A stretch of 64,000 nt of DNA. Source: Syntrophotalea acetylenica. GTDB taxonomy: Bacteria > Desulfobacterota > Desulfuromonadia > Desulfuromonadales > Syntrophotaleaceae. The translations under genes and the position numbers were made by a program. The stretch covers positions 2,784,001 through 2,848,000 of the forward strand of contig NZ_CP015455.1 of NCBI RefSeq assembly GCF_001888165.1, read 5' to 3'. Position 1 is the first letter of the stretch, and every line of letters begins with the position of its first letter. This document shows positions 1 to 64,000 of this stretch, one piece after another. The notes under the pieces were generated by a model. The model was not told where the DNA came from. It saw nothing but the letters and a program-made list of their open reading frames with translations, and did not search any database.

Positions 1-215
1 TGTTTTTTTCCAACCCCGGCTACGGGGACCTCAAAACTCTCTCGGAAATTGTATACTATCAGGGAGCAGAAGGCTATGTACCCTTGCGACCTGGCCGGGT
101 CACATAACCTTACAAACCAGAAAAGAGAATAGCAAAGTCTCCAACGGCGGCAATATACCCCCGGACCTTTTGGACTGAGCCAGAAGGGCAACCATCAAAG
201 CAAAGGATCGGACAC

Positions 216-797
216 ATGCAGATCACCGACATCCTCGCCAAAATGGGCGGACTCCAATCTATCGCGCGAGAACTGGACATCGACGAAACCCAGGCTGCAA
301 GCGGTGCCGAAGCTCTCATCCCGGCTATCCTCGGCGGGTTCAAGAAGCAGGCACAATCGCAGCCCACGGGTCTTGAAGGCCTCGGCGGCCTGCTCGGCCA
401 ACTAGGCGGTGGCGGCCTTTTCGACCAGGTGCTGGCAGCGCAGCCGACGGACGTAAGCCGCGGCAACAACATCCTTGGAACAATCTTCGGGTCCAAAGAC
501 GTCAGCCGTGCTGTCGCACAGAACGCAGCATCACAATCGGGCCTCGACCAGACACTGCTGAAAAAGATGCTGCCGATGCTGGCGATGCTGGTTACGGGCT
601 ACATGGCGAAGCAGGGTAGTACCGCCACCACAGCATCACAGCGCTCCCCGAAAGGGCTCGCCAGCCTGCTGAAGGGCCTGCTTGGCGGTCGCGGCGCCAC
701 AACGTCAAACTTTGCCGCAATGCTCGACCTGAACGGCGACGGCAATCCGCTGGACGACATCATCCGGATGGCCGGAAAGACAATGCGCCAGCCGTAG
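216..797 (+). CDS. DUF937 family protein
   Basis: A 193-residue protein with no signal peptide or membrane span. The N-terminal half has the DUF937 (YidB-like) pattern: an all-helical start, then an alanine-rich 'EALIPAILGGFKKQ' segment, then repeated glycine-rich GLGGLL/GGGGL stretches at about residues 60-75. The molecular role of this family is not established. The C-terminus has a short 'DLNGDGNPLDDI' stretch (about residues 173-184) resembling an EF-hand-like calcium loop. It stands alone on the plus strand; the next gene on this strand is desulfoferrodoxin, about 300 bp downstream and apparently with its own promoter. Family assignment is fairly secure, function unknown. Confidence 0.8.
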   Translation: MQITDILAKMGGLQSIARELDIDETQAASGAEALIPAILGGFKKQAQSQPTGLEGLGGLLGQLGGGGLFDQVLAAQPTDVSRGNNILGTIFGSKDVSRAVAQNAASQSGLDQTLLKKMLPMLAMLVTGYMAKQGSTATTASQRSPKGLASLLKGLLGGRGATTSNFAAMLDLNGDGNPLDDIIRMAGKTMRQP

Positions 798-899
798 TCC
801 CGGGCACAAGGCTCCGTAGTCACTCCCCGCCCCAGGAGAACGGGTCCATGGGCGGGGATTCCGGGATTCCCCTCCAGGGCTTTGCAGTGACCTGCAAAG

Positions 900-927
900 T
901 TGCTGATGAGAATTGGCGTGTTATAGT
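900..927 (+). promoter_or_regulatory. Candidate sigma-70 promoter for desulfoferrodoxin
   Basis: TTGCTG at 900-905 and TATAGT at 922-927 are separated by 16 bp. Transcription would start near 934 and give a leader of about 160 nt before the dfx start codon. The leader contains the perfect inverted repeat at 995-1017. Inferred from consensus match only. Confidence 0.4.
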
Positions 928-994
928 AAAAGAACAATTTTTTTCACATCATCGGAAGATAGCCACGGTGCGGGGGCCGGTCGCTGCTGTATAA

Positions 995-1017
995 GCAAGG
1001 GACCATAGGTCCCTTGC
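995..1017. promoter_or_regulatory. Perfect inverted repeat upstream of desulfoferrodoxin
   Basis: Two perfect 10-bp arms (GCAAGGGACC and GGTCCCTTGC) flank a 3-base spacer. The repeat lies 77 bp before the dfx start, downstream of the candidate promoter. It could be an operator or a hairpin in the leader RNA. No T-tract follows, so an intrinsic terminator is unlikely. Confidence 0.5.
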
Positions 1018-1093
1018 AGGGTTGTCGATTTTCCGGAGTTGGAAGAAGACGCGGTTTTGAATGCAAACAAACCAGCCATACAAGGAGGAGCCA

Positions 1094-1546
1094 ATGCCGA
1101 AGCTGCTGGAAATCTACAAATGCGATGCCTGTGGGAATATTGTTGAAGTCGTGCATGAAGGAGCTGGCGAATTGATCTGTTGCGGTGCGGCCATGAAGCT
1201 GATGGTTGAGAATACTGTCGATGCGGCCAAGGAAAAACATGTACCTGTCATCGAAAAAACCATGTCAGGGTTCAAGGTCAAAGTCGGCAGCATGGCGCAT
1301 CCGATGGAGGAAAAACACTACATCGAGTGGGTCGAACTGGTTGTCGACGGCAAGGTTTGTCGCCAGCGCCTGCAACCCGGTGAAGAGCCGGTAGTCAAGT
1401 TCCGCATCAGCGGCACCCCGGGCAAGGCAAAAGCCCTTGTTTGCGAAGCCGGTGAAAATCCCGACGCGGAGTTCTGTACACCGGACAGTGAGGTTGTTGC
1501 CCGTGCCTACTGCAATATTCATGGCCTCTGGACGGCAACCTTCTGA
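1094..1546 (+). CDS. dfx: Desulfoferrodoxin (2Fe superoxide reductase)
   Basis: Reduces superoxide to hydrogen peroxide in the cytoplasm of anaerobes without making oxygen. Center I, the desulforedoxin-like Fe(Cys)4 site, is complete: C10, C13, C29, C30. Center II, the catalytic Fe(His)4Cys site, shows E47-K48-H49, H69, H75 and the C-terminal C140-x2-H143 motif. The protein has 150 residues, about 24 more than the classic 126-residue form. The extra sequence lies between H75 and C140 and brings additional cysteines at 89, 117 and 128. The start at 1094 is preferred over an upstream in-frame ATG at 1061 because AAGGAGGAG sits just before it. A strong terminator follows at 1629. Confidence 0.93.
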
Positions 1547-1628
1547 TCGATTTGCGAGGCCAGGGTGAAACCCAAGGCCCATGGATCGCATCCAAACAGG
1601 TTTTTCAAGGGTAAAAGCCAAATGGATA

Positions 1629-1666
1629 CCGGGCTGTTCCCTGCAAAATGGGCAGCCCGGTTTTTT
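1629..1666 (+). terminator. Rho-independent terminator after desulfoferrodoxin
   Basis: Stem CCGGGCTG (1629-1636) pairs with CAGCCCGG (1653-1660) and is followed directly by six T residues. Confidence 0.85.
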
Positions 1667-1747
1667 AGACGAACGTCCCGGCTCTGTCCTTGCCCCGGGG
1701 AATCTCCCGCATTTCGCCTGGCGAAGTTTTCACTAGCGGCTACCGCA

Positions 1748-2239
1748 TCAGGAAAGCAGCATCTCGACAACCCACTTTGCCACCAGGCCGCTGACCCGGG
1801 CGCACCGGTTCCCGCGCTCATTGGCGAACATCAGGTACTCGCTGGCGTTCCAGAAGTTCCAGGTGCGTCCGCTGAATCGCTGTTGCAGATACTCGCACGA
1901 GATGCCGCCAAACTCGGACTCGAAGCGATAGACAAGTTCACGTCCCGCATGGAAATTTTCCAGACCCGGGCCGGAGCTGAATGCATCGGGATCCCGTCCA
2001 TACCTCGCGCCCAGGGCAAGGATTCCGCCTGTCAGAGCGCCGCATAAACCGGTACCGACAAGAGCGCCGCCACCTGACAAGCCATGACTGGCCTTGATCA
2101 GCATATCTGTCACCTCGTCCCCGATCACCGTTTTTACGGCACTCAAAACACATTGGGGGCAACAGCCATATTTTGAATCCAGCTCATATGCGATCTCATA
2201 GGCCTGCTCCGCAAGTTCGCAGCATTTTTCTTCATTCAT
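1748..2239 (-). CDS. C_GCAxxG_C_C family redox protein
   Basis: A 163-residue cysteine-rich soluble protein. The N-terminus (MNEEKCCELAEQAYEIA) is followed by the CPQC motif near residues 27-30, then by a glycine-rich loop around residues 52-75 containing the single Cys of the family pattern. Further cysteines occur near residues 115 and 144. Members are small putatively redox-active proteins common in anaerobes; the reaction is unknown. GGAAGGAT lies before the ATG. It is convergent with desulfoferrodoxin, with the terminator of that gene between them. Confidence 0.82.
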   Translation of the reverse strand: MNEEKCCELAEQAYEIAYELDSKYGCCPQCVLSAVKTVIGDEVTDMLIKASHGLSGGGALVGTGLCGALTGGILALGARYGRDPDAFSSGPGLENFHAGRELVYRFESEFGGISCEYLQQRFSGRTWNFWNASEYLMFANERGNRCARVSGLVAKWVVEMLLS

Positions 2240-2349
2240 GGCACATCCTTCCTTTCACAAAAATGCCTGTATCAGGCAAGAATTCCGGGAACATCCATGA
2301 TAGGTAAATTCAAGGAAAAATGGAGATTTTCAAATATTGGTTCGATAAC

Positions 2350-2571
2350 CGGCCGCGTCAATCCGCAGACTTGTGTGTGACCCGGGCCGCCCCGCCCCCG
2401 GCCTCGCCTTTCGGGCAACCGGAGGCTGTCCGCTTCCCTATCCTGCGCGTGACGCGGCGAACCGATGTGCGCCTACGCGCAATCCCTGATTGCTTGGCCA
2501 CAACGAAAAATAGATCGTTCCCCACATGAAAACGACGCTGTGTTCATCCAAAGTTTCCGGATGGAGACTAA
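2350..2571 (+). repeat. MITE-like repeat, copy 1 (diverged)
   Basis: Matches copies at 5836-6009 (reverse) and 28231-28405. The shared right half includes the CCACAACGAAAAAT block and the terminal TTTCCGGATGGA. This copy is the most diverged and carries about 60 extra bases in its middle. Its right end runs directly into the stop codon of the metallo-hydrolase gene at 2568. No coding function is apparent. Confidence 0.7.
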
Positions 2572-3425
2572 ATTGTTTCAACAGCAAGACTCGATGCGAA
2601 TGCTTTGGCAACAAGCGGCATAACGGCCAAAGATGGCAGTCCAAGCTCACTGACTACTTTCTGGCATAACTCCATGATATTTTGCTGTGGTGAATCATTG
2701 CTGTTGTTGAGAACGGCAGCGTGGATGCGTTTGAGATATAAAATACTCTCATCCATTCTCTTGCGTATGTTTTCTTGACCTTGCATTGGAGACTCCCAGG
2801 ATGAGAACAAATATTCCAGATTGTCTATTTTTTGCAATGCTCTGATGGAGGCAATGGAATTTGCAATGTTCTCGTAGATTGGCAAGTCACCAGGGAAAAT
2901 CAAGGCATCGCCTGAGAATAAAGACTTTTCCTCTTCAATCAGCAGTGAAACAGAACCTCTTGAATGGCCGGGGGTGTGAGCTATGGTGCAAAACAGGCTA
3001 TTTCCCAATTCTAATATTTCGCCATCAGAAATAAATCTGTCAATTTCTACAGAACCTTCCACAAGACTTTGAAATCCGGGGACCGGCCTGTCTTTAAATT
3101 GTTGTTCGGTATCTTCAATCCAATCCTGTTCGATTTTATGGGCAAAAACCGTACAACCAGTCAGCTTTTTTATACTTTTGGCTGCACCAATGTGATCGGG
3201 GTGGGAATGGGTAAGAATTAAAGAAGCAATGTCCTCCGGTTCTTTTCCGTGCTCTTTTATGTACGCCAGAATTGCCTTTGCGGCACCAGCCACACCGCTA
3301 TCGATTAAATGTATTTTGTCGCCAAAAACAAGATAAACATACGCGAACCTATCGAGCGAAACTTTCTGAGAAACAGGCACCTTAAAAGGTATTTTTAGCG
3401 CATGTATACGTTCTGTAATCTGCAT
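2568..3425 (-). CDS. MBL-fold metallohydrolase
   Basis: A 285-residue metallo-beta-lactamase-fold hydrolase. The metal-binding motif HSHPDH lies at about residues 73-78, preceded by the typical 'DSG' strand-turn near residue 42. A second histidine comes in 'HTPGHSRGS' (about residues 150-158) and an aspartate in 'FSGDALIF' (about 171-178). Substrate cannot be told from sequence; glyoxalase II-like and lactonase-like proteins share this layout. GAGG precedes the ATG at suitable spacing. The stop codon sits on the edge of the repeat at 2350-2571, so the last residues may have been changed by its insertion. Lower GC than the core region suggests acquired DNA. Confidence 0.85.
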   Translation of the reverse strand: MQITERIHALKIPFKVPVSQKVSLDRFAYVYLVFGDKIHLIDSGVAGAAKAILAYIKEHGKEPEDIASLILTHSHPDHIGAAKSIKKLTGCTVFAHKIEQDWIEDTEQQFKDRPVPGFQSLVEGSVEIDRFISDGEILELGNSLFCTIAHTPGHSRGSVSLLIEEEKSLFSGDALIFPGDLPIYENIANSIASIRALQKIDNLEYLFSSWESPMQGQENIRKRMDESILYLKRIHAAVLNNSNDSPQQNIMELCQKVVSELGLPSLAVMPLVAKAFASSLAVETI

Positions 3426-3466
3426 TTTTATATACCTCGCTATTTCAAAAACCAGAGCATTTTAGC

Positions 3467-4018
3467 TTAATATTGGCAAGACTCTGATAAATTTGAATCA
3501 ACTTTCTGTTTGATTTTTCTACCATTTTTCAGTTTGTAAACAGCGACACCGTCAATTGGCTCTAAAACGACTTCATATTTTGCGTTCTCCTCCGGAACAA
3601 ATACGGACGATGTATAAAAATGCTTGTAGCAGTCCCTCTCGCATGTTTGAAACTTTGTCCGGTAACTGTTAATCAAAGGCACACCCGCCTTGACCTTAAA
3701 GGTGGCCGTAGCATCGTCGCTTTTTTTCAGGTCAAGACGGCCCATGACAACCGGATTGCCTGAACATTCCACGGACTTGTAAAGATAAATTACCGTTGGA
3801 AATGTGCGGCGGCATTCGGTTGAGATCAACTTCCCGGTGAACTTATCCTTTTCTCCCCGGGGAACAATTGTCCCGGTTTCTTCTGAAATATAATGATTGA
3901 CATCATGCCTGATATAGGTGACAGAAGCCACGCTTCCGTTCGGGTCAACCGAGTAAAGGGGTTTTGCACAACCTGGCAACAAAGCTACAAGCATAAACAA
4001 CATGATGATTTTTCCCAT
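3467..4018 (-). CDS. Hypothetical lipoprotein
   Basis: A 183-residue protein with a lipoprotein signal: MGKIIMLFMLVALLPGC, a lipobox with cysteine near residue 17, so likely anchored to the membrane after signal peptidase II cleavage. The mature part is beta-rich with cysteine pairs (for example TCERDC near residue 125) but fits no family I recognise. Two in-frame ATGs compete; the one at 4018 is chosen because AAAGGGA lies about 9 nt before it, whereas it abuts the ATG at 4027. In array direction the gene follows the attC at 4113-4214, so it is a likely integron cassette. Confidence 0.7.
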   Translation of the reverse strand: MGKIIMLFMLVALLPGCAKPLYSVDPNGSVASVTYIRHDVNHYISEETGTIVPRGEKDKFTGKLISTECRRTFPTVIYLYKSVECSGNPVVMGRLDLKKSDDATATFKVKAGVPLINSYRTKFQTCERDCYKHFYTSSVFVPEENAKYEVVLEPIDGVAVYKLKNGRKIKQKVDSNLSESCQY

Positions 4019-4112
4019 AATCAACATTCCCTTTGCGAAATGGCGTAATTTTTATCAGATAAATTCCCCGGCAGATTCTTTTCAAAAAAACCTGGACCGT
4101 CAAATGTTCATC

Positions 4113-4214
4113 ACATAACGATTTTCTCACCGGCACAATGAAACGGGCCCGCCTCGTGGAAACCTGAACGGAAAACGCCCCTGTGTCACCAGTCCGGTTG
4201 ACCTGGTGTCTGGC
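4113..4214 (-). other. attC-like site (diverged)
   Basis: Shares the long-attC signature with the sites at 15960 and 13903: ACCGGC near the left arm, a GTGGAAACCTGAACGGAAA centre, and TGTCACCAGTCCGG near the right arm. Left core ACATAAC; the right core is decayed (GTCTGGC at 4208-4214 where GTTRRRY is expected). It lies directly behind the LysE gene, as an attC should. It is the leftmost attC I can recognise. Confidence 0.6.
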
Positions 4215-4216
4215 CG

Positions 4217-4831
4217 TCATTTATCGGCGAATGAGAGTTCGGCCGCCATGCCAGCAAAGGTTGCTGCGAAACTGCGGCGAAGCCAGATCTGGACTCGTGG
4301 CGAATCGATGACCGCTTTCCGGAACGCATGCGCAAGAAAGCCATAGACAACAAATACGACAAACGTCATGGCCATAAAAACGGCGCTAAGCAGGATAAGC
4401 TGGAAGACTGGCGCAGCAGCCCCTGGTTGAACAAACTGCGGAAGAAAAGCCAGGAAGAAGATGGTTAGCTTCGGGTTGAGAATATTTATCAGGAACGCCT
4501 TCAAAACAAGATCCGTGGCCTTGCCTGCAGAAGAGCCTGCTTCAACGGCAAGAGCCGACTGGTCCCGCCAGGTGGCAAGGGCAATGTAGCACAGGTATGC
4601 AACACCAGCGTACTTCAGGGTTTGAAAAGCGAGGGCGCTGGTGTGCATGAGAGCCGCCAGTCCCAGCACTGTCGCCAGGAGATGGGGCAAAATGCCCAAA
4701 GTGCAACCCAGTGCCGCAAACACGCTGGCCCTTCGGCCATGGCTGAGACCGGTAGATATGGTGAAAACGACTCCCGTACCGGGTATGAGGACCACGACAA
4801 ATGAAGTGATGAGAAATTCAAGGTTCAACAT
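4217..4831 (-). CDS. LysE/RhtB family exporter
   Basis: A 204-residue inner-membrane protein with about six hydrophobic helices. The N-terminus has the family hallmark 'IPGTGVVFTISTGLSHGRRAS' region (about residues 16-36), in which a Pro-Gly turn ends helix 1. A second conserved block 'FLINILNPKLTIFFLAFLPQFV' lies near residues 113-134. The family exports amino acids or related metabolites using the proton gradient; the substrate here is unknown. GGAGG precedes the ATG. The gene ends 2 bp before the attC-like site at 4113-4214 and lies in array orientation, so it is probably a cassette gene. Confidence 0.88.
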   Translation of the reverse strand: MLNLEFLITSFVVVLIPGTGVVFTISTGLSHGRRASVFAALGCTLGILPHLLATVLGLAALMHTSALAFQTLKYAGVAYLCYIALATWRDQSALAVEAGSSAGKATDLVLKAFLINILNPKLTIFFLAFLPQFVQPGAAAPVFQLILLSAVFMAMTFVVFVVYGFLAHAFRKAVIDSPRVQIWLRRSFAATFAGMAAELSFADK

Positions 4832-4927
4832 TCAAAGAGCCTCCTGCCTACGGTCAATAGGGGGCACGGTAGCTGGGGGCAAACCAGGCCAACCTGTTGA
4901 AATTAAGAATGAATCAAGCTGGCTTTA

Positions 4928-5653
4928 TCAATCATTCAAATAAAAGGTTATTGTTGTAACAACACGAACATCTTTTTCAATTTTTGCGGAATCGCCATAT
5001 TGTTCTCCGGCATCAACTACAATGAAATTTCCTTGTCGTGCACTTCGGATTCCACCAACAGTCACATTGGCATTCTTAGCAAACTCGTTGGCAGCGATGC
5101 GTGCGTTTTTGGTAGCTTCGCTAAGCATATTCGGTTTTATTTCATTCAACTTGGTGAAATGATATAAAGGTGGTCTGTTTTCAATATCAAGACCTTTAGC
5201 AATCAGTTTATTTACGTTACTTCGAACTTTACTGACGAGTTCGACTTTATTTGATTCAACACTAATGGTCCCTGTTAATCTATGTGCTTCATCAACCAAT
5301 TTCTGGTTTTCATCTCGATATTCAAAAAACTCGTAACTCAGAACTCCTAGCTGAATTTCATCTTCGGTAAAACCATTCTCTTTAAGTAAATCTTTAATGG
5401 TCTCCTTGTGCTTTTCGGCTTGTTCGTATAATCTCGGTATCTGTTCTTTATTATTGCCGGACACTTTATAAGCGATTGTCCAATTAACCCGATCTGCTGT
5501 AACCCTCCTTTCAGCTAAACCTTTAACCTCTGCTGTGTTGAGGGCAACTTTGGAATTGTACAAAGTTTGTCCTATAAAGTAGCCGGAGACAGCTAAGCCA
5601 ATAGCTACAAACAGCCCCAGAAAAAACAAGCCAACCTGATTTTCTTTAATCAT
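4928..5653 (-). CDS. SIMPL (DUF541) domain protein
   Basis: A 241-residue protein with an N-terminal hydrophobic anchor (about residues 8-30) and a SIMPL domain covering the rest. The 'VKGLAERRVTADRVNWTIAYKVSG' region (about 43-66) and 'RIAANEFAKNANVTVGGIRSARQG' (about 186-209) are characteristic. It probably faces the periplasm. The family is loosely linked to envelope or oxidative stress, with no defined biochemistry. GGGAGAA lies before the ATG. I see no clear attC on either side, so cassette status is unproven. Confidence 0.8.
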   Translation of the reverse strand: MIKENQVGLFFLGLFVAIGLAVSGYFIGQTLYNSKVALNTAEVKGLAERRVTADRVNWTIAYKVSGNNKEQIPRLYEQAEKHKETIKDLLKENGFTEDEIQLGVLSYEFFEYRDENQKLVDEAHRLTGTISVESNKVELVSKVRSNVNKLIAKGLDIENRPPLYHFTKLNEIKPNMLSEATKNARIAANEFAKNANVTVGGIRSARQGNFIVVDAGEQYGDSAKIEKDVRVVTTITFYLND

Positions 5654-5826
5654 GGTTTTCTCCCAACAATTAGCGTTAGAGGGGGAGTGAGTTCAGAAAC
5701 ACAACTGCAAAAACATGTCCTTTATTCGTAATTACAAGGATTTATACATTTACTCCGGCACCCACCCAGAGTCAGCCGTCTGGTCGAGCGGATGGTTCGT
5801 CGCGCGTTTTGTTTGAAAGATTTTCA

Positions 5827-6636
5827 CTAACTCTTATCCATCCGGAATCTCCGGATGGATACATCGTGGTTTTCATATGGGAAACGAGCAATTTTTCGTT
5901 GTGGCAAGGAAATCAAGGGGCTGCGCGGAGGCGTACATCGGTACGCCGCACAAGCAAGCCTGCGGATTGACGCCGCCATGGCGGAAAAGGGCCGTTTCCG
6001 GATGAAAACTAACTCAGATGGAGATTCAAAAATGTAGTCAGAATTTGCCGCTTCGATCTCACGCCGGGTTCCATAACCATAGGTAACGAGTGCCGTCATT
6101 ATGCCGTTGCTTTTTCCTCCAATCACATCATGTACCCGGTCGCCCACAATGAGTGTCAAGCTGGGAGCAAGATTCCATGTCCTGATAATATGTGCCACAA
6201 GATCGGTCTTTTCGCATAAGCGGCCATCAATCTCGCTGCCGTGGATCCCATCAAAAAACTGCGTCAGGTCGAAATGGTCGAGAACTCGAGTGGCAAAAAT
6301 CGTCGGTTTGGAAGTAGCCAAAAGCAACCGGCGCCCCGATTCCCGGATTTTGCGAAGCGCCGGGACAATTCCTGGATAAACATGGTTTTCGTAAATTCCA
6401 ATTTCAGTGTATCTCTCCCGGTAATGGTTTAAAGCCAAATCCAACAATTCAGCATCATCGCTTTCGAGCAAGCGGGCGAAGGAATTTCTCAGAGGCGGAC
6501 CAATGCACCACAATAGAGCATCTGCAGCTGGCGCTTTTCTGCCAAGCCGCGTGAGTGAGAATTGAATACACCGGGTTATCCCTTCTTTAGGGTCAGTCAA
6601 AGTACCATCCAGATCAAAAAGCACGTTATGAATCAT
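5827..6636 (-). CDS. HAD-family phosphatase with repeat-derived C-terminus
   Basis: A 269-residue frame of which about the first 212 residues are a haloacid dehalogenase-type phosphatase resembling phosphoglycolate phosphatase. Motif I is FDLDGTLTD (about residues 7-15), motif II 'LLATSKP' (about 104-110), a lysine follows in the third region, and motif IV is 'IVGDRVHDV' (about 163-171). The natural product would be about 215-225 residues. The tail after 'SPSELVFI' is arginine-rich and is encoded by the inserted repeat at 5836-6009, so the original C-terminal end has been replaced. Catalytic motifs are intact and activity may remain. Substrate unknown. Confidence 0.82.
   Translation of the reverse strand: MIHNVLFDLDGTLTDPKEGITRCIQFSLTRLGRKAPAADALLWCIGPPLRNSFARLLESDDAELLDLALNHYRERYTEIGIYENHVYPGIVPALRKIRESGRRLLLATSKPTIFATRVLDHFDLTQFFDGIHGSEIDGRLCEKTDLVAHIIRTWNLAPSLTLIVGDRVHDVIGGKSNGIMTALVTYGYGTRREIEAANSDYIFESPSELVFIRKRPFSAMAASIRRLACAAYRCTPPRSPLISLPQRKIARFPYENHDVSIRRFRMDKS
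5836..6009 (-). repeat. MITE-like repeat, copy 2 (inside the HAD gene 3' end)
   Basis: Reverse-complement copy of the element at 28231-28405, close to full-length identity. It runs from TTTTCATCCGGAAACGG at one end to CCGGATGGA at the other. The terminal inverted repeat is about CATCCGGAAAC. It supplies the final roughly 57 codons and the stop region of the HAD phosphatase reading frame. Confidence 0.8.
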
Positions 6637-6691
6637 GGAAGGATTCCTTCAACAACGTTAATTTACCGGTTGCCGGAGTGCGAAGCGTGGT

Positions 6692-6855
6692 GGCAATCCT
6701 CGTAAAAACTCGGAAAAACACGGTATTTACCAGTCCGAAGCAGAGCAAATATCTTTCAAGCCCCCCCCCGCCTGTTTCTAGAAAACAGCATGCACTGCCA
6801 AATATAAGCGTATTTTCATGCCCTTTATGAAATTGATGATGCACGTTTGTTGCGT
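6692..6855 (+). pseudogene. brnT: Decayed brnT toxin fragment
   Basis: This stretch is collinear with about 160 bp of the intact brnT at 25632: shared blocks include CGTAAAAAC, GGAAAAACA, TTTACCAGTCCGAAGC, GAGCAAAT, TCATGCCCTT and GATGATGCACGT. A long C run and small indels break the frame, and neither the start nor the antitoxin survives. It points opposite to the neighbouring array-direction genes, as the intact BrnTA cassette does in integron B. Confidence 0.7.
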
Positions 6856-6872
6856 CCTGCATCCCAGCTGGA

Positions 6873-7565
6873 TTAAAACTTGTAGTTGATGCCGCCGCGG
6901 ATGAACTCTCCACGCGCACCAGCATAGACCGGAAGATCGTTGTCAACCTTATGTCTGCTCTTCCCCAGATCATAATATTGGTACTCAACTTTCAGGGAGA
7001 AGTTTTTCCATAAAGCATATTCAGCGCCTGCGCCAACGACATATCCGGCTCTCCATTTGTCTTCGCCGTTTTTCGGGGTGCCGCTCGGGGGAATGGCAGC
7101 ACCCTCTGTATCGACAGTATCAACATCTACTTTGCCCACAGCAAGACCACCGGTTCCATAAATAAGGAGACGGCCGAATGCAAGACCCAGCCGGCCGCGT
7201 AAGGTTGCCAGCGCATCAATGCTCGATTCCGCACGAAAACGCGGGTTGGGACAGGGACCGCTGCCATCAAAATCCGCCCAATCGAAGTCGATTTCAATGC
7301 CACCCACTACAGCAGGCATTTTGCCCTGATAGGACAATAACTGCAGGTTTGCCCCGGCGGTACCACCGGCCATCCCCCCGCTCACATGGTGGTCAGCTTT
7401 TGTTGTACCTCCGATGTAATCCCAATTGGTCTTTCCCCAACCGTAACCTCCATTGATGCCGACATAAAAACCTGACCAGTTATACGCCGGGATATCCGCG
7501 GCCAACGAGGGTACTGCCACAACCATTAATCCAAGCACAACAAATCCGAAAAAAACCTGTTTCAT
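6873..7565 (-). CDS. Outer-membrane beta-barrel protein (Omp25/Opa-like)
   Basis: A 230-residue protein with a signal peptide (MKQVFFGFVVLGLMVVAVPSLAA, cleavage near residue 22-23) followed by 'YNWSGFYVGINGGYGWG', the typical opening of Omp25/RopB/porin-like eight-stranded barrels. Alternating hydrophobic strands continue to the C-terminal 'FIRGGINYKF', ending in phenylalanine as outer-membrane barrels usually do. The start at 7565 has AAAGGAGG at ideal spacing. A role in adhesion or envelope structure is possible but not shown. No attC is evident beside it. Confidence 0.85.
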   Translation of the reverse strand: MKQVFFGFVVLGLMVVAVPSLAADIPAYNWSGFYVGINGGYGWGKTNWDYIGGTTKADHHVSGGMAGGTAGANLQLLSYQGKMPAVVGGIEIDFDWADFDGSGPCPNPRFRAESSIDALATLRGRLGLAFGRLLIYGTGGLAVGKVDVDTVDTEGAAIPPSGTPKNGEDKWRAGYVVGAGAEYALWKNFSLKVEYQYYDLGKSRHKVDNDLPVYAGARGEFIRGGINYKF

Positions 7566-7627
7566 AATCCCTCCTTTTGAAATGCAATGATGATTATTAC
7601 TCTTGACGGCCGCGGGCCCGACAAGCA

Positions 7628-8392
7628 TCAGGCGACATTCCTCAGCCCCCGTTTAATGATATAGCTCGTTGCAACAGAAGAACTCTTTTCTTGCCACTGG
7701 GCGCAGAAATCAACTACCCATTGGGGATTTGATTTGGCTGCGTCATTAAGCCAGTTGCCACAAGAATCTTGAACATACCTTGATGAATCCTCCATAACCT
7801 CATTCAACAAAACCTGCCCCATGGCAGGTGATTCCTTTAACTTTTGGATGTGCTTTGACCAAACGCCTCTCGGCCTTGTGGCCTCTATCGCAAATCTACG
7901 AATATTCTCGGACTCTGACATGGCCCATGGCAACAACCAAACTAACGCCTGCGTTAGGTCCGCGGCTATTGCGGGACGAAGGGCCAACCAAGCCCATTCC
8001 CTTACGCCAAAATGTCGGTCATCGGCAAGCGATCGTACAGCTGATAACTTTTCTCCCAGAGACAGGTAATCACTATTCCCGATAACAAAGGCGGCCCAAC
8101 CTCTGGCTGTATCCGAGGGGTGCTGTTGCAGAAGTTCGGCTGCGTTATTACCTAAATGCTCAACGAGTACCGTTGCGGCCAGATTCATCCGTTTTTTGAA
8201 GCCCAATCCGGCAGCATTGGTCACACGCTGTTGTTCTTCAGGTGTAACACTCGGGACAACATGGCCAAGCAAGATTCCAAAATCGACCGCGAGCGCCTCT
8301 GAAAGCGATGCTGATTCCTCTGTTCCAAGATTCAGACGATCAAGTACCGATGGTTCAATGGTATCTCGACTCTTAGCACCTATTCTTGCCAT
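7628..8392 (-). CDS. DNA alkylation repair protein (AlkD-like)
   Basis: A 254-residue all-helical HEAT-like repeat protein of the AlkD/AlkC glycosylase superfamily. Diagnostic blocks are 'REWAWLALRPAIAADL' (about residues 131-146), 'RRFAIEATRPRGVW' (about 165-178) and 'YVQDSCGNWLNDAAKSNPQWVVDF' (about 206-229), matching the last repeats of this family. AlkD-type enzymes excise bulky or cationic alkylated bases without base flipping. Which member this is cannot be fixed from motifs alone. It lies 62 bp upstream of the porin-like gene, same strand. Confidence 0.82.
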   Translation of the reverse strand: MARIGAKSRDTIEPSVLDRLNLGTEESASLSEALAVDFGILLGHVVPSVTPEEQQRVTNAAGLGFKKRMNLAATVLVEHLGNNAAELLQQHPSDTARGWAAFVIGNSDYLSLGEKLSAVRSLADDRHFGVREWAWLALRPAIAADLTQALVWLLPWAMSESENIRRFAIEATRPRGVWSKHIQKLKESPAMGQVLLNEVMEDSSRYVQDSCGNWLNDAAKSNPQWVVDFCAQWQEKSSSVATSYIIKRGLRNVA

Positions 8393-8466
8393 GGTGTAAC
8401 CTTTTTTCTCCGCCGCTGCTTTTCAGCGCTCGCGGCTTTTTGCGATCCCCTACAAAATAAGCATTT

Positions 8467-9060
8467 TTAGGCCTTTGGAGCAGGCTCGAAAAAAACACCA
8501 TTATCATGAGCTTCCGATAGCAGTTTTTGATAGAACTTTTCCAGCATCCCACCGGAGAAATACTTGTTCATGTACGCCAACACTTCACGGTATTCAACAT
8601 TCAACTTCCGGTATGAAGAATGACGCTCGTTGGTGCATAGATTCTGAATGAGAGGCATTAATTTATCAGCTGACTTGACAATTTTGGACTCAATCGAGTC
8701 TTGGCTTATGTACTCATCAAATAAAGATGAGAGGTCTTTTGCTGCTGCTTCAGGCAACATTGAGAATAATTTTTCAGCTGCTTTTTTTTCTTTCTCTTCC
8801 TTGTTATTTTTATCACCCCGATACGGGTTGGTGTCACCTGCATAAATTTCTGGCAAATCGTGAATTAATGCCATCTTTAAAAGTTTGGCGATATCGATAT
8901 TACCAAGTTCGTTTTCAAGAAGAATCAGGAAAATGGCCAAGTGCCAGGAATGTTCTGCATCACTTTCAGCCCTACCGTCACTGGTTGTCTGGCATACTCT
9001 TTCACAGGTCTTAAATTTCTCGATTTCCTTTAGAAAATTGATTGTGGCTTCTATTTCCAT
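8467..9060 (-). CDS. HD-domain phosphohydrolase (YfbR-like)
   Basis: A 197-residue HD-superfamily metal-dependent phosphohydrolase. The histidine of 'AEHSWHLAIF' (about residues 35-44), the HD pair in 'ALIHDLPEIYAGD' (about 67-79) and a downstream aspartate near residue 130 in 'KSADKLMPLIQNL' match the HD_3 family, to which 5'-deoxynucleotidase YfbR belongs. Substrate is probably a nucleoside monophosphate. The start codon lies just left of the attC at about 9073-9175, so this is a likely cassette gene in array direction. Confidence 0.85.
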   Translation of the reverse strand: MEIEATINFLKEIEKFKTCERVCQTTSDGRAESDAEHSWHLAIFLILLENELGNIDIAKLLKMALIHDLPEIYAGDTNPYRGDKNNKEEKEKKAAEKLFSMLPEAAAKDLSSLFDEYISQDSIESKIVKSADKLMPLIQNLCTNERHSSYRKLNVEYREVLAYMNKYFSGGMLEKFYQKLLSEAHDNGVFFEPAPKA

Positions 9061-9072
9061 TACATATCTCTT

Positions 9073-9175
9073 TATTTATTTGCATACCCGGCGGCGACGA
9101 GACGGTACGGCCTGGTAGAAATCAAGACAGGAACCACCCCTGTCTCACCCGTCCGAGTACGGCGATTTGTTAAGG
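9073..9175 (-). other. attC site (left arm decayed)
   Basis: Long-type attC. It shares CCGGCGGCGACG, CGGCCTGGTAGAAA and TGTCTCACCCGTCCGAGT with the sites at 13903 and 14576. The right core is GTTAAGG at 9169-9175. The left core has lost the expected AAC (reads around TTGCATAC), so this end is uncertain. Confidence 0.72.
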
Positions 9176-9185
9176 ACGCCCCTCA

Positions 9186-9209
9186 TGTACAGTAGCGCGT
9201 ACCTGTACA
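9186..9209 (+). promoter_or_regulatory. YefM-type operator upstream of yefM copy 1
   Basis: Two TGTACA boxes at 9186-9191 and 9204-9209, 17 bp before the yefM start. TGTACA-centred palindromes are the known binding sites of YefM in Escherichia coli autoregulation. The same arrangement precedes the other two copies. Confidence 0.65.
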
Positions 9210-9226
9210 GAAACGGAGGTGACATT

Positions 9227-9478
9227 ATGGACGCTATTTCCTATACCAAAGTTCGCAGCAACTTGGCGAAGACCATGGAAAAAGTCTGTGAGGACCACTC
9301 CCCTATCATTATCACCCGCCGCAATGAAAACTCGGTTGTGATGATATCCCTTGAAGACTATCAGGCCCTTGAAGAAACAGCTTATCTGCTGCGGAGCCCT
9401 AAAAACGCCCGGCGCCTCCTGGAATCGATTGCCGAACCTGAATCCGGCGGAGGGGTAGCGCGGGAATTGAGCGAATGA
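9227..9478 (+). CDS. yefM: YefM/Phd-type antitoxin, copy 1 (orphan)
   Basis: An 83-residue Phd/YefM antitoxin: 'MDAISYTKVRSNLAKTMEKVCEDHSP' is the DNA-binding N-terminal fold, and the acidic C-terminus should wrap the toxin. GGAGGTGAC precedes the ATG. It is nearly identical to the copies at 14061 and 14734, but its yoeB partner at 9475 is frameshifted, so the antitoxin stands alone. It points against the array direction and is framed by attC sites on both sides. A lone antitoxin could still neutralise YoeB made from the intact copies. Confidence 0.9.
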   Translation: MDAISYTKVRSNLAKTMEKVCEDHSPIIITRRNENSVVMISLEDYQALEETAYLLRSPKNARRLLESIAEPESGGGVARELSE

Positions 9479-9677
9479 AGCTGGCATTTTCCGAAAACGC
9501 CTCAACTCTCTAATTCGGGATATTCAACGTTCCCCATACGAAGAGCCATGCAAACCCGAACCTCTCAAACACGGCCTATCTGGCTATTGGTCACGCCGCA
9601 TTACCGATGAGCACCGCATTGTCTATAAAGTCGGTAACGATGCTATTTTCATCGCTCTGGCAAAATACCACTACTGA
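9475..9677 (+). pseudogene. yoeB: yoeB toxin remnant with 52-bp deletion
   Basis: Aligned with the intact yoeB at 14309-14563, this copy lacks exactly 52 bp between two GCCT repeats, consistent with slippage or recombination at short direct repeats. The shift gives a stop after 12 codons. The rest of the gene, including the 'SGYWSRRITDEHRIVYK' region and the terminal 'YHY', is still readable in another frame. Confidence 0.93.
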
Positions 9678-9691
9678 TCCTCGTGCCCCCC

Positions 9692-9769
9692 CCTTAACGT
9701 TAAAATAAGCGGCGACGACGTGATGATACGGCCTAGTAGAGCCATTTTCGAGAAGCGCCAATGTTACAA
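9692..9769 (-). other. attC-like site (shortened)
   Basis: Left core CCTTAAC (9692-9698) and the GCGGCGACGACG/CGGCCTAGTAGA blocks match the long attC family. The right part has diverged or shortened; the best right core is GTTACAA at 9763-9769. It sits between a yoeB remnant and the next array-direction gene. Confidence 0.55.
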
Positions 9770-9779
9770 TCGTCCGCCT

Positions 9780-10262
9780 TCATTTTGTGGTTAAGCTTCC
9801 ACCATTATAGGTCAAATATTCATTTATTGTTTTGTAAAATCTAGGGTGCTTTTTATGAAGCAACTCTTTCAATGACTTTAAGTCTTCACTTTGAAGAAGT
9901 TGATCAAATTCATACGCGGTTAAATCTAATTGACGGCAGTATTTATCTATTATTGTCTGGGGAGCGACTCTGTGGAGATTGGCTAAATAATTAGTAGCAT
10001 TTGATCGGGACATTTTTGCAAACCTTACAAGGTAGGCAACTTGTAACGTATGTTCTAATGCCTTTGGCACCCCGCCTGGCAAAACGGGAAGAGAAACCCC
10101 TGATTTTCTGGTGAAAGCCGCAGACACGTCATTATTCGTGTTCTTGCCATTGCTTAGAAGTATTCTTCGTAAAACATCATTCGGGGAATCAACGAAAGGG
10201 GTTGCCTGCTTTTGAAGAAAGTTGAAAATTTCTTCATCGATTTCGATAGTTATCTTTCGCAT
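9780..10262 (-). CDS. Hypothetical protein with SeqA-N/ribbon-helix-helix-like start
   Basis: A 160-residue protein. The first about 38 residues (MRKITIEIDEEIFNFLQKQA then 'SPNDVLRRILLS') resemble the ribbon-helix-helix or SeqA N-terminal pattern: one beta strand, then two helices with a conserved 'DVLRR' block. The remaining residues are helical with no motif I recognise. A DNA-binding role is an inference from the N-terminus only. GGGAGGA precedes the ATG. It lies in array direction just right of the attC-like site at 9692-9769 and is a likely cassette gene. Confidence 0.6.
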   Translation of the reverse strand: MRKITIEIDEEIFNFLQKQATPFVDSPNDVLRRILLSNGKNTNNDVSAAFTRKSGVSLPVLPGGVPKALEHTLQVAYLVRFAKMSRSNATNYLANLHRVAPQTIIDKYCRQLDLTAYEFDQLLQSEDLKSLKELLHKKHPRFYKTINEYLTYNGGSLTTK

Positions 10263-10468
10263 ATTGTCCTCCCTCAGGGTCTCGTATTTCTTGGTTATGC
10301 GAAAGTATACTTAAGTTTTTTAGTATTTCAAGTCAAAATTGAAAAACAATGCTAACATATTGTATTATTGACGTTTTTAACCCTAAAGCCAATTACACTC
10401 TAGAAGCTTTTTCTTGGGCAGAAGCGCTTTTTAGAGATGCTGGTAAAATGCGCTGACAACCCCAGCTA

Positions 10469-12149
10469 GTGTCTATCCGGAAAGTCATAAGCTGTTGTAA
10501 TTACGAACAAAATACACGTTTTTGTACTTGAATTCTTGAGCGTGGCATGACAATATAACCCTCTACCTGTTGAATTTATTCAACTTCAATACGGTCAGGA
10601 GGGCTTGTGAGGCGAAAAATCAATCGACAAATGTCCATCTTCGAGCTCATGCATACCAGCGCCATCGCCAAAGAGCTGCGCTGCATTTCGCAGATTCTGG
10701 ATCACACGCCGGATATCCTCGATGCTGTTCACCGCGATCTGCTTCAGGGTCGGCGCGAGGATACCGGGCGCTGCGGGCTGACGGCTGACCAGGTGCTGCG
10801 CTGCGCCGTTCTCAAACAGTATCGCGAGCTGACCTATGAGGAACTGGCCTTCTACCTGGAAGATTCCGTCGCCTTCCGCTCTTTTGCTCGCCTTGAGATG
10901 GGCGTTTATCCCCGCAAGTCGATCCTCCAGGACAGTATCAAGAGCTTGACGGAGTCAACCTGGGAGGCCTTGCACCACCTGATCCTCGGCTACGCCGCCG
11001 GGACGAGAATCGAGACGGGCAAGAAGGTGCGCATCGACTCCACCGCCATTGAGACCAACATCCATCATCCCACCGACTCCTCGCTGCTGTGGGACGGTAT
11101 TCGGATCATGACCCGTTGGATGGTCGAGGGCCATCAGCTCAGGCCTCGTCCGGATTACCCATTTTCCGATCATCGCCGGGTAGCCAAAAAGCGCGCCCTA
11201 ACCATCCTCAATGCCCGCAAGCAGGAAACCCGCGTGGCCGCTTACCGCGACCTGGTGGAGGTAGCCCGCAAGGTCTGCGGCTATGCCCGGGAGGCGATCC
11301 CCGTTCTGGGCGCCTACCAGGGCGACAGCTTCCAAGACGGCTGCACCGCGCACCTTCTGGCACAGCAGCTGGAGCGCGCCCTGCGCATTCTCGAAAAGGT
11401 CATCGACCAGACCAAGCGGCGTGTTTTTCGCGACGAAAAGGTTCCGGCCTCGGAGAAAATCATCTCCTTTTTCGAGAGCCACAGCGACATCATCGTCAAG
11501 TCGCGCCGCGACACCGAGTACGGTCACAAGGTCTTTTTTACCGGTGGCGCCTCCAATCTGATTCTGGACTGCGTGATCGCCCGCGGCAATCCCGCCGACA
11601 GCGATCAATACATCGACATGCTGGAGCGCCATCAGCAACGTTTCGGCACCATGCCGCGCCAGGCCAGCGCCGATGGGGGCTTTGCCTCCAAGGACAATCT
11701 GTCGTTTGCCAAAGAGCATCAGGTCAAGGATGCCGTCTTCTCCAAGCGGCGCGGCCTTGGGGTGCTCGACATGGCCAAGAGCAATTGGGTCTACAAGCGC
11801 CTGAAGCACTTTCGCGCCGGGATCGAGGCCAATATTTCCGCCCTGAAACGGCGCTTTGGCCTGACCCGCTGTACCTGGAGCGGATGGCGCGGATTCAGGC
11901 GCTATGTCTGGAGCAATGTCGTCTCGTACAACCTGCTGGTTCTGGCACGCATCGAACTGGCCCAGGGCTAACGCGACAAAAAAGGCTGTAAAACTCGCCC
12001 CCGACAGGAATCGTGCGTCCTTATGCCGCACTTTTGGGATAAATCGGGGGTGCTATGAGACTCAACAATTTCGAAACCCTGCGGATCTGGCATTTGTCTT
12101 GCCGCCAGAGTGGCCACGCCTGACAAAAACCGGGGTTTCCGGATGGACA
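10469..12149 (+). mobile_element. Insertion sequence with 7-bp target duplication
   Basis: 1,681 bp carrying one transposase gene. The ends are inverted: left GTGTCTATCCGGAAA, right (reverse complement) TGTCCATCCGGAAA. CCAGCTA flanks both sides (10462-10468 and 12150-12156), consistent with a 7-bp target duplication; excision in silico restores an open frame. The terminal inverted repeat resembles the ends of the repeats at 2350, 5836 and 28231, which may be non-autonomous relatives. Confidence 0.85.
10607..11971 (+). CDS. DDE transposase (ISNCY/IS1182-type)
   Basis: A 454-residue transposase. The N-terminal helical region contains 'GRCGLTADQVLRCAVLKQYRELTYEELAFYLEDS' (about residues 55-88), typical of these families. 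The DDE catalytic region includes 'KVRIDSTAIETNIHHP' (first Asp near residue 144), 'ASADGGFASKDNL' (second Asp near 354) and a C-terminal 'HFRAGIEANISALKRRFG' with the glutamate near 408. GTG start at 10607 with CAGGAGGG upstream. The frame is intact, so the element may be active. Exact IS family needs an ISfinder search. Confidence 0.88.
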   Translation: MRRKINRQMSIFELMHTSAIAKELRCISQILDHTPDILDAVHRDLLQGRREDTGRCGLTADQVLRCAVLKQYRELTYEELAFYLEDSVAFRSFARLEMGVYPRKSILQDSIKSLTESTWEALHHLILGYAAGTRIETGKKVRIDSTAIETNIHHPTDSSLLWDGIRIMTRWMVEGHQLRPRPDYPFSDHRRVAKKRALTILNARKQETRVAAYRDLVEVARKVCGYAREAIPVLGAYQGDSFQDGCTAHLLAQQLERALRILEKVIDQTKRRVFRDEKVPASEKIISFFESHSDIIVKSRRDTEYGHKVFFTGGASNLILDCVIARGNPADSDQYIDMLERHQQRFGTMPRQASADGGFASKDNLSFAKEHQVKDAVFSKRRGLGVLDMAKSNWVYKRLKHFRAGIEANISALKRRFGLTRCTWSGWRGFRRYVWSNVVSYNLLVLARIELAQG

Positions 12150-12444
12150 CCAGCTAAAAAGAAAGCAAAAACGCCTATCAGGGCTCCAAGCAATGAACCA
12201 ACCCAGCCCCGACGCCCAAAATGCTTCCAAAGCAGAAAGAAAAACCAGGCATTCCATACCAGAATGCCCGGACCGGCACTTGGATTGATTGGTTGGCCTG
12301 CGAAGGCAGGAATAAATAACCCCGCATATGCCAAGATCAATAAGACGCCGACAATGATAAGCCATATTTTTTTCGAATTACCCTTTGGCACCATCACCGG
12401 CCCTTGTTCTTGAACAGGCTCTGAGTTCATACACTTCCCTCCAT

Positions 12445-12562
12445 GCTTAACGGTTCATGATAACCGGCGGCGACGAACTGCTTGCCAACCACCGCAATTT
12501 TAGATTTTGCTTTTCAATTTAACACAGACGTATTTTCCGTCCGGTTGATTAGTTTGTTAGCC
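12445..12562 (-). other. attC site (118 bp)
   Basis: Left core GCTTAAC (12445-12451, perfect RYYYAAC) and right core GTTAGCC (12556-12562). The left part includes AACCGGCGGCGACGAA as in other long sites; the right part includes GTCCGGTTGA. The stop codon of the DUF1294 gene falls inside the right core. In array direction this site belongs to that cassette. Confidence 0.8.
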
Positions 12563-13180
12563 CAATGGAATGTTTTGCAATAGAGAATTCAGTAACCTTG
12601 AACCGTTAGAGCTGAATAGCCAGATGAAGCCAAATAAATTCAAAACCACGGTTACCCAAAATACAGACCTGAATGATTCTTTTTTTGTCTTATGACGTAA
12701 ATTTTGTTGAGCCACTAATGCGCCAGGCCAACCGCCAGCAATTGAAAACAGGTGCAAAGTGCTTTCCTGAGTTCTCCATTTACCTTTTTGGGCGGCGGAT
12801 TTGTCTAATGCGTATGCAATATACGTAAGGATGCTTAACGATGTGTAAATAATAAGGATATGTATTGGAAACTTCCCACTCAGCACCGTAGCTGCTACAG
12901 AACCTAAAAACAGTATTGCTAATACAATAGGAAATTTTGCCGTACTTTTGTTTTCGTGTTTAACAGGCTTATCCTCTGCGCGAGTTGCGTTTATGGCACA
13001 TGGACGACCTCGTTTGTCTGAGGATTCACTGTAATTGACTTTTTGACCAATCTCGGGTTGGCGATGTCGATTGCTGAAGTCTTTAATGTGGACAAAAATT
13101 TGCTTTTCACCAGAGGCAGGTGAAATAAAGCCGAATTCTTTATCTTTGTTCCACGATGTAATTGTCCCTCTTTTTCTCAT
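12557..13180 (-). CDS. Cold-shock domain + DUF1294 membrane protein
   Basis: A 207-residue fusion. Residues about 1-65 form a cold-shock domain with the RNP-1-like 'EFGFISP' and RNP-2-like 'IFVHIKDF' motifs, which bind single-stranded nucleic acid. After a charged linker come hydrophobic helices and the DUF1294 domain, with its typical 'YALDKSAAQKGKWRTQESTLHL' and 'GGWPGALVAQQNLRHKTKK' blocks (about residues 120-170). The combination is common among bacterial proteins of unknown role, probably anchored in the inner membrane. The stop codon lies within the attC at 12445-12562, so this is a clear cassette gene. Confidence 0.88.
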   Translation of the reverse strand: MRKRGTITSWNKDKEFGFISPASGEKQIFVHIKDFSNRHRQPEIGQKVNYSESSDKRGRPCAINATRAEDKPVKHENKSTAKFPIVLAILFLGSVAATVLSGKFPIHILIIYTSLSILTYIAYALDKSAAQKGKWRTQESTLHLFSIAGGWPGALVAQQNLRHKTKKESFRSVFWVTVVLNLFGFIWLFSSNGSRLLNSLLQNIPLG

Positions 13181-13196
13181 ATCAATTTCTTTTAAG

Positions 13197-13326
13197 GGCT
13201 AACGCCGCGTTTCACCGGACGGCGGTTAATCAGTAGGATTTTTGTTTAATGGAACAGCAAGTGAGCAGGTACAGCATTTATTAACCGCAGGATATAGCCT
13301 CTCCGTGTGCAAACGCATTGTTAGCC
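13197..13326 (-). other. attC site (130 bp)
   Basis: Left core GGCTAAC (13197-13203), right core GTTAGCC (13320-13326). Inner arms also pair: GCGTTTCACCGG on the left against CCGTGTGCAAACGC on the right, the latter with an extra base, as in L''/L' of attC sites. The following ORF stops inside it. Confidence 0.85.
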
Positions 13327-13881
13327 GGACTGCCCACTCTCCCACGCTTGAGCGTACTCCTTACAACCACGCGCCATAGGGACCAAGACAGTGTCTATGG
13401 AAAGTGGGAACTCAGTCGCTGCAGCAGAATTGACACCTTCGACCCCGTAGTGCGTCACCATGGTCTCGTGTAGCCTCCGCTCCACATCGTCGGTGCTATT
13501 GTAGCGACCCGACGTATGCGCGAGTACATTCCTCAGCCTTCGAACAATGTTGACGTCCTGGAATCCGGGCAGATTCTCGTTAAGCCTCCCTTGGTCCTGA
13601 GTGGGTATGACCCCATGATACTCAAGTAGTGCACACAGCCGAATAACGAAGTTTTGGTTTATCCAGTGACCGATCGCGTTGATGGCATGCACCTGGTCGA
13701 GTGTGACCAGCTTAGCAAATCGGAATTCTATATTAATTCCTTCTTGCTGATAATAAGGGGCTGTTGAGAATGAGCCGTGGTCAACTGCGGATTCATTCAT
13801 ATAAGGGAAGACCGCACGGGTTCTAAACAGGTACTCCATCTGTTGTTCGATCTGTGCAGGGATATCAATGGCGGATGGCAA
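13321..13881 (-). CDS. Hypothetical cassette protein, possible HEPN-like
   Basis: A 186-residue helical protein of unknown function. A TTG start at 13881 is preferred because GAAGGAG sits about 8 nt before it; longer in-frame extensions would read through the attC. Near the centre, 'RRLRNVLAHTSG' contains an R-x4-H motif (RNVLAH) in a helical context, the signature of HEPN domains, many of which are RNases in toxin or defence systems. That link is an inference from one motif. The stop codon lies within the attC at 13197-13326, and another attC begins 22 bp upstream of the start, so the gene fills one cassette. Confidence 0.65.
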   Translation of the reverse strand: MPSAIDIPAQIEQQMEYLFRTRAVFPYMNESAVDHGSFSTAPYYQQEGINIEFRFAKLVTLDQVHAINAIGHWINQNFVIRLCALLEYHGVIPTQDQGRLNENLPGFQDVNIVRRLRNVLAHTSGRYNSTDDVERRLHETMVTHYGVEGVNSAAATEFPLSIDTVLVPMARGCKEYAQAWESGQSG

Positions 13882-13902
13882 TTCAGCTCTCCTTCTCGGA
13901 CA

Positions 13903-14007
13903 GGCTAACGTAAAGGTCACCGGCGGCGACGGGACGGTCCGGCCTGGTAGAAACCTAAACGGAAACCGCCACTGTCTCACCCGTCCGAGTGAAGCGACTT
14001 GTTAAGG
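13903..14007 (-). other. attC site (105 bp), YefM-YoeB family copy
   Basis: Cores GGCTAAC (13903-13909) and GTTAAGG (14001-14007). Contains ACCGGCGGCGACGGGACGG and TGTCTCACCCGTCCGAGT. Identical from 13906 onward to the site at 14576-14680. Confidence 0.88.
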
Positions 14008-14019
14008 GCTACCTCTTGT

Positions 14020-14043
14020 GGTACAGTAAAACGCACATGTACA
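14020..14043 (+). promoter_or_regulatory. YefM-type operator, copy 2
   Basis: GGTACA (14020-14025) and TGTACA (14038-14043) boxes, 17 bp upstream of yefM. One box differs by one base from the copy at 9186. Confidence 0.6.
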
Positions 14044-14060
14044 GAAATGGAGGTGACAGC

Positions 14061-14312
14061 ATGGAAGCAATTTCTTATACCAAAGCTCGCAGCAACTTGG
14101 CCAAGGCCATGGAAAAAGTCTGTGAGGACCACTCCCCTATCATTATCACCCGTCGCAATGAAAACTCGGTTGTGATGATATCCCTTGAAGACTACCAGGC
14201 CCTTGAAGAAACGGCTTATCTGCTGCGAAGTCCTAAAAACGCCCGGCGACTCCTGGAATCAATTGCTGAACTTGAATCCGGCGGAGGAGTAGAGCGGGAG
14301 TTGAGCGAATGA
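14061..14312 (+). CDS. yefM: YefM/Phd-type antitoxin, copy 2
   Basis: An 83-residue antitoxin and autorepressor of the Phd/YefM family. The N-terminus 'MEAISYTKARSNLAKAMEKVCEDHSP' precedes the conserved 'SVVMISLEDYQALEETAYLLRSPKN' (about residues 34-58). GGAGGTGAC precedes the ATG. Overlaps yoeB by 4 bp (ATGA), so the two are translationally coupled. Opposite to the array direction, with its own operator, so expression does not depend on the integron promoter. Confidence 0.95.
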   Translation: MEAISYTKARSNLAKAMEKVCEDHSPIIITRRNENSVVMISLEDYQALEETAYLLRSPKNARRLLESIAELESGGGVERELSE

Positions 14313-14563
14313 AGCTGGTATTTTCCGAAAATGCCTGGGACGATTACCAATATTGGCTGCGAACCGACAAAAAACTCCTCAAACGCCTCAACTCGCTAAT
14401 TCGGGATATTCAACGCTCTCCATACGAAGGGATCGGTAAACCCGAACCTCTCAAACACGGTTTATCTGGCTATTGGTCACGTCGCATTACCGACGAGCAC
14501 CGCATTGTCTATAAAGTCGATGACGATGCAATTTTCATCGCCCAGGCAAGATACCACTACTGA
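14309..14563 (+). CDS. yoeB: YoeB toxin, copy 2
   Basis: An 84-residue ribosome-dependent mRNA endonuclease of the RelE fold. Family landmarks are present: 'WDDYQYW' near residue 10, 'GIGKPEPLKHGLSGYWSRRI' with the catalytic glutamate near 46 and arginine in the RRI region, and the C-terminal 'ARYHY' with histidine 83. Length is normal for YoeB. Identical to the copy at 14982. Confidence 0.95.
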   Translation: MKLVFSENAWDDYQYWLRTDKKLLKRLNSLIRDIQRSPYEGIGKPEPLKHGLSGYWSRRITDEHRIVYKVDDDAIFIAQARYHY

Positions 14564-14575
14564 TCATCGCGCCAC

Positions 14576-14680
14576 CCTTAACGTAAAGGTCACCGGCGGC
14601 GACGGGACGGTCCGGCCTGGTAGAAACCTAAACGGAAACCGCCACTGTCTCACCCGTCCGAGTGAAGCGACTTGTTAAGG
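14576..14680 (-). other. attC site (105 bp) between the two YefM-YoeB cassettes
   Basis: Cores CCTTAAC (14576-14582) and GTTAAGG (14674-14680); extended arms CCCTTAAC and GTTAAGGG are perfect complements. Confidence 0.9.
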
Positions 14681-14692
14681 GCTACCTCTTGT

Positions 14693-14716
14693 GGTACAGT
14701 AAAACGCACATGTACA
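14693..14716 (+). promoter_or_regulatory. YefM-type operator, copy 3
   Basis: Identical to the copy at 14020-14043, shifted by 673 bp. Confidence 0.6.
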
Positions 14717-14733
14717 GAAATGGAGGTGACAGC

Positions 14734-14985
14734 ATGGAAGCAATTTCTTATACCAAAGCTCGCAGCAACTTGGCCAAGGCCATGGAAAAAGTCTGTGAGG
14801 ACCACTCCCCTATCATTATCACCCGTCGCAATGAAAACTCGGTTGTGATGATATCCCTTGAAGACTACCAGGCCCTTGAAGAAACGGCTTATCTGCTGCG
14901 AAGTCCTAAAAACGCCCGGCGACTCCTGGAATCAATTGCTGAACTTGAATCCGGCGGAGGAGTAGAGCGGGAGTTGAGCGAATGA
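14734..14985 (+). CDS. yefM: YefM/Phd-type antitoxin, copy 3
   Basis: Identical to the antitoxin at 14061-14312. Second unit of the tandem cassette duplication. The two identical antitoxins should be fully interchangeable, so loss of either cassette alone would not free the toxin. Confidence 0.95.
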   Translation: MEAISYTKARSNLAKAMEKVCEDHSPIIITRRNENSVVMISLEDYQALEETAYLLRSPKNARRLLESIAELESGGGVERELSE

Positions 14986-15236
14986 AGCTGGTATTTTCCG
15001 AAAATGCCTGGGACGATTACCAATATTGGCTGCGAACCGACAAAAAACTCCTCAAACGCCTCAACTCGCTAATTCGGGATATTCAACGCTCTCCATACGA
15101 AGGGATCGGTAAACCCGAACCTCTCAAACACGGTTTATCTGGCTATTGGTCACGTCGCATTACCGACGAGCACCGCATTGTCTATAAAGTCGATGACGAT
15201 GCAATTTTCATCGCCCAGGCAAGATACCACTACTGA
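14982..15236 (+). CDS. yoeB: YoeB toxin, copy 3
   Basis: Identical to the toxin at 14309-14563, overlapping its yefM by 4 bp. The stop codon lies 12 bp before the short attC at 15249-15308, which belongs to the next array-direction cassette. Confidence 0.95.
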   Translation: MKLVFSENAWDDYQYWLRTDKKLLKRLNSLIRDIQRSPYEGIGKPEPLKHGLSGYWSRRITDEHRIVYKVDDDAIFIAQARYHY

Positions 15237-15248
15237 TCATCGCGCCAC

Positions 15249-15308
15249 CCTTAACGCCAGAGTTCAACCGCGCGAGGTACGAGCGTCGGTTGGAGCGTCT
15301 TGTTGGGC
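15249..15308 (-). other. attC site (60 bp, classical short type)
   Basis: Cores CCTTAAC (15249-15255) and GTTGGGC (15302-15308, perfect GTTRRRY). Inner arms TTCAACCG and CGGTTGGA pair. The last codons of the HigA-like antitoxin are inside it. Confidence 0.9.
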
Positions 15309-15614
15309 CTGATTTGGGATATGCACAGCTTCCGCATGCAACTTCAAACCCAGCGCTGCCATAACTTTTAGGATTGTGTCGAACCCGGGAGTTCGCTCTC
15401 CGGAAAGCGCCTTGTAAAGACTCTCACGAGACACGCCTGCATCGCGTGCTACTTGCGACATACCTTTTGCACGGGCAATGTCACCAAGAGCTTTGGCTAT
15501 GAACGCGGCGTCACCGTTTGCTTCCTCTAAGCAGGCTTCCAAATATGCAGCCATTTCTTCAGGGGTACGGAGATGCTCAGCAACATCGTAGCGGGAGGTA
15601 CCTGTCTTTTTCAT
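15264..15614 (-). CDS. Addiction-module antidote protein (HigA-like)
   Basis: A 116-residue antitoxin of the COG3636 type with a C-terminal helix-turn-helix: 'MSQVARDAGVSRESLYKALSGERTPGFDTILKVMAALGLKL' (about residues 54-94). It lies 8 bp after the toxin gene, the toxin-first order usual for HigBA-like modules. The last about 15 codons (from 'NQAQQDAPTD' on) are encoded by the attC at 15249-15308, so the tail depends on the recombination site. In array direction. Confidence 0.9.
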   Translation of the reverse strand: MKKTGTSRYDVAEHLRTPEEMAAYLEACLEEANGDAAFIAKALGDIARAKGMSQVARDAGVSRESLYKALSGERTPGFDTILKVMAALGLKLHAEAVHIPNQAQQDAPTDARTSRG

Positions 15615-15622
15615 GGGATATC

Positions 15623-15913
15623 CTACAGGTTACGGGCAAGGCGCAGAGCGGTTTTGATGTCTTTTGACTGGCGGCCTTTGTCACCGCCAGCCAACAGGAT
15701 CACCAACTCACGTCCTTGCTGTTTGTAATACACTCGATAACCGGGGCCATAATTGATTCGCAACTCAGAGACACCTTCACCTACGGGCTCTACGTCCCCC
15801 GCATTCCCAGCAGCCAACCGTTCAACTCTCGCCAGAACACATGCACGCGCCCGAATATCGCGCAGCCCGTCGAGCCATTTGGCATAAACGTCCGTTTTGC
15901 GAATCTCCATCAT
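15623..15913 (-). CDS. RelE/HigB-type toxin (addiction-module killer protein)
   Basis: A 96-residue RelE/ParE-superfamily toxin: 'YAKWLDGLRDIRARACVLARVERLAAGNAGD' (about residues 11-41), 'GVSELRINYGPGYRVYY' (about 47-63) and 'LAGGDKGRQSKDIKTA' (about 74-89) match the killer proteins paired with COG3636 antidotes. These are usually mRNA interferases. Two ATGs overlap at the start. Cassette gene in array direction between attC sites at 15249 and 15960. Confidence 0.9.
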   Translation of the reverse strand: MMEIRKTDVYAKWLDGLRDIRARACVLARVERLAAGNAGDVEPVGEGVSELRINYGPGYRVYYKQQGRELVILLAGGDKGRQSKDIKTALRLARNL

Positions 15914-15959
15914 TTCCCCACTGTATCCCCCTGGCTACACTTTGTCAACCAAACCCTTA

Positions 15960-16063
15960 GCCCAACGGCTTGGTGACCGGCTGCGTCGTGCGGGTTCAAT
16001 TTCGTAGAGACCTCTACGAGAACCTCCCCTGCTTCACCAGTCCGGTCGACTTGATGGTTGAGC
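15960..16063 (-). other. attC site (104 bp) of the first cassette
   Basis: Both cores are perfect: GCCCAAC (15960-15966) and GTTGAGC (16057-16063). Inner arms GTGACCGGCTG and CACCAGTCCGGTCGAC pair with small bulges. Lies 4 bp after the stop of the first array gene. Confidence 0.9.
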
Positions 16064-16067
16064 ACGG

Positions 16068-16418
16068 TTATCGCAGCACCTCCTCAATCGTGGAATGGCC
16101 CTTGGTGTAATCACCACAAGTCCATTGCCAATTTTCAACCAATCGTAATCGACCGTCGGCCAATACCTCAGGTTGGGACCAACAATTGCCCGTCATGATC
16201 TGGCCATGTTGGTTTATATGGCTGTATCTCATGTCGAGGCAACCGTCAGGCTGTACTTTGGCAATCAATGTTCCGAATCGAATCGACCCACCTTCATAAG
16301 ACGCCCAGACCACATCTTCTTTTTGGTGATAGTGGAAAATCGTACTTTGGTCCACCTCACCGGTGTCCGAATTTTCTACGGATCGGAAAAGGCGATCATT
16401 ATAGTTGATATCTCGCAT
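16068..16418 (-). CDS. Conserved hypothetical protein, first cassette of integron A
   Basis: A 116-residue soluble beta-rich protein. Blocks such as 'NYNDRLFRSVENSDTGEVDQSTIFHYHQ', 'GGSIRFGTLIAKV', 'LDMRYSHINQHGQIMTG' and 'LRLVENWQWTCGD' match a widespread small family that databases often label n-acetylglutamate synthase without good support; I do not adopt that name. The start codon is 12 bp from the attI/cassette junction at 16435/16436. It should be the best-expressed cassette gene if a promoter lies in the attI segment. Confidence 0.75.
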   Translation of the reverse strand: MRDINYNDRLFRSVENSDTGEVDQSTIFHYHQKEDVVWASYEGGSIRFGTLIAKVQPDGCLDMRYSHINQHGQIMTGNCWSQPEVLADGRLRLVENWQWTCGDYTKGHSTIEEVLR

Positions 16419-16434
16419 GACTCGCTCTTGCTCA

Positions 16435-16590
16435 ACAATAAATGGAAGGATCCTTATAAAACGACAAAATAAAAATATTTGCCCTTATAAAAAACCGGCC
16501 GACCGTTACAATTTTCCTTATTTTTATAATACTTACGAATCTTGCATGATTTATTTTGGTGGTTTATACGGACCCGGATAAAACAACTGA
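16435..16590 (-). other. attI-like segment of integron A
   Basis: About 155 bp between the first cassette and the intI stop codon, repeated almost exactly at 27995-28159 beside the intI remnant of integron B. Similarity to that copy ends abruptly at CAAC on the plus strand (GTTG on the minus strand), where the first cassettes differ. On the minus strand the junction reads GTTGAGC, matching the GTTRRRY core with cleavage after G. This is what independent cassette insertion at one attI would leave. AT-rich. Confidence 0.75.
16484..16511 (-). promoter_or_regulatory. Candidate cassette promoter (Pc) in attI
   Basis: On the minus strand TTGTAA (16511-16506) and TATAAG (16489-16484) are 16 bp apart and point into the cassette array. 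The -10 side is conserved in integron B. Consensus match only. Confidence 0.3.
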
Positions 16591-16598
16591 CTGCTAAA

Positions 16599-17696
16599 TC
16601 AAAGATCATCAAAAGGGCTCTGAACTCCTGCCGGGCCGCGATTAAGGACATGGGTATAGATCATGGTGGTTTTGACATCCTCATGACCTAATAACTCCTG
16701 GACAGTGCGAATGTCATATCCGCTTTCCAGCAAATGAGTGGCGAAGGAATGACGAAAGGTATGGCATGTCGCACGTTTGACCAGGGATGCTTTTATAACC
16801 GCCTCGCGGACAGCTTTCTGTACAAGTGATTCATCCATGTGATGCCGTCCCTGTTCACCTGTTTTGGGATTTTGCCACCGGTTGGCCTGCGGGAAGACCC
16901 ACTGCCACCGCCATTCCTTGGAGGCATTGGGATACTTCCTGCCCAGGGCGACAGGCATTTCGACCCCGCCCCAGCTGTCACTTAGATCACGATCATGAAT
17001 CGCCTTCACTCTCTCAAGATGCGATTGAAGAGGAATCTTGAGGGAATCAGGTAACATGGTAACCCTGTCCTTTGCCCCCTTGCCGTGGCGAACCAGAATT
17101 TGATTTTTCGAAAAATCAATGTCCTGCACCCGAAGTCGCATACATTCCATCAGGCGCAGGCCGGTGCCGTACATGAGTGAGGCGGCGAGCCACTTATCAT
17201 CGGACAAATTGTCCAGCACCAACTTGACTTCCTCTCGAGTCATGACAACGGGAACCCTCTTGGGTTTTCGGGCACGGATTACATCACCCAAATCGCCGAT
17301 CTCGCGGCCGATGACATGCCGATAGAGGAAAAGAAGTGCGGATAGTGCCTGGTTCTGGGTTGACGCACTAACCTTGTGCTTGACAGCCAGGTGGGTGAGA
17401 AAGGCATTGATCTCCGGCTCGGCCATTTCCGCCGGGTGGCGGACGTTGTGAAAAAAAATGTACCGTTTTACCCACTGATGGTAGGTGCTTTCCGTTCGAG
17501 GGCTGTAATGGCGGGCGCGGAGGGCTTCTTTTAGCCGGTCCAGCAGTTTCGGGGAGCTTTGATCGCGGGCGGGGGCCTTTGGCCGGGAGTCGCTCAAAGA
17601 GCGATACAAGTCCGCATCCGAAGATTCCTTGCATAGGATGCCGGACTCACCACTTGAAACGAAACCGGCAAGGCACTCCGATAATGCAGCGACCAT
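16599..17696 (-). CDS. intI: Integron integrase IntI
   Basis: A 365-residue tyrosine recombinase that should recombine attI and attC sites. Catalytic residues are all visible: R181 ('[14 protein letters not shown]'), H312-x2-R315 ('[13 protein letters not shown]'), H338 ('LLGHED') and Y347 ('TTMIYTHV'). The insertion that separates IntI from XerC/D proteins is present around residues 250-268 ('[19 protein letters not shown]'), and the C-terminus '[15 protein letters not shown]' is typical of IntI. About 45 residues at the N-terminus precede the conserved SAM-like domain; GGGGGAG supports the ATG at 17696, but a shorter product is possible. The cassette array lies at its 3' side, in the same transcriptional direction. 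Confidence 0.95.
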
Positions 17697-17776
17697 GCTC
17701 CCCCCCCTGTTGAAATCATTTCATGAGCATTCTTTTTAACTTTTTAATCTCTAAGCGTCAATCTGTATTTTTAGTG

Positions 17777-17979
17777 GGATTGCCCCGGAAGATTGCCCCG
17801 GGGTCGGTTGCCCAGGGGTTGCCCTGGGGGTCGGACCGAACTAAGTGTTTAATATTTAATAGAAATCACTCCAAAAGTGGCAATTATTTGGTGCTATACT
17901 CGATTTTTTGGGGGGGGTTATTTTCGTAAAAAATTCTTACATTTCAGTGGGTTCACTTGGTCCGACCCCCGAGAGTGCC
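17777..17979. mobile_element. Internally deleted RAYT/REP element
   Basis: About 200 bp that joins the left end (iterated TTGCCC-CGGGG units, then GGGGGTCGGACCGAAC and about 100 bp) directly to the right end (TTCACTTGGTCCGACCCCCG) of the element seen complete at 24540-25529. The transposase gene is missing. The ends GGTCGGACC/GGTCCGACC are inverted repeats. Non-autonomous derivative next to the 5' end of intI. Confidence 0.85.
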
Positions 17980-18019
17980 TAATGTGGCCCGGCCTGAAAG
18001 AGGGACGGCAACAGAGATC

Positions 18020-19912
18020 TTATCCCTTGCATTTCATTAATTCGTTCGCACACTGTTCCGGCGATTCATTCCGGCAAAAAATCCGAATCCACAGCTCGAG
18101 CGAAACCATTTGAAACACGGTCGCAGGGTTGGAAGAAATCATCTCACGGACCTTCTCTTCCGATCCTTGGGGCCACTTGAATAAATCCGCCACGGCTCCG
18201 CCACGGAGTAGTTGTTCCGACCCCTTCCATAAATTAACCGGCACTCCGAAGCCGACCTTCGTGCCGCCCGCAATCTCCGGGGGTAGCCAATTCCGGGCCG
18301 CATACCGAGCCAGCCGCTTATTGATCCCTCGGCTGAATTTGGCGTGCATCGGTGCATTCAGCCCAAAATCGATCAGTCGGTTATCCAAAAACGGAACCCT
18401 CAGCTCGATCGAATGCGACATCATCATTTTATCGCTACTGAGCAAACTGGTTCCCAGGTGCGAATGAAAATCCTCAAAGCTTTGAGCCAGAAATGCACGA
18501 TCCTGCAACCGGTTCAGCGGGCTTAGTTTATCAAAAAACTCCCGGCAACGAACTGCACGTTGCATCCCATCAAGCGCCCACGCGCCCGCACCGGAAAAAT
18601 CACCCTGCATCAAGAAGAACCGGCTTCCGGACGCCCTGGCGATCAGGCGATCCAGATCCTCGGCGCGGGAAAACCGCGCCAGATTGTGGCTCAAACGGCT
18701 CAAACCGGGCACCCAGCGCATTATCGCTTGATTTCGGGCCATCTGCTGACCGCGGCGATACATTTTTGCTTGCCATTTGTAGCCGCCAAACAGCTCATCC
18801 GCCCCATCTCCTCCGAGCAACACTTTAAACCCGTCACGATGTGCTGCGTGCGCAATCGCCCGGGCCGGAAGGTTACAACTGAAAAAGTTGGGATGTTCAT
18901 TATACTGAACACAAAATGGCCAGTCCCGGAAAAGGTCTCCCCGGGAATACGGCACCCGTCGCAATTCAACCCCAGTATGCCGGCAAACGATCTCCGCTCG
19001 GTCGGCCTCTCCGGCGGGGTCGCCCTCCATGTCTGCCACATACGCAACCCGTTCAGGGTACTCCCGCGCGGCCATTGCGGTGACCAAAGAGGAGTCCAGT
19101 CCGCCGCTGCACATGATCGCCAGCGGTGCATCACTGACCAACTGAGAGCGAACACTCTCCAGCAAAAGAGACTCAAATTCATCTGCGATCGACTCCAGAT
19201 TGCGACGGGACTGTCCGGTAATCCTTCCGGGGTCCACCGCACTCAGCAAATCGAAATACGGCAGAACCTCCTCGCCCGCCGCCGAAAATTTCATCAGGCT
19301 GCCGGGAGTTACCAGCGAAACGGATTCAAAAGGGGTCCAACTCCCCGCCAAACGCCCGAACATGCCCTGCGTCGTCAGGGCATGCATATCCGGGCGGCAG
19401 GGAATCGCGGGGTGAGCCAATAGAGCTTTCACCTCAGAGGCAAAGGTTAATACCGAACCGGATACGGCCCAATACAGCGGCTTAATGCCCGCACGGTCCC
19501 GGGCCAGCCACAAGGCCTTCGCGCGGAGATCATAATAGGCCAGTGCAAACATCCCGTTAAATCGAGGCACCGCGCGTTCAACCCCCCATTCGCACAACGC
19601 CTGAAAGACAACCTCCGTATCCGAGGTACCGCGAAACGTATATCCCAGCGCCTCGAGCTCCCGGCGCAATTCGATAAAGTTATAAATCTCCCCATTATAA
19701 ACCAGGACCCCGGGCGACCCGACAAACGGCTGGTGTCCTCGATCGCTCGGATCAAGAATACTCAGACGACGCACCCCCAGGCAAATCTCCCCATCCGTCC
19801 AGCTCCCTCCATCGTCCGGCCCCCTATGGATCAGGGCGCGCAACATTTTTTCAATAATTGATGAATCCGCCGCTGCTCCATTCCGATTCCAGAATCCTGC
19901 CAGTCCGCACAT
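18020..19912 (-). CDS. asnB: Glutamine-dependent asparagine synthase
   Basis: A 630-residue class II amidotransferase. The N-terminal nucleophile is Cys2 (MCGLAGFW), followed by the glutaminase domain with 'HRGPDDGG' and 'YNGEIYNF' (to about residue 200). The synthetase domain has the ATP PP-loop 'CSGGLDSSLV' near residue 270 and 'LLGGDGADELFGGY' near 365. It makes asparagine from aspartate, or amidates a sugar acid or other carboxylate in a surface-polysaccharide pathway. The next genes (glf and others) favour the second role, but this is context only. AAGGAGAAG precedes the start and a palindrome lies 25 bp upstream. The remaining region to 20204 shows no gene. Confidence 0.93.
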   Translation of the reverse strand: MCGLAGFWNRNGAAADSSIIEKMLRALIHRGPDDGGSWTDGEICLGVRRLSILDPSDRGHQPFVGSPGVLVYNGEIYNFIELRRELEALGYTFRGTSDTEVVFQALCEWGVERAVPRFNGMFALAYYDLRAKALWLARDRAGIKPLYWAVSGSVLTFASEVKALLAHPAIPCRPDMHALTTQGMFGRLAGSWTPFESVSLVTPGSLMKFSAAGEEVLPYFDLLSAVDPGRITGQSRRNLESIADEFESLLLESVRSQLVSDAPLAIMCSGGLDSSLVTAMAAREYPERVAYVADMEGDPAGEADRAEIVCRHTGVELRRVPYSRGDLFRDWPFCVQYNEHPNFFSCNLPARAIAHAAHRDGFKVLLGGDGADELFGGYKWQAKMYRRGQQMARNQAIMRWVPGLSRLSHNLARFSRAEDLDRLIARASGSRFFLMQGDFSGAGAWALDGMQRAVRCREFFDKLSPLNRLQDRAFLAQSFEDFHSHLGTSLLSSDKMMMSHSIELRVPFLDNRLIDFGLNAPMHAKFSRGINKRLARYAARNWLPPEIAGGTKVGFGVPVNLWKGSEQLLRGGAVADLFKWPQGSEEKVREMISSNPATVFQMVSLELWIRIFCRNESPEQCANELMKCKG

Positions 19913-19936
19913 CGCTTCTCCTTACCGCGAGGTGAT

Positions 19937-19954
19937 AGGATGACAAGTCATCCT
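19937..19954. promoter_or_regulatory. Palindrome upstream of asnB
   Basis: AGGATGAC and GTCATCCT arms with a 2-base spacer, 25 bp before the asnB start codon. A possible operator; no known regulator recognised. Confidence 0.4.
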
Positions 19955-20204
19955 TTTATAAGCCCGCTCTTTAAAAACAAAAACGAAACGAGTAGAATTA
20001 GGGCACTGCTCTTTCTTCTTTTTCGGCCTTCCAGACTCGCGCGGCTTCAAAGCCTTCCGGAGTCCCGGGGACCGGAATTCCGGCCCAACCCCAGAATTTT
20101 GCCGACGCCAGGGATAGTCTCGAAATGCCGGTACGCACATTGAACAGGAACGCCGTTGCGGGCGGATCTGGCCGGCGATGGGGTATTGGCAGTTCCCGCC
20201 TGAA

Positions 20205-21350
20205 TTACAGTTCGGCGGAAAAAACCGGCAACCGACGACTTTCAGCGTGGGCGGCAAGCCATCTTGCGGCAAAGTCGAGCGATTCCGCAATCACGATATC
20301 CATATCCAGATAGCGATAGGTTCCAAGGCGGCCGATGAAGGAAACTCCAACGTCAGACGTTGCCCGTGAAACGTAACGCCGCATAACCGCAAGATCAGCC
20401 TCGAGACGTTTTGGATAGCAGGGAAGATCCTCGTCTGCCGATTCACGGCTGAATTCCTTCGAGATGACAGTATTATCGAACCTTTCCCAGGGCGTAAAAT
20501 GTTTGTGCTCTACCATTCTGGTCCAGGGCACTTCCAAGCCTGGAAAATTGATGACAGCCGTTCCCTGCGCATCTCCAACCAACGTAGCGAAAGACCAGGA
20601 AACCGTGCGGTAGCCAAGACGCCCTTCCGCATACTCATAAAAACGGTCAATGGCCCCCGAGAAAAAAACATGCTCGAAGAACGGCCGCATTGCCCTTTCC
20701 CAGGGCGTTTCAAGGCTGACTGAAATGAGCGGGTGGGTCAATATGGCCTCGATAACCGCTGAATAGCCGTCACGGGGAATGGCCTGGTAGGTACTGTCGA
20801 AATAGTTGTCATTATAATCGAACCGGACCGGCAACCTCTTCAGAATCGAGGCTGGCAACTCCCGGGGATCACAACCCCACTGTTTGACGGTGTATCCTCT
20901 AAAAAACGTTTTATATAGTTCCGGACCGATAGAGGCTTTGGCATGCTCTTCGAAATTGGACGGCTCGTTCTTTCCCCGGACAGTCTTTTCCTTGAGAAAC
21001 TCCCGCGCTTCTCCGGGAGTCAGAGCCGTGCCGAAAAACTGATTGATCGTGTGCAGATTGATTGGGAGGCCATACACGCCTCGTTCGGTGATGGCCTTGA
21101 TCCTGCTGACATAAGGTACCCATTCCCCAAATCGATTTATAAAGCGCCAGACTTCCTCATGTGACGTATGGAAGACATGGGGACCGCGAAGGTGCAGCAT
21201 GATGCCGGTTTGCGGATCCCTTTCGGTACAACAGTTACCGCCGATTCTGGGCTCGGCGTCTATCACCTGTACCGGCAGACCGGCTTCGGCCAATTGGCGC
21301 GCCAGAACCGCGCCTGCTAGTCCAGCGCCCACGATGAGCAAAGGATTCAA
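20205..21350 (-). CDS. glf: UDP-galactopyranose mutase
   Basis: A 381-residue flavoenzyme that converts UDP-galactopyranose to UDP-galactofuranose for LPS O-antigen or capsule. The FAD-binding GxGxxG appears as 'LLIVGAGLAGAVLARQLAEAG' (about residues 4-24), followed by 'IDAEPRIGGNCCTERD' (about 34-49) and 'LHLRGPHVFHTSHEEVWRFI' (about 52-71). The C-terminus has 'FIGRLGTYRYLDMDIVIAESL' (about 336-356) that closes the flavin site. Length is normal. The next gene ends inside its first codons (4-bp overlap, 21347-21350), so the two form one operon. Confidence 0.95.
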   Translation of the reverse strand: MNPLLIVGAGLAGAVLARQLAEAGLPVQVIDAEPRIGGNCCTERDPQTGIMLHLRGPHVFHTSHEEVWRFINRFGEWVPYVSRIKAITERGVYGLPINLHTINQFFGTALTPGEAREFLKEKTVRGKNEPSNFEEHAKASIGPELYKTFFRGYTVKQWGCDPRELPASILKRLPVRFDYNDNYFDSTYQAIPRDGYSAVIEAILTHPLISVSLETPWERAMRPFFEHVFFSGAIDRFYEYAEGRLGYRTVSWSFATLVGDAQGTAVINFPGLEVPWTRMVEHKHFTPWERFDNTVISKEFSRESADEDLPCYPKRLEADLAVMRRYVSRATSDVGVSFIGRLGTYRYLDMDIVIAESLDFAARWLAAHAESRRLPVFSAEL

Positions 21351-22438
21351 TTGAAACCTCCGAATGATTTAACCAGCCGTCTGACGGCTTTCCGGGTGCA
21401 AGAAATGAAGCGCGCACTGAAAATCCCAACGGCATACGCGTAATGGGCTACCATCAGGTAAAATCTACATCTCCATGCTATCTGCCCCGAACGATAGGCG
21501 TCCCGCCCGATGGCCTTCACCTCATACAGATGATGGCCAGAGGCGATTTCCAGTGCCAGCGATACCGAAAGAATCTTACAGTGATGATACTTCGTGACGT
21601 GAGATAAAACAGGACGAATGCTTCGCAGCAAATGGGTAAACAAAACAGCAAGATACCCCTGACTGTCGAAATCCGGCATGAATACTTCGGGCAACGGCTT
21701 GACGGGATGATAGAGAAAATTTTTGCGAAATCCCGGTAAAAGAATCGGTGGGTCCCAGCGCATGGACCCATTATGGTCCGAACTGCCACCATAAAAACGC
21801 TCGGTCAATTCGGGACTGGTATAAGGACCGTCGCCGCCAATATCAAGAAGACTCAACCCTGAAACCGAAAAAAGGGTTGGAATCAGATTTTCGTGAAATC
21901 CGCACCAGCCGGAGCTTACCGCATTTTTCAGACATTCGAAGCCCGGCCTGGAAAGCCGTGTGACCGGTAAAAAACCGCGAACCAGATCGCTGTTACCAAG
22001 CGTCATGCCCACAGAAGGTTCGATCGCGTACCACCAATACCAATCCGGTTCGTCCGAATAGGTTCTCAGATGGCTGCACAACAAATCTTCGTCACGATTT
22101 CGAAAGGCATCAAAAAAATCTTTCCATGCGCCCGAAAAAACCACATCGTATTCGACTAGCCAATAATAATCGAAGCCAGGATATCGGTCATAAAAATCAA
22201 GCCAGGCAAGATGGCCATTGCGCAGCACGTCGTTTCCGATGATCCACCGAGCTCTTGAAGCGATTTCAGAGAACTTGAATTCGCAGATCCAGGGTCGGAC
22301 CGATTCCGGAGCTAATGATGAACCGTCGCTCAGCAAAAAGGCCTCGTCGTCATCACCGATTCCGGAACGCAGACGCCCGAATTCTCTCAAGACAGACTGA
22401 TCGAAGCGGTGCGTCATCATAACCACGGCGATTTTCAT
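21347..22438 (-). CDS. Hypothetical glycan-biosynthesis protein (glycosyltransferase-like)
   Basis: A 363-residue cytosolic protein. The N-terminus 'MKIAVVMMTHRFDQSVLREFGRL' and the acidic pair in 'YYWLVEYDVVFSGAWKDFFDAF' (about residues 93-114) resemble GT-A type glycosyltransferases, where 'EYD' would be the metal-binding DxD-like element. Other visible blocks are 'WYWWYAIEPSVGMTLG' and 'SGWCGFHENLIPTL'. I do not recognise a named family. Overlaps glf by 4 bp, so it probably acts in the same galactofuranose-containing glycan. An in-frame TTG at 22450 with AAGGA upstream is an alternative start. Confidence 0.65.
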   Translation of the reverse strand: MKIAVVMMTHRFDQSVLREFGRLRSGIGDDDEAFLLSDGSSLAPESVRPWICEFKFSEIASRARWIIGNDVLRNGHLAWLDFYDRYPGFDYYWLVEYDVVFSGAWKDFFDAFRNRDEDLLCSHLRTYSDEPDWYWWYAIEPSVGMTLGNSDLVRGFLPVTRLSRPGFECLKNAVSSGWCGFHENLIPTLFSVSGLSLLDIGGDGPYTSPELTERFYGGSSDHNGSMRWDPPILLPGFRKNFLYHPVKPLPEVFMPDFDSQGYLAVLFTHLLRSIRPVLSHVTKYHHCKILSVSLALEIASGHHLYEVKAIGRDAYRSGQIAWRCRFYLMVAHYAYAVGIFSARFISCTRKAVRRLVKSFGGFN

Positions 22439-22480
22439 ATCGGTTAACAATCCTTGTCTAAACTGCGGCGAGCAGAGCGT

Positions 22481-23513
22481 GGTTGCCCCGGGGGGGTTGC
22501 CCCGGAGGGCTTGCCCCGGGGGTCGGACCGAACTAACTGTTTAATATTTAATAGAAATCACTCCAAAAGTAGCAATTATTTGGTGCTATAACTCGATTTT
22601 TGGGGTCCAAATCGGCCCCATAGGTCTCCGTCGCTTCCCGGAGCATATAGGCATCTTCACTTGCCACCAAACTTCTGCCTATCCCCCGCGCTCCAAGTTT
22701 TTCCTGGATCTTTCGAACGAACGGCTCGCTGCCGACCGCGACACTCTTTGTCCAAATCTCTTCACGGCTGCCTTTGTCCGAGGCAATATCTCCTCCACCC
22801 AATCCCGGTGAGCTTTTGCCAACGCATCCGGTCCATCGGTCTCGGTAGCCTCCGCAAGAGCGTCCAAAGCAAGCAGGGTGTTGCGGCGACGGTTCCCCTG
22901 GATCTCGTGATACCCGCCAAAGGCCCATTCTGCCGGATGATACACAGCTCCTGCCCGTACCATGTTCAAATCGATATAGACAAGGCAGCGGCGCAGATGT
23001 TCGCCGGATTCTATGGCAGTCGCATGGTAGCGATCTTCCCAGAAAGCCCCTTTGCGGTGCTTTCGCTGGTTATATTCCTGACCGACGCGACCCGCTACCA
23101 ATTGAATGGCTGGAGCTATGGATTTGGCCTCGTCATTGTCTTTGACAAGCAGATGGACATGATTGGAGGTAACCGTATAGTTCAAGATTTGCATGGAAAA
23201 CCGGGTGCGAGCTTCGCGCAACCAGCCAACAAAACGATGCCGGTCATGAGCGAATTTCAGTAAAAATTCTTTTTTGTGGCAGCGGTGGGTAATGTGCCAG
23301 ATGCAGCCTGGAATGCGATGCCGATTGGCTCTTGCCATGGGTGCCTCCCTGTGCCAGGCAAGGGGAAATTCAGCCGAAAAACGATAACCCTGATTTTGCC
23401 CCCAAAAATCGGGCTATAGGCAATTTTAAGGGGTTATTTTCGCAAAAAATTTTTACATTTCAGTGGGTTCACTTGGTCCGACCCCCGAGAGTGCCCGACC
23501 CCCGAGAGTGCCC
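22481..23513 (-). mobile_element. RAYT/REP transposon, copy 1 (frameshifted)
   Basis: Near-identical to the element at 24540-25529. The left flank repeats TTGCCCCGG units; the right end has the terminal GGTCCGACCCCCGAGAGTGCC motif followed by a second partial copy. The transposase frame is broken. The element separates the glf operon from the formyltransferase gene. Confidence 0.88.
22548..23338 (-). pseudogene. RAYT transposase, frameshifted copy
   Basis: Same protein as at 24595-25371 up to 'AHRDWVEEIL'. There a C is missing (GAGGCAATA against GAGGCCAATA near 22790), which shifts the frame and leads to an early stop at 22679; the rest continues in another frame to 22548. The HUH region 'TSNHVHLLV' is intact. 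The lost base lies in a short CC run, so a sequencing error cannot be excluded. Confidence 0.85.
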
Positions 23514-23636
23514 GTATCCAGCTCAGGTCCGGCAAAAAATGTGTCAAAAGCCCGGTCGCCAAGATCCACGCGATAAACCAACCGCTTCCATCCGACTGGA
23601 CGATTCCCTGTTTCTGAAGGGTTTTCTTCTATTTAT
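23514..23636 (-). pseudogene. Possible gene fragment beside RAYT copy 1
   Basis: One minus-strand frame, open between a stop near 23637 and the transposon edge, reads '...GWKRLVYRVDLGDRAFDTFFAGPELD'. It has no start codon and is cut by the element. It looks like protein-coding sequence but matches no family I know. Weak. Confidence 0.25.
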
Positions 23637-23669
23637 ACTGACTATAATTTGCATGGTAATTTCAGTCCC

Positions 23670-24323
23670 TCACATTTTTTCAGCAGCGGCGCCCTGCACC
23701 GAAGGTTCCATATCGTGCACAGCCGGATACCCTGGCAGCAACATCGCTTGAAGTTGTTTCCGAGTGATGCATGCATTGCTCCATTCACGGTCCACGCGAC
23801 CCGCTTTTCGTAACATTGTGACCCGACTTTCCATATCCGGGCATGCGGCCAGACGGGGAATCCAGAGCCTTAACATAGCAATTGCCGCGGCCTGATTCAT
23901 TTTTCGTAACGTCATGCGGTCGCATTGGGCCGGCAACGGGTATTCCGCGATATCAAAAATTTCTCCACTATCTAATTTGGTGTCCATCCAATGGAGAGTG
24001 GCTCCATAGTGGGAATGTCCCTGGCTGATGGGAACGATATCATAGCCAAGACCGGGAATTTCCGGCAGTGCCGGGTGAATATTTAACGGAAGATCCATAC
24101 AGGCCAGATCCTCTTTTTGAAGAACGAAATCACTGTAAAAAGAAAACGTCAACGGCCAGTGTCGTGACCTTATCATGCGCCGAAGACGCTCCTTTCCAGC
24201 AGGGTCGCCGTAAGCCCATATGGCGATCTCCGCCCCCGGAAAACAGGATCGCACAACATGGGAGCCAACGTCGCCGAGATTTGGATCCCCGATAAAAAGG
24301 CATGAATTCATGTCATTTTCCAT
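23670..24323 (-). CDS. Formyltransferase-fold protein (sugar N-formyltransferase-like)
   Basis: A 217-residue protein with the formyltransferase core. 'LPLNIHPALPEIPG' (about residues 78-91) holds the catalytic Asn and His, and 'HYGATLHWMDTKLDSGEIFD' (about 104-123) holds the conserved His and Asp of this fold. It is shorter than methionyl-tRNA formyltransferase and lacks its C-terminal domain, which suits enzymes that N-formylate amino sugars from N10-formyl-tetrahydrofolate. Its place beside glf and asnB supports a role in surface polysaccharide. Substrate not known. GAGG lies about 10 nt before the ATG; a second ATG follows at 24311. Confidence 0.75.
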   Translation of the reverse strand: MENDMNSCLFIGDPNLGDVGSHVVRSCFPGAEIAIWAYGDPAGKERLRRMIRSRHWPLTFSFYSDFVLQKEDLACMDLPLNIHPALPEIPGLGYDIVPISQGHSHYGATLHWMDTKLDSGEIFDIAEYPLPAQCDRMTLRKMNQAAAIAMLRLWIPRLAACPDMESRVTMLRKAGRVDREWSNACITRKQLQAMLLPGYPAVHDMEPSVQGAAAEKM

Positions 24324-24486
24324 CTCGCTAAAGCCTCATAATAAAGGTTTGTCCAGCTCCAGAACTTGCGAAGGGAACATGCTCTGTGAGCCCCCATTCC
24401 AGTCTCTCGTTAACACATGGGGGAGAAATACTCAAGACCTAAGGGTCTCCAAGTGGCAGGGTTTCCGAACCATCATAAAAAATTAG

Positions 24487-24540
24487 ACGGGATTCAGAGG
24501 ACACCATACTGACGGGGTTCAGGGAACACCATACTTACGG
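24487..24540 (+). repeat. Second REP-like tandem repeat
   Basis: Two imperfect tandem units of about 26 bp: TTCAGAGGACACCATACTG and TTCAGGGAACACCATACTT. This motif is unrelated to the GGTCGGACC ends of the RAYT element that begins immediately after it and resembles REP motifs of another RAYT group. Confidence 0.5.
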
Positions 24541-25529
24541 GCTTGCCCCGGGGGTCGGACCGAACTAACTGTTTAATATTTAATAGAACTCACTTCAAAA
24601 GCAGCAATTATTTGGTGCTATAACTCGATTTTTGGGGTCCAAATCGGCCCCATAGGTCTCCGTCGCTTCCCGGTGCATATAGGCATCTTCACTTGCCACC
24701 ACACTTCTGCCTATCCCCCGCGCTCCAAGTTTTTCCTGGATCTTTCGAACGAACGGCTCGCTGCCGACCGCGACACTCTTTGTCCAAATCTCTTCACGGC
24801 TGCCTTTGTCCGAGGCCAATATCTCCTCCACCCAATCCCGGTGAGCTTTTGCCAACCCATCCGGTCCATCGGTCTCGGTAGCCTCCGCAAGAGCGTCCAG
24901 AGCAAGCAGGGTGTTGCGGCGACGGTTCCCCTGGATCTCGTGATACCCGCCAAAGGCCCATTCTGCCGGATGATGCACAGCCCCTGCCCGTACCATGTTC
25001 AAATCGATATAGACAAGGCAGCGGCGCAGTTGTTCGCCGGATTCTATGGCAGTCGCATGGTAGCGATCTTCCCAGAAAGCCCCTTTGCGGTGCTTTCGCT
25101 GGTTATATTCCTGACCGACGCGACCCGCTACCAATTGAATGGCTGGAGCTATGGATTTGGCCTCGTCATTGTCTTTCACAAGCAGATGGACATGATTGGA
25201 GGTAACCGTATAGTTCAAGATTTGCATGGAAAACCGGGGGCGAGCTTCGCGCAACCAGCCAACAAAACGATGCCGGTCATGAGCGAATTTCAGTAAAAAT
25301 TCTTTTTTGTGGAAGCGGTGGGTAATGTGCCAGATGCAGCCAGGAATGCGATGCCGATTGGCTCTTGCCATGGGTGCCTCCCTGTGCCAGGCAAGGGGAA
25401 ATTCAGCCGAAAAACGATAACCCTGATTTTGCCCCCAAAAGTCGGACTACAGGCAATTTTTGAGGGGTTATTTTCGCAAAAAATTCTTACATTTCAGTGG
25501 GTTCACTTGGTCCGACCCCCGAGAGTGCC
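24540..25529 (-). mobile_element. RAYT/REP transposon, copy 2 (intact)
   Basis: About 990 bp. Left end GCCCCGGGGGTCGGACCGAAC, right end TTCACTTGGTCCGACCCCCG with GAGAGTGCC. Contains one intact IS200-like transposase. Its right edge abuts the attC at 25532, so it closes the left end of integron B. Confidence 0.9.
24595..25371 (-). CDS. REP-associated tyrosine transposase (IS200-like)
   Basis: A 258-residue HUH-type transposase. The 'HVH' metal-binding motif is at residues 60-62 ('TVTSNHVHLLVKDND'); the probable nucleophile tyrosine is Y89 in 'VGQEYNQRKHRKGAFWEDRYHAT'. The following 'CLVYIDLNMVRAGAV' block (about residues 117-131) is a hallmark of Y1_Tnp/RAYT proteins. Such enzymes cut and join single-stranded REP hairpins. 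The frame is intact and could supply activity for the frameshifted and deleted copies. Confidence 0.92.
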   Translation of the reverse strand: MARANRHRIPGCIWHITHRFHKKEFLLKFAHDRHRFVGWLREARPRFSMQILNYTVTSNHVHLLVKDNDEAKSIAPAIQLVAGRVGQEYNQRKHRKGAFWEDRYHATAIESGEQLRRCLVYIDLNMVRAGAVHHPAEWAFGGYHEIQGNRRRNTLLALDALAEATETDGPDGLAKAHRDWVEEILASDKGSREEIWTKSVAVGSEPFVRKIQEKLGARGIGRSVVASEDAYMHREATETYGADLDPKNRVIAPNNCCF

Positions 25530-25531
25530 AT

Positions 25532-25593
25532 CCATAACGTTTGGCATGAGAGCGCGCGGTTTTTGCGCGTCCTGCTCAATGCCGTGGTTAGTG
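25532..25593 (-). other. attC site (62 bp), integron B
   Basis: Cores CCATAAC (25532-25538) and GTTAGTG (25587-25593). Inner arms GGCATGAG and CTCAATGCC pair with one extrahelical base, exactly as in L''/L' of classical attC sites. Central loop arms GCGCGCGG/GCGCG. Confidence 0.9.
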
Positions 25594-25631
25594 CTAGTTG
25601 ACAACAATGTATATTCTGATAATATACAAAG

Positions 25632-25949
25632 ATGATCAACTGGGCGCAGATAACAGGCTTTGACTGGGACGAAGGCAATCCGCGTAAAAACGCGGAAAAA
25701 CATGATGTTTACCAGTCCGAAGCTGAGCAAATTTTCTTCAATGAACCGCTGCTGATTCTGGAAGACAGCAAGCACAGCCAGAGAGAGCCTCGTTATCATG
25801 CCCTTGGCAAAACCGACGATGCACGTATGTTGCATATCACCTTCACTTTGCGAGGTAGCGGTACCCTCGTCCGAGTGATTTCCGCTCGCGATATGCACCG
25901 TAAGGAGAGAGCAATTTATGAGCAAATTAAAAAAGATGCCCGTGTTTAA
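25632..25949 (+). CDS. brnT: BrnT toxin
   Basis: A 105-residue ribonuclease toxin of the BrnT family (RelE-like fold). Landmarks: 'FDWDEGNPRKNAEKHDV' near the N-terminus, 'ALGKTDDARMLHITFTLRG' in the middle and 'LVRVISARDMHRKERAIYE' near the end, which carries the R and H residues linked to catalysis. It overlaps brnA by 32 bp. Opposite to array direction, with the attC at 25532 just upstream. A decayed homologue lies at 6692. Confidence 0.93.
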   Translation: MINWAQITGFDWDEGNPRKNAEKHDVYQSEAEQIFFNEPLLILEDSKHSQREPRYHALGKTDDARMLHITFTLRGSGTLVRVISARDMHRKERAIYEQIKKDARV

Positions 25950-26193
25950 AACTGAAGCAGAGGAAAGAGAATTCTGGGAAAGCCATGATTCCACCGAATA
26001 CGTGGATTGGAGCCAGGCCCGCCCCGCTTCTTTTCCAAACCTGAAGCCCTCAACCAAAACTATATCGCTCCGCTTACCGGAAGCTCTGCTTGATCGCATC
26101 AAAATCGAAGCGAACAAACGTGATATGCCTTATCAGTCGCTTATCAAGGCTTGGCTCGCAGAAGATGTGGAAGACAGCCGCCATGTGCGATAA
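25918..26193 (+). CDS. brnA: BrnA antitoxin
   Basis: A 91-residue antitoxin. The N-terminal part 'EAEEREFWESHDSTEYVDWSQA' binds the toxin, and the C-terminal ribbon-helix-helix 'TKTISLRLPEALLDRIKIEANKRDMPYQSLIKAWLAED' (about residues 46-83) binds the operator. Encoded after and overlapping brnT, as in known BrnTA operons. A GCTAACG sequence at about 26193 may be the relic of an attC separating this cassette from the next. Confidence 0.93.
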   Translation: MSKLKKMPVFKTEAEEREFWESHDSTEYVDWSQARPASFPNLKPSTKTISLRLPEALLDRIKIEANKRDMPYQSLIKAWLAEDVEDSRHVR

Positions 26194-26392
26194 AGCGCTA
26201 ACGAAAACATCAGCTGTGCGACCCGCGAGACAGACGTTGAAAAGAAAATGAGCTTACTTCAATCAACTCATACAGACTGACAGGTTATCTTATGGTTTTG
26301 CATCCTCCCTCTGGATAAAAACTATAAAAATCGCCACCACAATGAAAATCATAAGAGGGAAGTCTGAAGACTGCGATCATTTAATAATTTTT

Positions 26393-26713
26393 TTATCTTT
26401 TTTTGTACTCTCTTTCACCATCCGTCAACAGACCTGTTTTTTCATCTATTGTTAAATCAACATTCCTGAAACCACTATTCACCTTCAATGTTCCATTCTC
26501 GAAAGTTGCTGGAATATTTTTCGTTTCAATTTTTCCATCTCTAAAACTAGGGGCTGCTCTACGAATAATAAAATTATCTCCATTCACCTCAATGGTCATA
26601 ACGATATTTTTATATTTTGTGTCAACCCATTCGCCAACAAAGTCTTCTCCCGGTTTCGAGCATCCAGAGATTACTAAAATGACGAATAAAAAAAACACTG
26701 CCAACCTTTTCAT
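26393..26713 (-). CDS. Small hypothetical lipoprotein
   Basis: A 106-residue protein with signal 'MKRLAVFFLFVILVISGCSK', lipobox ISGC with the cysteine near residue 18. The mature part is a short beta-rich domain ('FVGEWVDTKYKNIVMTIEVNGDNFIIRR') similar in pattern to lipocalin-like or DUF4488-type small folds, but no firm family. AAGGAGG precedes the ATG at 26713. Array direction; the attC at 26803 lies 90 bp upstream. Cassette gene of integron B. Confidence 0.72.
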   Translation of the reverse strand: MKRLAVFFLFVILVISGCSKPGEDFVGEWVDTKYKNIVMTIEVNGDNFIIRRAAPSFRDGKIETKNIPATFENGTLKVNSGFRNVDLTIDEKTGLLTDGEREYKKR

Positions 26714-26802
26714 TGCGAACCTCCTTAAATTTAAATAATTGCGAGCCCCTGCCACCCGGCAGCAATCAGGACAACTCGGAATTTCCAAGATGCCATTCCT
26801 TA

Positions 26803-26866
26803 AGATGACGTTTGACATGAGAGGCGCGCGGCTTTTTGCGCGTCCTGCTCAATGCCATGGTTAGCA
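26803..26866 (-). other. attC site (64 bp), integron B
   Basis: Left core AGATGAC (26803-26809, one mismatch), right core GTTAGCA (26860-26866). Inner arms GACATGAG and CTCAATGCC, central GCGCGCGG/GCGCG. Close paralogue of the site at 25532. Confidence 0.88.
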
Positions 26867-26874
26867 AAGACTGC

Positions 26875-27273
26875 CTACTGGCATGTGCCGGTGACAATCC
26901 CTGCGCCGCCCATCGACAAGGCAATAAATGGCTTGATTGCTCCGGACTGATACTCTTGAACCTCCAGAACCTGGTATTGCCCACCAAAATCAGCAACTGC
27001 TTTAAAGGAGTTCTCTGAGGAACCCTCATTTACCACACGGGTGGACTGGGCAAGAGCGGTTGGGACAACCTCACCAATAATCTCACCTGTGACTCGGGAC
27101 ACGGAGAAAGAGCCTCCCTTCATTTGTTTTTCAAACCCGGAGGATTCTAACGCCCCATTGGCCGAAAGGGCGTACAGGTGGGCAACTTTGCAGGTGTATG
27201 AAAGTTCACCAGCTGTCACATTTCCTGACAGCAGCACGGTAAAGACAGTGATCATTACACACAAGATTCGCAT
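26875..27273 (-). CDS. Hypothetical secreted cassette protein
   Basis: A 132-residue protein with signal peptide 'MRILCVMITVFTVLLSGNVTAGE' (cleavage near residue 21). The mature part has two cysteines (near residues 27 and 131, 'YTCKV' and 'TGTCQ') that could form a disulfide. No family recognised. The start at 27273 is preferred (GGGGAGCC upstream); longer in-frame starts read through the attC at 27297. Cassette gene between attC sites, in array direction. Confidence 0.72.
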   Translation of the reverse strand: MRILCVMITVFTVLLSGNVTAGELSYTCKVAHLYALSANGALESSGFEKQMKGGSFSVSRVTGEIIGEVVPTALAQSTRVVNEGSSENSFKAVADFGGQYQVLEVQEYQSGAIKPFIALSMGGAGIVTGTCQ

Positions 27274-27296
27274 ACTTAGGCTCCCCATCAAGAACG

Positions 27297-27398
27297 TGCT
27301 AACGTAAAGCTCACCGGTGGCGCTGTGCCACTGGCGAACTAAAAACTTTAACGAGAACCACCACTGTTTCACCCATCCGGTGTAGTGGCTTGTTGGGG
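27297..27398 (-). other. attC site (102 bp), integron B
   Basis: Left core TGCTAAC (27297-27303), right core GTTGGGG (27392-27398). The left arm GTAAAGCTCACCGG and the right block TTTCACCCATCCGGTG resemble the sites at 13903 and 14576 of integron A, so both arrays draw on the same attC family. Confidence 0.88.
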
Positions 27399-27497
27399 AC
27401 TGCAATGTATAGCGACGAAGTTATTAAAGAATGTCACCGTTTCTTTAAGCGAAATATTGTCCGTCGGTGCAAAAAAGTGGACATCGTTTTCTTTAAA

Positions 27498-27959
27498 CTA
27501 TATAGACTTCTTGAGAAGGTAAGGCGTTTTTGCAATAAGTTTTGAAGTATCGTGAAGCTCGGAAACAGCCAAGTCTTCTCGGAAAGACTTTATCATGTCA
27601 AAGAACTTAAATTGGTATTTTTCTTTATCAGCGAAGGCATCTTCAATGGAAATATCAAGAAGCTCATAAATTGAATTTATTGTGTCGCTAGAAATAAAAA
27701 ACAGATTCTTTTGGAAATAGTCAAAGCACTCAGACCTTGCTTTCCCATACTGATCAACCATTAAGTTCTCATCTTCGGAGGCAAGGACCGTTAGCAATGT
27801 GTCAACTGCTAAGGCATTGAGGGCTTTGTAGACTTCAAATTTTTCTGAATAAATCTTACTTCGTTCAGTGGTGTGGGCACTGAACCATTTGTCAACCCAC
27901 CTGAGAGAGGCCCCTATGATTGTTCCGAGAAATGCACCGGTTGGTAGTTCCCACATCAT
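27498..27959 (-). CDS. Hypothetical protein, first cassette of integron B
   Basis: A 153-residue protein with one N-terminal hydrophobic helix ('LPTGAFLGTIIGASLRWVDKWF') followed by a mainly helical cytosolic part. No family recognised. The start at 27959 has GGTTGAGG close upstream; a TTG at 27965 and ATG at 27956 are alternatives. It begins about 35 bp from the attI/cassette junction at 27994/27995, so it is the first cassette of the second array. Confidence 0.65.
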   Translation of the reverse strand: MMWELPTGAFLGTIIGASLRWVDKWFSAHTTERSKIYSEKFEVYKALNALAVDTLLTVLASEDENLMVDQYGKARSECFDYFQKNLFFISSDTINSIYELLDISIEDAFADKEKYQFKFFDMIKSFREDLAVSELHDTSKLIAKTPYLLKKSI

Positions 27960-27994
27960 CCTCAACCTTTCAATTTTATTCCTATGATCCCCAA

Positions 27995-28159
27995 CAATAA
28001 ATGGAAGGATCCTTATAAAACGAAAAAATAAAAATATTTGCCCTTATAAAAAACCGGCCGACCGTTCAAATTTTCCTTATTTGTCCCTTATTTTTATAAT
28101 ACTTACGAATCTTGCATGATTTGTTTTGGTGTTTTATACGGACCCGGATAAAACAACTG
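27995..28159 (-). other. attI-like segment of integron B
   Basis: Near-identical to 16435-16590, with one 10-bp insertion and a few substitutions. The minus-strand junction core reads GTTGGGG. The segment is followed by about 70 bp of unrelated sequence, then the MITE-like repeat at 28231 and then the intI remnant, so in this copy attI and intI have been pushed apart. Confidence 0.75.
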
Positions 28160-28230
28160 GCTGCCAAGCAGCCTGTCGGATTATCCCGGTCGAAGCAAAA
28201 ATTTGGATGTTTGAGATCAGATTTTAGCTC

Positions 28231-28405
28231 GTTTTCATCCGGAAACGGCCCTTTTCCGCCGTGGCGGCGTCAATCCGCAGGCTTGCTTGTGCGGCGTACC
28301 GATGTACGCCTCCGCACAACCCCTTGATTTCCTTGCCACAACGAAAAATTGCTCGTTTCCCATATGAAAACTACGCTGTAGCCATCCGGAGTTTCCGGAT
28401 GGACA
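28231..28405 (+). repeat. MITE-like repeat, copy 3
   Basis: About 175 bp, closely matching 5836-6009 in reverse complement. Left end GTTTTCATCCGGAAACGG, right end AGTTTCCGGATGGAC; terminal inverted repeat CATCCGGAAAC. Inserted between the attI-like segment and the intI fragment. Confidence 0.8.
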
Positions 28406-28507
28406 CTGAGCTCGTTTAAAGGTTCATAGCCGTAGCTATGGGCCGAAAAGGAGCTGAAATATGAGCCAAACAGCCGAATTTGCAGCCGGCGCATGGATAG
28501 TCCGACA

Positions 28508-28771
28508 GCCTCCCAGGCCACCGAGAATCGTCCTGACTTCGTCACGGGTCAAGACCACGGGAAGTCTCCTGGGTTTTCGCGCCCGGATAACCGCTCCGAG
28601 ACCGCCGACTTCGCGATCGATGACGTAACGATATAAAAACAGCAAGGCCGACAATGCCTGGTTCTGGGTGGAAGCGCCTACGTTGTGCTTTACTGCCAGA
28701 TGCGCAAGAAACGCATTGATCTCCGGTTCGCCCATTTCGGCCGGATGGCGAACTTCATGGAAGAAGATGTT
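28508..28771 (-). pseudogene. intI: Integron integrase remnant
   Basis: About 88 codons align with residues 80-166 of the intact IntI: '[47 protein letters not shown]' and 'VIRARKPRRLPVVLTRDEVR'. Both the N-terminal part and the whole catalytic half are missing, so it is inactive. About 75 percent identity by eye shows it is a diverged paralogue and not a fresh duplicate. Confidence 0.9.
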
Positions 28772-28786
28772 GATTGAAAAAATTAA

Positions 28787-30310
<1,524 letters not shown>

Positions 30311-30339
30311 TCCGGCATGTCACTGCTGCCAGATGCCAG

Positions 30340-30359
30340 GGGGCCGCGACTGCGGCCCC
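30340..30359 (+). terminator. Hairpin after purB
   Basis: GGGGCCGC (30340-30347) pairs with GCGGCCCC (30352-30359); followed by TTGCTGTTTTG, a moderate T-tract. Confidence 0.6.
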
Positions 30360-30465
30360 TTGCTGTTTTGCCCGGGCTTGCTTTCAGACGCAATTTTGCG
30401 CATGCTTGAAAAATATTCGGTTTTAGATGTTTTCCGGAGCAGGAAAATATCACAGGAGATCAGCT

Positions 30466-31287
30466 ATGTTGGAAATCGGCCGGGTCCAGACCCTGACCAT
30501 CGACTACATCGACCAGCGCGGCGCCTGGCTGCGGACCGGCGAGGAGCCGATCCTGCTGCCGTCGCGCCAGGTGCCTGAAAACGCGCGCCCCGGCACCCCC
30601 GTGGAGGTATTCGTCTACCTGCACGCCGGCGCACCGATGGCGACCCTGCGCCAGCCACTGGCCCAGGTCGGCGAATTCGCCCTGCTACGGGTCAACACCG
30701 CCGACCAGAGCGGCACTTTTCTGGAGTGGGGCATGGAGAAGGAGCTGCTGGTGCCTTTCAGCGAGCAGCCCAAACGCATGAAACAGGGCCAGTATTACAT
30801 GGTGCGGGTCTGCCTTGACGACCAGGGCCGCTGCTTCGCCAGCGGCCGCATCGACCGCTGGCTGGAACGGGACAACATCGAACTGGAGGAAGGCCAGCCG
30901 GTCAGCATGCTGATCTGGCAGTTTACCGACCTCGGCGCCAAGGTCATTGTCGAGCACCGCTACAGCGCACTGCTCTACCGCAGCGAAGTGCAGCCGGAAA
31001 TGAAGCCCGGCGACCGGCTCAAAGGCTTTGTCAAAAGCCTCCGCACCGACGGCAAGGTCGACGTCACCCTGCACCGCGCCGGCAAGGCCGGCACCGACCG
31101 CGCGGTGGGGATCCTGCTGGAGGCCCTGGGCAAAAGCGGCTTTTTGCCCCTGCATGACAACAGCCCCCCGGAGCTTATCCGGAAGCAGCTCGGCATGAGC
31201 AAAAAAGCCTTCAAAAAAGCCGTCGGCGGCCTCTACAAGACCGGGCGCATCGAGCTGCTCGACAACGGCATCCGTCTGAAGGAATAG
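30466..31287 (+). CDS. cvfB: S1-like RNA-binding protein CvfB/YitL
   Basis: A 273-residue protein of the CvfB family: tandem S1-like OB folds and a C-terminal winged helix. Visible blocks are 'LLPSRQVPENARPGTPVEVFVYLHA' (about residues 27-51), 'LEWGMEKELLVPFSEQPKRMKQGQ' (about 87-110) and the C-terminal 'SPPELIRKQLGMSKKAFKKAVGGLYKTGRIEL' (about 231-262). The family is linked to virulence gene control in Staphylococcus aureus by RNA binding; its role here is unknown. CAGGAG precedes the ATG at 30466. Confidence 0.9.
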   Translation: MLEIGRVQTLTIDYIDQRGAWLRTGEEPILLPSRQVPENARPGTPVEVFVYLHAGAPMATLRQPLAQVGEFALLRVNTADQSGTFLEWGMEKELLVPFSEQPKRMKQGQYYMVRVCLDDQGRCFASGRIDRWLERDNIELEEGQPVSMLIWQFTDLGAKVIVEHRYSALLYRSEVQPEMKPGDRLKGFVKSLRTDGKVDVTLHRAGKAGTDRAVGILLEALGKSGFLPLHDNSPPELIRKQLGMSKKAFKKAVGGLYKTGRIELLDNGIRLKE

Positions 31288-31355
31288 GCTTGGGGCGCAG
31301 AACCTCGCAAATCCGCCCTGTCTCGTTACAAACCAACAGTCACCTGGGGATAAAA

Positions 31356-31571
31356 ATGCTCCCGAAAGGCATCTACCGCCACTTCAAGGGCAACCTCTAC
31401 GAAGTGCTGGACACTGCGCGGCACAGCGAAACCGAAGAATGGTTCGTGGTCTACCGGGCCCTTTACGGCGACATGGGCGTCTGGATACGCCCCCTGGCGA
31501 ACTTTTGCGAAACGGTCGAAACAGACGGGCAAAGCCTGCCGCGCTTTGCCTACATCGGCGAAAAACCATAA
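31356..31571 (+). CDS. DUF1653 protein
   Basis: A 71-residue small protein. 'GIYRHFKGNLYEVLDTARHSETEEWFVVYRALYGD' is the DUF1653 signature and covers most of the protein. Function of the family is unknown; members are often found near nucleotide or RNA genes. ATG at 31356 chosen because the conserved domain begins directly after it and GGGGA lies upstream. Confidence 0.85.
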   Translation: MLPKGIYRHFKGNLYEVLDTARHSETEEWFVVYRALYGDMGVWIRPLANFCETVETDGQSLPRFAYIGEKP

Positions 31572-31718
31572 CTTTTTTCTTGACGGGATACCGTCAATAG
31601 TTGTATCACCCCTTTTTCCGACGGCCTTCGCCGCCGGCTCACAGCCCCATGGCCCATCGGCCGCCGGTCCAGGTACCGTTTCTTTAAACTGCTACCCCTT
31701 AACGGGAAGGATAAAATC

Positions 31719-32183
31719 ATGGCCCAGGCAAAACAAGGCGATCGCGTTAAAATTCACTTTACCGGCCGGCTCGACGACGGCAGCGTCTTCGACACCACGA
31801 CCGGCGACAGCTCGTGCCAGTGCGGAGACTGCGGCGACGAAAATGCCCCTTACGAACTGGTGATCGGCAACGAAGAGTTTTTCGTTCCCGTGGAGGAGGC
31901 TCTGGTCGGTATGGCGCCGGGCGAGAAGAAAAAGATCGTGGTCAGCCCGGAGGATGCTTTCGGCGACTACGATGACGAGTGCGTCTTTACCATCGAGCGC
32001 AGCCAGCTGCCCGACGACATGCAGCCCGAAGTCGGCATGGAACTGGAGCTGACCGACGAGGACGACGAAAGCGTGGCGGTCACCGTCGTCGACCTTACCG
32101 ACACGACCGTCACTTTCGACGCCAACCATCCCCTGGCGGGCGAAGAGCTGACCTTCGATATCGAGCTGGTGGAAATTGTCTGA
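31719..32183 (+). CDS. SlyD-like FKBP peptidyl-prolyl isomerase
   Basis: A 154-residue FKBP of the SlyD subclass, a proline isomerase with chaperone function. The FKBP half 'GDRVKIHFTGRLDDGSVFDTT' opens at residue 7; 'GEKKKIVVSPEDAFGDYDDECVFTI' (about residues 68-92) marks the start of the insert-in-flap domain, which ends near 'DANHPLAGEELTFDIELVEI', typical of SlyD. Unusual for the family, a cysteine cluster CQCGDC sits at about residues 34-39 between the first strands, suggesting bound metal or redox control. The metal-binding histidine-rich tail of E. coli SlyD is absent. Confidence 0.9.
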   Translation: MAQAKQGDRVKIHFTGRLDDGSVFDTTTGDSSCQCGDCGDENAPYELVIGNEEFFVPVEEALVGMAPGEKKKIVVSPEDAFGDYDDECVFTIERSQLPDDMQPEVGMELELTDEDDESVAVTVVDLTDTTVTFDANHPLAGEELTFDIELVEIV

Positions 32184-32188
32184 AAATC

Positions 32189-32229
32189 GAGCGGCCCCCG
32201 GAAGAATCCTTCCGGGGGCCGCTCACCTT
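32189..32229. terminator. Strong bidirectional terminator
   Basis: GCGGCCCCCGGAA and TTCCGGGGGCCGC arms (13 bp each, 32191-32222), just after the SlyD-like stop and before the end of the converging S1 gene. A short T-run follows on the plus strand. Confidence 0.85.
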
Positions 32230-32264
32230 TTGTGCCTGTTTTTCCCGTCCGGCGGTCCGCGTAC

Positions 32265-33479
32265 CTATCGCTTCTTTCCCTTCTTCTCGAATTTACCCTT
32301 GAGCAACTCCCCGAAGGTGCCCATGGAACCGCCGCCGGGCTTTTCGACGTAGCTCTTCGGCGCGGCGCTTTCGGCGCCGGCCGCGGCGGGCGCCAGGGCG
32401 ATGCGACGCTGTTCGCGGTCTATCTGCTCGACGGTCACCAGCAGCTGCTGTCCGACCTCCAGCACTTCGCGGGGATGGCTGATGCGGCGCCCCGCCCCGA
32501 GTCTGGAGATGTGGATCAAGCCGTCGATGCCTTCCTCAAGAGCCACGAACGCGCCAAAAGGAACAAGCCGCACCACGGTGCCGGTATGTACAGAGCCCTC
32601 GGCGTAAAGCGTGCCGACCTTGCTCCAGGGATCGGCCTGGGTATCGCGGAGACTGAAGGAAAAGCGCCCCGCCTCCCAGTCGAGCTTTTTTATCGCCAGC
32701 TGCAACTGCTGCCCGACATGCAGCGCTTCACCGATATTCTCGACCCGCCCGTAACTGATTTCGGAAATCGGCAGCAAGCCTTCCAGCCCGCCGATATCGA
32801 CAAAAGCGCCGAACTCCCGCAGGGCCGTGACCGTACCCTGGACCACCATCCCCTCCTTGAGGGTTTCCCGCAGACTCTCGCGCTGGCGCGCCCGCTCCTC
32901 TTCCATCAGGGCCCGGTGGGATACGACGACATTGCGCCCCTGTTCACCGAACTGCATCACCTTGAAGGAAAGGCTCTGGCCAACCGGTATCTCGGCATCC
33001 GCATCCCGGCGCATCCCCAGTTGGGAAAAGGGACAGAAAGCCCGCATGCCGCCGGCCAGGCGCACCTCGAACCCACCTTTGACCTCCTTTTCCAGGCGGC
33101 CTTCCACCGGAATGCCGCTGCGCCAGGCCTCCTCGATCTGGGCCGCGCCGGCGGCACCCTGGCCGAGCCGGGTGGTAAAGCGCAATTCACCGCCGGCTCC
33201 GGACAGAAAATAAACCGGCAATCTGTCGCCAACCGCAACCGCCGCCTTGCCTTCTGCATCCTGGAGTTCGCGGATATCCAGCACCCCTTCGCCTTTTTGG
33301 CCGACATCGAGAAACACCCACTGGGAGCCAACCTGCAACACCGTTGCCTCGATTTTCTGGCCGGGCTTCAGTTCCCGGGCGCCGAGCAGGCTCTGCTCCA
33401 GCAGCGCGGCGAAATCCTCCATGTCATCGTTTGCCGTTTGGTCATTGATTTCTTCCGAATCGTTCCGTGTGTCTTCCAT
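32265..33479 (-). CDS. S1-domain RNA-binding protein
   Basis: A 404-residue protein with four S1 OB-fold repeats at about residues 40-105, 120-190, 207-277 and 292-362. The third and fourth are closest to canonical ('GMVVQGTVTALREFGAFVDIGGLEGLLPISEI' and 'GTVVRLVPFGAFVALEEGIDGLIHISRL'). The basic tail 'GKFEKKGKKR' ends the protein. Shorter than ribosomal protein S1 (six repeats), so an S1-related translation or RNA-decay factor of unknown partner. GAGG before the ATG. Confidence 0.88.
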   Translation of the reverse strand: MEDTRNDSEEINDQTANDDMEDFAALLEQSLLGARELKPGQKIEATVLQVGSQWVFLDVGQKGEGVLDIRELQDAEGKAAVAVGDRLPVYFLSGAGGELRFTTRLGQGAAGAAQIEEAWRSGIPVEGRLEKEVKGGFEVRLAGGMRAFCPFSQLGMRRDADAEIPVGQSLSFKVMQFGEQGRNVVVSHRALMEEERARQRESLRETLKEGMVVQGTVTALREFGAFVDIGGLEGLLPISEISYGRVENIGEALHVGQQLQLAIKKLDWEAGRFSFSLRDTQADPWSKVGTLYAEGSVHTGTVVRLVPFGAFVALEEGIDGLIHISRLGAGRRISHPREVLEVGQQLLVTVEQIDREQRRIALAPAAAGAESAAPKSYVEKPGGGSMGTFGELLKGKFEKKGKKR

Positions 33480-33496
33480 GCACGCCTCGTCAGTGT

Positions 33497-33523
33497 GTTT
33501 TCATCCCTGAATTCCGGATGGAC
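33497..33523. repeat. Minimal fragment of the CATCCGGAAAC repeat
   Basis: GTTTTCATCC followed within 5 bases by TTCCGGATGGAC: the two ends of the MITE-like repeat with almost nothing between them. May be an excision scar or a chance hairpin. Confidence 0.35.
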
Positions 33524-33729
33524 GCCTGTTAAAATAGATGCGCAGATTATAGGCCCGTTAGCCGACCGGGGGCAAGGATCTTGGCACGGATCGGGACGAT
33601 CCGCCCGCGCTGGGATCCAATACACGACAGCAGAACAAAAAATCGCTTGTCAGGTTCCATGATTGTATTATAGATATATTCATATCTTTTAGGCACGTGG
33701 TTTCCCAGCGGTCGTTTCAAGGAGGATTT

Positions 33730-34704
33730 ATGTGGAAGATTCTGTCTTACCTGCAAAAAAACCTGATCTGGACCATTCCCGCCATGATGATTGCCGGGCT
33801 TTTGTATGGCCGGTTTCTGGACGCATCTCCCCTCAAGGGGAGCATCATCCCCCTGACCTTTCTGATGGTTTATCCCATGATGGTCAACCTGCAGATCGAC
33901 AAGGTTTTTTCCAGGGAAGGTCAGCGCTGTCAACTGGTGACGCAGATCATTAATTTCGCCATTATTCCCTTCGTGGCTTTCTTTCTGGGCCGCTGGTTTT
34001 TCCCCGGCCAGCCGATGGTGGTGCTCGGCCTGCTGCTTGCGGCACTGCTGCCGACCAGCGGCATGACCATCACCTGGACCGGGTTTGCCGGCGGGGACAT
34101 CAATGCCGCCATCAAAATGACGGTCATCGGGCTGGTGGCGGGATCCATTGCCACGCCGTTTTATGCCAAATGGCTGATGGGGACCGTGATCGAAATCCCG
34201 CTGCTCGATGTCTTCAAGCAGATCATCCTTATCGTTTTTGTGCCCATGGTGCTGGGTTACCTTACGCAGAAATGGCTGATCCGCCGCTACGGGCAGGAGG
34301 CTTACCAGCGTGACCTGAAGAAGAAATTTCCCATGCTGTCCACCGCAGGCGTGCTCGGCATTGTATTTGTCGCCATGGCGCTCAAATCCGGCAGCATCCT
34401 CGGCAACCCCGGCATGCTGCTGGGTTATCTGGCACCGCTGGTCCTTTTGTATCTGATCAACTTCCTGCTGAGCACGGTGGTGGGGAAACTGTACTTTCCA
34501 CGGGGTGAAGCCATTGCCCTGGTCTATGGCACGGTGATGCGCAACCTGAGCATCGCGCTGGCCATCGCCATGACGGTTTTTCGGGATAAGGGGGCGGAAA
34601 TCGCCATTATTATCGCCATGGCCTATATCGTACAGGTCCAGGCGGCGGCATGGTACGTCAGACTTACCGACCGGCTCTTCGGCAAGGCCCCTGAAACAGC
34701 CTGA
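33730..34704 (+). CDS. BASS-family (bile acid:sodium symporter / ACR3-like) transporter
   Basis: A 324-residue inner-membrane protein with about ten hydrophobic helices. 'PLTFLMVYPMMVNLQIDKVF' (about residues 41-60) and 'LLPTSGMTITWTGFAGGDINAAIKMTV' (about 104-130) match the BASS/ACR3 group, in which helix breaks near these motifs bind the ion. Could export arsenite or take up organic anions; the conserved cysteine of ACR3 arsenite carriers is not evident, so arsenite export is doubtful. GGAGGA precedes the ATG at 33730. Confidence 0.82.
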   Translation: MWKILSYLQKNLIWTIPAMMIAGLLYGRFLDASPLKGSIIPLTFLMVYPMMVNLQIDKVFSREGQRCQLVTQIINFAIIPFVAFFLGRWFFPGQPMVVLGLLLAALLPTSGMTITWTGFAGGDINAAIKMTVIGLVAGSIATPFYAKWLMGTVIEIPLLDVFKQIILIVFVPMVLGYLTQKWLIRRYGQEAYQRDLKKKFPMLSTAGVLGIVFVAMALKSGSILGNPGMLLGYLAPLVLLYLINFLLSTVVGKLYFPRGEAIALVYGTVMRNLSIALAIAMTVFRDKGAEIAIIIAMAYIVQVQAAAWYVRLTDRLFGKAPETA

Positions 34705-34719
34705 GAAAGGCGCGGCGGT

Positions 34720-34739
34720 GCGGCACCGGACGGTGCCGC
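34720..34739. terminator. Hairpin between converging transporter and NUDIX genes
   Basis: GCGGCACCG and CGGTGCCGC arms with a 2-base loop. No clear T-tract on either strand. Confidence 0.45.
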
Positions 34740-34756
34740 CCGCTAACGGATCGGTT

Positions 34757-35248
34757 TCAGTATTCCCGGCGGGAAAAATAGGCCATGCCGGCCTCGGCAT
34801 GCAGCTGGAAGGCCATGCCGGTCAGGGCGGTCCGCACAGCGCGCTCGGTGGTTTCGTCGGTCGGAACGAAATCGGGCAGATCCGCCGCGCGGCGCGGCGC
34901 CGAAAGACCGAAAATAAGCAGCGTCCCGTCCGGGGCGCTGCGCACCCGGAACTCGCGGATTTCCCCGGGGTCCAGCGTTACATGGGTCTCCTCCAGCACC
35001 TCCCGGGCACCGGCTTCCTGCCAGGTTTCACCGAGATTGACGTAGCCCCCGGGAAAGGCCCACTTGCCGAGGCCCGGCTCGATGCCGCGACGGATCTGCA
35101 GCAGGCCGTCATCGACGGGCAGCAGCATCACCACCACCGGCAGCGGGTTGAGAAAGCTGATCTGGCCGCAGTTGCTGCAGGTCCGGGGCCAGGGCTGATT
35201 GTCGATAAACGGATGGCCGCAGAACGAACAGTGGGAATGTCTGGTCAT
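34757..35248 (-). CDS. NUDIX hydrolase with zinc ribbon
   Basis: A 163-residue protein. The N-terminal zinc ribbon has CSFCG and CSNCG pairs (about residues 6-9 and 23-26). The NUDIX box 'GGYVNLGETWQEAGAREVLEETHV' (about residues 66-89) has all conserved residues of GX5EX7REUXEEXGU except for the usual final Gly. Resembles NudC/YjaD-like and related small hydrolases of nucleoside diphosphate linked compounds. AGGAAAAG lies before the ATG at 35248. Its upstream neighbour (LOG-like) overlaps the longer in-frame start, so they are cotranscribed. Confidence 0.88.
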   Translation of the reverse strand: MTRHSHCSFCGHPFIDNQPWPRTCSNCGQISFLNPLPVVVMLLPVDDGLLQIRRGIEPGLGKWAFPGGYVNLGETWQEAGAREVLEETHVTLDPGEIREFRVRSAPDGTLLIFGLSAPRRAADLPDFVPTDETTERAVRTALTGMAFQLHAEAGMAYFSRREY

Positions 35249-35283
35249 GGGCTTTTCCTTTCCTTCGCGCGGGATCGGCCGGC

Positions 35284-36312
35284 TCAAAAGGTATTCAGTC
35301 GCCGGATAAATGCCAGCAGCAGGCCGTAACTGCGCCGGTTGAACTCGAAGGATAGACGCGGCAGCGGCAGCAGATCGGGCTGATCCTTCTCGGCAGGCAG
35401 CGGCCCGGTTTGTTGCAAATGGCAGTCGGGCTCCTTGATTTCGGGGAATTCGTCCTCCAGCGTCTCGATCTGTTCCCGCGACAGCGGTTTATTGAGGCGG
35501 ATGACCAGGGTCTTGCCGACAAACCGCATGGAATGGTAGACCCGGTAAAAAGCATCGATGATGGCCACCGCCTCGGCCGGATCGCGGGTGATGGAGAAAA
35601 GGCTGAAATCCTCGCCGGAAATCAGACCCGCCTTGAGCAGCGGGTCTTTCATGAAACTCAACACCCGCTCCCAGTAATCGCCCTCGTCACTATCGATGAG
35701 CACCAGTGGAATCGGCGGATTTTTGCCGGTCTGCATCAGGGTAAGGGTTTCCATGGCTTCGTCGAGGGTGCCAAATCCGCCGGGAAACAGGGCCACGGCG
35801 GCAGCCTCTTTGAGGAAAGCCACTTTACGGTTAAAGAAGTATTTATAGGTGATGACATTGGGGCTCTGGCTCATCACCGGGTTGGTTTCCTGTTCATGGG
35901 GCAGGCGGATGTTGACGGCAAAGGAATTTTCGGCGCCGGCGCCTTCGTTGCCGGCCTGCATGATGCCGCCGCCGCCGCCGGTTATCACCATGTAGCCCTT
36001 GTCCGCCAGGAGCCGCGCAAAGCTCACGCATTTCTGGTAAATCGGCGCTTCCCTGCCGGTGCGGGCGGAGCCGAATATGGTAACCTTCTTGCGCTCCCGG
36101 TGGGCGCCGAACAGGCGGTTGGTAAAGCTCATTTCCTTCAGGGTGGTGCGCATCAGCTTCAGATCGGCCAGATAATCGATTTCCTGACCGGCGGAGAGGG
36201 TGGCCAACAGCATCTCCCTGACAATCCCGGGATGATGCACACCGGCAAGATCCACCAGTTCCTGCACCAGTTCATCGAGCCGGCCGTTGGGCTGCTTGAA
36301 GTGGATATCCAT
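35284..36312 (-). CDS. LOG-family nucleotide-processing protein
   Basis: A 342-residue protein with a central Rossmann-like LOG/lysine decarboxylase-like domain. 'VTIFGSARTG' (about residues 76-85), 'YMVITGGGGGIMQAGNEGA' (about 106-124) and 'LFPGGFGTLDEAMETLTLMQTGK' (about 176-198) are visible; PGGxGTxxE binds the phosphoribosyl group. LOG proteins cut nucleotide 5'-monophosphates to base and ribose 5-phosphate, although this longer bacterial form may differ. GGAGG supports the ATG at 36312. Confidence 0.87.
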   Translation of the reverse strand: MDIHFKQPNGRLDELVQELVDLAGVHHPGIVREMLLATLSAGQEIDYLADLKLMRTTLKEMSFTNRLFGAHRERKKVTIFGSARTGREAPIYQKCVSFARLLADKGYMVITGGGGGIMQAGNEGAGAENSFAVNIRLPHEQETNPVMSQSPNVITYKYFFNRKVAFLKEAAAVALFPGGFGTLDEAMETLTLMQTGKNPPIPLVLIDSDEGDYWERVLSFMKDPLLKAGLISGEDFSLFSITRDPAEAVAIIDAFYRVYHSMRFVGKTLVIRLNKPLSREQIETLEDEFPEIKEPDCHLQQTGPLPAEKDQPDLLPLPRLSFEFNRRSYGLLLAFIRRLNTF

Positions 36313-36339
36313 GAAATACAATCCTCCGTAAAGACAGAA

Positions 36340-36908
36340 TCAGGCGCCGCAATCCGACGCGGATGCCTGCGAACCCGGTGCCGCAAGCAAGCCCTGCCCG
36401 TTCAGACGCTCCGCACGGATCAACAGGCCGTGCGGGCTGGCGCCCGCGAAGCGCTGGCTGAAGGCCAGGTATTGCCGCCGCAGCATGTCTTCCAGCTGCC
36501 GGGCCTGTTGCTGCTGCACCGGCGTCAGGCGCTCCCACACCTGTTCACACAGAAAAATGACGCAATTGAACGGGCGTTTGTCAACGGCCAGGCGGCAGCC
36601 ATCGGCTGCGAGAAAAGGGCAGGTCAGGGCAAAGTCGGGGTCGGGGGGGACAAGCCTTCGGCCAGCCAGGCGAGAAGATTGACCAGGGTGAAATGATGGG
36701 TACCGCAGGCACAGCAGGCGCCTTGACAGCGGCTGCACAGGGAAGGCCCGTCGGCGGCCAGAAACAGCGCGTGCAGCTGCTGCTGGCCGCGGCCGATGCG
36801 GCGCACCGCCTCGCCGATCCATGACCGCTGTTCATCTCCAAGGGCTTGAAAGTCCGCTGCGACGGAGCGCAGGGTGCGTTGCCACAGTTGGTGTCGTTGC
36901 TGAATCAT
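36340..36908 (-). pseudogene. YkgJ-like cysteine cluster protein, frameshifted
   Basis: Two frames together form one protein of about 190 residues. The N-terminal frame ends after 'CSRCQGACCACGTHHFTLVNLLAWLAEG'; the second continues 'DFALTCPFLAADGCRLAVDKRPFNCVIFLCEQVWERL'. The combined cysteine pattern fits the YkgJ zinc/iron-chelating family. The break falls at a run of seven G (36643-36649), where one more G would restore the frame. A sequencing error is as likely as a real mutation. Confidence 0.7.
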
Positions 36909-36990
36909 CAGGCTCCAACGTCAAGCGGCACGGTGCCGTTGGCCCGTGCCGCTGTCCCGGTTTTCTGAAACATGGTCGGGATAAAAAAGG

Positions 36991-37394
36991 ATGGCCAAAG
37001 AGAGCCGTAAGCCGGGTCCTGTTCCCCGCACCGGTTACCCGCATGCAGGGCGATGATCATTCCTCTAGGACCGCCGTCGCCGGCGGCCTCAAGCAGCCAA
37101 CCCGGAAGTCTCGGGCGGGCCGCCCTCAAACACTTCCCTATTTGGCCTTGCTCCGGATGGGGTTTACCGAGCTTCCGGCGTCACCGCCGGAACTGGTGAG
37201 CTCTTACCTCACCGTTTCACCCTTACCCGCCTTGCCGAGGCGTTGCGGGCGGTTTACTTTCTGTGGCACTTTCCCTGGGGTCGCCCCCGGTTCCCGTTAG
37301 GAACCATCCTGCCCTGCGGAGCCCGGACTTTCCTCCCGCCCACCTCCGCCTCAGCGGGGCAGGCCGGCGATCACCTGGCTTTCTTTGACCATCC
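36991..37394 (-). ncRNA. rnpB: RNase P RNA (bacterial type A)
   Basis: The catalytic RNA of RNase P, which trims tRNA 5' ends. Read on the minus strand: the universal GAGGAAAGTCCGGGCTCC near 37345, 'GGCAGGATGG' and 'AACGGGAACCGGGGGCGACCC' after it, 'GGTGAGGTAAGAGCTCACC', 'AACCCCATCCGGAGCAAGG', 'AGAGGAATGATC' and the closing ACAGGACCCGGCTTACGGC near 37010. P1 arms GGTCAAAGAAAGCC and GGCTCTCTTTGGCC set the ends. Complete. Confidence 0.95.
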
Positions 37395-37405
37395 CATGGT
37401 AATTG

Positions 37406-38119
37406 TCAGTCTTCTCGCCCGGTCACGAACAGCAGCCGGTTGCAATGGGGGCAACTCTGAATCTGCGGCTCCAGGAACAGGCTGTTGAACAGCTGCGGCG
37501 GCAGGTGCATGTGACAGCCGGTGCAGTTGCCGTCACGCGCTTCCACAACAGCCACTCCGCCACGCCGCTCCATAAGCAGGGCATAGCGCTTCTGAAGTTG
37601 CTTGGGGAGCGGATCGAAATGCGTGCTGCGCTGACCGGCCTTTTCCTCAAGCATTTTATCACAGGCGCCGAGAGCTTCGGTAATCTCATTACCGCGCGCC
37701 TCGGAGCGGGCCTTGAGTTCTTCCAGCTGACCGAGCTTTTCCTCTTTTTCAGCCTGGAGATCGGCGATGCGAGCCAATTTTTCATCGCATTGCGCGGTCA
37801 GATCCTTGGTCATCTTTTTGGTGGCATCGATCTCCTTGAGCACCGCCAGATATTCCTTCTGGGTTTTGATCTCCGGCAACCGGTCTTCTGAGCGCCTGAC
37901 GTGGACATCTTCCTGAGCCAACCCCTGATGAAGTTCTTCTATCTGGCTCTGAAAGCCGCTTATCTCCTCATCCAGGCTATCCACCATGGCCTGTATGCGC
38001 AGCTTTTCACTTTCCAGATCCGCTTGTTCCTTCTCCAGGTTGCGGCGTTCCTGACGGATGCCATTCAATTCACGGTCGAGTTCCTGCAAAGCCCTGAGAA
38101 GTTCTATTTGTTCGTGCAC
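37406..38119 (-). CDS. COG1579 zinc-ribbon coiled-coil protein
   Basis: A 237-residue protein. Residues about 1-175 form a long coiled coil with a hairpin turn near 'VRRSEDRLPEIKTQKEYLAVLKEI'. The C-terminal C4 zinc ribbon has 'CTGCHMHLPPQL' and 'CPHCNRLLF' (about residues 199-230). Members are thought to bind nucleic acids. GTG start at 38119 with GGAGG upstream. The start overlaps the end of the Nif3-like gene by 50 bp, so the two are coupled. Confidence 0.87.
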   Translation of the reverse strand: MHEQIELLRALQELDRELNGIRQERRNLEKEQADLESEKLRIQAMVDSLDEEISGFQSQIEELHQGLAQEDVHVRRSEDRLPEIKTQKEYLAVLKEIDATKKMTKDLTAQCDEKLARIADLQAEKEEKLGQLEELKARSEARGNEITEALGACDKMLEEKAGQRSTHFDPLPKQLQKRYALLMERRGGVAVVEARDGNCTGCHMHLPPQLFNSLFLEPQIQSCPHCNRLLFVTGRED

Positions 38120-39308
38120 GTTGTTGCCTCCCTGGTTCTCCGGTAATACCTTTTTTACTGCCGTCTACCAATAAAAAGGGGGGATCAGACCGTAACAAAC
38201 GGATCCTGCTCCCCCCGAGTTCTTCGAATTCCACGGTCATGCGCCGTTCCGCAGCGGCCTCGCGCAACGCTGCGGCCAGGTGCTTGACCATGATATGTTC
38301 CGTACCGAAATGGCCGGCATCGATCAGTGCCACCCTGCCGGAACGGGCCACGAGCGCCTCGTGGTATTTCACGTCACCGGTGACCAGCACATCGGCGCCC
38401 TGCCGGACGGCTTCACCCAGCAGAGAAGCGCCGCTGCCTCCGCACACGGCAACCTTGGCCACCTGTTGCTCCAAATCTCCGACAACACGAAGATGCGGAA
38501 CCCCCAGGCCGAGCTTGACATTCCGGGCAAAGCTGCCGAGGGTGGCGGAACCCGCCAGATAACCGATGCGACCGAGTCCGACATCCGGGCGCTGGTTGGC
38601 CAGCGGCACCAGATCGTAGGCCACCTCCTCGTAGGGATGGGCCTTGAGCATGCGCTGAATGGCACGGGCCTGCACCTCGGGCGTCAGAACGGTTTCGATG
38701 CGAACCTCGGCGACCTGCTCCATGCTGCCCGGTTGGCCGATAAATGGCCGGCAGTCCTGTCCGGAGCGAAAAGTGCCGGTGCCATCAACGCGGAAGGAAC
38801 AGCGGTCGTAATCGCCGACGGTTCCGGCGCCGGCCTCGAAAAGCGCCGAGGCCACCCGTTCCTCGTAGCCTCTGGGAACGTAAACCGCGAGCTTGAACAG
38901 GGTGCCGCCGCAGGCTTTCAGCGGCGTGGTTTTTTCGATGCCGAGAATCGCAGCGAGCCAATCGTTGAGACCGTTTGTCGCGCAATCGAGATTGGTGTGG
39001 GCGCTGATAATGGCAACCCCTTCACGAATCGCCCGCATCAGCAGGCGCCCGGTTTCATCGGCGGCGCTGATGCGTTTCAAGGGCTGGAAGATCGCCGGGT
39101 GGTGGCTGACAATGACCTGGACTCCGGCCTGCAACGCCCGATCCAGAGCCGCTTCACAGACATCCAGACAGACCAGGACGCGACGCACCGGGGCTGCGGG
39201 ATCCCCGGCCTGCAGGCCGACATTGTCCCAGCTTTCGGCCAAAGCCGGCGGATACAGGCGGTTCAGCAAGCCAAGCAGATCTTGTACGCGAACGGTGCAT
39301 TCCTTCAT
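38070..39308 (-). CDS. Nif3-like dinuclear metal center protein
   Basis: A 412-residue member of the Nif3/YqfO/DUF34 family. The metal-binding residues are in 'VIVSHHPAIFQPLKRI' (about 64-79), 'SAHTNLDCATNGLNDWLA' (about 100-117) and the C-terminal 'GHFGTEHIMVKHLA' (near residue 335). Like other long members it has a PII-like insertion between the halves. The last roughly 35 residues, rich in Gly and Arg, extend past the family's usual end and overlap the next gene, so the natural stop may have shifted. Function uncertain; GTP cyclohydrolase-related roles have been suggested for the family. Confidence 0.9.
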   Translation of the reverse strand: MKECTVRVQDLLGLLNRLYPPALAESWDNVGLQAGDPAAPVRRVLVCLDVCEAALDRALQAGVQVIVSHHPAIFQPLKRISAADETGRLLMRAIREGVAIISAHTNLDCATNGLNDWLAAILGIEKTTPLKACGGTLFKLAVYVPRGYEERVASALFEAGAGTVGDYDRCSFRVDGTGTFRSGQDCRPFIGQPGSMEQVAEVRIETVLTPEVQARAIQRMLKAHPYEEVAYDLVPLANQRPDVGLGRIGYLAGSATLGSFARNVKLGLGVPHLRVVGDLEQQVAKVAVCGGSGASLLGEAVRQGADVLVTGDVKYHEALVARSGRVALIDAGHFGTEHIMVKHLAAALREAAAERRMTVEFEELGGSRIRLLRSDPPFLLVDGSKKGITGEPGRQQRARTNRTSQGFAGTRP

Positions 39309-39415
39309 AAGCAGCCAGTTTGAAAAAAGAAGAGTGCAACTCTATCGTTGCACTCTTCGGTAGCAGGGGTGGTACTGTATGTATTCGTGAGTTCTCGCCT
39401 CATCACCCATCCGAG

Positions 39416-39491
39416 TGGTGGGCCCACCAGGATTCGAACCTGGGACCAACCGGTTATGAGCCGGTGGCTCTACCAACTGAGCTATAGGCCC
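39416..39491 (-). tRNA. tRNA with CAT anticodon (elongator Met or Ile2)
   Basis: A 76-nt cloverleaf on the minus strand with encoded CCA. Acceptor GGGCCTA pairs with TGGGCCC (one G-T), D stem GCTC/GAGC, anticodon stem ACCGG/CCGGT with loop CTCATAA (anticodon CAT), T arm CCAGG-TTCGAAT-CCTGG. The acceptor stem resembles bacterial tRNA-Ile, so Ile2 (lysidine-modified) is possible; elongator Met is the alternative. Confidence 0.95.
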
Positions 39492-39529
39492 GGAACAGTC
39501 CATCAGTTTAAAATTTCGGATTCATCGTG

Positions 39530-41293
39530 TCAAGTGGTTTCCACGAAACTCTTCAGCCGCTTGGCGCGGCTGGGGTGACGCAGTTTGCGCAGCGCCTTGG
39601 CCTCGATCTGGCGAATGCGTTCACGGGTAACGGCGAAGTCCTGCCCGACCTCTTCCAGGGTATGATCGGATTTTTCGCCGATACCGAAGCGCATGCGCAG
39701 AACCTTCTCTTCCCGCGGTGTCAGCGATGCCAGCACCCGCGCCGTCTGATCCGACAGGTTGCTCTTGATGACCGCCTCCAGCGGCGACACCACGCCCTTG
39801 TCCTCGATAAAATCCCCCAGGGAAGAATCCTCTTCCTCACCGATGGGCGTTTCGAGGCTGATCGGCTCCTTGGCGATCTTGAGAACCCGCCGCACCTTTT
39901 CCAGCGGCAATTCCATGCGCTCGGCAATTTCCTCGGGCACCGGTTCACGCCCCATCTCCTGCACCAGTTGACGGCTGGTACGGATCAGTTTGTTGATGGT
40001 TTCAATCATATGCACCGGGATGCGGATGGTGCGCGCCTGATCGGCAATGGCGCGGGTAATGGCCTGCCTGATCCACCAGGTCGCATAGGTGGAAAATTTG
40101 TAACCGCGCTGATATTCGAACTTGTCGACGGCTTTCATCAGGCCGATGTTGCCTTCCTGAATCAGATCCAGAAACTGCAAGCCGCGATTGGTGTATTTCT
40201 TGGCGATGGAAACCACCAGCCGCAAGTTGGCCTCGACCAGTTCGCTCTTGGCCGCCTTGGCGCGCCACTCGCCCTTCTGCACTTCCTTGAGGGACTCCAG
40301 CAGCTCCTCCGGTGCGAAACCTGATTCCTCCTCGACACGGTTGAACTTGCGCTGCGCGCCCTTGAGACGCTTTTCCACCGAAAGCAGGGTATCGACGGGG
40401 ACATTCAGCTCCTGCGAGATGCGGTGCGCTTCCTCGTCGCTTTTGCGCATGCGCCGCAGCAACCGCTTGATTTCCTTGTGAGGCTGCTTAAGCTCATCCT
40501 CGCAGGCCTGCACCTCGGAAAGTCCTTTCTTGACCTGCTGCGCCATCTCCTTGAGTCGGTCGACAATCTTGTCAACCTGAAAGTCCTTCAGGCGGATTTC
40601 ACGCATCAACTCGCTGATGACGAGCTTGATATCTCCGATCTGGGTACGCAGTGCGTTGCGTTGCTGACGGTCCCCACAGTCAGCCAGCCGCTGGCGCAGC
40701 TCCATGAGCTGCTCGTTATGCTGACGGATCTTTTCCACCAGCCCCAGAATGCGCTCCCGCTGCACCCCTTCGGCATCGGCGCCCTCTTCCTCTTCGTACT
40801 CCTTGGTGATCTCGGCCACGCCAATCTGTTCCCTGGCGAGTTTTTCACCCAGGCGGATCACTTCGCGAAAGGCGATGGGCGTCTTCATGATCACCCTGGC
40901 AACCAGCGCCTCACCTTCCTCGATGCGCTTGGCAATCTCGACTTCGCCCTCACGGGTCAACAGGGAAACCTGTCCCATCTCGCGCAGATACATGCGCACC
41001 GGATCGCTGGTCCGTCCCAGGGTCCCGGCTTCGTATTCGGTTTCCTCTTCCTCTCCGGATTCGCCGCCTTCTTCATCACCTTCCCCCTGGGTCTGGGGCA
41101 GAGACACCTTTTGCTCCGAATCGACCACCTCGATGTCCATTTCCCCGAACAGGCTCATGACATCGTCCAGCTGGTCGGAAGAAACAACGCTTTCCGGAAG
41201 ATAATCGTTCACCTCATCATAGGTAAGGTAACCTTTTTCCTTGCCCATATCGATAAGCTGCTGCACTTCTTCCATGCCATGCTTCTTGGCCAT
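39530..41293 (-). CDS. rpoD: RNA polymerase sigma factor RpoD (sigma-70)
   Basis: A 587-residue primary sigma factor. Region 1.1 is at the N-terminus ('[34 protein letters not shown]'), region 1.2 in '[32 protein letters not shown]', region 2 with '[40 protein letters not shown]', region 3 '[13 protein letters not shown]' and region 4.2 '[29 protein letters not shown]'. AGAGGAG precedes the ATG at 41293. It follows dnaG, a common order (dnaG-rpoD). Confidence 0.97.
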
Positions 41294-41364
41294 TCTCGAT
41301 GTTCTCCTCTGGACTTCCTGCAAATATTGGAAGTCATCGGTTTGTTAAGTACCGATTTGGAAAA

Positions 41365-43178
41365 TTACCCTTTGAGTCTGCGCGTCAATTCCTGAAATTC
41401 ACGCTGCCAGTTTGCCAGTCCACTGAAATCCTGACCTCTTTCGGCCTCGCGCATCAGCCCCTGCAGTTGCTGTAACCGCTGCTTCATGCGCTCTTTCTTC
41501 ACCGTTTCGCGGCACTGCTGGAAAAGCTCGTCGGAATTTTCCGCATACAGTCCTTCGTCTTCTATCAGGATACCCGAAAGCAGCCCCTGCTGGGTCGCGT
41601 CCAGGTCATCAATTCGCATTTTTTCCTCGAGCGGAGCGTTTTCCGCCGGAAGGGCGACGGCCCGTTCGGCAAGCAGGTGCATATCCCCCGCATCGAACAA
41701 CTCATCGATCCCGATGCGCCGGGCTTCGTCCCGGGCCACCTCGTAACTGAGCAGCAGCCGCAGCAGAATCCGCTGCGCCTTGAGCGCCACGCTCGGCGCC
41801 GCCGCAACCGCCCGGGAATCTACCGCCGCCGGTGGCCGCGCGGTGACCACTGAGACGCGCGGCGGCACGCTGGGCTGCGCCACGGGTCGCACCTTGCGAC
41901 GCAGCAGCGCTTCATCCAGCCCGGTTCGGGAGGCCAGCTCCTTCAGATAAAGGTCCCTTTCGATGTCGCCCGGCAACAGTCGCAGTCTGGCGAGAATCTT
42001 TTCCACCGCCCTGGCCCGGTTTTCGATCCCGGCCCCGTGCTCCTCCAGGGTCTGGGCCATGAACATTTCCAGCGCCGGACGTGCCGCCGCCAGCCGTTCG
42101 CGCATGTCATCCGCATCGTGCTTGCACAGAAAGGAATCAGGATCCTCACCGGCATCCAGGGTCACCACCATGGTCTGAAGCCCTTCGGGCACCAGCACGT
42201 CCATGGCGCGAACGGTCGCCTTGCGACCGGCATCATCCTGATCAAACAATAGCAGCACACGGTCGGCGAAACGCTTGAGCAACCGTACATGCTCCGCGGT
42301 CAGAGCCGTACCGCAGGTGGCCACGGCATTGCAGAACCCCGCCCGATACAGGGCCATCTGATCGAAATAGCCCTCCACCACGATAGCGTCACCGCTTTGG
42401 CGCATGGCGTCCCGCGCCTGGCAGAGTCCGTACAGGACCCGGCTTTTATGGTAAATAGGCGATTCGGGGGAATTGATATATTTGGGCCCGCTGCCCTGCA
42501 GAAGACGTCCGCCGAAGGCCACGGCCCGACCTCGCTCGTCGAAAATCGGAAACAGCAGCCGGGCCCGGAACAGATCGTAATCGCCTCGTCCCTGTTCATG
42601 ACTGGCACGGATCAGACCGATCCGGTCCCGTGCCCAGACCGGATCAAAACCCTTCGCTCGCAGGTGCTTCGCCAGCGCTTCCCACCCCCGGGCGCCCATC
42701 CGAGGCGGAACTGCCGGGCCAACTCGCCATCGAATCCGCGCTGGCGCAAATAGTCACGGGCCGGCTTGCCCTGGGGATCTTCCACCAGCAGCCGATGGTA
42801 AAAATCACAGGCCACTTCAACGACCCGCAACATCCGTTCACGTTCTTCGCGCCGCCGCTCCTCCTCCGGAGTAACCTGCTCTTCCTCGACCTCGATCCCG
42901 TAACGTTCGCCGAGACGCCGCACGGCGTCAGGGAAATTCAGACCCTCGATATTCATCAGGAAGGCAAACACGTCGCCGCCGACACCGCAACCGAAACAAT
43001 GATAAATCTGCCGGTCGGCATTGACGTTGAAAGACGGCGTCTTTTCCGCATGAAACGGACACAGGCCGACGTGATTGCGGCCGGAACGTTTCAGCGAAAC
43101 GTAATCCGAGATCACCTCGACGATATCGGCCCGCGTGCGGATTTGCTCAACCTTGTCCTCCGCGATTCTGCCCGTCAT
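41365..43178 (-). CDS. dnaG: DNA primase DnaG (apparent frameshift)
   Basis: Makes RNA primers for replication. The N-terminal zinc-binding domain has 'CPFHAEKTPSFNVNADRQIYHCFGCGVGGD' (about residues 40-69). The TOPRIM core has 'VVEGYFDQMALYRAGF' and 'LLLFDQDDAGRKA' in the second frame. The two frames meet at 'RLGWAPGG' where a G run (C5 at 42685-42689 on the plus strand) seems one base short; adding one G gives '...WAPGGWEALAKHLR', matching the family. As this gene is essential, I read the break as a consensus error. Start ATG overlaps the mutS2 stop by 4 bp. Confidence 0.9.
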
Positions 43179-45550
43179 GTCTTTCTCAACTGCACCAGCG
43201 TCACGTTGTCGCCGCCCTGCCCGACGTCCGCCGCATGGAATCCCGCCACTTCGCGATGTTCGGCGAGAAATTCCCGCACCACCTTGCGCAGCACCCCTTC
43301 ACCGGAGCCGTGCACGATTTCCAGTTCCGGCATGCCATGCAGCAGAGCATCATCCACAAACCGCTCCAGCAGCGGCAAAGCCTCGTCGACCCGCTTGCCG
43401 ACCAGCATCAGACGCGGGCTGAAGGCGTCACGCTGCACCCTGCCGCGCACCGCGCCGCCACTCTGACGAACCGCGAACCGCCGTGGACGAAAGGCCTCCA
43501 GCGACGCCAGCGGCAGGCGCAGCTTTTTGCCCTGCACGGTCATCTCGATGGCGTCGCCCTGTACCCGCACCACTTCGCCTTCGGCGCGCAGTGTGGGGAT
43601 GCGTACCAGCTCTCCGACGGTCACCGACTTCGGGGCACGGTCCCGGTGCGGCGGCACGGGTTGCGCCCGATGCAGATCATCGCGCACGGCGCGCATCTCG
43701 GTGGTCAGCCGGGCCTGCTCTGGCACCTGCTGTCCGGTTTCCCGGGCCTGCTGCAGCAAATCCCTGATCTTGCGTTCGGCATCGCGCACCAGCTGATCGC
43801 CGCGACGCCGGGCTTTTTCCAGCAGCGCCTGCCGTTGTGCCTCGAAATCATCCAGCAGTTTTTTGCGCCGCGCCCGCTCCTGCTCGGCTCGCGCCCGCAA
43901 TTTTCGGGCTTCGGCCAGTTCCTGTTCGAGGGCGTGCTGCCGGGCATTGATCCTTTCCATCAGCTCCAGCCCGGCCTTTTCGCCGTCTCCGAGGTAATCC
44001 TCGGCGCACCGCATGATTTCGTCAGGCAAACCGAGACGACGGGCGATGGTAAAGGCCTGGCTGGCACCGGGGATGCCGTAATGCAATCGATAGGTCGGCC
44101 GCAGCGTGACAGGATCGAATTCAACCGCTGCATTTTCCACGCCGTCCCGGGTGGCGGCATAGCCTTTGATCAGGTTCAGATGGGTCGTGGCCACCGCACG
44201 CACCCCCGCATTCCGCAGATGGTCCAGGATGGCCATGGCCAGAGCACCGCCCTCGGCGGGATCGGTGCCTGTACCGAGCTCGTCCAGCAACACCAGGGTA
44301 CCGGGACCCGCCGCCTCGAGAATCCGGCGCAGGCGGGCAAGATGCCCGGAAAAAGTGGAAAGCTGCTGCTCGATACTCTGCTCGTCGCCAATATCGGCAT
44401 GCACCGACGAAAACAGAAACAGCCGGCTGTCCGCATCGCAGGGAACCGGCAGGCCGGAGCGCACCATGAGCACCAGAAGACCGATGGTTTTCAGGGCAAC
44501 ACTCTTGCCACCGGTGTTGGGTCCGCTGATCACCAGAACCTGACGATCCCGGCCGAGCTTCAGATCAACCGGAACAGCCCTGGCCGCATCGATCTCCCCA
44601 TGCGGCCCGATCATCAGTAACGGATGCCGCGCGGCACGCAGGTCGAGCAGCGGCTGGTCGACGATTTGCGGTACGACCGCGCCGCACATCTGCCCGAACC
44701 TGGCGGCCGCCCCCCGCAGATCGAAGAGCGCCAGCAAGTTCTGGTTGTGTTCCAGCGGCCCACGCTGATCCCGCACCAGGGCGGACAGGCGCCGCAGAAT
44801 GCGCTCTTCTTCCCGCTGTTCGGCGCGCTGCAGCGCCTGCAGTTCGTTGTTCCACTCCAGCACGCTGTTCGGTTCGACAAACAGGGTCTGTCCGCTGGCC
44901 GACTCGTCGTGAATCAGCCCCTTGATGCGGCCACGGTGATCGGCACGCACCGGTACTACATAACGGCCGTTGCGCTCGGTGACGATGGTATCCTGAAAAA
45001 CGCCGTTGAATGCTTCGGCATGCAGCATGTCTTCGAGTTTGCGGCGAATGCGGGCACGCAACTGCCGAGATGACTGGCGCAGATCGCCGAGTTCGAAGGA
45101 AGCGCTATCCAGAATTTCACCGTGACTACCGATACTGGCGCGGATTTCCCGCTGCAGAGCGTTGCAGGCCGCCAGCCCCGCAGCCAGCAGCCCCAGTTTC
45201 GGAGCACGGGACTGCCCGGCAAAATAGCCACGGCAAGCAGCCGCGGCTTCCACTGAAGACAGTACGGCCAGCAGATCTTCGGCCGGCAGCCAGCTGCCGT
45301 CCGCATGCAGCCGTCGCAAACTGCGGCGCAGATCACGACAACCACCCAGGGGTGGACGTCCCTGCTGCTCGACAAGCGCCGCCATTTCGGCAACCTCCGC
45401 CAGCGCTTCGATCACCTGGGCCGGATTATCGAGCGGATGCAGAGCCAGAATCCGCTCCTGTCCCGGCTCGGTGACGGCATGGCCGGCCAGCAGTCGGACA
45501 ACTTTATCGTATTCGAGAACCCGCAGGGTTTCTTCGCTCATCAACTCCAT
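43175..45550 (-). CDS. mutS2: Endonuclease MutS2
   Basis: A 791-residue protein: MutS-like core with Walker A 'ISGPNTGGKSVALKTIGLL' and Walker B 'GTLVLLDELGTGTDPAEG', then a long coiled coil, a KOW-like linker and the C-terminal Smr nuclease domain ('HGMPELEIVHGSGEGVLRKVVREFLAEH'). MutS2 limits recombination and, in some bacteria, rescues collided ribosomes. In Smr domains the usual 'DLHG' motif is here 'LHGMPE', so nuclease activity may be altered. ATG at 45550 chosen; 45541 is an alternative. Confidence 0.93.
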   Translation of the reverse strand: MELMSEETLRVLEYDKVVRLLAGHAVTEPGQERILALHPLDNPAQVIEALAEVAEMAALVEQQGRPPLGGCRDLRRSLRRLHADGSWLPAEDLLAVLSSVEAAAACRGYFAGQSRAPKLGLLAAGLAACNALQREIRASIGSHGEILDSASFELGDLRQSSRQLRARIRRKLEDMLHAEAFNGVFQDTIVTERNGRYVVPVRADHRGRIKGLIHDESASGQTLFVEPNSVLEWNNELQALQRAEQREEERILRRLSALVRDQRGPLEHNQNLLALFDLRGAAARFGQMCGAVVPQIVDQPLLDLRAARHPLLMIGPHGEIDAARAVPVDLKLGRDRQVLVISGPNTGGKSVALKTIGLLVLMVRSGLPVPCDADSRLFLFSSVHADIGDEQSIEQQLSTFSGHLARLRRILEAAGPGTLVLLDELGTGTDPAEGGALAMAILDHLRNAGVRAVATTHLNLIKGYAATRDGVENAAVEFDPVTLRPTYRLHYGIPGASQAFTIARRLGLPDEIMRCAEDYLGDGEKAGLELMERINARQHALEQELAEARKLRARAEQERARRKKLLDDFEAQRQALLEKARRRGDQLVRDAERKIRDLLQQARETGQQVPEQARLTTEMRAVRDDLHRAQPVPPHRDRAPKSVTVGELVRIPTLRAEGEVVRVQGDAIEMTVQGKKLRLPLASLEAFRPRRFAVRQSGGAVRGRVQRDAFSPRLMLVGKRVDEALPLLERFVDDALLHGMPELEIVHGSGEGVLRKVVREFLAEHREVAGFHAADVGQGGDNVTLVQLRKT

Positions 45551-45566
45551 GGACCTGCATAATGTT

Positions 45567-46067
45567 TCAGGACTCGCTTCCCGACGCGGAATCGGCCGGC
45601 CCGCCGTAGCGGAACAGGGAGGCGCCCATTTCAACAAGGGGCGGCGCCAGACGTGACTGAAGCATGGGTTTTTGCACGGATTCGGGAAGCGGGCTGCGAC
45701 TCAGCCCGTACAGAACCAGAATCAATATCGCTCCACCCTGCAGCAGTCCGAACAGGCCACCGGCAACCCTGTTGAAGCCTCCGAGAAAAAGCAACTTGAC
45801 GAAACGTGACAGAATAAACCCGATTATCGCAAAAATCAAGGCCGTCAGTAAAAACAGGGCGACAAACGCGATAATCACGCCCAGCTGACGCGGCATGGAA
45901 AAGGTTTTGAGCAAGCCTTCAGCCAGGTAGGGATGAAACCGCATGGCGACCGCCAACCCGCCGAACAGGCCGAGCAGGGAACAGAGTTCCTTGAGCAGGC
46001 CCCGCACCAGCCCCTTGACGAGGAACAGGCCCAGAACGGCGAGTATGGCCATATCGACAACATTCAT
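45567..46067 (-). CDS. cvpA: CvpA family membrane protein
   Basis: A 166-residue inner-membrane protein with four predicted helices at about residues 5-20, 25-45, 62-90 and 100-120, and the family motif 'GLVRGLLKELCSLLGLFGGLAVAMRF'. In E. coli CvpA is needed for colicin V production and bile resistance; general function unclear. GGAGGG precedes the ATG. Lies between yqeY and mutS2, all minus. Confidence 0.9.
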   Translation of the reverse strand: MNVVDMAILAVLGLFLVKGLVRGLLKELCSLLGLFGGLAVAMRFHPYLAEGLLKTFSMPRQLGVIIAFVALFLLTALIFAIIGFILSRFVKLLFLGGFNRVAGGLFGLLQGGAILILVLYGLSRSPLPESVQKPMLQSRLAPPLVEMGASLFRYGGPADSASGSES

Positions 46068-46086
46068 GCGACACCCTCCATAGGCA

Positions 46087-46536
46087 TTATCCGTGGGCGA
46101 GGCGCTCCCTGACCATGTCGCTGACCAGCTTGCCGTCGGCGCGGCCGCGGGTTTCGGCGGAAACGATCTTCATCACCTTGCCCATGTCGCGGGGGCCTGC
46201 GGCTCCGGTCTCGGCCACTGCCCGTTCGATCAGGGAGGCGATTTCCTCAACAGCGAGGGGTGCCGGCAGGAATTCCTGCAGAATGGCCAACTCGGCTTCT
46301 TCCTTTTCGGCCAATTCGGCGCGGCCGCCTTCCCTGTAAAGCTGCACCGACTCCTTGCGCTGTTTGACCAGGGAAGACAGGACACCGACCACCTCTTCGT
46401 CGGCCAGCTCGCCGCGCTGCTCGATCTCGCGGTTTTTGACCGCCGCCAGTACCATGCGCACGGTTGTGAGACGCAGACTGTCCTTGGCCTTCATGGCTGA
46501 TTTCATGGCATCGCTAAGCTGTTGTTTGAGACTCAT
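46087..46536 (-). CDS. yqeY: GatB/YqeY domain protein
   Basis: A 149-residue protein matching the YqeY family: N-terminal 'LKQQLSDAMKSAMKAKDSLRLTTVRMVLAAVKN' and the C-terminal helical GatB-tail domain 'LLQEFLPAPLAVEEIASLIERAV' and 'DMGKVMKIVSAETRGRADGKLVSDMVRERL', which in GatB binds tRNA. Independent role unknown. Often sits beside rpsU-dnaG-rpoD genes, as here. Confidence 0.9.
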   Translation of the reverse strand: MSLKQQLSDAMKSAMKAKDSLRLTTVRMVLAAVKNREIEQRGELADEEVVGVLSSLVKQRKESVQLYREGGRAELAEKEEAELAILQEFLPAPLAVEEIASLIERAVAETGAAGPRDMGKVMKIVSAETRGRADGKLVSDMVRERLAHG

Positions 46537-46632
46537 GCTGACCCACCTTTTATGAAAAACGTCAACGGAAACCGGCAATTTCGGGACCTCGACTCACACA
46601 CCTGCCGCCACGGCCCGCGCGCAAGATGTGTT

Positions 46633-47274
46633 TCACCCCTTGCGGCTGGCCTTTTCCTCGATGCCGGACAGGCCGAACCGCCGCCGCAATTCGGCATAGA
46701 CGCGCTCCGGCGGCAAATCGTAATAACCGAGCAGTACCAGTACGTGAAAAAACAGATCGGCGACTTCGTAAACCACTTCGTCGGCGCTGCCACCCTTGCC
46801 GGCCACCGCGGTCTCGGTGGCTTCCTCGCCGATTTTGCCGAGAATCTTGTCAAGGCCCTTGGCAAACAGGGAAGCCACATAGGACTTCTGCGACGGGTTG
46901 TCGCGTCGCTCCAGCACCACCCGGTAAACCTGCTCCAGGATATCGCCCCGGGGCGCGGCCAGAGAGCCTTGCTGTCCGAAAATCACGGTCTTGAAACAAT
47001 GGCGCGATTCGCCATCCTGCTCCACCGACACCAGCAGGCTGTCACCGGAGCAGCTCAGGCGGATCTCCTTCACCCGCTGGGCGTTGCCGGCATCGGGACC
47101 CACCAGCGCCTTTCTGGAACGCGAGTAGCGATGCAGCAGGCCGGTTTCCAGGCTCAGCCGCAGGGCCTGGTCATTGAGCTGCGAAAGCATCAGCACTTCG
47201 CCGCTGGCGGCGCAGCGCACCACCGCGGGGATGAGTCCTGCGGCATCGTAGGTGATGTTGTTCTGATCGGTCAT
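46633..47274 (-). CDS. hisIE: HisIE: degenerate PR-AMP cyclohydrolase fused to PR-ATP pyrophosphohydrolase
   Basis: A 213-residue fusion. The C-terminal half (about residues 115-213) is a good HisE PR-ATP pyrophosphohydrolase, with '[12 protein letters not shown]' and 'ELADL'-like '[14 protein letters not shown]'. The N-terminal half has the HisI fold ('[32 protein letters not shown]', 'YSRSRKAL', '[21 protein letters not shown]') but the DxDxD metal motif reads SCSGD and the segment with ACHTG is deleted, leaving only HCF. The cyclohydrolase step is therefore probably lost here and a separate HisI should exist elsewhere. Last gene of the his run. Confidence 0.85.
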
Positions 47275-47302
47275 GGTTCTGTCTCCCGGCCGTAGCGCCC
47301 AC

Positions 47303-48070
47303 TTACAGCCGCGCCGCCACGCCGCGCTGCTGCAGATATTCCTTGCATTCGCGGATCGTGTACTCGCGGAAGTGAAAAATACTGGCGGCGAGGGCAGCAC
47401 TGGCACCGCCTTCGGTCAGTCCCTGATGGATATGCTCCAGATTGCCGACGCCCCCGGAGGCGATGACCGGGATACTCACCAGATCGCTGATGCCACGGGT
47501 CAGAGGAATATCGTAGCCGTCCTTGGTGCCGTCCTTGTCCATGGACGTCAGCAGGATTTCGCCGGCGCCGTAAGCCTCCATGCGCATCGCCCACTCCATG
47601 GCATCGATGCCGGTCGGCGTGCGGCCACCATGAATATAGACTTCCCAGCGCTGCGGATCGCTGCCGGCAACGCGTCGGGCATCGATGGCCACCACGATGC
47701 ATTGGGATCCGAAACGCTCTGCCGCCTCCTTGACGAAGGCGGGGTTGTTGACCGCTTCCGTATTGATGGATACCTTGTCGGCCCCGGCGTTGAGCAGGTT
47801 GCGGATATCGTCGATGGTACGGATGCCGCCACCGACGGTCAGGGGCATGAACACCCGCTCCGCGGTGCGCGCCACCACATCGAGAATGATATTGCGCTTG
47901 TCGCTGGAGGCGGTGATGTCGAGAAAGGTCAGTTCGTCGGCGCCCTGGGCATCGTAGGCTTCGGCGGCCTCAACCGGGTCGCCGGCATCGCGCAGTTCGA
48001 GGAACTGCACTCCCTTGACCACCCGCCCGTCCTTGACATCGAGACAGGGGATAATACGTTTCGTCAGCAT
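47303..48070 (-). CDS. hisF: Imidazole glycerol phosphate synthase cyclase subunit
   Basis: A 255-residue (beta/alpha)8 barrel that with HisH makes imidazole glycerol phosphate and AICAR. Catalytic D11 is in '[16 protein letters not shown]' and D130 in the 'CIVVAIDAR' strand. Phosphate-binding loops 'VGGGIRT' and 'ASGGVGN' are present. Downstream of hisA, with a 240-bp gap (48071-48310) in which I see no gene. Confidence 0.97.
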
Positions 48071-48310
48071 GACTCGCCCTTCACAAGATAAGAACGCCGC
48101 GGCCCGATTACAAGGGCTGCGAGTTAATTAATTGGATCAAAAACCGGGAAAAACCGGATTTTGCACCGCGGAGACCACTGAGGTCGCAAAGGAAGCATTC
48201 AAACCAAAGACCCGTCTCCGTGGACTCAGCGCTCTCCACGGTAAAGATTCAATTTATAGGCAAAGATCAAAATTGCAGGCTTTGTCGGAATCCTCAAAAT
48301 CGGCGCGGAA

Positions 48311-49042
48311 TCAGGCTTTACCCTTGGTCAGCGCCACGGCTTCGCGCAGATCGAGGCTGCCGGTGTAGAGAGCCTTGCCGGTAATCACGCCGCTCACGCC
48401 GTACTTTTCAATGGTCATCAGGCGCGCGATATCGTCGAGACAGGACACGCCCCCGGATGCGATAACGGGGATCTCAATCGATTCGGCCAGGGCGCGGGTC
48501 GCCTCCAGATTGGGACCGCCCATCATGCCGTCGCGGGAGATATCGGTATAAATGATCGCCTCGACGCCGAAGCCCTCCATCTCCCTGGCCAGTTCGCTGG
48601 CCAGTTTTTCGGTCACGTCGGCCCAGCCGCGCACCGCCACCAAGCCGTCGCGGGCATCGATGCCGACCACAATGTGCCCGGAAAACAGGCGGCAGGCCTC
48701 GCGCACCAGATCCGGGTTTTCCTTGGCGACCGTGCCGAGGATCACCCGATCGATACCGAGCTTCAGGTAGGCCTCGATGGTCGCCAGGTCGCGGATCCCT
48801 CCTCCCAGTTCGGTGGGGATGGAAACCGCGTCGACAATGGCGCGAATAGCGTCACGATTGCGCGGCACGCCGGCAAAAGCGCCGTCGAGATCGACGATGT
48901 GCAGCAATTCGCCGCCCTGCTCCTGCCAGCTGCGGGCCTGGGCGCCGGGATCGTCGCTGTAGACCGTATCCTTCTCCATAAGGCCCTGCTCGAGACGTAC
49001 GCAGCGCCCTTCCTTCAAATCGATAGCCGGGATGACAATCAT
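48311..49042 (-). CDS. hisA: ProFAR isomerase HisA
   Basis: A 243-residue (beta/alpha)8 barrel that performs the Amadori rearrangement of ProFAR. '[20 protein letters not shown]' carries the catalytic Asp8, and '[15 protein letters not shown]' the second Asp near residue 130; phosphate loops 'LGGGIRD' and 'ASGGV' are present. ATG at 49042 shares one base with the hisH stop codon, indicating translational coupling. Confidence 0.96.
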
Positions 49043-49661
49043 TATAACTCTCCGAAGTTTTTGAGGATTTTCAAGCCGACCCGCTGGCTCTTTTCGGGGT
49101 GAAACTGGGTCGCCATGAGGTTGTCCCGCCAGATGGCGGTACAAAAGGTGCGACCGTAGTCGGTGGTTGCGGCAACCACCGAGTCATCCTCGGGCACGAC
49201 ATAATAGGAATGCACGAAATAGACCGACTCGCCGTTTTCGATCCCGTTGAAAATAGGGGCCGGACGGCGGATATCGATCTGGTTCCAGCCCATGTGCGGC
49301 ACCTTGAGCACCTCGCTTCGGCAGCGCATGTCCCCGGGAAGCGCACCACCCGTCCGGGGACGATGTTCAACCCCTTGTGATGGCCGAACTCCTCGCTTTC
49401 GGTAAACAGCAACTGCAGCCCCAGACAGATGCCGAGGAACGGCCGACCGGATTCCACATGCCGCAGAATCGGCTCGACGAAGCCGCCGCTGGTTAATTGG
49501 TCCATGCAATCGCGAAACGCGCCTACGCCGGGCAGCACCAGCCTGTCGGCCCTGGCCACGACCGCCGGATCGTCCGTCACCCGGGCCTCGAAGCCGACCT
49601 TTTCGAAGCCTTTCTGCACGCTGCGCAGATTGCCCATCCCGTAATCGACAATCACAATCAT
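49042..49661 (-). CDS. hisH: Imidazole glycerol phosphate synthase glutaminase subunit (apparent frameshift)
   Basis: The glutaminase partner of HisF, about 206 residues when corrected. The N-terminal frame has '[15 protein letters not shown]' and the nucleophile Cys in '[13 protein letters not shown]'. After 'GRVVRFPG' the reading continues in another frame with '[19 protein letters not shown]', the catalytic His in '[10 protein letters not shown]' and the end 'ILKNFGEL'. One G seems missing in the short G run (C4 at 49332-49335 on the plus strand). Probably a consensus error. Confidence 0.92.
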
Positions 49662-49664
49662 CCG

Positions 49665-50252
49665 TTACAGCTTTCCTTTGGTGGACAGCACCCCTTCGAT
49701 GCGGGGATCGACACCGGTAGCCTCGTCCAATGCCCGCGCGAAGGCCTTGAAAACGCCTTCGATCATGTGGTGCAGATTACGGCCGTAGACCAGATTGACG
49801 TGCACGTTGGCCCCGGCGTGGTTACAGAATGCGGTAAAAAACTCCTCGACCAGTTCCACGTCGAAGGTACCGAGCTTGGCTTTGGGAAGATCCATGTTGT
49901 AGACCAGGCAGGCCCGTCCCGAAAAATCGAGGCACACCGAGGCCAGGGTCTCGTCCATGGGGACAGTCGCGGCACCGTAACGGCGGATGCCCCGTTTATC
50001 GCCGAGGGCCGCGGCGAACGCCTGCCCGAGACAGATCCCCAGGTCTTCCACCGAGTGGTGGTCGTCGACCTCGATATCGCCTTCGGCCGCAACCGTCAGG
50101 TCGAAAAAACCGTGACGGGACAGCAACGTCAGCATGTGGTTCATAAAGGGAACCGGCGTGTCGATACGGCTTTCCCCCCGGCCGTCGAGGGTCAGGCTCA
50201 AATGGATGTTGGTCTCCCCGGTCTGTCGATCGATGGTGGCGCTGCGAGACAT
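49665..50252 (-). CDS. hisB: Imidazoleglycerol-phosphate dehydratase
   Basis: A 195-residue manganese-dependent dehydratase. Both repeats show the metal-binding histidine clusters: '[16 protein letters not shown]' and '[16 protein letters not shown]' in the first half, '[31 protein letters not shown]' in the second. Monofunctional type. ATG at 50252 is typical; longer starts have no support. Ends 3 bp before hisH. Confidence 0.96.
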
Positions 50253-50317
50253 GGCTAACCCCCTTGCCAGCAGATGGTTGACACAGGCTGTGAAAGGCCC
50301 GCCCACAAGGACGGGAA

Positions 50318-51612
50318 CTAGAGATCGCTGAGGCGAATGCTGACCGAACGCCCATGGGCTTCGAGCCCCTCCAACCCGGCCAGATGCACGATGGCTGGAC
50401 CCAGCCGCCGCAGCCCCGCCCGGGAAAAAGAGATAATGCTCGATTTCTTGACGAAGTCGTCCACGCCCAGTGGCGAGAAGAAACGCGCCGTGCCGCCGGT
50501 CGGCAGGGTATGGTTGGGGCCGGCCAGATAATCGCCTGCCGCTTCGGGGCAGTGGTGCCCCATAAAAATGGCGCCCGCATGGCGGATTTTCGGCAGCAGG
50601 GAAAAGGCATCGCTTACCGCCAACTCCAGATGCTCCGGAGCGATGCGGTTGCTCAGCGCCACCGCTTCGTCCAGATCCCTGGCGATCAGGATGGCGCCGA
50701 AATCTTCGATGGAACGGCGCGCGATGGCGGCCCGCTGCAGGGTGGACAGATGCTCCTCCACGGCCTGCTGCACACGGCGGCCGAAACCGGCATCGGTGGT
50801 CACCAGAATAGCGGCCGCCAATTCGTCGTGCTCGGCCTGGGACAGCAGGTCGACGGCAATATGCTCCGGGCTGCCGCTGCCGTCATTGATCACCAGTATT
50901 TCGCTCGGCCCGGCGATCATGTCGATGTCGACCTGGCCGAATACCATTTTTTTAGCAGTGGCGACATAGATGTTACCCGGGCCGGTGATCTTGTCGACCC
51001 GCGGTACGGTCTCGGTGCCGTAGGCCAGCGCGGCAACCGCCTGGGCGCCACCGATTTTAAAAATACGGTCGACGCCGGCCAGATGCGCCGCCGCCAGCAC
51101 ATGGGGATTGACTTCCCCGCGCGGCATCGGCACCACCATGACAACCTCTTCCACGCCGGCAACCTTGGCGGGAATGGCGTTCATCAGTACCGAGGAGGGG
51201 TAACTGGCCTTACCGCCAGGCACATAGATCCCGACCCGTTCCAGGGGCTGCACCATCTGGCCCAGCACGACGTCCTGCTCGTCGGTGGTCAACCATGTTT
51301 CGGTTTTCTGGCGACGATGGAAGGCAGCGATACGATCGGCGGCCAGTTGCAGCGCCTGCAGCGATACCGTGTCGACAGCGGCCAGCGCCGCGTCGATCTC
51401 GGCGGGTGAAACTTCCAGCCCGGCGGGGGTAAGATTCATGCCGTCGAAACGGGCGGTATATTCGAGCAGCGCTGCATCTTTGCGCAACCGTACCGCCTCC
51501 AGAATTTCCCGCACGGTCTCCTCGACCCCCTCGGGGGGCTTTTCCCCCGCGCGACAATCGCACCGAGGGCGGATTCGAATCCGGCATCGTCAAATGACAG
51601 CAATCGCATCAT
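50318..51612 (-). CDS. hisD: Histidinol dehydrogenase (apparent frameshift near N-terminus)
   Basis: Oxidises histidinol to histidine in two NAD steps. The main frame contains '[36 protein letters not shown]', '[12 protein letters not shown]' and 'AGPSEILVI', with the zinc ligands in '[10 protein letters not shown]' and later '[16 protein letters not shown]'. The first about 24 codons ('[23 protein letters not shown]') lie in another frame, joined at a G5 run (C5 at 51544-51548 on the plus strand). One extra G gives a 431-residue protein, the normal length. Probably a consensus error. Confidence 0.93.
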
Positions 51613-51622
51613 GGCTCGCTCC

Positions 51623-52282
51623 TCAACCGTTGGCGGATTCCGCTGCCAGAACCTTTTCCAGATCCTGGATAATGCGGGTAATACGCTGATGCTTGGTCTT
51701 GAGGCTGGCGCGGTTCACGATCAGGCGACTGGTGATTTCGGCAATGGTCTCCACTTCCACCAGACCGTTTTCACGCATGGTCGCTCCCGTCGAAACCAGA
51801 TCGACGATACGCTCCGCCAAACCGACGAGGGGCGCCAGTTCGATAGAGCCGTAAAGCTTGATGAGTTCGACCTGCACGCCGCGCCCGGCGAAAAACCGCT
51901 CGGTGACATTGGGATACTTGGTCGCCACGCGGATATTGGACCAACTGGCAGGATCCTCATCGCGCAACAGCTCTCCGGGCTCGGCCACCACCAGACGGCA
52001 ATAGCCGAACTTCAGATCGAGAGGCTCGTAGAGGTCCTTGCCCTGCTCCAGCAGGGTATCCTTGCCCACCACCCCGAGATCGGCACAACCGTATTCGACA
52101 TAGGTCGGCACATCGGTGGCCCGCACCGCCATGAAGCGGAATTTGGTCTCGGGATTCTCGAACACCAGTTTGCGGCTATCGCCCTGCATTTCAGGGCAGG
52201 TGATGCCGATTTTGGCGAACAACTCCATGGAGTCCTGCATGATGCGCCCCTTGGGCAGGGCAAACGTTATGTAATCGCTCAT
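51623..52282 (-). CDS. hisG: ATP phosphoribosyltransferase, short form
   Basis: First enzyme of histidine synthesis, 219 residues, the short HisG(S) form that needs the HisZ regulatory subunit (not in this window). N-terminal 'ITFALPKGRIMQDSMELFAKIG' and the PRPP-binding 'ELAPLVGLAERIVDLVSTGATMRENGL' (about residues 147-173) are present. AAGGACG before the ATG. Lies between murA and hisD. Confidence 0.95.
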   Translation of the reverse strand: MSDYITFALPKGRIMQDSMELFAKIGITCPEMQGDSRKLVFENPETKFRFMAVRATDVPTYVEYGCADLGVVGKDTLLEQGKDLYEPLDLKFGYCRLVVAEPGELLRDEDPASWSNIRVATKYPNVTERFFAGRGVQVELIKLYGSIELAPLVGLAERIVDLVSTGATMRENGLVEVETIAEITSRLIVNRASLKTKHQRITRIIQDLEKVLAAESANG

Positions 52283-52433
52283 AATTCATTCGTCCTTTGT
52301 CAGTTGTCCATGGTTCGTCGTCCACTGTCGCGATCGAGGTGCCGGCAGACAATTTACCGCGGACGATGTTTCATCATCGAGCAGCGGCATGGTCTTTTGC
52401 GACGAACCACGGACCAGGGACAACGGACAGCAG

Positions 52434-53699
52434 TTACGCCTTTACCCGTTCAATCCGCGCACCGAGAGCGCGGAACTTGTCCTCGATGCGTTCGTATCCA
52501 CGGTCGAGATGGTAAATGCGCGACACGGTCGTGGTATTTTCCGCGGACAGGCCGGCCAGCACCAGACAGGCGCTGGCCCGCAGATCGGTAGCCATGACCG
52601 GGGCGCCAAGCAATCCCTTGACACCGTTGATCTTTGCCATTTTGCCATCGATGGCGATATCGGCGCCGAGCCGCTGCAATTCGCATACATGCATGAAGCG
52701 GTTCTCAAACACGTTTTCGGTTATCACGCTGGTGCCGTCGGCGATGCTCATCAACGCCATGAACTGCGCCTGCATATCCGTCGGGAAGCCGGGGTGCGGA
52801 CCGGTTTTGATATCGACGGGAGCAATGCGTCGCGGGCCCTGCACACGCAAGACATGATCTTCGATGCTGATTTCGGCGCCAGCCTCCTGCAGTTTGCTGA
52901 CAAGCGCCTCGAGATCGGCTTGCCTCGCCCCCAGCAAACGCACGTCACCCCGGGTCATGGCAGCGGCAACCATAAAGGTGCCCGCCTCGATGCGGTCGGG
53001 CATGACGGTATGGCGCAGCGGCTGCAGATCATCGACCCCTTCAATGATGATGCGATCGGTGCCGGCCCCTTCGATACGGGCCCCCATGGCCGTCAGCGCG
53101 GCGGCCAGGTCAACGATTTCAGGCTCGCAGGCGGCATTTTCGAGAACCGTCGTTCCGCGCGCCAGGCAAGCCGCCATCAGCAGATTTTCGGTACCGCCGA
53201 CAGTGGGAAAATCGAAATAGATGTTGGCGCCCTGCAAACGCTTGGCGCGGGCCTCCACGTAACCATGGTCGAGATCGATGCGAGCGCCCATGGCCTCGAA
53301 ACCCTTGAGATGGAGATTGATGGGGCGGGCACCGATGGCGCAGCCCCCGGGCAGACTGACGCGGGCATGACCCAGCCGTGCCAGCAACGGCCCGAGCACC
53401 AGCACCGATGCGCGCATGGTGCGGACCAGATCGTAAGGTGCCTCGACGCTCTGAATCCGCGTCGCATCGACCGCGAACACACCTTCGTCCCGAGTCACTT
53501 CGGCTCCGAGGATGGTCAGCAGTTTTTCGGCGGTGCCGATATCCCGCAGATCCGGGACATTTTCGAGCTGATGCCGTCCGGAACCGAGCAAGGTTGCGAA
53601 CAGCAAAGGCAGCGCGGCATTTTTAGCGCCGCTGACCCGGACCTCACCCTTGAGCCGGTTTCCACCATGAACGATTATTTTTTCCAAATCCGCCACCAC
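52434..53699 (-). CDS. murA: UDP-GlcNAc 1-carboxyvinyltransferase MurA
   Basis: Adds enolpyruvate to UDP-GlcNAc, the first committed step of peptidoglycan synthesis. 421 residues in the GTG-start frame; a TTG at 53687 gives the usual N-terminus '[24 protein letters not shown]' and is equally plausible. The fosfomycin-target cysteine is in '[16 protein letters not shown]' (near residue 118). Conserved '[21 protein letters not shown]' is present. Normal length. Confidence 0.96.
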
Positions 53700-53768
53700 C
53701 TTTGTTCAAATAGAGGGCGCTTGTTTCATTTTGCAGGATCGGCCAATGGGGCCGTCAGGTTCCGGAAA

Positions 53769-54629
53769 TCACCCGCCAGTGGCGCGTCGCGACCCCACCA
53801 CCCGCGGCACACCGCCATAATCGGCCCGGCAGAAACTCTCCTGCAGACCGGCGGCTTCAAACAGTTTCTGAACATGGCACGCCTGGCCGATGCCGACCTC
53901 GACCAGCAGCCAGCCCCCGGGCGCCAGGCGGCCGGCCGCCTGAGCCGCCAGGATCCGGTAAGGATCGAGCCCGTCGTCGCCGCCATCGAGGGCGCGGCGG
54001 GGTTCGAAGTCGCGGACTTCGGGCATCAGCCCGTCCAGATCGGCACGCGGAATATACGGCGGGTTCGACACGATCAGATCAAACGGCCCCTCCGGCAGCA
54101 GCGCCAGGTCGGCTTCGACAAACCGGATATGCGCCTCGACACCGTTGCGTCGCGCGTTGCCCGCAGCCACCTGCAGAGCCCGCGGGCAGATATCGAGAGC
54201 CACAACCCGGGCATCGCGCCACTCACTGGCCAGGGCAATCGCGATCGCGCCGCTGCCGGTGCCGACATCCAGCACACGGCCGCCCGTGGCAACCCGCAAG
54301 GCCTCTTCGATCAGAACCTCGGTATCCTGCCGGGGGATCAATACCGCCGGCGAAACAGCCAGTGGCAGGGACCAGAATTCCGTTTCCCCGAGGATATACT
54401 GCAACGGCTCCCGGCGGGCCCGGCGCACCAGCAGAGCACGAAATGCCGCCAGCTCGGACGCTTCCAGGGGGCGATCAAAATGCAGGTACAGGCCAACGCG
54501 GTCCAGACCGAGACAGGCACCGAGCAGCAGTTCGGCATCCCGCCGGCCGCCTTCGATCCCCTTGTCACGAAAAAAATCGGCGGTCCATTGCAAAATTTTG
54601 AGAACCGTCCAGGTTTGCGCCAAGCTCAA
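53769..54629 (-). CDS. prmC: Peptide chain release factor glutamine methyltransferase PrmC
   Basis: Methylates the glutamine of the GGQ motif in release factors. 286 residues: helical N-terminal domain, then Rossmann methyltransferase with '[19 protein letters not shown]' and catalytic 'NPPY' in '[17 protein letters not shown]'. TTG start, overlapping the prfA stop (GGAGGCTTGA), so translation is coupled with its substrate RF1. Confidence 0.95.
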
Positions 54630-55693
54630 GCCTCCTGGGCCGCCATCGCCTCACTCTGATAATGCAAGGTCAGGGGCTCGATGAGTTCGGTCAGGCTGCC
54701 CTGCATAATGCTGTCCAGCCGGTAAAGAGTCAGACCGATGCGATGATCGGTACAGCGCCCCTGGGGGAAATTGTAGGTGCGGATGCGCTGACTGCGGTCG
54801 CCGCTGCCGACCTGGCTTTTTCGATCGGCGGCCATCTGCGCCTGCTGGTCGGCAACCATCCGGTCGAGAATGCGCGACCTGAGCACCTTCATGGCCTTGG
54901 CCTTGTTTTTGTGCTGGGATTTTTCATCCTGGCAGGAAACGACCACTCCCGTCGGCAAATGGGTAATGCGCACCGCCGACTCGGTCTTGTTGACGTGCTG
55001 CCCTCCGGCGCCGGAAGCCCGGTAAACGTCGATACGCAGATCGCCCGGATCGATATCGATATCCACATCCTCGGCCTCGGGCAGCACCGCCACGGTACAG
55101 GCGGAAGTATGGATTCGTCCCTGCGCTTCGGTTTCCGGCACCCGCTGCACGCGGTGGGTCCCGCTTTCGTACTTGAGCCGGGAATAAACCCGGGCGCCAC
55201 TGATCATGGCGATGACTTCCTTGAAGCCGCCCGCTTCCGACTCGGAAACGCTGAGGGTCTCGACCTTCCAGCCCTGTGTCTCGGCAAATCGGCCGTACAT
55301 GCGGAACAGATCGCCGGCAAACAGGGCCGCTTCGTCGCCGCCGGTACCGGCACGGATCTCGAGAATGACGTTTTTGTCGTCATTGGGATCCTTTGGCAAC
55401 AGCAGAACCTTGAGCTGGCTCGCCAGTTCCTCCCGCCGCGCCTCCAGTTGCGGCAGTTCGCCCCGGGCCATATCGCGCATTTCCGGATCGCTGTCCTGCA
55501 GCAATTCACGATTGCCTTCGATCTCCTCACCCACGCGCTTGTAGTCGCGATAGGCCTCGACCACTTCCAGAAGCTCGGCGTGCTCCCGGGTCAGATCCAG
55601 AAAGCGTTTCTGCTGCGACACCACGGCCGGGTCGGCCAGCAGCCCTTCGACCTCACGGAACCGGTCTTCCACTTCTTCAAGCTTGTTGAACAT
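54626..55693 (-). CDS. prfA: Peptide chain release factor 1
   Basis: A 355-residue RF1 that reads UAA and UAG. The catalytic GGQ lies in '[18 protein letters not shown]' near residue 230. Codon recognition domain '[27 protein letters not shown]' precedes it; the PxT motif is 'PETEAQ' at the expected place. ATG at 55693 fits the family start '[19 protein letters not shown]'. Confidence 0.97.
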
Positions 55694-55734
55694 ACCTTTG
55701 CTTTCTGTCGCCTTGGTCCGATCATGGCGGAATG

Positions 55735-56421
55735 TTACAGGTCGGCGAATTCCCTGCGCACCTGATCCGCCTGGCCGCAACCCATGGCCCCTTCCGGACA
55801 GGCGCCGTGCAGGCAGCCGGGACCGGCCCCGGCGAACAGTCGCGGCGCCGCGCCACGTGCCAGGCGCAGCATCTCCACCGCCAGGTCACGTATTTCCCAC
55901 TGGGCCCGCCGGCAGCAGCGCAAGGCGAAAAAATGCAGCAACTCACGGGCATTCATGGTCAGAACCAGCTTGGTGGCCGCCGAGTTTGGCAACACGAAGC
56001 GAGCATCCTCGGCAGGCACCCCGGCCTCCATCAATCTGCCATAAACCCGGTGCATTTCCTGCATCGCGGCCTCGAAAATCTCCACAAGGGCGGGATCCCG
56101 GGCGATGGACGGAGGGGTCACAGTCTCGAACCGCTCCCGGTGCGATACGTAGCGCTGGCTCTGCTGGGAATAGGATGCCAGGCGATGACGCACCAGCTGA
56201 TGAGAGCAGGCGCGACTGATCCCCTCGACACCAAAGGTGAAGGAAACATGCTCCAGGGTAGACAGATGACCGACGGCAAGAATCTTGGCGAGAAGGGCCT
56301 CCCGGCGGTCACCGTCCTGCTGCAGCAGGTCTTCGACGGAAGAGGCCGAATAGCACAGCCGGGCGGCGGCAGCCACCAGCCGCTCGGGTTCGGGAGTATG
56401 TGTCAACAGTTTTACGCGCAT
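55735..56421 (-). CDS. thyX: Flavin-dependent thymidylate synthase ThyX
   Basis: A 228-residue FAD enzyme making dTMP from dUMP with methylene-tetrahydrofolate and NADPH. The ThyX motif RHRxxSxxxxSQR appears as '[13 protein letters not shown]' near residue 82. The C-terminal part is cysteine-rich ('[14 protein letters not shown]', '[19 protein letters not shown]'), typical of this clade. Replaces the unrelated ThyA. Confidence 0.95.
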
Positions 56422-56567
56422 ATTTTTCCCGACCCGGGCCCATGGAAACCGCGGCACATACTGCGAGCCGGCAACCATCAGGCCCAAATGCAACAGGGCA
56501 GAAACGACCCCTGCCGCTTCTGCCTGCATGCAATGAACAAACGGCCCCGGAGGGCCGTCTCCGGCGA

Positions 56568-56777
56568 TTACTTATCGTTTTTGGCGTATTTTTTGCGGAA
56601 ACGATCAATCCGACCGGCTGTATCGAGAAGTTTCTGCTTGCCGGTGAAGAACGGATGGCAGGCGGAGCAGACCTCGACCTGGATATCGGCACACTTGGTC
56701 GACCGGGTTTCGATGACATTGCCGCAGTGGCACTTGATCTCCACCGCTTCGTATTTGGGATGGATTCCTTCTTTCAT
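56568..56777 (-). CDS. rpmE: 50S ribosomal protein L31
   Basis: A 69-residue ribosomal protein of the zinc-binding (C+) type: '[16 protein letters not shown]' and '[27 protein letters not shown]'. GGAGAAAAT before the ATG at 56777. Lies between rho and thyX as in related genomes. Confidence 0.97.
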
Positions 56778-56902
56778 GGCATTTTCTCCTTGATGCCCTG
56801 GCTTGGTACAGGGCGATAACGTAAAGCGTATTGCGCTGCAAGGCAAAGCGTATTTTTTACCATTTAAGACCGCTGATCGCAAGCCTTTTCTGAACAAAAA
56901 CC

Positions 56903-58150
56903 CTACTGATTCATGGAATCGAAAAACTCTTCATTGGTCTTGGTGGCAGACAGTTTTTCCAGCAGGAACTCCATACTGTCGACCACATTCATGGAGGACA
57001 ACACCTTGCGCAGCAACCACAGACGCTGCAATTGGGTCTGCCCGACGAGCAGCTCCTCGCGGCGGGTACCGGACTTGTTGGCGTCGATGGCCGGAAAGGT
57101 GCGCTTGTCGACCAGACGCCGGTCAAGCACCGCCTCCATGTTGCCCGTCCCCTTGAACTCCTCGAAAATGACCTCGTCCATCTTGCTGCCGGTGTCGACC
57201 AGCGCCGTGGCGATAATGGTCAGGCTGCCGCCCTCCTCGATATTGCGGGCCGCGCCGAAAAAGCGCTTGGGTTTGTGCAGGGCATTGGAATCGACCCCGC
57301 CGGACAGAATCTTGCCACTCGGCGGCACCACCGTATTATAAGCGCGGGCAAGGCGGGTGATGGAGTCGAGCAGAATCACCACGTCGCGCTTGTGTTCCAC
57401 CAGGCGGCGGGCTTTTTCGATGACCATTTCAGCGACCTGCACGTGACGCGTGGCCGGTTCGTCGAAGGTGGAGGAAATGACCTCGCCCTTGACGGAACGC
57501 TGCATGTCCGTCACCTCTTCGGGGCGCTCGTCGATAAGCAGGACAATGAGGTAAACTTCGGGATGATTGACCGCTATGGAATTGGCGATGTTCTGCAGCA
57601 GGATGGTTTTGCCGGTGCGGGGCGGCGCCACGATGAGGCCGCGCTGGCCCTTGCCGATGGGCGTCACGAGATCCATGACGCGCATGGAAAGATTGTCCGG
57701 GGTGGTCTCCAGAACGATGCGCTCCTGGGGATAGAGCGGAGTCAGGTTGTCGAACAGGGTCTTGTCCCGGGCGATGGCAGGATTTTCGAAGTTGACCTCG
57801 GCGACCTTGAGCAGGGCGAAGTAGCGCTCACCCTCCTTGGGCGGACGTATCTGTCCGGCGACCGTATCGCCAGTGCGCAGGTTGAAGCGCCGGATCTGCG
57901 ATGGCGACACATAGATATCGTCGGGTCCAGGCAGATAGTTGGCATCGGGAGCCCGCAAGAAACCGAAGCCGTCCGGCAGGATTTCCAGCACCCCTTCACC
58001 AAAAATGGCGCCGTTTTTCTCCGCGGTCGCGTTGAGAATCGTGAAGATCAGATCCTGCTTGCGCATACCGGCGGCGCCGTCCAGCTTGAGTTCCTTGGCA
58101 ATAGCCGCCAAATCGGTAATCTTCTTTTCCTTAAGTTCCTTTAAATTCAT
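56903..58150 (-). CDS. rho: Transcription termination factor Rho
   Basis: A 415-residue hexameric RNA helicase. N-terminal Rho-N '[24 protein letters not shown]', CSD RNA-binding '[43 protein letters not shown]', then the ATPase with Walker A '[20 protein letters not shown]' and Walker B '[16 protein letters not shown]'. GGAGAAAAA before the ATG. Confidence 0.98.
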
Positions 58151-58594
58151 TTTTTCTCCTGTGAATGCACGCCGGCCACAACTGTCCTTCGGCCGTCATG
58201 CATGCCGGCTCCGATGGGGCGGATTTACCGCCTGAGCCCGTCACCGCGATCGCCCGAACCGCGCGGATTGTTACAGATCCTGGAAAAGCTGCAGAAAGGG
58301 TGGGACGATTTTCCTTATCTATATATGGATGCGGCACACGACATACACGCCGTTGCACCGAATATTGGGAATCTGGTTCCTTTTATGTTGCCGGGCAAAC
58401 TGTTTTTTTAACGGGATGATGTTCCGAAAGGTATCTTGGTATGGGATTTCTGTCCTGAAGAAGCGAACTGATTATGCTTCTATCTACCTTGTTTGAAACA
58501 AACTGTCAATGGCTTAATTGCTTTTTCAAGGCACTGTCCTTTCGGTTTTGCGGGGCGCCCTTTCGGAAAAAGGACGCCCCGCAGAGCCAGACGA
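58151..58594. other. Intergenic region upstream of rho, no gene seen
   Basis: 444 bp between the start of rho and the end of the lipoprotein gene. Short frames exist on both strands but none has a good ribosome site or recognisable protein. The leader of rho is long enough for autoregulation, which is known in other bacteria. A GGGGCGCC-type hairpin near 58550-58583 (next entry) ends the lipoprotein gene. Confidence 0.6.
58550..58583 (-). terminator. Hairpin after the lipoprotein gene
   Basis: On the minus strand GCGGGGCGTCC pairs with GGGCGCCCCGC around a loop containing TTTTTCCGAAA. No long T-tract follows, so it may act weakly. Confidence 0.55.
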
Positions 58595-59401
58595 TCATTC
58601 GTCAGCCGGCTTGCCGAAAGGATTCAGCAGTCCCGGCTTGAGGCCGGAAGCCAGGTTTTTGAACAATGCGTGATAGGGAACCGGCAACTGGCTCTTTCCG
58701 AGCCAACTCTTGTCCGGTGTGGTCAGGGCCCGCTCCAGGCCCGGCACCGTGATATATTTTTTCGCCACCTGATCGGTCTGGTTATAATAGGCCTCGTCGA
58801 AATCCGGATATTGCAGGTTCAAAAAGGGTTCTCCGACCGGACTGCGGGATTCCCAGACGATCTCCCCGGTGGGCAGCACCACCGCCGCGGATACCAGAAT
58901 ACTATCATAGACGGCATCCAGGTAATTGATTCGGGTGCGATCCCAACGCCGTTCCTGCCTCGGGGCACCGTTGAAAACGACCACCAGCAGGGCATCGACC
59001 GCCGCGCTCCGGGCCAACTCAGCAACCGCATCGGGGCGGAAACGATAAACATAACCGCCATCCTTGTCGGCCATGGCCTTGCGTGACACGGCGATGCTGC
59101 GCAACAGTTCATCCGGCTGCCCCGGCACCGCACGCACATCGAAGTAGGCCTTTTTCTCGCGCAACAGTTCAACCAGCGCCACCTCTTTGCCGGCGTTGGC
59201 CCGCCGCAGCGCCTCGATAACCTGCGCTGCCTCGGGATGGCGGATCGACGATCCGTCATCCACAATCAGCGGCAAAACCCCGAGCGTCTTGACCAGAGAT
59301 CGGTACTGGTCCTTGGGAACATTGTAAACGCCGCTGGAGCAGCCGACCGATACCATCGTCGTCAGCAGAAACAGTATCATCATCCATCCCGTGCGCCCCA
59401 T
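58595..59401 (-). CDS. Hypothetical lipoprotein
   Basis: A 268-residue protein with signal 'MGRTGWMMILFLLTTMVSVGC' (lipobox SVGC, Cys near residue 21). The mature domain contains 'KTLGVLPLIVDDGSS' and 'AAVDALLVVVFNGAPRQERRWDR', reminiscent of proteins that build large lipoprotein assemblies (GNA1162/CsgG-like alpha/beta fold), but no firm family. GGAGGAAGG before the ATG. Divergent from the barrel gene at 59726. Confidence 0.75.
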   Translation of the reverse strand: MGRTGWMMILFLLTTMVSVGCSSGVYNVPKDQYRSLVKTLGVLPLIVDDGSSIRHPEAAQVIEALRRANAGKEVALVELLREKKAYFDVRAVPGQPDELLRSIAVSRKAMADKDGGYVYRFRPDAVAELARSAAVDALLVVVFNGAPRQERRWDRTRINYLDAVYDSILVSAAVVLPTGEIVWESRSPVGEPFLNLQYPDFDEAYYNQTDQVAKKYITVPGLERALTTPDKSWLGKSQLPVPYHALFKNLASGLKPGLLNPFGKPADE

Positions 59402-59641
59402 AAATCCTTCCTCCCTGAAAAGCAGCTTTCCTGCCTTTCGTCATAGGTTTTTCATCTAAAAACGACTCTTCCCCCACCCACCGGCGCACCTGCCGGACGG
59501 CGCGCAGCGCCGTCCAGACCAACCAGGGAAAAACAGGCGATCGCACCGACCAGGTCAACACATGATGCCACCGCAAGAACCATGCCTTGCCTTGTTCACG
59601 GCGGCATCGGAGCAGAGAAAAGCGCTCCAGTCAAGGGATTG

Positions 59642-59670
59642 TTGACAGACCCTCGCGAAGGGGTTAAATT
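59642..59670 (+). promoter_or_regulatory. Sigma-70 promoter of the DUF3187 gene
   Basis: TTGACA (59642-59647), 17-bp spacer, TAAATT (59665-59670), 56 bp before the start codon. The rest of the 324-bp gap (59402-59725) shows no gene. Confidence 0.65.
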
Positions 59671-59725
59671 CCTTTACATTGCTCATCTATTTAGGTTTTT
59701 TTAATTTCAAAGGAGGGATTCTCCC

Positions 59726-60544
59726 ATGAAAGCCTTTTTGGCCCTTGTCCGCAAACATTTGTTTGCCTGTATCTGCCTGCTGATGGTTTCCGGCCCCTGC
59801 CTGGCCGCCAGTCTTGAACCCACCGGCCTGCAGGACGGCCAGTTGCTCCCCAAAAACCGGGCCGAGCTTCGCGTCGGCCTCTCCTACGCCGACGGCACGC
59901 ACAATCTGTTCCAGAGCGAAGACCGCGACCGCAGGGTTTTCGAGGTCCCGTCCCTGACTCTTACCCTGGGTCTCGCTGAACGCGTCGAAGCCCAACTGCT
60001 GTACAGCTACCTGCATCTGCGTGAAGACGGCCAGGGCGACAAATGGGGCAGCGGCGACCTGACGATGGGTCTTAAAGTCCGCATCTGGCAGGAATCGCTG
60101 CGCCTGCCGGCCATCGCCCTGCGCCTGGCCACCAAGTTGCCCAATGCCGACGACAAAAACGACTTCGGCACCGATGACGCGGATGTCTTTATCGAAGCGC
60201 TGTTCACGCGCAATTATCCCTTGTTCAGCCTGTTCGTCAACACCGGACTGGCGATTCTCGGCAATCCGCATTCGGGCAGCAGCAGCCAGCACGACATGAT
60301 CAAATATGGCGTCGGCGTAAGAATCCCGGTACTGGAAGACCGACTCGACGCCCTGGTGTCCGTCGAGGGCATGGAAGGCTCCTATTCGCTCAACAGCCGC
60401 GGTGCCCTGCGCGCCGGCATTCAGGCCCGCCTGGGACGCTTTACCTGGGACCTGGGCGGCTCCGTCGGCTACATCAGCAAAAGCGAGAACTGGAGCCTGC
60501 GCACCGGCCTGACCACTTATTTCGACCTGCCGGCCAACTGGTAA
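59726..60544 (+). CDS. DUF3187-like outer-membrane barrel protein
   Basis: A 272-residue protein with signal peptide (cleavage after 'GPCLAA', residue about 27). The mature part alternates polar and hydrophobic residues in strands such as 'RAELRVGLSYADGTHNLF', 'VEAQLLYSYLHLREDG' and 'WGSGDLTMGLKVRIW', the pattern of DUF3187 barrels. Ends 'TTYFDLPANW'. Function unknown. GGAGGGA before the ATG. Confidence 0.8.
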   Translation: MKAFLALVRKHLFACICLLMVSGPCLAASLEPTGLQDGQLLPKNRAELRVGLSYADGTHNLFQSEDRDRRVFEVPSLTLTLGLAERVEAQLLYSYLHLREDGQGDKWGSGDLTMGLKVRIWQESLRLPAIALRLATKLPNADDKNDFGTDDADVFIEALFTRNYPLFSLFVNTGLAILGNPHSGSSSQHDMIKYGVGVRIPVLEDRLDALVSVEGMEGSYSLNSRGALRAGIQARLGRFTWDLGGSVGYISKSENWSLRTGLTTYFDLPANW

Positions 60545-60547
60545 TCC

Positions 60548-60587
60548 CTGCAGAGGCCGGAGCCACTGCAGGCTCCGGCCTCTGCAG
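60548..60587. terminator. Large hairpin between DUF3187 gene and gluQ
   Basis: CTGCAGAGGCCGGAGCC (60548-60564) pairs perfectly with GGCTCCGGCCTCTGCAG (60571-60587), 17 bp. Lies between converging genes and may stop both. No T-tract. Confidence 0.7.
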
Positions 60588-60593
60588 CATTCA

Positions 60594-61511
60594 TTACCTG
60601 CTCCTCGGCACCTTCGCACGATCGAAATGCCGCACCGCCCAGCTCAGCACCTCCGCAGGCTGAGCGCCTTGCAAACCCTCCGGCACATTTTGCCCCAGGA
60701 ACCTCAGCGCCTGGCAGATCAAATTTCCGCCGCCGTCGCGGTCGAGGCTCACGGCACCGTGGCGTTTGCTGAGCTTTTCGCCATCCGGCGCCAGCGCCAG
60801 CGGCAGATGCGCATAGCAGGGCACGGCAAATCCGAGACAATGGTGCAGATAGATCTGCCGGGGCGTACTGCTGAGCAGGTCGGCTCCGCGCACCACCTGG
60901 GTAACGCCGCTTTCGGCATCGTCCACCACCACCGCCAGCTGATAGGCAAACAGGCCATCGGCCCGGCGCAACACAAAATCACCGACATCCTCCGCCAGGC
61001 ACTGCCGGTACTCGCCGTTCAGGCAGTCGTGAAAGCCGACCGTGCAATGCGGCACGCGCAGGCGCCAGGCTCTCGCCGGACGCCCTGGCGGCAGGCCATC
61101 CCGACAGGTACCGGCGTAGACCGGCCCCTCCTCGCCGCGATGGGGCGCGCTGGCCAGCACCTCTTTGCGGGAGCAGGCACAGGCAAACAGATGGCCGCTT
61201 CGACGCAACTGGTCCAAAACAGCCTCGTAGCGCTCGACGCGACGGCTCTGAAACAGGATTTCACCGTCCCACTCCAACCCCAGTCTCTCCAGGGTCCGCA
61301 GTATTTCGTCCGCGGCCCCCGGTACCAGTCGCGGTCCGTCCAGGTCCTCCATGCGCACCAGCCAGCGGCCTCCGGCCTGCCTGGCGAAGCAGTAGCTGCC
61401 TACCGCCGTCACCAGTGAACCAAAATGCAGCGCGCCCGTGGGGCTGGGTGCAAAACGCCCGACGACCCCGGTGGTTGCGGCTGTGCGATGGGATATATGC
61501 AGCTCGTTCAT
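60594..61511 (-). CDS. gluQ: Glutamyl-Q tRNA(Asp) synthetase
   Basis: A 305-residue truncated GluRS-like enzyme that attaches glutamate to queuosine in tRNA(Asp). Class I signatures: HIGH-like 'RFAPSPTGALHFGSL' (about residues 19-33) and KMSKS-like 'GEKLSKRHGA' (about 245-254). Zinc ligands 'ACACSRKEV' and a downstream 'GTCRDGLP'. Lacks the anticodon domain of GluRS, as expected. Confidence 0.94.
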   Translation of the reverse strand: MNELHISHRTAATTGVVGRFAPSPTGALHFGSLVTAVGSYCFARQAGGRWLVRMEDLDGPRLVPGAADEILRTLERLGLEWDGEILFQSRRVERYEAVLDQLRRSGHLFACACSRKEVLASAPHRGEEGPVYAGTCRDGLPPGRPARAWRLRVPHCTVGFHDCLNGEYRQCLAEDVGDFVLRRADGLFAYQLAVVVDDAESGVTQVVRGADLLSSTPRQIYLHHCLGFAVPCYAHLPLALAPDGEKLSKRHGAVSLDRDGGGNLICQALRFLGQNVPEGLQGAQPAEVLSWAVRHFDRAKVPRSR

Positions 61512-61684
61512 AATGTTGAAAATAATGCCGGCAGGCCCGTGCAGCTGTCAAGAGGGCCGGCATGGCAACCGGCGACAGGCATGATGGAAATTTGTGGTAT
61601 TTTTTATACACAGGGGAATTTGGTGCAGGTGCTTTGTGGTGTCTGCCGCTATGCTGCTCCATCTTTTTCGCGAAGGCATCAACC

Positions 61685-62623
61685 ATGAAAAAGCCATTGC
61701 TGAAGGTTCTGATCTGTCCTGCCTGCCGGCCGGCCGAAGTCGCCCTCACCCCGGAGATTCGTCAGGAATGCGGGGGAGATATCCTGCAGGGCGACCTGAT
61801 CTGCCCAGCCTGCGGTCACGCCTATCCGATCCGTGACGGACTGGCATACCTCGAACCACCGGCAACCTCGCCAAAACAGGCCGGCACCGGTTATGAATCG
61901 CCCCGGGCACTGGCCTCTTACCTCTGGAGCCATTACGGCGACCTGCTCGGCGACAGCGAAGCCTCCGACGCCTACCACCGCTGGGCCGGACTGATGGCGC
62001 CGGGCCAGGGCCTGGCCCTGGACATTGGTTCGGCCGTCGGCAGGTTTGCCTTCGAAATCCACGACCGGTTCGATTTCGTCATCGGCATCGACAAATCCGA
62101 ATCTTTTATCCGCACCGCCCGGGAACTGCTGATTCGACGAGGACGGACGGTACTGCTGCCTGAGGAAGGGCAGCTGGTCCGGGAAACCACCCTGCGGCTG
62201 CCTGCGGCCTGGCATGGCCACAATGTCGAATTTCTGGTGGCTGACGCCCAGGCCCTGCCGTTCCGGTCGAGTACTTTTTCCTGCCTGGCTTCCCTGAATC
62301 TGGTCGACAAGCTGCCCTGTCCGCTGCGGCATCTGGCCGAGATGGACCGCGTAGCCCTCTCGACGGGGGCACAGGTGCTGGTTTCGGATCCCTTTTCCTG
62401 GTCCCTGGAAACCGCCGAGGAACGTCACTGGCTGGGGGGCAAAACCAGCCAGCCCTTTGCCGGTCGGGGCCTGGACAATATCGAAGCATTGCTGCGCGGC
62501 GAACTGCCGGGTCTGCGGAAAAGCTGGTCCATGGAAAACCGGGGACATGTCTGGTGGAAAATCCGTACCCATGCCAATCATTTCGAGCTGATCCGCAGCT
62601 GCTATATCAAGGCCCGGCGCTGA
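61685..62623 (+). CDS. SAM-dependent methyltransferase with Trm112-like zinc domain
   Basis: A 312-residue protein. Residues about 1-55 form a Trm112/UPF0434-like zinc domain ('LLKVLICPACRP', 'GDLICPACGHAYPIRDGLAYLEP'). The methyltransferase has motif I 'LALDIGSAVGRFAFEIHDRFDFVIGIDKS' (about residues 117-145) and 'VADAQALPFRSSTFSCLASLNLVDKL' (about 189-214). Target unknown. ATG at 61685 with GAAGG upstream. Confidence 0.82.
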   Translation: MKKPLLKVLICPACRPAEVALTPEIRQECGGDILQGDLICPACGHAYPIRDGLAYLEPPATSPKQAGTGYESPRALASYLWSHYGDLLGDSEASDAYHRWAGLMAPGQGLALDIGSAVGRFAFEIHDRFDFVIGIDKSESFIRTARELLIRRGRTVLLPEEGQLVRETTLRLPAAWHGHNVEFLVADAQALPFRSSTFSCLASLNLVDKLPCPLRHLAEMDRVALSTGAQVLVSDPFSWSLETAEERHWLGGKTSQPFAGRGLDNIEALLRGELPGLRKSWSMENRGHVWWKIRTHANHFELIRSCYIKARR

Positions 62624-62655
62624 CCGAAACGCCTGCCTGCGAAAAGGAGCGCGCC

Positions 62656-64000
62656 ATGAAAAAGGATACCATCTGCCGCCTGTGCTCGGCCTGTTGTCCG
62701 GTGGAAGCCGAGGTGGAAAACGGCCGGCTCATCGCCGTCAAGCGCAAATCACTCGCGCCCCCCGATCAGCAACTTTCCTGCCCCAAACTGCTGGCGGCAG
62801 TGGAAATCACCTATGCCCCCGAGCGGCTCACCGTCCCCTTGATCCGGAACCGTAAGGGACAGCAGTGCGAAGCGGACTGGGACCAGGCCCTTGGCGCCGT
62901 CACCTCGCAGATGGAAAAAATCCGGCAGCGTCATGGCCCCCAATCCGTGGCCTGGCTGCGCGGCATGGCCGCCGACTGGGGAGCGCCCTGGGATTATGCC
63001 AGTCGCCTGATGCAGGCCTTCGGTTCACCCAATATCATCGGCAACGGGTCCGTCTGCCATGTCGCCAGGGAAATGGCCCACCATTTCACCTACGGCGCCA
63101 TGACCATCCCCCAGACAAAGGATGCGCGCTGCGTTCTGATCTGGGGGAAAAACGACCGCAACACCTGCCCGCCGGCCTTCGAAGCCATTCAGCAGGCAAG
63201 ACGGCAGGGTGCACGCCTGATCGTTGTCGATCCGCTGCGCACCCCACTGGCGGAGATGGCCGATATCTGGCTGCAGATCAAGCCCGGCCACGACGGTCTG
63301 CTGGCCATGTCCATGATCAGCACCATCATCGAAGAGGGGCTGTATGATCGCGCCTTCGTGACGCAATGGTGCACCGGGTTCGAGGAACTGCGCCGTGCCG
63401 CACGGCCTTTCACCGCCGAAACTGTCGCCGCGGATACCTGGCTGGAGCCGGCCGCCATCCGCGCTGCCGCGCGCTTGTACGCCACCACCGCGCCCGCCTG
63501 CATCGTCGATGGCAACGGCCTGGATATGCAGCTGCAGGTTTTTGACGCCACCCGCGCCGTCTGCATGCTGCGCGCCCTGACCGGCAACCTCGACCGCCCC
63601 GGCGGGGACCTGCTGCCTCAGCCGGTGCCGGCACGCAACCTCCAACTCCAGGATCAGCTGCCCGCGCAGCTACCGGCGATCACCTGCGGCTATCCCCTGT
63701 TCAGCAGTTTCCACCCCAATTGGGGGCTGCATGCGCAATCCGCCCTGATCGATGCCATCCTCGAAGAACGGCCCTATCCGATCCGCATGCTCATCGTGCA
63801 GTCCGGCAACCCGGCCGTCACCATGACGGACACCCGCCGGGTGCGCCAGGCGTTGCAAAAACTCGACTGTCTGGTGGTCATTGATCTGTTCCCTACGCAG
63901 ACCACGCGTCTGGCCGATGTCGTTTTGCCCGCCTGCGGATGCTTTGAAAAAACCCAGCTCAACCGGGCCGCCCTGCGTCATAATCTGATATGCCTGCAGG
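62656..64000 (+). CDS. Molybdopterin oxidoreductase (partial, DMSO reductase family)
   Basis: Open to the window end: 448 codons seen, the remainder lies outside. The N-terminal 4Fe-4S motif is 'ICRLCSACCPVEAEVENG' with a fourth Cys in 'LSCPK' near residue 43. The bis-MGD fold follows: 'VCHVAREMAHHFTYGAMTIPQTKDARCVLIWGKN' (about residues 134-167), with a cysteine in the place often occupied by the metal ligand, and 'LIVVDPLRTPLAEMADIWLQIKPGHDGLLAMSM'. Similar in layout to formate dehydrogenase, thiosulfate/polysulfide reductase and acetylene hydratase subunits; substrate not decidable from this part. AAGGAGC before the ATG at 62656. Confidence 0.88.
   Translation, partial: MKKDTICRLCSACCPVEAEVENGRLIAVKRKSLAPPDQQLSCPKLLAAVEITYAPERLTVPLIRNRKGQQCEADWDQALGAVTSQMEKIRQRHGPQSVAWLRGMAADWGAPWDYASRLMQAFGSPNIIGNGSVCHVAREMAHHFTYGAMTIPQTKDARCVLIWGKNDRNTCPPAFEAIQQARRQGARLIVVDPLRTPLAEMADIWLQIKPGHDGLLAMSMISTIIEEGLYDRAFVTQWCTGFEELRRAARPFTAETVAADTWLEPAAIRAAARLYATTAPACIVDGNGLDMQLQVFDATRAVCMLRALTGNLDRPGGDLLPQPVPARNLQLQDQLPAQLPAITCGYPLFSSFHPNWGLHAQSALIDAILEERPYPIRMLIVQSGNPAVTMTDTRRVRQALQKLDCLVVIDLFPTQTTRLADVVLPACGCFEKTQLNRAALRHNLICLQ

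Follow-up and report, generated by a model that had tools for sequence, protein, structure and literature searches.

A HisIE protein of Syntrophotalea acetylenica with a degenerate HisI half, and a canonical stand-alone HisI in the same genome

The fused hisIE gene is a standard illustration of gene fusion, and to our knowledge the undoing of a gene fusion has rarely been caught half way. The closest described proteins are the fused HisIE enzymes of S. flexneri (6J2L, 6J22), M. truncatula (HISN2, here MtHISN2; 7BGM, 7BGN), and A. baumannii, the stand-alone HisI of M. thermautotrophicus (1ZPS), and stand-alone HisE proteins such as that of C. violaceum (2A7W). Repeated independent hisIE fusions, along with possible splits, have been reported (PMC1963479), and the passages concerned describe no dead half. 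Searches of an open-access library turned up no description of a HisIE whose HisI half is dead, which is weak evidence of novelty because subscription papers lie mostly outside it. In the genome paper of Pelobacter (now Syntrophotalea) carbinolicus (PMC3543383) the words 'hisI' and 'histidine' are absent from the main text, and passages of the CRISPR/hisS paper (PMC2923632) mention the short hisG alone.

We analyzed a hisIE gene in a window of 64,000 nucleotides from the S. acetylenica genome (contig NZ_CP015455.1, positions 2,784,001 to 2,848,000); NCBI taxonomy places Syntrophotalea in Desulfuromonadales, Syntrophotaleaceae. The encoded protein shares with the described HisIE enzymes the domain order, the HisE half, the HisI fold (as predicted), and the operon place, and it is 57–64% identical to 21 canonical HisIE proteins of the same order. 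Compared with stand-alone HisE it has about 110 extra N-terminal residues, mostly a HisI-like domain, and its residues 111–212 match residues 4–105 of 2A7W. The HisI-like half shares its predicted fold with 1ZPS but, unlike the canonical, unfused HisI of its own genome, is degenerate and fused to HisE.

The hisIE gene and the state of its two halves

The minus strand of the window carries hisG (short form), hisD, hisB, hisH, hisA, hisF, and hisIE, then yqeY, cvpA, mutS2, and dnaG, with hisH, mutS2, and dnaG named from their sequence. In HisIE, as in this chain, PRA-CH precedes PRA-PH. The features are listed below in window coordinates.

46633..47274, minus strand: hisIE with a degenerate HisI half (213 aa, ATG at 47274, stop codon counted)
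46981..47274, minus strand: HisI-like half, residues 1-98 (PF01502 at residues 29-92, 44.3 bits)
46636..46944, minus strand: HisE half, residues 111-213 (PF01503 at residues 114-199, 64.5 bits)
47116..47124, minus strand: SRS phosphate-binding motif, residues 51-53, kept (alignment with relatives)
47103..47104, minus strand: gap at residues 57/58, the position of the Trp-Met of WMKGE in relatives (alignment)
47041..47055, minus strand: SCSGD at residues 74-78 where DCDxD is canonical, with Cys75 and Asp78 kept (alignment)
47004..47005, minus strand: gap at residues 90/91, the position of the CHTG segment in relatives (alignment)
46993..46998, minus strand: C93-F94, kept remnant of SCF (alignment)
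46813..46827, minus strand: HisE metal site E150-E151-A-T-E154 (invariant, 33/33 rows)
46756..46767, minus strand: HisE metal site E170-V-A-D173, with E170 and D173 (invariant, 33/33 rows)
47303..48070, minus strand: hisF, directly upstream of hisIE (open reading frame and domain match)
46087..46548, minus strand: yqeY, directly downstream of hisIE (open reading frame and domain match)

An open frame of 257 codons on the plus strand (46522-47295) covers hisIE along its full length in antisense; antisense open frames are common in GC-rich DNA. The window's hisH is split over two overlapping frames (49042-49661), the N-terminal part occupying 49071-49661 and the frame of the C-terminal part ending at 49042, whereas all 12 loci examined in relatives have the gene in a single frame. 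Either a sequencing error or a broken gene may account for this split, which weakens any claim that the window's strain makes histidine and has no bearing on the HisI half.

When MtHISN2 residue numbers were transferred to the window protein through sequence alignment, the HisI half was found to have lost the counterparts of Asp125, Asp127, Cys142, His143, Trp107, and Lys109, residues that set canonical HisIE apart from it, and to have kept those of Ser100-Arg101-Ser102, Cys126, Asp129, and Cys149. The Asp125/Asp127/Asp129 metal site reads S74, S76, and D78, and of the three-Cys zinc site with its catalytic His143 the counterparts of Cys142 and His143 are absent, leaving two of three zinc cysteines (C75 and C93). 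Passages of the MtHISN2 study (PMC8102479) identify Cys126, the Cys inside DCD, as a zinc ligand. Relative to 28 canonical HisIE proteins of the same order, the Trp-Met of WMKGE is gone, its Lys has become Val, and the linker is shorter. The first-pass annotation of this stretch had likewise read SCSGD (S74-C75-S76-G77-D78) in place of the Asp metal motif, an absent ACHTG segment (CHTG is missing after residue 90), and a single remaining C-terminal Cys (in C93-F94), and all three readings held up. Sequencing or assembly error, or chance, was rejected as the source of these changes because they recur in separate genomes; in the alignment, SCSGD and the same gaps are shared by all ten members of three genera.

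With metal ligands and the catalytic His lost, and with H143E alone leaving no detectable activity in MtHISN2 (passages of PMC8102479), the HisI half very likely lacks cyclohydrolase activity. It passes the Pfam PRA-CH cut-off (44.3 bits against 27; 46.7 in the genome search), and annotation at the Pfam level would therefore call the window protein bifunctional, very probably wrongly. The protein misses the NCBIfam models for HisIE (NF002747, 171.4 bits against a cut-off of 187) and for HisI (NF000768, 78.1 against 126).

The HisE half had been described as intact, in agreement with the cut-offs passed for NF001611 (137.6 against 99) and TIGR03188 (95.6 against 42.7), while another HisE model, NF001613, was missed (98.9 against 120). 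Acidic metal-binding residues in HisE helices 6 and 7 (E150, E151, E154, E170, and D173) are invariant in all 33 aligned rows; we equated them with MtHISN2 ligands by our own mapping, the ligands being taken from passages of PMC8102479. The window gene was the sole PF01503 match in a search of the genome and is thus the genome's only HisE.

A stand-alone HisI and the distribution of the degenerate form

The first-pass annotation had inferred that a second HisI would be needed elsewhere, and had set beforehand a genome search for a separate hisI, with the finding of no other HisI in a histidine prototroph as the case against it. That search returned two PF01502 matches in the window's genome (3.2 Mb, two contigs): the window gene and a canonical stand-alone HisI at positions 1935109-1935333 of contig C1, minus strand (115.4 bits, with DCDAD and ACHTGNRSCF), 0.9 Mb from the window hisIE. 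This HisI carries all the residues lost from the window's HisI half, and its presence means that the opposing case does not arise. PR-AMP is very probably hydrolyzed by the stand-alone HisI instead of the HisIE half. The stand-alone hisI overlaps a long-form hisG by four bases (L001:554-1803; about 1934.2-1935.4 kb of C1), with ndk following that hisG (gene names assigned from sequence), giving the genome two hisG genes, the short form in the window and the long form beside hisI. In three relatives (G002, G003, and G004) a second hisG was not found, none lying between hisI and ndk, and G011 carries an in-frame TAG in its long hisG. All four genomes have an open hisI, which is retained more firmly than the neighboring hisG.

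We surveyed 98 genomes by hand count, reading motifs in 28 of 36 canonical HisIE proteins and classing the others as canonical by score. Canonical HisIE was found in 36 of the 98, each with a single PF01502 match (two, in G088 and G056, are cut by contig ends), and stand-alone HisE in 42 (fragments in G057, G092, and G086 included), 40 of which have HisI. Degenerate HisIE was found in 12 genomes, all in the window's family of anaerobes, and ten of these have an intact stand-alone HisI. The eight genomes in which no HisE match was found comprise G001, G013, G027, and G046, which have HisI, and G062, G085, G091, and G097, which have neither. A profile of the degenerate form detected it in 12 of the 14 family genomes, with the HisI half altered in every HisIE found; the same search did not find HisIE in G001 and G013, which are 78% and 86% complete.

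In the loci compared (11 family loci, the canonical locus of G069, and the HisE-alone loci of G037, G016, G022, and G078), all three states occupy one and the same place, between hisF and yqeY. One order shows three states of one locus: canonical fused, fused with a very likely dead half, and HisE alone. Families f4, f7, and f8 each contain fused and unfused members and the order's stand-alone HisI falls into three tree groups, suggesting that replacement of HisI probably occurred more than once. Within genus g8, the locus of G037 (L169) has HisE alone directly after hisF and its genus-mates G017 and G069 have canonical HisIE; the genome search found no HisI in G037, which is 78% complete. Genus g41 shows a like contrast, with G070 fused and G083 carrying HisE alone.

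A sample of 246 genomes spanning the phylum, with a single member of the window's family, contained three with two PF01502 matches: two belong to a single genus of family f25, and the third is the window's genome. Among the best 80 of 576 confirmed matches at named loci, 71 had a HisI-like stretch and nine had none. The strict motif pattern was passed by 58 of these 71; 11 failed its last part alone, and inspection by eye shows DCDxD and ACHTG in these, CF being preceded by N, R, or H. The remaining two, L034 and L035, are degenerate, and their sequences are identical to those of family genomes G005 and G009.

Genus g4, represented by G008 and G010, departs from the rest of the family. Its HisI half gave no PF01502 match at E 0.001, SCSGD and CF are lost, and the Cys of SCSGD is gone in both genomes. 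Pairwise dN/dS was 0.26 for the HisI half against 0.09 for the HisE half, values that are partly saturated, and from these sequences the g4 HisI half is further decayed, as a relic would be. Genome searches did not find an intact second HisI in either genome. We rejected G010 as a case of degenerate HisIE without another HisI: the first ~15 residues of a stand-alone hisI lie at the ends of two contigs, C28 and C90 (L176, L180), the gene being cut by the assembly. These contigs differ in upstream sequence and end in nearly identical stretches of ~120-140 bases holding the hisI start, which would reflect either a duplicated gene or a strain mixture. In G008, which is 99% complete and has the run of his genes, no other HisI was found.

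Selection, predicted fold and origin

Under a single-omega codon model for ten members of genera g1-g3, the HisI half gave an omega of 0.174, with omega = 1 rejected (2dlnL 256.7), and is under purifying selection; the HisE half gave 0.084. A neutral pseudogene domain, for which omega would be near 1, is rejected by this likelihood, with which a relic under folding constraint remains compatible. In two families with canonical HisIE, the HisI half gave 0.067 and 0.079 and the HisE half 0.035 and 0.032. The HisI:HisE ratio of 2.1 in the window's family compares with 1.9 and 2.5 in the canonical families, but both halves are looser in the window's family, so that an argument from this ratio is propped up by the looser HisE half. 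Six neighboring genes of the same genomes ranged from 0.034 to 0.088 (YqeY fastest at 0.088, then CvpA at 0.084); the HisI half thus evolves faster than every neighbor tested, at about twice the omega of the fastest. The stand-alone HisI gave 0.037 (11 family genes). All ten members of the three genera share S51-S53, S74-D78, C93, and F94 without variation, with silent codon changes at every one of these residues except S53 and S76; in genus g4 most of these residues are changed.

AlphaFold2, run with 33 aligned sequences, gave mean pLDDT values of 89-96 per ten residues over residues 11-90, and the single-chain model of the whole window protein had a low pTM of 0.48. The HisI half of this monomer matched 1zps_A in Foldseek (1.3 A over 88 columns, 42% identity) and 1zps_B in VIA-align (Z 15.1, rmsd 3.1, 102 aligned). 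The HisI fold is predicted with confidence for this half, but the model may lean on the canonical HisIE proteins in its alignment. The model of the G008 monomer (pTM 0.44) kept four core strands and lost the strands around residues 49-58, where confidence was low.

Our trees included 28 of 36 canonical HisIE, 12 of 12 degenerate HisIE (10 of 12 in the tree without g4), 24 of 42 stand-alone HisE, and 31 of 32 fetched stand-alone HisI proteins; that of G013, incomplete, unlike the others, and from a genome with 8% contamination, was dropped. The 12 degenerate halves formed one clade (SH-aLRT 100) in a quick tree that raised long-branch warnings. Without genus g4 they nested among the order's canonical HisIE halves, near family f14 (81/94), a placement that fits an origin from HisIE of the order itself. 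The tree of the HisE half (106 columns) was poorly resolved and did not group the family, and a single clade was not rejected (AU p 0.099).

Explanations for the retained half, and a parallel in another family

We lean, with modest confidence, towards the explanation that the window protein is a working HisE with a catalytically dead HisI domain kept as a scaffold, and that the stand-alone HisI performs PR-AMP cyclohydrolysis. The family ancestor would have had a canonical operon HisIE together with a stand-alone HisI (with long-form HisG). The stand-alone HisI would have taken over PR-AMP cyclohydrolysis, the HisI half of HisIE would then have lost its metal and substrate residues, and the dead half would have stayed on HisE as a folded and probably dimeric scaffold; its deletion seems to have happened in sister families. 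In such cells the C-terminal HisE half would convert PR-ATP to PR-AMP, which the stand-alone HisI would then hydrolyze. The presence of HisI in the same genome and the lineage-wide pattern point to replacement of the HisI half rather than mere loss. Passages of PMC8102479 regard it as highly improbable that either domain exists as a monomer, so the constraint that remains would be most simply explained by a dimer-forming scaffold. The first-pass annotation had offered a structural or regulatory role for this domain, which purifying selection and the predicted fold fit without proving. The 99%-complete G008 with no other HisI in our searches, and the HisE-half tree without a family grouping, count against this explanation. 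So do the decay in genus g4, an omega about twice that of the fastest neighbors and above those of canonical HisI halves, and the occurrence in sister families of an unfused HisE at this locus. Moreover, the truncated HisE domain of A. baumannii is active without the HisI domain (passages of PMC10242683), so the dead half is not required for HisE chemistry.

Another explanation is a HisI half that has no job and has stayed in place since a fused, misfolding N-terminus would harm HisE, with eventual trimming to HisE alone. Such a relic, which we judge unlikely though worth serious consideration, would account for stand-alone HisE in 42 of 98 genomes at the same place (by synteny for four), for the further decay in genus g4, and for an omega twice that of the fastest neighbors tested; it does not sit well with SRS, SCSGD, and CF remaining invariant in 10 of 10 members across three genera despite silent changes in most codons, or with an omega far below 1, though folding constraint alone might produce such a pattern. 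We regard as improbable the proposal that the dead half builds mixed dimers with the stand-alone HisI, lending it Cys75 and Asp78 for the completion of one active site, tethering HisI to HisE, and restoring PR-AMP channeling once the activities sat in separate genes. In MtHISN2 it is the partner chain that supplies Cys126 and Asp129 to the metal sites (passages of PMC8102479), the window half keeps exactly these two and lacks Asp125, Asp127, Cys142, and His143, and proximity channeling has been described for A. baumannii HisIE (passages of PMC10242683). However, with three of seven residues kept, both trans residues would be among them with a chance of 1 in 7, which makes this docking a lead only; the stand-alone HisI also has every residue for self-pairing, and the Cys is lost in G010 and G008. 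That two zinc Cys and SRS are conserved, the predicted fold kept, and the Pfam cut-off passed might suggest a cyclohydrolase still working with an altered metal site, but the general base His, the third zinc Cys, two of three Asp, the Trp, and the Lys are missing, H143E alone is inactive in MtHISN2 (passages of PMC8102479), and a canonical HisI is present in the same genome, making this very improbable. The degenerate HisIE would be a natural snapshot of fused enzymes separating, a tractable test of a pseudo-enzyme domain turning into a scaffold or docking partner, and a basis for predicting which hisI is essential in the window's family.

A partial parallel is found in HisI-like paralogues of family f25 (L244, L245, L246, and L247, from G239, G099, G305, and G274, respectively), which carry LSC[SGR]GD and CExG..SCF. 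As in the window half, the Asp125 match is Ser, the Cys126 and Asp129 matches are kept, and the catalytic His is lost, here replaced by Glu; unlike the window half, these paralogues are unfused, keep all three zinc Cys, and form a separate tree clade. One origin for them and the degenerate halves of the window's family was neither supported nor rejected (AU p 0.305). Their neighbors, named by eye, are folD-like in genus g55 and priA-like in g179, and in g55 the paralogue is the only PF01502 match found.
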